Positions 1-10,389 are shown, counted from the stretch's first letter. The stretch is DNA of 10,389 bases from a bacterium (GCA_027021085.1 JALUVB010000128.1:1-10389); one strand, 5' to 3'. Notes: generated from the sequence alone by a model not told the origin. Made by a program: numbers and translations.

Positions 1-413
1 ATGACAGGCGGGCAAGAAACCAGGATGCTAAGATACCAGGATACCACGCACAGCAAAGCTAATTATAACGCTTAAAGATTTTACACACATAAATCACGGT
101 AATACTTAACTTATAAATTTTTTACTACATACTTTCTATTTTGAGCACCCACCTGATAACTTGTGGATAAGTCCGCTGAGCACAGTCTGAGCAAAATTAT
201 TTTTGTTTACATAATATATCTTATACGACCTTGAATATGGGGGGACAATTTTGTGCAACATTTTTAACCGGGATATCGGACTGTTTTTGTTTTAAATTGT
301 TTTACCCTTAAAGAGTCAAAGATTTACGAAGGAATTACAAAAAAATTGCGATTTGCCAGTTAAGCAGTAAACCACACGCTTTTCAATATGGGGAAATCCC
401 AAAACTTTCCCAT

Positions 414-440
414 CTCTGGATGCCCGAATGTCGGGACGGC
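414..440 (+). repeat. Dyad repeat copy 1 (CTGGATGCCCGA-type)
   Basis: The stretch begins CTCTGGATGCC and contains a 5-bp perfect stem, cccga (423-427) and tcggg (431-435), around a 3-nt loop. It starts with the same CTCTGGAT lead-in as the repeat at about 568-597, so the two appear to be diverged members of one dispersed intergenic repeat type. Such ~25-30 bp dyads ending in ATGACA are common in many bacterial genomes. Assigning these to that class is from general knowledge, not from a search. Confidence 0.5.
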
Positions 441-528
441 AGGTCTGATAGTCTTGGCTTGCTATCCATACTTACTCTGTCTTTCCCCTCACTACCACTA
501 CCATCTACTCGCTACTCTTATATCTCCC

Positions 529-564
529 AGTCTAAGGTCTTATAGTCTAAAGTCTATGGTCTAA
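529..564. repeat. Tandem degenerate heptad array, (A/G)GTCTWA x5
   Basis: Five head-to-tail 7-nt units can be read: agtctaa (529), ggtctta (536), agtctaa (544), agtctat (551) and ggtctaa (558), with a single extra T at 543. The array lies directly before the dyad repeat at 568-597. I see no coding or RNA-gene explanation for it. It may be a slippage-derived microsatellite associated with the intergenic repeat cluster. Confidence 0.7.
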
Positions 565-567
565 CTC

Positions 568-597
568 TCTGGATACCTGCTTTCGCAGGTATGACAT
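568..597 (+). repeat. Dyad repeat copy 2 (CTGGATACCTGC...GCAGGTATGACA)
   Basis: This is a perfect 8-bp inverted repeat, atacctgc (573-580) and gcaggtat (585-592), closed by a tttc tetraloop and flanked by the shared lead CTCTGG and trailer GACA. It is the clearest copy of the dispersed repeat in this region. Its reverse complement closely matches the element at 651-679, so the two copies lie in opposite orientation about 60 bp apart. Confidence 0.7.
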
Positions 598-650
598 GTG
601 GACTGTTTTTCCGGCTTTCTGGGTTTTCTTTCCTCATTTCTGTTCTCCTC

Positions 651-679
651 TTGTCATTCCTATGAAAGCAGGAATCTAT
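651..679 (-). repeat. Dyad repeat copy 3, inverted (TTGTCATTCC...GGAATC)
   Basis: The sequence reads TTGTCATTCC, then a loop containing gaaagc, then AGGAATC. A 6-bp stem, attcct (656-661) and aggaat (670-675), is perfect; the inner two pairs of the canonical dyad are degraded. Translated on the plus strand it gives CHSYESRNL, the hallmark peptide produced when this widespread repeat type is mistaken for coding sequence. It is in inverted orientation relative to the copy at 568-597. Confidence 0.65.
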
Positions 680-853
680 TCCCCTTCCCTCACTACCCGC
701 TACTCGCTACTAACTACTGTTCACTATTTTTGGGCCATCGGGATAAAAACCCCAAAATTATGCCCGTAGAGAAGTTTTCCCCGAAAATATGGATAAGAAC
801 ACTCGTCAGCAGTAAAAGTCCTCTGAAAACGGCTATTTAAGGCCAGTTTCTGC

Positions 854-896
854 AGGGTGGCCAGGGGAGAAAAAATTCCATCCCCTACCCTTTTTT
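854..896 (+). terminator. Plus-strand hairpin with T-tract (possible intrinsic terminator)
   Basis: Arms agggt (854-858) and aggggA (863-868), separated by a 4-nt bulge ggcc, pair with tcccct (881-886) and accct (887-891). This gives up to 11 bp around a 12-nt A-rich loop, followed at once by six T residues (891-896). In the plus direction this has intrinsic-terminator geometry. No plus-strand gene precedes it in the window, so it may end an unannotated small transcript or be incidental. A competing small hairpin, ggcca (841-845) with tggcc (858-862), overlaps its left arm. Confidence 0.4.
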
Positions 897-920
897 AGAT
901 TGTAAATTTGAGGAAAAATG

Positions 921-948
921 AGCAAAAAAGCAAAATGATTCTATTTTG
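921..948 (-). terminator. Weak terminator candidate at the operon end
   Basis: Read on the minus strand, CAAAAT (948-943) pairs with ATTTTG (936-931) around a 6-nt loop and is followed by CTTTTTT. The stem overlaps the stop codon of the last operon gene (TAG, 943-941). It contains only one G-C pair at each end-equivalent position and is thermodynamically weak. The position and T-run suit termination of the hydrogenase operon, but the hairpin alone is not persuasive. Confidence 0.25.
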
Positions 949-1558
949 GTCTTTCTTCGATTCTATATACTTCTCTCCGATGTTTGGGGCATAGAACTCT
1001 CATCTGGTCAAATCTCCACTTCAGCTCACCTCGCGGTGTCTTCTCTTTGATTTCTTCTATATCCAGATGGGTAGAAGCAATAACACCGGGGTTAGTATAG
1101 GCAAGCGGGCCAAGTTTCTCACCCAGCCATTTAAGATGATCCCAGGCAGTAACTACTTCTCCGCATATTTCGCATAAAGCCAATTCTTTTTCTACGCGGG
1201 TAAAAACACTTTCTTTATTAAAAGTTGATAAATCAAATTCCTGCGTTAGTCGGACTCCCTTGCCAGTTATACAACACTCCTCACAAAAAGCACAGAATTC
1301 ACAGTTTTTGTAGTAAAGAGTAAGAATTCTTTTACCTGTACCTTTTTCTTTATCAACTATATCTTCCATTTCTATGGTCCCGGTAGGACAAACCATTGCA
1401 CAGGCACCGCATCCTACGCAATCTTCTTCAAAATATTTTGCCGCTCCCCGAAAACCAGGAAATGGTTTATGAGAGACGTAAGGGAAAGGCACAGTGTAAG
1501 GACCTTTCAATAAAGCAGTAACTGCCTCTTTGATTTCCCTTATTTTTGGCTTTTTCAT
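941..1558 (-). CDS. HycF/MbhN-like 2x[4Fe-4S] ferredoxin subunit of the hydrogenase
   Basis: This is a 205-aa electron-transfer subunit, expected to carry electrons between soluble ferredoxin and the hydrogenase small subunit on the cytoplasmic face. The first cluster motif is C47-x2-C50-x2-C53-x3-C57-Pro. The second is C86-x2-C89-x2-C92-x3-C96, followed by Ile instead of the usual Pro and with an extra C95. After the ferredoxin fold the sequence QEFDL...ELALCEICG matches the pattern of E. coli HycF/HyfH, which carry a C-terminal CxxC...CPxC element. Here it is C129-x2-C132 and C190-Pro-Lys-His193, so the last ligand position is His. The ATG overlaps the mrpG stop by 4 nt (ATGA), with AGAGGAG upstream as ribosome binding site. 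It is the last gene of the operon, separated from the other hydrogenase genes by the whole Mrp module. Assignment as the NuoI/MbhN equivalent is secure; ligation of a third metal site is inference. Confidence 0.9.
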   Translation of the reverse strand: MKKPKIREIKEAVTALLKGPYTVPFPYVSHKPFPGFRGAAKYFEEDCVGCGACAMVCPTGTIEMEDIVDKEKGTGKRILTLYYKNCEFCAFCEECCITGKGVRLTQEFDLSTFNKESVFTRVEKELALCEICGEVVTAWDHLKWLGEKLGPLAYTNPGVIASTHLDIEEIKEKTPRGELKWRFDQMRVLCPKHRREVYRIEERPK

Positions 1559-1881
1559 TTTTTCTCCTCTTCGTATTTGTCACAAACACTTTTCTTCCAG
1601 AGTTTCACGCCTGACTTGTGAGCACCCCGAGCCAGCGCATGGGCAGCAGTAGGGGCAGTTATGAGAATAAAAACAAGCGTTAACAATGCTTTTATTCCTA
1701 TAGCATTCCATCCTGAATAAACCAGCACACCTACCATGATAAAGATTGTACCCAGGGTTACGCATTTGGTAGAAGCCTGAAGCCGGTTGTAAAGGTCGGG
1801 TAAACGAATAAGACCGATGCAGCCAAGAAGATTGAAAGCAACACCGATTCCCATCAATATAAAAGAAATCATTTCCCTCAT
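1555..1881 (-). CDS. Mrp-type Na+/H+ antiporter subunit G (MbhC-like)
   Basis: A 108-aa small membrane protein of the PhaG/MnhG family, with about three hydrophobic segments. The family signature is clear at residues 26-44: RLPDLYNRLQASTK, then CVTLG. It is a core membrane subunit of Mrp antiporters and of Mrp-linked hydrogenases, where E, F and G form part of the ion (probably Na+) path. The start chosen is ATG at 1881, because AGGGGA (1893-1888) sits 6 nt upstream; the in-frame ATG three codons later would be too close to any Shine-Dalgarno. It follows mrpF after a 36-nt gap, the largest in the operon, and overlaps the next gene by 4 nt. Confidence 0.95.
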   Translation of the reverse strand: MREMISFILMGIGVAFNLLGCIGLIRLPDLYNRLQASTKCVTLGTIFIMVGVLVYSGWNAIGIKALLTLVFILITAPTAAHALARGAHKSGVKLWKKSVCDKYEEEKK

Positions 1882-1917
1882 AATCTATCCCCTAATTTAA
1901 AAAATTCCAGATTCCAA

Positions 1918-2184
1918 TTATTCATCAAATCCTTTCCCTTCCAGGTATTTGGCCAGAGCCAAAGTGCCTATAAAGCTGAGAAGCGCCCAGGAAATAGCCA
2001 CATTCATGTAAAAATCTCTCCCGGTAAGCACGGAGAGGAAACCACAGAAACCTACCACCAGAATCCCCAGTATATCTATGGCTACAGTTCTATCTGGCGC
2101 TGTAGGACCTCTTCCAATACGATACAGACATAGAAAACAAGCTAAGAGTAGAATATAAATATAAACGAATATCGTCACTATCAT
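1918..2184 (-). CDS. Mrp-type antiporter subunit F (MbhB-like)
   Basis: An 88-aa protein with three predicted transmembrane helices. It belongs to the MrpF/PhaF family by the motif GPTAPDRTVAID at residues 26-37, including the conserved Asp31 and Asp37. In Mrp and Mbh complexes this subunit packs with E and G in the distal membrane module. AAGGAG lies 5 nt before the ATG. It starts 9 nt after mrpE ends. Length and motif are typical; I see nothing unusual. Confidence 0.95.
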   Translation of the reverse strand: MIVTIFVYIYILLLACFLCLYRIGRGPTAPDRTVAIDILGILVVGFCGFLSVLTGRDFYMNVAISWALLSFIGTLALAKYLEGKGFDE

Positions 2185-2193
2185 CTCTTCTCC

Positions 2194-2697
2194 TTAGTCA
2201 AAAATTTTCATTAAATACCTTTCAAATCTTTTTACAATTATCTTGGTAGCTTCTTCTACATCCTCGCTTCTCACATATATCCAATGCACAAATATCGTAT
2301 CTCCCACCATATCTACACTCAATGTTCCCGGAGTAAGGGTAATTGAATTAGCCAGTGCCACTCTCCCCGTATCGCTCTTTATTTTTGTTTTTACTTTTAC
2401 AATCCCGGGACGAATGGGCAAGCGCGGATGAAGGACCCGGTAGGCTACGTCCAGATTAGCCAATATAACATACCAGAAGAATACAGGAAGATAGATAAGA
2501 AAGTTAAATATCCTTACGGGACTGTAAAACTTGTAAACTCTCTCCGGAATAAGGTCACCCAGGTAAATCCCTATAAAAAGGGAAACGATAAAACCAATAA
2601 AGAGGTTTTGTTTAAAGGCAACCGTATCGTAGGGACGATTATACACAAGAAGTAACCAGATTATAAAAAGTGCTAAGAATAAAGTAAACCGTTTCAA
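2194..2697 (-). CDS. Mrp-type antiporter subunit E (MbhA-like)
   Basis: A 167-aa MNHE-family protein. It has two N-terminal hydrophobic stretches and another around residues 62-82, then a soluble alpha/beta C-terminal domain. The family motif is visible as LPIRPGIV (93-100) and LANSITLTPGTLSVD (115-129). It is a structural and ion-path subunit of Mrp antiporters and Mbh hydrogenases. The ATG lies one base after the mrpD stop codon, with GGGAGG in the mrpD terminal codons acting as ribosome binding site, so translation is probably coupled. Confidence 0.95.
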   Translation of the reverse strand: MKRFTLFLALFIIWLLLVYNRPYDTVAFKQNLFIGFIVSLFIGIYLGDLIPERVYKFYSPVRIFNFLIYLPVFFWYVILANLDVAYRVLHPRLPIRPGIVKVKTKIKSDTGRVALANSITLTPGTLSVDMVGDTIFVHWIYVRSEDVEEATKIIVKRFERYLMKIFD

Positions 2698-2698
2698 T

Positions 2699-4186
2699 TT
2701 AACCTCCCATAACCATACTTATATATTTTGTCCCGTTTATTAAGGTTCTAACTGCCGGGTCTAATACTATGCTTCTCAAATGAGGTAGCAGGATTACTCC
2801 CAGGAAAACCGTTATTAAAGAGAGAATCAACATAGAAGCTGTCATAAATACCGGACTCTCTTTAATTCTCTGGAGATTATTTTTCAAAGGGCCAAAGAAT
2901 ACATACCGATTCATTCTGAGGTAGTAACCCAGGGTGAGCACACTTACCAGAATTGTAAAGATTGCCCAACCTAACCTTCCTGCATCCAGAAGAGCAAGGA
3001 TAATAAATAATTTTGACCAGAATCCTGCCAGAGGAGGAATACCTGCCAGGGAAAGAAAGCCTATATCTCCCGAAATACCGGTGATAGGCATTTTTTCCAT
3101 TAATCCTCCCATCTTTTTAATATCTCTGGTCTCTAACCGGTATTCTAAAGAACCAGCCGATAGGAAGAGCAGGGCTTTAGAAGTTGCATGTACAAAAGTA
3201 TGGAGAAGGGCAGCCATTATTCCCAGAGGAGTACCCAGGGAAAAGGCTATCACAATGTAGCCAATATTGCTTATGCTGGAGTAAGCAAACATTCTTTTTA
3301 TATCATTCTGCACCAGGGCAAGTAATGCACCGGTAAGCATAGATGCCCCGCCTAAGAACATAAGAATCTGTGGAATAAATCTGGTTTCCAGAAGAGGGAA
3401 GCCAAAGATATTATAGAAAATTCTCAAGAAAGGATATATACCCAGGGCTTTTATCAATAGGCCGGAAAGTACGGCAGAAATGGATGCGGGAGCAGAAGGA
3501 TGTGCATCTGGTAACCAGGCATGGAAAGGCACCAGGGCTGCCTTCAAACCGAAACCAAATACAAAGAGAATTACTACAAACCAGAAAGCATGCCCCCCAG
3601 AAATCCCACTAATCTTGGACCCTATATCTGCCAGGTTGAGAGTACCGGTGAGTGAATAGAGAAAACCAATACCCAGAAGGATAAATACGGAAGACACAGT
3701 ACCTAGAACCAGGTATTTAAACGAGGCTTCCAGTTCTTCTGCTTCTGTTCCAAAACCTACTAAAGCATAGGCAGAAATCACTGCAATTTCAAGAAAGACA
3801 AAAAGATTGAATATATCTCCGGTAAGCACCACCCCATTCATCCCTGCTAACATGAGCAGGAATAAACTATAATAGCGAAGTTTTGAGGTGTATATCTCCA
3901 TGTAGTCAACCGAGTACAGAGTAACAATAAAAGCTACCAGGTTAACAATAAGCAGGAAAAAGGCTGATAAGCCATCAAGAACCAGATTTATCCCCAGGGG
4001 CGGCTTCCATCCCCCCATAAAGTAGATCTGGTTACCGATTCTAAAAAGGTATAAAGACATGATAAGAAGCGAAAGAGTAGCAAGATTTCCCAGTACATCT
4101 GCAGTTCTTCTGTTTTTGCGAGAAACCATGGGGATAAGAAACCCCATACCTAAAGGTAAAGCAACCATTAATGGTAAAACATTCAT
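2699..4186 (-). CDS. Mrp-type antiporter subunit D (MbhH-like proton channel)
   Basis: A 495-aa polytopic protein of the proton-antiporter (NuoL/M/N) family with the usual 14-helix core. The key ionisable residues are present: Glu133 on TM5 (FVFLEIA), Lys215 on TM7 (FGLKAALVPFHAWLPDAHP), Lys246 on TM8 (LLIKALG), Lys337 on TM10 (HATSKALL) and Lys392 on TM12 (GFWSKLF). This is the complete charge chain expected of an active half-channel pair. Length equals typical MrpD. The start overlaps the mrpC stop by 4 nt (ATGA). Its place between C and E matches bacterial mrp operons. In Mbh the equivalent subunit, MbhH, lies next to the hydrogenase module. Confidence 0.95.
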   Translation of the reverse strand: MNVLPLMVALPLGMGFLIPMVSRKNRRTADVLGNLATLSLLIMSLYLFRIGNQIYFMGGWKPPLGINLVLDGLSAFFLLIVNLVAFIVTLYSVDYMEIYTSKLRYYSLFLLMLAGMNGVVLTGDIFNLFVFLEIAVISAYALVGFGTEAEELEASFKYLVLGTVSSVFILLGIGFLYSLTGTLNLADIGSKISGISGGHAFWFVVILFVFGFGLKAALVPFHAWLPDAHPSAPASISAVLSGLLIKALGIYPFLRIFYNIFGFPLLETRFIPQILMFLGGASMLTGALLALVQNDIKRMFAYSSISNIGYIVIAFSLGTPLGIMAALLHTFVHATSKALLFLSAGSLEYRLETRDIKKMGGLMEKMPITGISGDIGFLSLAGIPPLAGFWSKLFIILALLDAGRLGWAIFTILVSVLTLGYYLRMNRYVFFGPLKNNLQRIKESPVFMTASMLILSLITVFLGVILLPHLRSIVLDPAVRTLINGTKYISMVMGG

Positions 4187-4530
4187 CCTTTCAACCTCTT
4201 TATTTCATTAATGTCAAAAGTACCGTATCTCTCATAGATTCTTATGGCCATGGAGACAGATAAGGCAAGAACTCCGAAACCAATTACTATCGAGGTTACT
4301 ACCAGAGCCTGGGGAAGAGGGTCCACAGAATATCTGAGAAAGTAAGCTAAACTCATATCCGGGGTTCTTATAGGAGCAATCCCTCCTCGCCGGTAACCTA
4401 TCAGGATTAAGAACAAGTTAATTGCATACTCCATAATATTCAATCCGATGACAATCTTGACAATATTTTTCTTGGTAGCCACACAATAAAGTCCTATCAT
4501 CAGAAGGACAAAGGAAAGAATATACTCCAT
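4183..4530 (-). CDS. Mrp-type antiporter subunit C (NuoK/MbhG-like)
   Basis: A 115-aa three-helix protein of the NuoK/MnhC family. Helix 2 carries GLNIMEYAINLFLI (29-42), with Glu34 at a buried position. Helix 3 carries the Mrp-specific DPLPQALVVTSIVIGFG (70-86), which separates MrpC from true NuoK. It links the antiporter subunits in Mrp and Mbh complexes. The ATG abuts the mrpB stop codon with no gap, and GGGAGGAG upstream provides a strong ribosome binding site. Confidence 0.95.
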   Translation of the reverse strand: MEYILSFVLLMIGLYCVATKKNIVKIVIGLNIMEYAINLFLILIGYRRGGIAPIRTPDMSLAYFLRYSVDPLPQALVVTSIVIGFGVLALSVSMAIRIYERYGTFDINEIKRLKG

Positions 4531-5025
4531 TTATTTTCTCCTCCCTGTAGGTTTTCTGGTCATTTTTTTCTCCCCGTTTGGCAAGCCTACAACGCGGGTC
4601 ACAGAGAGAATAATAAACACCATGAATATGGAAGCCCCTACTTTTAAGCCAATAGCAAGGTTCGCCCAGGGAATAACACCTGCCGAGAAAAGCTTGAAAT
4701 AACTCGAGGGTAGCTTAGTAAGAAAATTCTCTGCAAAAAAGCTGCCAAAATAAAGCCCAAGCAGAGCAATACCCAGGAAAATTATGGCACCAGTGGAATC
4801 CAGTTCAGAAGCTAAAGTGCTGTTCAATTTTCTCAATGGCGTATCTTTACCAAATGCAAGCGTAAGCAATACAAAGGTGCCTGCTATTATTACCCCACCC
4901 GGGAATCCTCCTCCCGGAGTAAGGTGTCCAAAAATCACTATGTAAAGCCCAAAAAGAAGAACAAAACCAACTATCCACCTGGTAACTACCTTGACAATTA
5001 CACTTAAACCTTCTTTTTCGCTCAC
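4531..5025 (-). CDS. Mrp-type antiporter subunit B (MbhF-like), GTG start
   Basis: A 164-aa MnhB-domain membrane protein with about four helices. The signature GHLTPGGGFPGG is at residues 33-44. The start codon is GTG at 5025-5023, overlapping the previous stop as GTGA, with AGGAG at 5038-5034 eight bases upstream. This is the only non-ATG start among the complete genes here. A basic tail (KKMTRKPTGRRK) ends the protein on the presumed cytoplasmic side. In B. subtilis-type Mrp the subunit follows MrpA, as it follows the MrpA C-terminal-domain gene here. Confidence 0.95.
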   Translation of the reverse strand: MSEKEGLSVIVKVVTRWIVGFVLLFGLYIVIFGHLTPGGGFPGGVIIAGTFVLLTLAFGKDTPLRKLNSTLASELDSTGAIIFLGIALLGLYFGSFFAENFLTKLPSSYFKLFSAGVIPWANLAIGLKVGASIFMVFIILSVTRVVGLPNGEKKMTRKPTGRRK

Positions 5026-5582
5026 TTTATTCTCTCCTCTTTATCCCTTGCTCCTCTCTTCTTATGGGAAGGTCTCCTGAGTATAGCCAGAGCACCCAGG
5101 AGAGAAGCAAAGAGAATGGTGGCTTCTCCTATAGTGTCATACATTCTAAAATCCAGGAGTATAGAAGTGGTCACATTAGCAGCTCCTGTTCTCCGTAATC
5201 CCTCTTTAAGAAAAAATCCCGATATACTTTTTCCCTGGCTGAGAAGTGGCACGCCAAAATGAGGTAATTCTCTAAAGAAAGGATAAGCTGCCAGGGTTAT
5301 AAGTACAATAACAGCAAGAGAAAAGGATAATCCAATTTTTCCCCGCATTCCCTTAACCGTGGTTATATCATTTCTTAAAGTTGCCCGCACCAGCACAACT
5401 AAGGTTAAAACTTCCACTACCACCTGGGTTATGGCAATGTCCGGTGCTTTTAAAAACAGAAAAGCCAAAGATACAATAAAGCCCACTGCCCCCACCGAGA
5501 TAACAGCAGAGAGAAGGTCTCTGGTCTCAGCAGCAATTAATGCCCCTATTATCATAAATACAAGAAGTACATTAAACTCCAT
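5022..5582 (-). CDS. MrpA C-terminal-domain protein: fused MbhD (DUF4040) and MbhE
   Basis: A 186-aa membrane protein with two domains. Residues ~5-70 are the DUF4040/MbhD domain with APDIAITQ (46-53). Residues ~85-170 are MbhE-like, with NVTTSILLDFRMYDTIGEAT (136-155), the classic MrpA C-terminal motif. In Bacillus-type Mrp these domains are the C-terminal part of MrpA; in Pyrococcus Mbh they are two separate small proteins, D and E. Here they form one standalone protein. The ATG is one base after the stop of the 634-aa NuoL-like gene, with GGGAGG before it. The two lengths together (820 aa) are about those of an intact MrpA, so this looks like a split mrpA. The C-terminus is strongly basic. 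Confidence 0.9.
   Translation of the reverse strand: MEFNVLLVFMIIGALIAAETRDLLSAVISVGAVGFIVSLAFLFLKAPDIAITQVVVEVLTLVVLVRATLRNDITTVKGMRGKIGLSFSLAVIVLITLAAYPFFRELPHFGVPLLSQGKSISGFFLKEGLRRTGAANVTTSILLDFRMYDTIGEATILFASLLGALAILRRPSHKKRGARDKEERIK
5034..5038 (-). promoter_or_regulatory. Ribosome binding site deciding the mrpB GTG start
   Basis: On the minus strand AGGAG lies 8 nt before the GTG at 5025. It sits inside the 3' end of the upstream gene. Together with the GTGA stop/start overlap it supports translational coupling and the choice of GTG as the start. Confidence 0.6.
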
Positions 5583-5583
5583 T

Positions 5584-7488
5584 TTACCTCCCTAACATCA
5601 AGAGAAGCAGAATCAGCATACCTAATAACCCCCAGGTAAGGTATGTTGGCAAAATACCTGTATGCAGAAGAGACAGGAACTTCCCCCCTACCCTGCACAA
5701 GGCGGCAACCCCCTGCCAGACATAATCCACTAATCTGTCCAGGAAAATGTAGAGAATCCGCGAGAAGAACCTGCCCAAATCTTTCAGCCAGGCATAAAAA
5801 TCGGTAAGTTTACCTTCCAGGAATTTATACACCCGGTTAAAATTCTTCCACTCTTGCAACGTTTTATAAAACTGAACTCCCGAAAAGTCCATATCTTTCT
5901 CTACTTTCTCTCCTCCTATATATGAACCCGTGCTACGATACTTTACTCCCTTGCTCAATAGATAAATAATGCCGCCCAGAATGAACCCTACTATAATAAG
6001 ATAGGTAGTTAAAGTAGGACTCCACCAGCCAATCCACTGGGCCGGAGAAGGTAAAGAAACTACTGGCCCAAGGAACGAATTTATTATGAGAGGATAAGCA
6101 AATATTCCGAATATCACACATAAAGAAGCAAGCACCCCCATGGGCAGCCACATTGACCAGTGAACCTCCTTTATCCGGCGGCCAAAATCTTTCCCTCTAC
6201 CCAAAAACACCGAGTGGATTACTTTTATAAAGGAAGCCAGGGTTAAGGCAGAGCCAAATATTGCTGCCACCAGCCAGATTATCCAGGTCCTTATCCCCTG
6301 GTTTCCCAGCTCCACCAGGCCCTGGTAAATCATCCACTTGGAGAAGAACCCGTTGAAAGGAGGGATTCCGGAGATAGAGAAAGTAGCAATCAAAAAGGTT
6401 ACAAAGGTCACCGGCATTAAATTCCCCAATCCGCCTAACTTTTCCAATTCAGCCGTCCCTGTTCTCTTCTCCACAGCTCCGCCTCCCAAAAAGAGGGAGG
6501 ATTTATAAATAGAATTATTAATCATGTGGAATAACCCACCCGCTACGGCTAATGGAATCCCGGAACCAATTCCCAACACCATGTAACCCACCTGGCTGAC
6601 CGCATGGTAAGAAAGCAATCTTTTAAAGTTTTTCTGGATTAATGCCAGGAGAACCCCACCCATTATAGTAAGAGAACCAATAAACATCAAAGCCTGGGAA
6701 ACTCCACTCCCTACTTTAAGGGAAAAGAAATCAAAAGATATACGATAAAGTAGATAAATACCTAAAAGTTTATCCAGACTGGCAGGAAGAAGTGCCATTA
6801 CCGGTACTGGAGCATCTTCCGATACCCGGGGTATCCAGGAGTGGAAAGGAAATGCACCTGCTTTTCCCAGACTCCCTGCTACCAACAGGAAGAAGGCTGC
6901 CACAGGCAAGCCTCCCTTGAGAGACACCGGGGAAAACCCATTCATGCGTCCCGTTCCCGTGAGGTTCATTAAAATCAGTATTCCCAACAGGAGAAGCAGG
7001 TCCGCTCCTCCCACCACTGTCATGGCATGTGAGGCAGAAGAGATAGACCCCAGAGAAGTTAATCCGTAAAGGAAAAGTAGCAACAATCCCCAGAAAAATA
7101 TAAATAGGATAAAATTGTTGGCAAGAAGCACTCCTATACTCGCCCCCACGCTTCCCAGGAGATAAGCATAGAATTCCTTCTCTCTTTCCCGCCCACGGTA
7201 ATAAACAAGGGAATAAATAACGGTGAGAAAACCGAATAAGGCTACAAAGAGGACTAAGAAGGATGAGAGGGTAGAAGTACGTAAATCAAAGCCAAAACCT
7301 AAAGGTGAAAAGATAGGTACGGAGAAGAAAAAGGAAGGCTTGACTACAATTTTCATGGCCAGGATAAAGGTATAAAGAGTAGCAAGGAAAGCAACAGCTT
7401 CTCTCCATCCTTTGCGAACCGGGAAAACCAGCGAAATAATCGCACCTAAGAAAGGAAGAGAAAGAAGCCAGAGAACCAAACTAAGCAT
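5584..7488 (-). CDS. NuoL/MrpA-N-like antiporter subunit, lacking the TM5 glutamate
   Basis: A 634-aa polytopic protein of the NuoL/MrpA/HyfB family. The channel lysines and histidine are present: Lys209 (GSLGKAGAFPFHSWIP), Lys240 (LDKLLGIY), His321, Lys329 and Lys384 (FFSKWM). The near-universal TM5 Trp-Glu pair is Trp133-Gly134 (FFWGLLLL), so the charge that pairs with the TM7 lysine is missing. After the 14-helix core, residues ~515-634 contain SYIGGEKV, a long amphipathic stretch rich in Phe, Tyr, Lys and Trp, and a final hydrophobic helix. This resembles the lateral helix plus TM16 of NuoL/MrpA, or the role of MbhI. The ATG directly follows the previous TAG, and GGGAGG lies 7 nt upstream. 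The following gene supplies the MrpA C-terminal domains, so this is best read as the N-terminal half of a split MrpA. Confidence 0.88.
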   Translation of the reverse strand: MLSLVLWLLSLPFLGAIISLVFPVRKGWREAVAFLATLYTFILAMKIVVKPSFFFSVPIFSPLGFGFDLRTSTLSSFLVLFVALFGFLTVIYSLVYYRGREREKEFYAYLLGSVGASIGVLLANNFILFIFFWGLLLLFLYGLTSLGSISSASHAMTVVGGADLLLLLGILILMNLTGTGRMNGFSPVSLKGGLPVAAFFLLVAGSLGKAGAFPFHSWIPRVSEDAPVPVMALLPASLDKLLGIYLLYRISFDFFSLKVGSGVSQALMFIGSLTIMGGVLLALIQKNFKRLLSYHAVSQVGYMVLGIGSGIPLAVAGGLFHMINNSIYKSSLFLGGGAVEKRTGTAELEKLGGLGNLMPVTFVTFLIATFSISGIPPFNGFFSKWMIYQGLVELGNQGIRTWIIWLVAAIFGSALTLASFIKVIHSVFLGRGKDFGRRIKEVHWSMWLPMGVLASLCVIFGIFAYPLIINSFLGPVVSLPSPAQWIGWWSPTLTTYLIIVGFILGGIIYLLSKGVKYRSTGSYIGGEKVEKDMDFSGVQFYKTLQEWKNFNRVYKFLEGKLTDFYAWLKDLGRFFSRILYIFLDRLVDYVWQGVAALCRVGGKFLSLLHTGILPTYLTWGLLGMLILLLLMLGR

Positions 7489-8883
7489 CTATTTACCTCC
7501 CAGAAAAGCAAAAAATGGATAAGAATATTCAAGGAAATAAGGCGCAATTAATCCTATTGCCAGAGAAAGCAAGCCCAGTAAAAATACACTTCCTACCATT
7601 ACTGCTTTGCCCTCTTTCACCCTGCTATTGGCAGAGGTCACTTCTCCTCCGAATACTCTAATCATTAAACGACTGAGATAGAGAAGAGTAAGTACAGAGG
7701 AAAGAATAGCACCCATGGCTAATCCAGGATGACCGGAATCTACAATTCCTTTAATTATCATAAGTTTCGGGAAAAAACCAGCCAGAGGAGGGAAGCCCAT
7801 TATCGAAAAAGCACAGAGCGTCATGGAGAAAGCAGTAATCGGCATACCCTTCCTTAAACCGCCCAATTTGTCCAGGTCTCTTGTCCCGGTAGCCCTCTCT
7901 ACCACCCCTGCTCCCAGGAACAGTCCCCCTTTGGCTATGGCATGGGCTACAAAGTAGAGAATTGCTGCTGACCAGCCTATCCTGGTGAAAAGAGCAAATC
8001 CCATGAAAATGAAACCAAGCTGGCTTACCGTAGAATAGGCAATTACTCTTTTCATGTCATTGACCAAGAATGCTCCGGCTCCGGCTGCCAGGGAGGAAAG
8101 AAGAGCAAGAATAAAGAAAGATTCCCAGAAGGAAGTATGGGTTAAATAAAAGAGCCTTACAAAAACAACCAGGCCAAGTTTTGCCACTATCCCGGAAAGA
8201 ACCGCACTCATGGGTGAAGGAGCCACAGGATGCGCATCGGGCAGCCAGGTATGCATCGGGAAAGTAGCAGACTTTGCTATAACTCCCAGGAGGATTAGAA
8301 TCAAAGAGGGATAGGCTACGGAAGAACCAATATCTCTTAATCTGATAAGGTCCAGGGTGCCCGTGCTTTTGTAAATCCACAGGATTCCCAGCAACATCAA
8401 AGAAGAACCCAGGAAAGTCATTAGTAAAGTCTTATCGGCAATCCTTACAATTCTCTTCTTCCTGTAAAACCCTATCAACCTCCAGGTGGAAACTGCTACC
8501 AGTTCCCAGAAAATGTAGAGAAGAAGCAGGTTCCGGGAGTATGATGCCCCCACTAACCCGGCAATAAGCAGCAAAGTAAACGAATGGAATTCGTTAGTGT
8601 GCTTTTCTCCGGAAAGGTAGGATGAAGCATAGAACAATGATATTGCTCCTAACAGAGTGAAAACAGCGGAGAAAATAAGCGTGAAATAATCAACCATGAA
8701 GAATGAGGAAGTATAAGGCAGCGACACATTCTTACTAAAGCCAAAATATATGAGCAAGGAGAAAGAAACAAGAGGAAGAACCGTTGAGAAGAAATTTCTT
8801 ACCTTTTCCTTCCAGAGCCAGGCAAAACCAGCACCAAGAAGCGGAAGAATCAATGGTAAAAGCATTAAGAACTTATCTTGCAT
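7489..8883 (-). CDS. Additional MrpD/NuoM-like antiporter subunit of the hydrogenase
   Basis: A 464-aa 14-helix protein of the proton-antiporter family. It keeps the full set of charged residues: Glu127 on TM5 (FWELVAVSTW), Lys204 on TM7 (VIAKSATFPMHTWLPDAHP), Lys235 on TM8 (GIVAKLG), His314 and Lys318 on TM10, and Lys373 on TM12. It is shorter than the 634-aa neighbour and lacks a lateral-helix extension. It starts inside the large-subunit gene (11-nt overlap) with GGAG before the ATG, so it belongs with the hydrogenase module rather than with the Mrp set. It makes a third antiporter-like channel, beyond the two in Mrp and the one in Pyrococcus Mbh. The closest parallel known to me is the duplicated H/H' pair of archaeal Mbx/Mbs. 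No specific gene symbol is safe. Confidence 0.9.
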   Translation of the reverse strand: MQDKFLMLLPLILPLLGAGFAWLWKEKVRNFFSTVLPLVSFSLLIYFGFSKNVSLPYTSSFFMVDYFTLIFSAVFTLLGAISLFYASSYLSGEKHTNEFHSFTLLLIAGLVGASYSRNLLLLYIFWELVAVSTWRLIGFYRKKRIVRIADKTLLMTFLGSSLMLLGILWIYKSTGTLDLIRLRDIGSSVAYPSLILILLGVIAKSATFPMHTWLPDAHPVAPSPMSAVLSGIVAKLGLVVFVRLFYLTHTSFWESFFILALLSSLAAGAGAFLVNDMKRVIAYSTVSQLGFIFMGFALFTRIGWSAAILYFVAHAIAKGGLFLGAGVVERATGTRDLDKLGGLRKGMPITAFSMTLCAFSIMGFPPLAGFFPKLMIIKGIVDSGHPGLAMGAILSSVLTLLYLSRLMIRVFGGEVTSANSRVKEGKAVMVGSVFLLGLLSLAIGLIAPYFLEYSYPFFAFLGGK

Positions 8884-10063
8884 ACTTACTCCTTAATCTT
8901 TCTGTCTTTTCCCAGGAAAGCTTGACTAAATCCTGCTGGGTCAACCATTCTTTCTTCTCACCCCTGACAATGCCAACTCTTTCTGTACAGCAGTAGCAGG
9001 GGTCAATAGCAGCAAGTATAATCACTGCATCTGCAATCTGGCAGCCAGGGGCAGTTACTTTACAGGTAGGCAAATTAACATAAGTAGGTGCTCTTACTTT
9101 GTGCCTTATGGGCCCTGCCCCTCCGTCGCTCTTTAGGTAATGGAAAGTTTCTCCCCGGGGAGCTTCATGGTGTCCAATCCCTTCTCCCGGAGGGAATTCT
9201 CTAATAGGGGTAATAATCTCGCCTTTAACTTCTTTCAAAGCATCAAGGCACTGCTCTATAATTTTTATAGACTCGAAAGTCTCCAGTATTCTTACCACGA
9301 CCTTGTCCAGGAGGTCTCCATTTTCACAGGTAATTACATCCCAATCAAGCCTATCGTAGGCAGCGTAGGGATCATCCCTTCTCACATCTATTTTTACCCC
9401 GGAAGCCCTTACCGTAGGTCCCACTGCACCATAATTTCTGGCTTCTTCCGGAGGAAGAACCCCTACCCCTTTGAGACGGGACAGTATTACCGGGTCATCC
9501 AGCACTGCTTTGGTAATCATATCCAGGTTTTTCTTTATTCCATCCATTTCCTTCTTTATCCAGGGAATATTTTTCTCGTCAATATCCCTTCTTACTCCTC
9601 CCGGCAATAACATATCATAGTGATTTCTATTCCCGGTAAGAGCTTCAAATATATCCAATACCGGTTCTCTCCACTTCCATGCCCACATCCATACGGTATT
9701 GTATCCCAGGAAATGTCCGGCTAAACCTAACCACAGGAGATGAGAATGAATTCTTTCCAGCTCACCCACAATAGTTCTTATGTACTTGGCTCGCTCTGGA
9801 ATCTCTACCTTGCAGAGGTCCTCCACTGCATTGCAGTAAGCAATAGGATGGGAAGTGGAACATATACCGCAAATTCTGGCCACCAGGAATGTAATCTGCT
9901 GCCAGGATTTTGCCTCTGCCAGCTTCTCGATACCCCTGTGGTTGTATCCTAATTCCATATCCACATCCACCACTTTCTCACCCTCCACAGTCAAGGTGAA
10001 GTGCTCCGGTTCCTCCTGTAAAGGATGGAATGGGCCAATAGGTATTATTGTTTTACGAGCCAT
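8873..10063 (-). CDS. Group 4 [NiFe] hydrogenase large (catalytic) subunit, MbhL/HycE-like
   Basis: A 396-aa subunit that should reduce protons to H2, or the reverse, at a Ni-Fe(CN)2CO centre. The N-terminal ligand motif is RICGIC (63-68: Cys65, Cys68) with His72. The C-terminal motif is DPCYCCTER (354-362: Cys356, Cys359). With all four cysteines present, this is not a NuoD/FpoD subunit or an MbxL-type sulfur reductase. The start IPIGPFHPLQEEPEHF is typical of the group 4 N-terminus. After Arg362 there is a 34-residue tail. HycE has a similar tail, removed by an endopeptidase after the Arg of the same motif, so processing is likely. The start forms TAATG with the upstream stop, with GGAG 5 nt before it. 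It overlaps the next gene by 11 nt. An unusual third cysteine, Cys358, lies between the two ligands. Confidence 0.93.
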   Translation of the reverse strand: MARKTIIPIGPFHPLQEEPEHFTLTVEGEKVVDVDMELGYNHRGIEKLAEAKSWQQITFLVARICGICSTSHPIAYCNAVEDLCKVEIPERAKYIRTIVGELERIHSHLLWLGLAGHFLGYNTVWMWAWKWREPVLDIFEALTGNRNHYDMLLPGGVRRDIDEKNIPWIKKEMDGIKKNLDMITKAVLDDPVILSRLKGVGVLPPEEARNYGAVGPTVRASGVKIDVRRDDPYAAYDRLDWDVITCENGDLLDKVVVRILETFESIKIIEQCLDALKEVKGEIITPIREFPPGEGIGHHEAPRGETFHYLKSDGGAGPIRHKVRAPTYVNLPTCKVTAPGCQIADAVIILAAIDPCYCCTERVGIVRGEKKEWLTQQDLVKLSWEKTERLRSKYAR

Positions 10064-10389
10064 TATTTCTCCCAGTTTTTATCTTTAAGATTTTTTATAC
10101 CTTTTTCATCCCTTCTTAAGGGGTAGATTCCTTCCGGCCAATCCTCGGCAAGAAGCAAAGGTTTAAGATTAGGATGACCAACAAACTCTATTCCCAACAT
10201 CTCATGGATTTCCCGCTCAATAAACTCTGCTCCCTTTATGAGCGGAGTAATAGAGTCTACCTTGAGGTCATCCTTGGGTATCTTCACCCTTAGAGAAAAT
10301 ACCCTGCCTGTCTTATCCTCTGAGAAGTGATACAGTATCTCCATCTCTCTTCTTCCATCTACCCCCGAAGCCGTCGCCAGCCTCATATC
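10063..10389 (-). CDS. NuoC/MbhK-like 30-kDa hydrogenase subunit (partial, N-terminus cut)
   Basis: The frame is open to the right edge, and 108 residues are visible including the first codon (Asp). Family features are VDGRREMEILYHF near the start, then GAEFIEREIHEMLGIEF (53-69), GHPNLKPLLL (71-80) and EDWPEGIYPLRRDE (82-95). These match the C-terminal core of the complex I 30-kDa subunit family, which docks onto the large subunit. Met at 10386 is unlikely to be the start: it lies inside the conserved fold, and family members are usually longer, so roughly 40-70 residues are probably missing. The stop shares one base with the large-subunit ATG (TAATG). An equivalent 30-kDa protein is MbhK in Mbh and the N-terminal domain of HycE in formate hydrogenlyase; here it is separate, as in Mbh. 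Confidence 0.9.
   Translation of the reverse strand, partial: DMRLATASGVDGRREMEILYHFSEDKTGRVFSLRVKIPKDDLKVDSITPLIKGAEFIEREIHEMLGIEFVGHPNLKPLLLAEDWPEGIYPLRRDEKGIKNLKDKNWEK

Follow-up and report, generated by a model that had tools for sequence, protein, structure and literature searches.

The window analysed here, 10,389 bases long, is the entire contig C128 of a draft bacterial genome (G000; 1.93 Mb in 307 contigs). The cluster genes are all encoded on the minus strand, at the coordinates assigned by a first-pass annotation of the sequence (Table 1), and bases 1–940 contain none of them. The genes are joined by overlaps of 1–11 bases or gaps of 0–36 bases (−11 to +36), so that the cluster reads as a single operon. 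The first-pass annotation had listed K- and L-type subunits, an antiporter, a NuoL-like protein, DE, B to G and a HycF-like protein, and Pfam and NF profile matches confirm all of them. Each of the three proteins that it placed in the antiporter family (464, 634 and 495 residues) matches PF00361 far beyond chance (E 1e-47 to 1e-69). A complete mrp operon follows the catalytic genes and is closed by the Fe–S subunit, as had been proposed, with the seven-subunit set MrpA–G made up by splitting MrpA into the 634-residue NuoL-like protein (NuoL634) and MbhDE. The fold of NuoL634 matches those of MrpA, complex I NuoL, HycC and MbsH', and the closest solved relatives of the 495-residue MrpD-like subunit are MbsH and MbhH.

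Table 1. Genes of the hydrogenase cluster in the 10,389-base window.
Product	Position	Strand	Profile matches and remarks
NuoC/MbhK-like subunit, 5' end missing (contig end)	10063..10389	-	PF00329 E 4e-25; full-length orthologues in L014, L015
NuoD/MbhL-type [NiFe] large subunit, 396 aa	8873..10063	-	PF00346 E 3e-69, PF00374 E 2e-17
Extra (third) antiporter-like subunit, 464 aa, E127/K204/K235/H314/K373	7489..8883	-	PF00361 E 1e-69
NuoL/MrpA-N-like subunit, 634 aa, long lateral helix HL, Gly134 at TM5 Glu position	5584..7488	-	PF00361 E 2e-47
MbhD+MbhE fusion, MrpA C-terminal part, 186 aa	5022..5582	-	PF13244, PF20501
MrpB/MbhF-like, 164 aa	4531..5025	-	PF04039 E 1e-25
MrpC/MbhG (NuoK-like), 115 aa	4183..4530	-	PF00420 E 2e-26
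MrpD/MbhH-like antiporter subunit, 495 aa, E133/K215/K246/H333/K392	2699..4186	-	PF00361 E 1e-67
MrpE/MbhA-like, 167 aa	2194..2697	-	PF01899 E 5e-41
MrpF/MbhB-like, 88 aa	1918..2184	-	PF04066 E 2e-18
MrpG/MbhC-like, 108 aa	1555..1881	-	PF03334 E 6e-26; NF009314 above cut-off
HycF/MbhN-like 4Fe-4S subunit, 205 aa	941..1558	-	PF00037/PF12838; NF009053 (FHL iron-sulfur subunit) E 2e-23

NuoB and NuoH, which every hydrogenase of this kind requires, lie outside the window. The last gene of another contig of the same genome, C285, encodes NuoH and is cut by the contig end. Upstream of it, and beyond the view of the first-pass annotation, lie rex, a HydB/AsrA-like 4Fe–4S protein, a HydG/AsrB-like FAD/NAD-binding protein with a 2Fe–2S domain and a CooF/HycB-like ferredoxin. 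NuoB falls in an assembly gap of the source genome and is present in the genomes G005, G006 and G002, so that the set NuoB, NuoC, NuoD, NuoH and HycF-type subunit is complete across C128, C285 and these genomes. In the sister genome G005 (locus L014), whose cluster genes are 88–99% identical to those of the source genome where both are known, rex to hycF is contiguous on one contig. Therefore, the joined operon probably reads rex-hydB-hydG-cooF-nuoH-nuoB-nuoC-nuoD-ant-nuoL-mbhDE-mrpB-C-D-E-F-G-hycF, and the proposed link of HydB and HydG to C128 in the source genome follows G005 and synteny. rex is the first operon gene in both genomes. The G006 locus (L015) additionally encodes the HycI protease and HypB, and HycI is encoded together with HypA and HypB on contig C246 of the source genome.

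The NuoD-type subunit carries both CxxC nickel motifs (C65/C68 and C356/C359), whose cysteines are invariant in 18 relatives. These motifs distinguish the enzyme from complex I and from the hydrogenase-related (Ehr) complexes and identify the protein, as far as sequence can tell, as part of a true group 4 [NiFe] hydrogenase. Its best solved relative is Pyrococcus furiosus MbhL (6cfw_L, E 3.5e-93); it ends in CTER followed by a 34-residue tail, and the solved MbhL chain stops at CTDR. A different gene order, three antiporters and the HydB/HydG input genes distinguish the locus from a group 4d MBH. The diaphorase subunits HydB and HydG of group 3b (sulf)hydrogenases are present and the group 3b catalytic pair is absent, the catalytic subunits being of the NuoB/NuoD type. 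No formate dehydrogenase, as would mark a formate hydrogenlyase (4a), is encoded in the operon (C285/C157). No match to the large subunit was found among viral contigs.

A scan of species genomes revealed at least 578 loci encoding a relative, and the best 80 of them belong to Omnitrophota, Aerophobota, Desantisbacteria, Zixibacteria, Fermentibacterota, Hydrogenedentota, Elusimicrobiota, Spirochaetota, Margulisiibacteriota and others. Gene order was compared in 101 distinct loci, with counts limited to those having enough flanking sequence. The upstream order HydB-HydG-CooF-NuoH-NuoB-(NuoC)-NuoD is found in 78 of the 79 loci that extend far enough upstream, and NuoD is followed by exactly NuoL-DE-B-C-D-E-F-G-HycF in 51 of the 60 that extend far enough downstream. 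The first-pass annotation rightly noted that the order differs from that of archaeal mbh, where the E/F/G-type genes come first, but the novelty that it saw in this order does not survive the synteny comparison, judged by the refuting condition set there: the order is the standard one of a large bacterial clade spanning many candidate phyla. In a few relatives (L048, L131, L142 and L158) the redox genes have no Mrp genes directly behind them. L133 and L138 carry the two molybdopterin protein inserts identified in the operon, and another donor is thus possible in those relatives. In L109, HydG and CooF are separated by a 668-residue protein without a Pfam match.

Among solved proteins, HydG is closest to the gamma subunit of P. 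furiosus soluble hydrogenase I (9nez; E 1.6e-56) and HydB to its beta subunit (E 1.8e-39); the gamma and beta subunits are the NADPH diaphorase of this group 3b enzyme. Rex senses the NADH/NAD+ ratio, and its repression is lifted at high NADH. The 250 bases preceding the first gene (rex or hydB) and the first 40 bases of that gene were scanned in 75 loci for the Rex consensus TTGTGAAnnnnTTCACAA, as given in PMC2883068, with a threshold of at least 12 of 14 consensus bases. Predicted operators were found at 32 of 75 operon starts, 12 of them perfect, versus 11 of 2020 random control windows from the same loci (0.5%). The source genome's own Rex-like site before rex, TTATGAAAATTTTCATAA, is weaker (11/14). 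Because Rex responds to NADH/NAD+, the operon would in many lineages be under the control expected of a system that balances NADH. The HydB/HydG match to the NADPH diaphorase and the Rex operators at the operon starts together suggest that NADH, rather than ferredoxin, is the likely redox partner of the hydrogenase. HydG homologues can use either NADH or NADPH, and the P. furiosus relative works with NADPH; even so, NADH would be the more probable of the two donors here.

Taken together, C128 probably supplies the catalytic core and the membrane arm of a group 4 [NiFe] hydrogenase that is energy-converting and has a group 3b-type NAD(P)H input module. The enzyme would most likely be an NADH:H+ oxidoreductase laid out like formate hydrogenlyase, with an Mrp-type arm. 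Electrons would pass from NAD(P)H to HydG (FAD, 2Fe–2S), HydB (4Fe–4S), the CooF/HycB-like protein, the HycF-like protein, NuoB and finally the NiFe site, where H+ and H2 would be turned over, as in a formate hydrogenlyase with a diaphorase in place of formate dehydrogenase. The turnover would be transmitted via NuoH to NuoL, the extra antiporter, MrpD and then the MrpB–G sodium module. The enzyme would thereby move sodium or protons across the membrane and electrons between NADH and hydrogen gas. Since Rex lifts repression at high NADH, the enzyme would run mainly towards H2 and so dispose of NADH. At low H2 pressure the textbook potentials of NADH and H2 nearly coincide, so that the arm would either draw on an ion gradient to drive H2 release or, at very low H2, gain a little. 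With so small a driving force from NADH to H2, NADH by itself could not sustain pumping by three subunits, unless the reaction is near equilibrium or ions flow in.

In a rival reading, the hydrogenase is Mbh-like and coupled to ferredoxin, the assumption made for HydDB groups 4d and 4g: ferredoxin would feed HycF directly, and HydB, HydG and CooF would constitute a separate enzyme. The large subunit is indeed closest to MbhL among solved structures, group 4g is listed as putatively ferredoxin-coupled in HydDB (PMC5037454), and Mrp-linked enzymes of Omnitrophota and Cloacimonadota labelled 4g have been modelled as ferredoxin-driven (PMC8542988). However, HydB-HydG-CooF precedes NuoH in a fixed order in all but one of the loci that could be read, the operon starts carry operators for an NADH sensor, and no separate hydrogenase or sulfite reductase catalytic subunit lies beside HydB/HydG/CooF in the source genome, making ferredoxin input quite improbable. 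It is unlikely, though somewhat less so, that the NADH-linked enzyme works mainly in the H2-oxidising direction, reducing NAD+ with H2 and exporting Na+ with the leftover energy. The enzyme is reversible in principle, and the diaphorases of group 3b count as physiologically reversible (PMC5037454), but derepression by Rex at high NADH fits NADH consumption, and the present analysis offers no evidence of H2-dependent growth.

Besides the source contig, 14 of the 97 relatives whose junction could be read have an extra antiporter behind NuoD, which makes it a minority feature. According to studies of MBS and FHL (PMC7684303, PMC9474812), the lateral helix HL, which lies between TM15 and TM16, is longer the more antiporters there are. 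The HL segment of the NuoL-like subunit, measured from the loop motif GVQFYKT to HTGILPTY of TM16, has 46–47 residues in 77 of 77 two-antiporter loci and 71–72 residues in 10 of 10 three-antiporter loci, C128 included; these loci are related and a few are duplicated between collections, so the counts are not independent. In agreement with this, AlphaFold2 models place HL at residues 564–606 of NuoL634 (43 residues; helix confidence is low, with a block pLDDT of 44–61) and at residues 556–574 (19 residues) of the two-antiporter NuoL of L095. The extra 26 helix residues would span about 39 Å, a plausible width for one antiporter subunit. Since the longer HL is found exactly in the loci with the extra antiporter, this subunit appears to be built into the membrane arm, presumably between NuoL and MrpD. 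The lateral helix is also long in the three-antiporter locus L074, which is more distant, and short in the Hyf-like loci L072 and L073 despite their three antiporters (both read by eye). A PDB search with the C-terminal helix element of NuoL found, among true relatives, only MbhI, and that weakly.

The source genome encodes only three PF00361 proteins, all on C128, and hence no separate Mrp complex or complex I was found in it. In line with the first-pass annotation, this makes the antiporters part of the hydrogenase operon. Were they a stand-alone Mrp complex that merely neighbours the hydrogenase, as the MrpB–G order, shared with stand-alone mrp operons, and the four relatives lacking Mrp genes directly behind the redox genes might allow, the hydrogenase would have no PF00361 protein of its own. 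The Mrp block moreover lies between NuoD and its HycF subunit in most loci, and NuoL contains the TM15-HL-TM16 element that ties the redox and pump modules together in MBS (PMC7684303); a separate complex is therefore highly improbable. For a membrane arm integral to the hydrogenase, the question becomes how many subunits pump. TM5 Glu, TM7 Lys, TM11 His and TM12 Lys are kept in 13 of 13 homologues of the extra antiporter, and TM8 Lys (K235) in 12 of 13; in MrpD, all five of these residues are kept in 73 of 73 homologues. The NuoL-like subunit keeps the lysines of TM7, TM8 and TM12, and at the TM5 position it has Gly in 73, Glu in 12, Asp in 2 and Asn in 1 of 88 sequences; its TM11 axis His is replaced by Asn in 49 of 88. 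Three antiporter proteins need not mean three pumps because NuoL usually lacks the TM5 Glu. The three channels put forward by the first-pass annotation thus stand as three antiporter-like proteins in C128, two of them with the full set of charged residues, and are doubtful as three channels, since the NuoL-like one has Gly in place of the conserved Glu. Any ion/H2 stoichiometry is a conjecture. A third antiporter that adds no pumping, either only extending the arm or replacing a degenerate NuoL function, is a real possibility, though we rate it below even; it concerns stoichiometry alone and is compatible with an NADH-linked hydrogenase. The prevalence of Gly in NuoL agrees with it, as does the finding that hyfDEF of FHL-2 can be deleted with H2 production kept (PMC7384014), but the conserved residues of the extra antiporter fit an active pump. 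As for the coupling ion, the c subunit of the V-type ATP synthase of the source genome contains LPGTQGFY, HQG and VETY, which presumably correspond to the Na+ ligands of the Enterococcus hirae K ring. These Na+-type c-ring residues, together with MrpB–G, suggest that the hydrogenase arm is coupled to Na+.

The extra antiporters, together with that of L074, form a clade of their own apart from MrpD and NuoL (SH-aLRT 99). On the NuoD tree the presence of the extra antiporter needs at least five changes, three of them forced by well supported branches, and on the NuoL tree the three-antiporter state needs three changes. A single origin of the three-antiporter NuoL is compatible with the AU test (p 0.116; p 0.228 with a 7-row subset and p 0.409 with a 6-row subset), and several independent gains of the third antiporter are therefore not claimed. 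The HL extension, in which a DRxxD-like motif recurs, may be one inherited piece. The three-antiporter locus L086 and the two-antiporter locus L088 share 83% identity in NuoD and 80% in NuoB, against only 35% in NuoL and 41% in MrpD; L088 and L084 are 80% identical in NuoD, 58% in NuoL and 66% in MrpD. On these identities, the difference between L086 and L088 looks like a whole-arm swap.

In the consulted portion of a 2019 study (Matheus Carnevali et al. 2019, PMC6349859), the RX5A region of Saganbacteria is described with the same parts: a group 4 hydrogenase, Mrp-like subunits, CooF and AsrA/AsrB, the homologues of HydB/HydG. That portion notes relatives in Zixibacteria and Omnitrophica, where the present analysis finds the same operon. 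The RX5A region differs in having an additional molybdopterin oxidoreductase, and its authors wrote of "unknown electron donors"; the consulted text on RX5A contains no analysis of Rex operators, helix length or a third antiporter, and relative to it the NADH reading is new. The group 4g hydrogenases of Omnitrophota and Cloacimonadota (PMC8542988; HydDB, PMC5037454) are likewise Mrp-linked and occur in overlapping candidate phyla, and differ in being described as ferredoxin-driven (PMC8542988). Pyrococcus MBH (4d, 6cfw) and MBS (6u8y) have homologous redox and Na+ modules, and their HL scales with antiporter number (PMC7684303); MBH has one antiporter and MBS two, both take ferredoxin and have E/F/G-type genes first, and MBS has lost hydrogenase function. 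Escherichia coli FHL-1 (7z0s) and Hyf/FHL-2 (PMC7384014) share the HycB-HycF-HycG-HycE electron chain, but they take formate and lack MrpB/E/F/G, and the lateral helix of the Hyf-like L072/L073 is short. FHL-2 already has three antiporter-like subunits (PMC7384014), which removes the novelty first attached to that number. P. furiosus soluble hydrogenase I (group 3b, 9nez) shares the HydB and HydG diaphorase subunits but is soluble, with a group 3b catalytic pair. The parts list with its Mrp linkage (PMC8542988, and PMC6349859 in the portion consulted) and the helix ruler between MBH, MBS and complex I (PMC7684303) are likewise published. As far as this related literature goes, the new points are a group 3b-type input module present almost throughout, the Rex operators, and a helix length that pairs strictly with antiporter number within one enzyme family.

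NADH would provide a concrete candidate answer to the donor question for widespread hydrogenases of uncultured phyla. The exact match between helix length and antiporter number supports the ruler-helix view of the growth of complex I-type arms, and the two- and three-antiporter versions of one enzyme form a natural pair bearing on the relation between pump number and ion stoichiometry. We tentatively propose, as something possible rather than probable, that they represent a single NADH-linked hydrogenase family with two-pump and three-pump forms, which switches between them by gain or loss of the antiporter gene together with the 26-residue change in the brace helix. If this is true, the same redox module may be plugged onto different arms, as in L086 and L088, and evolution would alter how many ions are moved per H2 through the addition of a further unit.

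The HydB-to-NuoD genes occur without an intact Mrp block directly 3′ of NuoD at four related loci (L048, L131, L142 and L158). HycF comes next after NuoD in L048, L142 and L158; the Mrp genes of L142 lie on the opposite strand, and NuoD of L131 is followed by no cluster gene. The HydB gene is unbroken in contig C285 of the genome under study (G000) and in other relatives, whereas a frameshift splits it into two frames at locus L014 of the sister genome G005; this frameshift may be an assembly error or may be real.

G000 encodes a second [NiFe] hydrogenase on another contig, and the c subunit of its V-type ATP synthase has two hairpins and carries residues typical of Na+ binding. In the left end of the window, which is free of genes, ATACCTGCTTTCGCAGGTATGAC forms a short repeat-like stretch, accompanied by an incomplete copy of it in inverted orientation.

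Coordinates of features in the window, in other contigs of G000 and in related loci
Feature	Location
Repeat-like sequence and partial inverted copy	window 570-680
Second [NiFe] hydrogenase, group 3-like small and large subunits	G000:C22, L019 4368-11665
Protease, MetV-like protein, HypF and HypD, same cluster	G000:C22, L019 4368-11665
V-type ATP synthase c subunit	G000:C54, L164 1465-1947
Frameshifted HydB gene	L014 13945-14996
Genes without intact Mrp block after NuoD	L048 9303-9662
Molybdopterin oxidoreductase gene between HydG and CooF	L133 1980-3722
Molybdopterin oxidoreductase gene between HydG and CooF	L138 5722-7623

The molybdopterin oxidoreductase gene of L133 and L138, which occupies the position that it has in the published Saganbacteria region (PMC6349859), may add a second electron donor. 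Loci L072 and L073 (genomes G272 and G135) are Hyf-like hydrogenase clusters with three antiporters, a short lateral helix and HydB/HydG 5′ of them, and they possibly represent another NAD(P)H-linked group 4 type. NuoD is 83% identical between loci L086 and L088 but NuoL only 35%, so that the same hydrogenase module is joined to very different membrane arms, the whole ion module apparently having been swapped.
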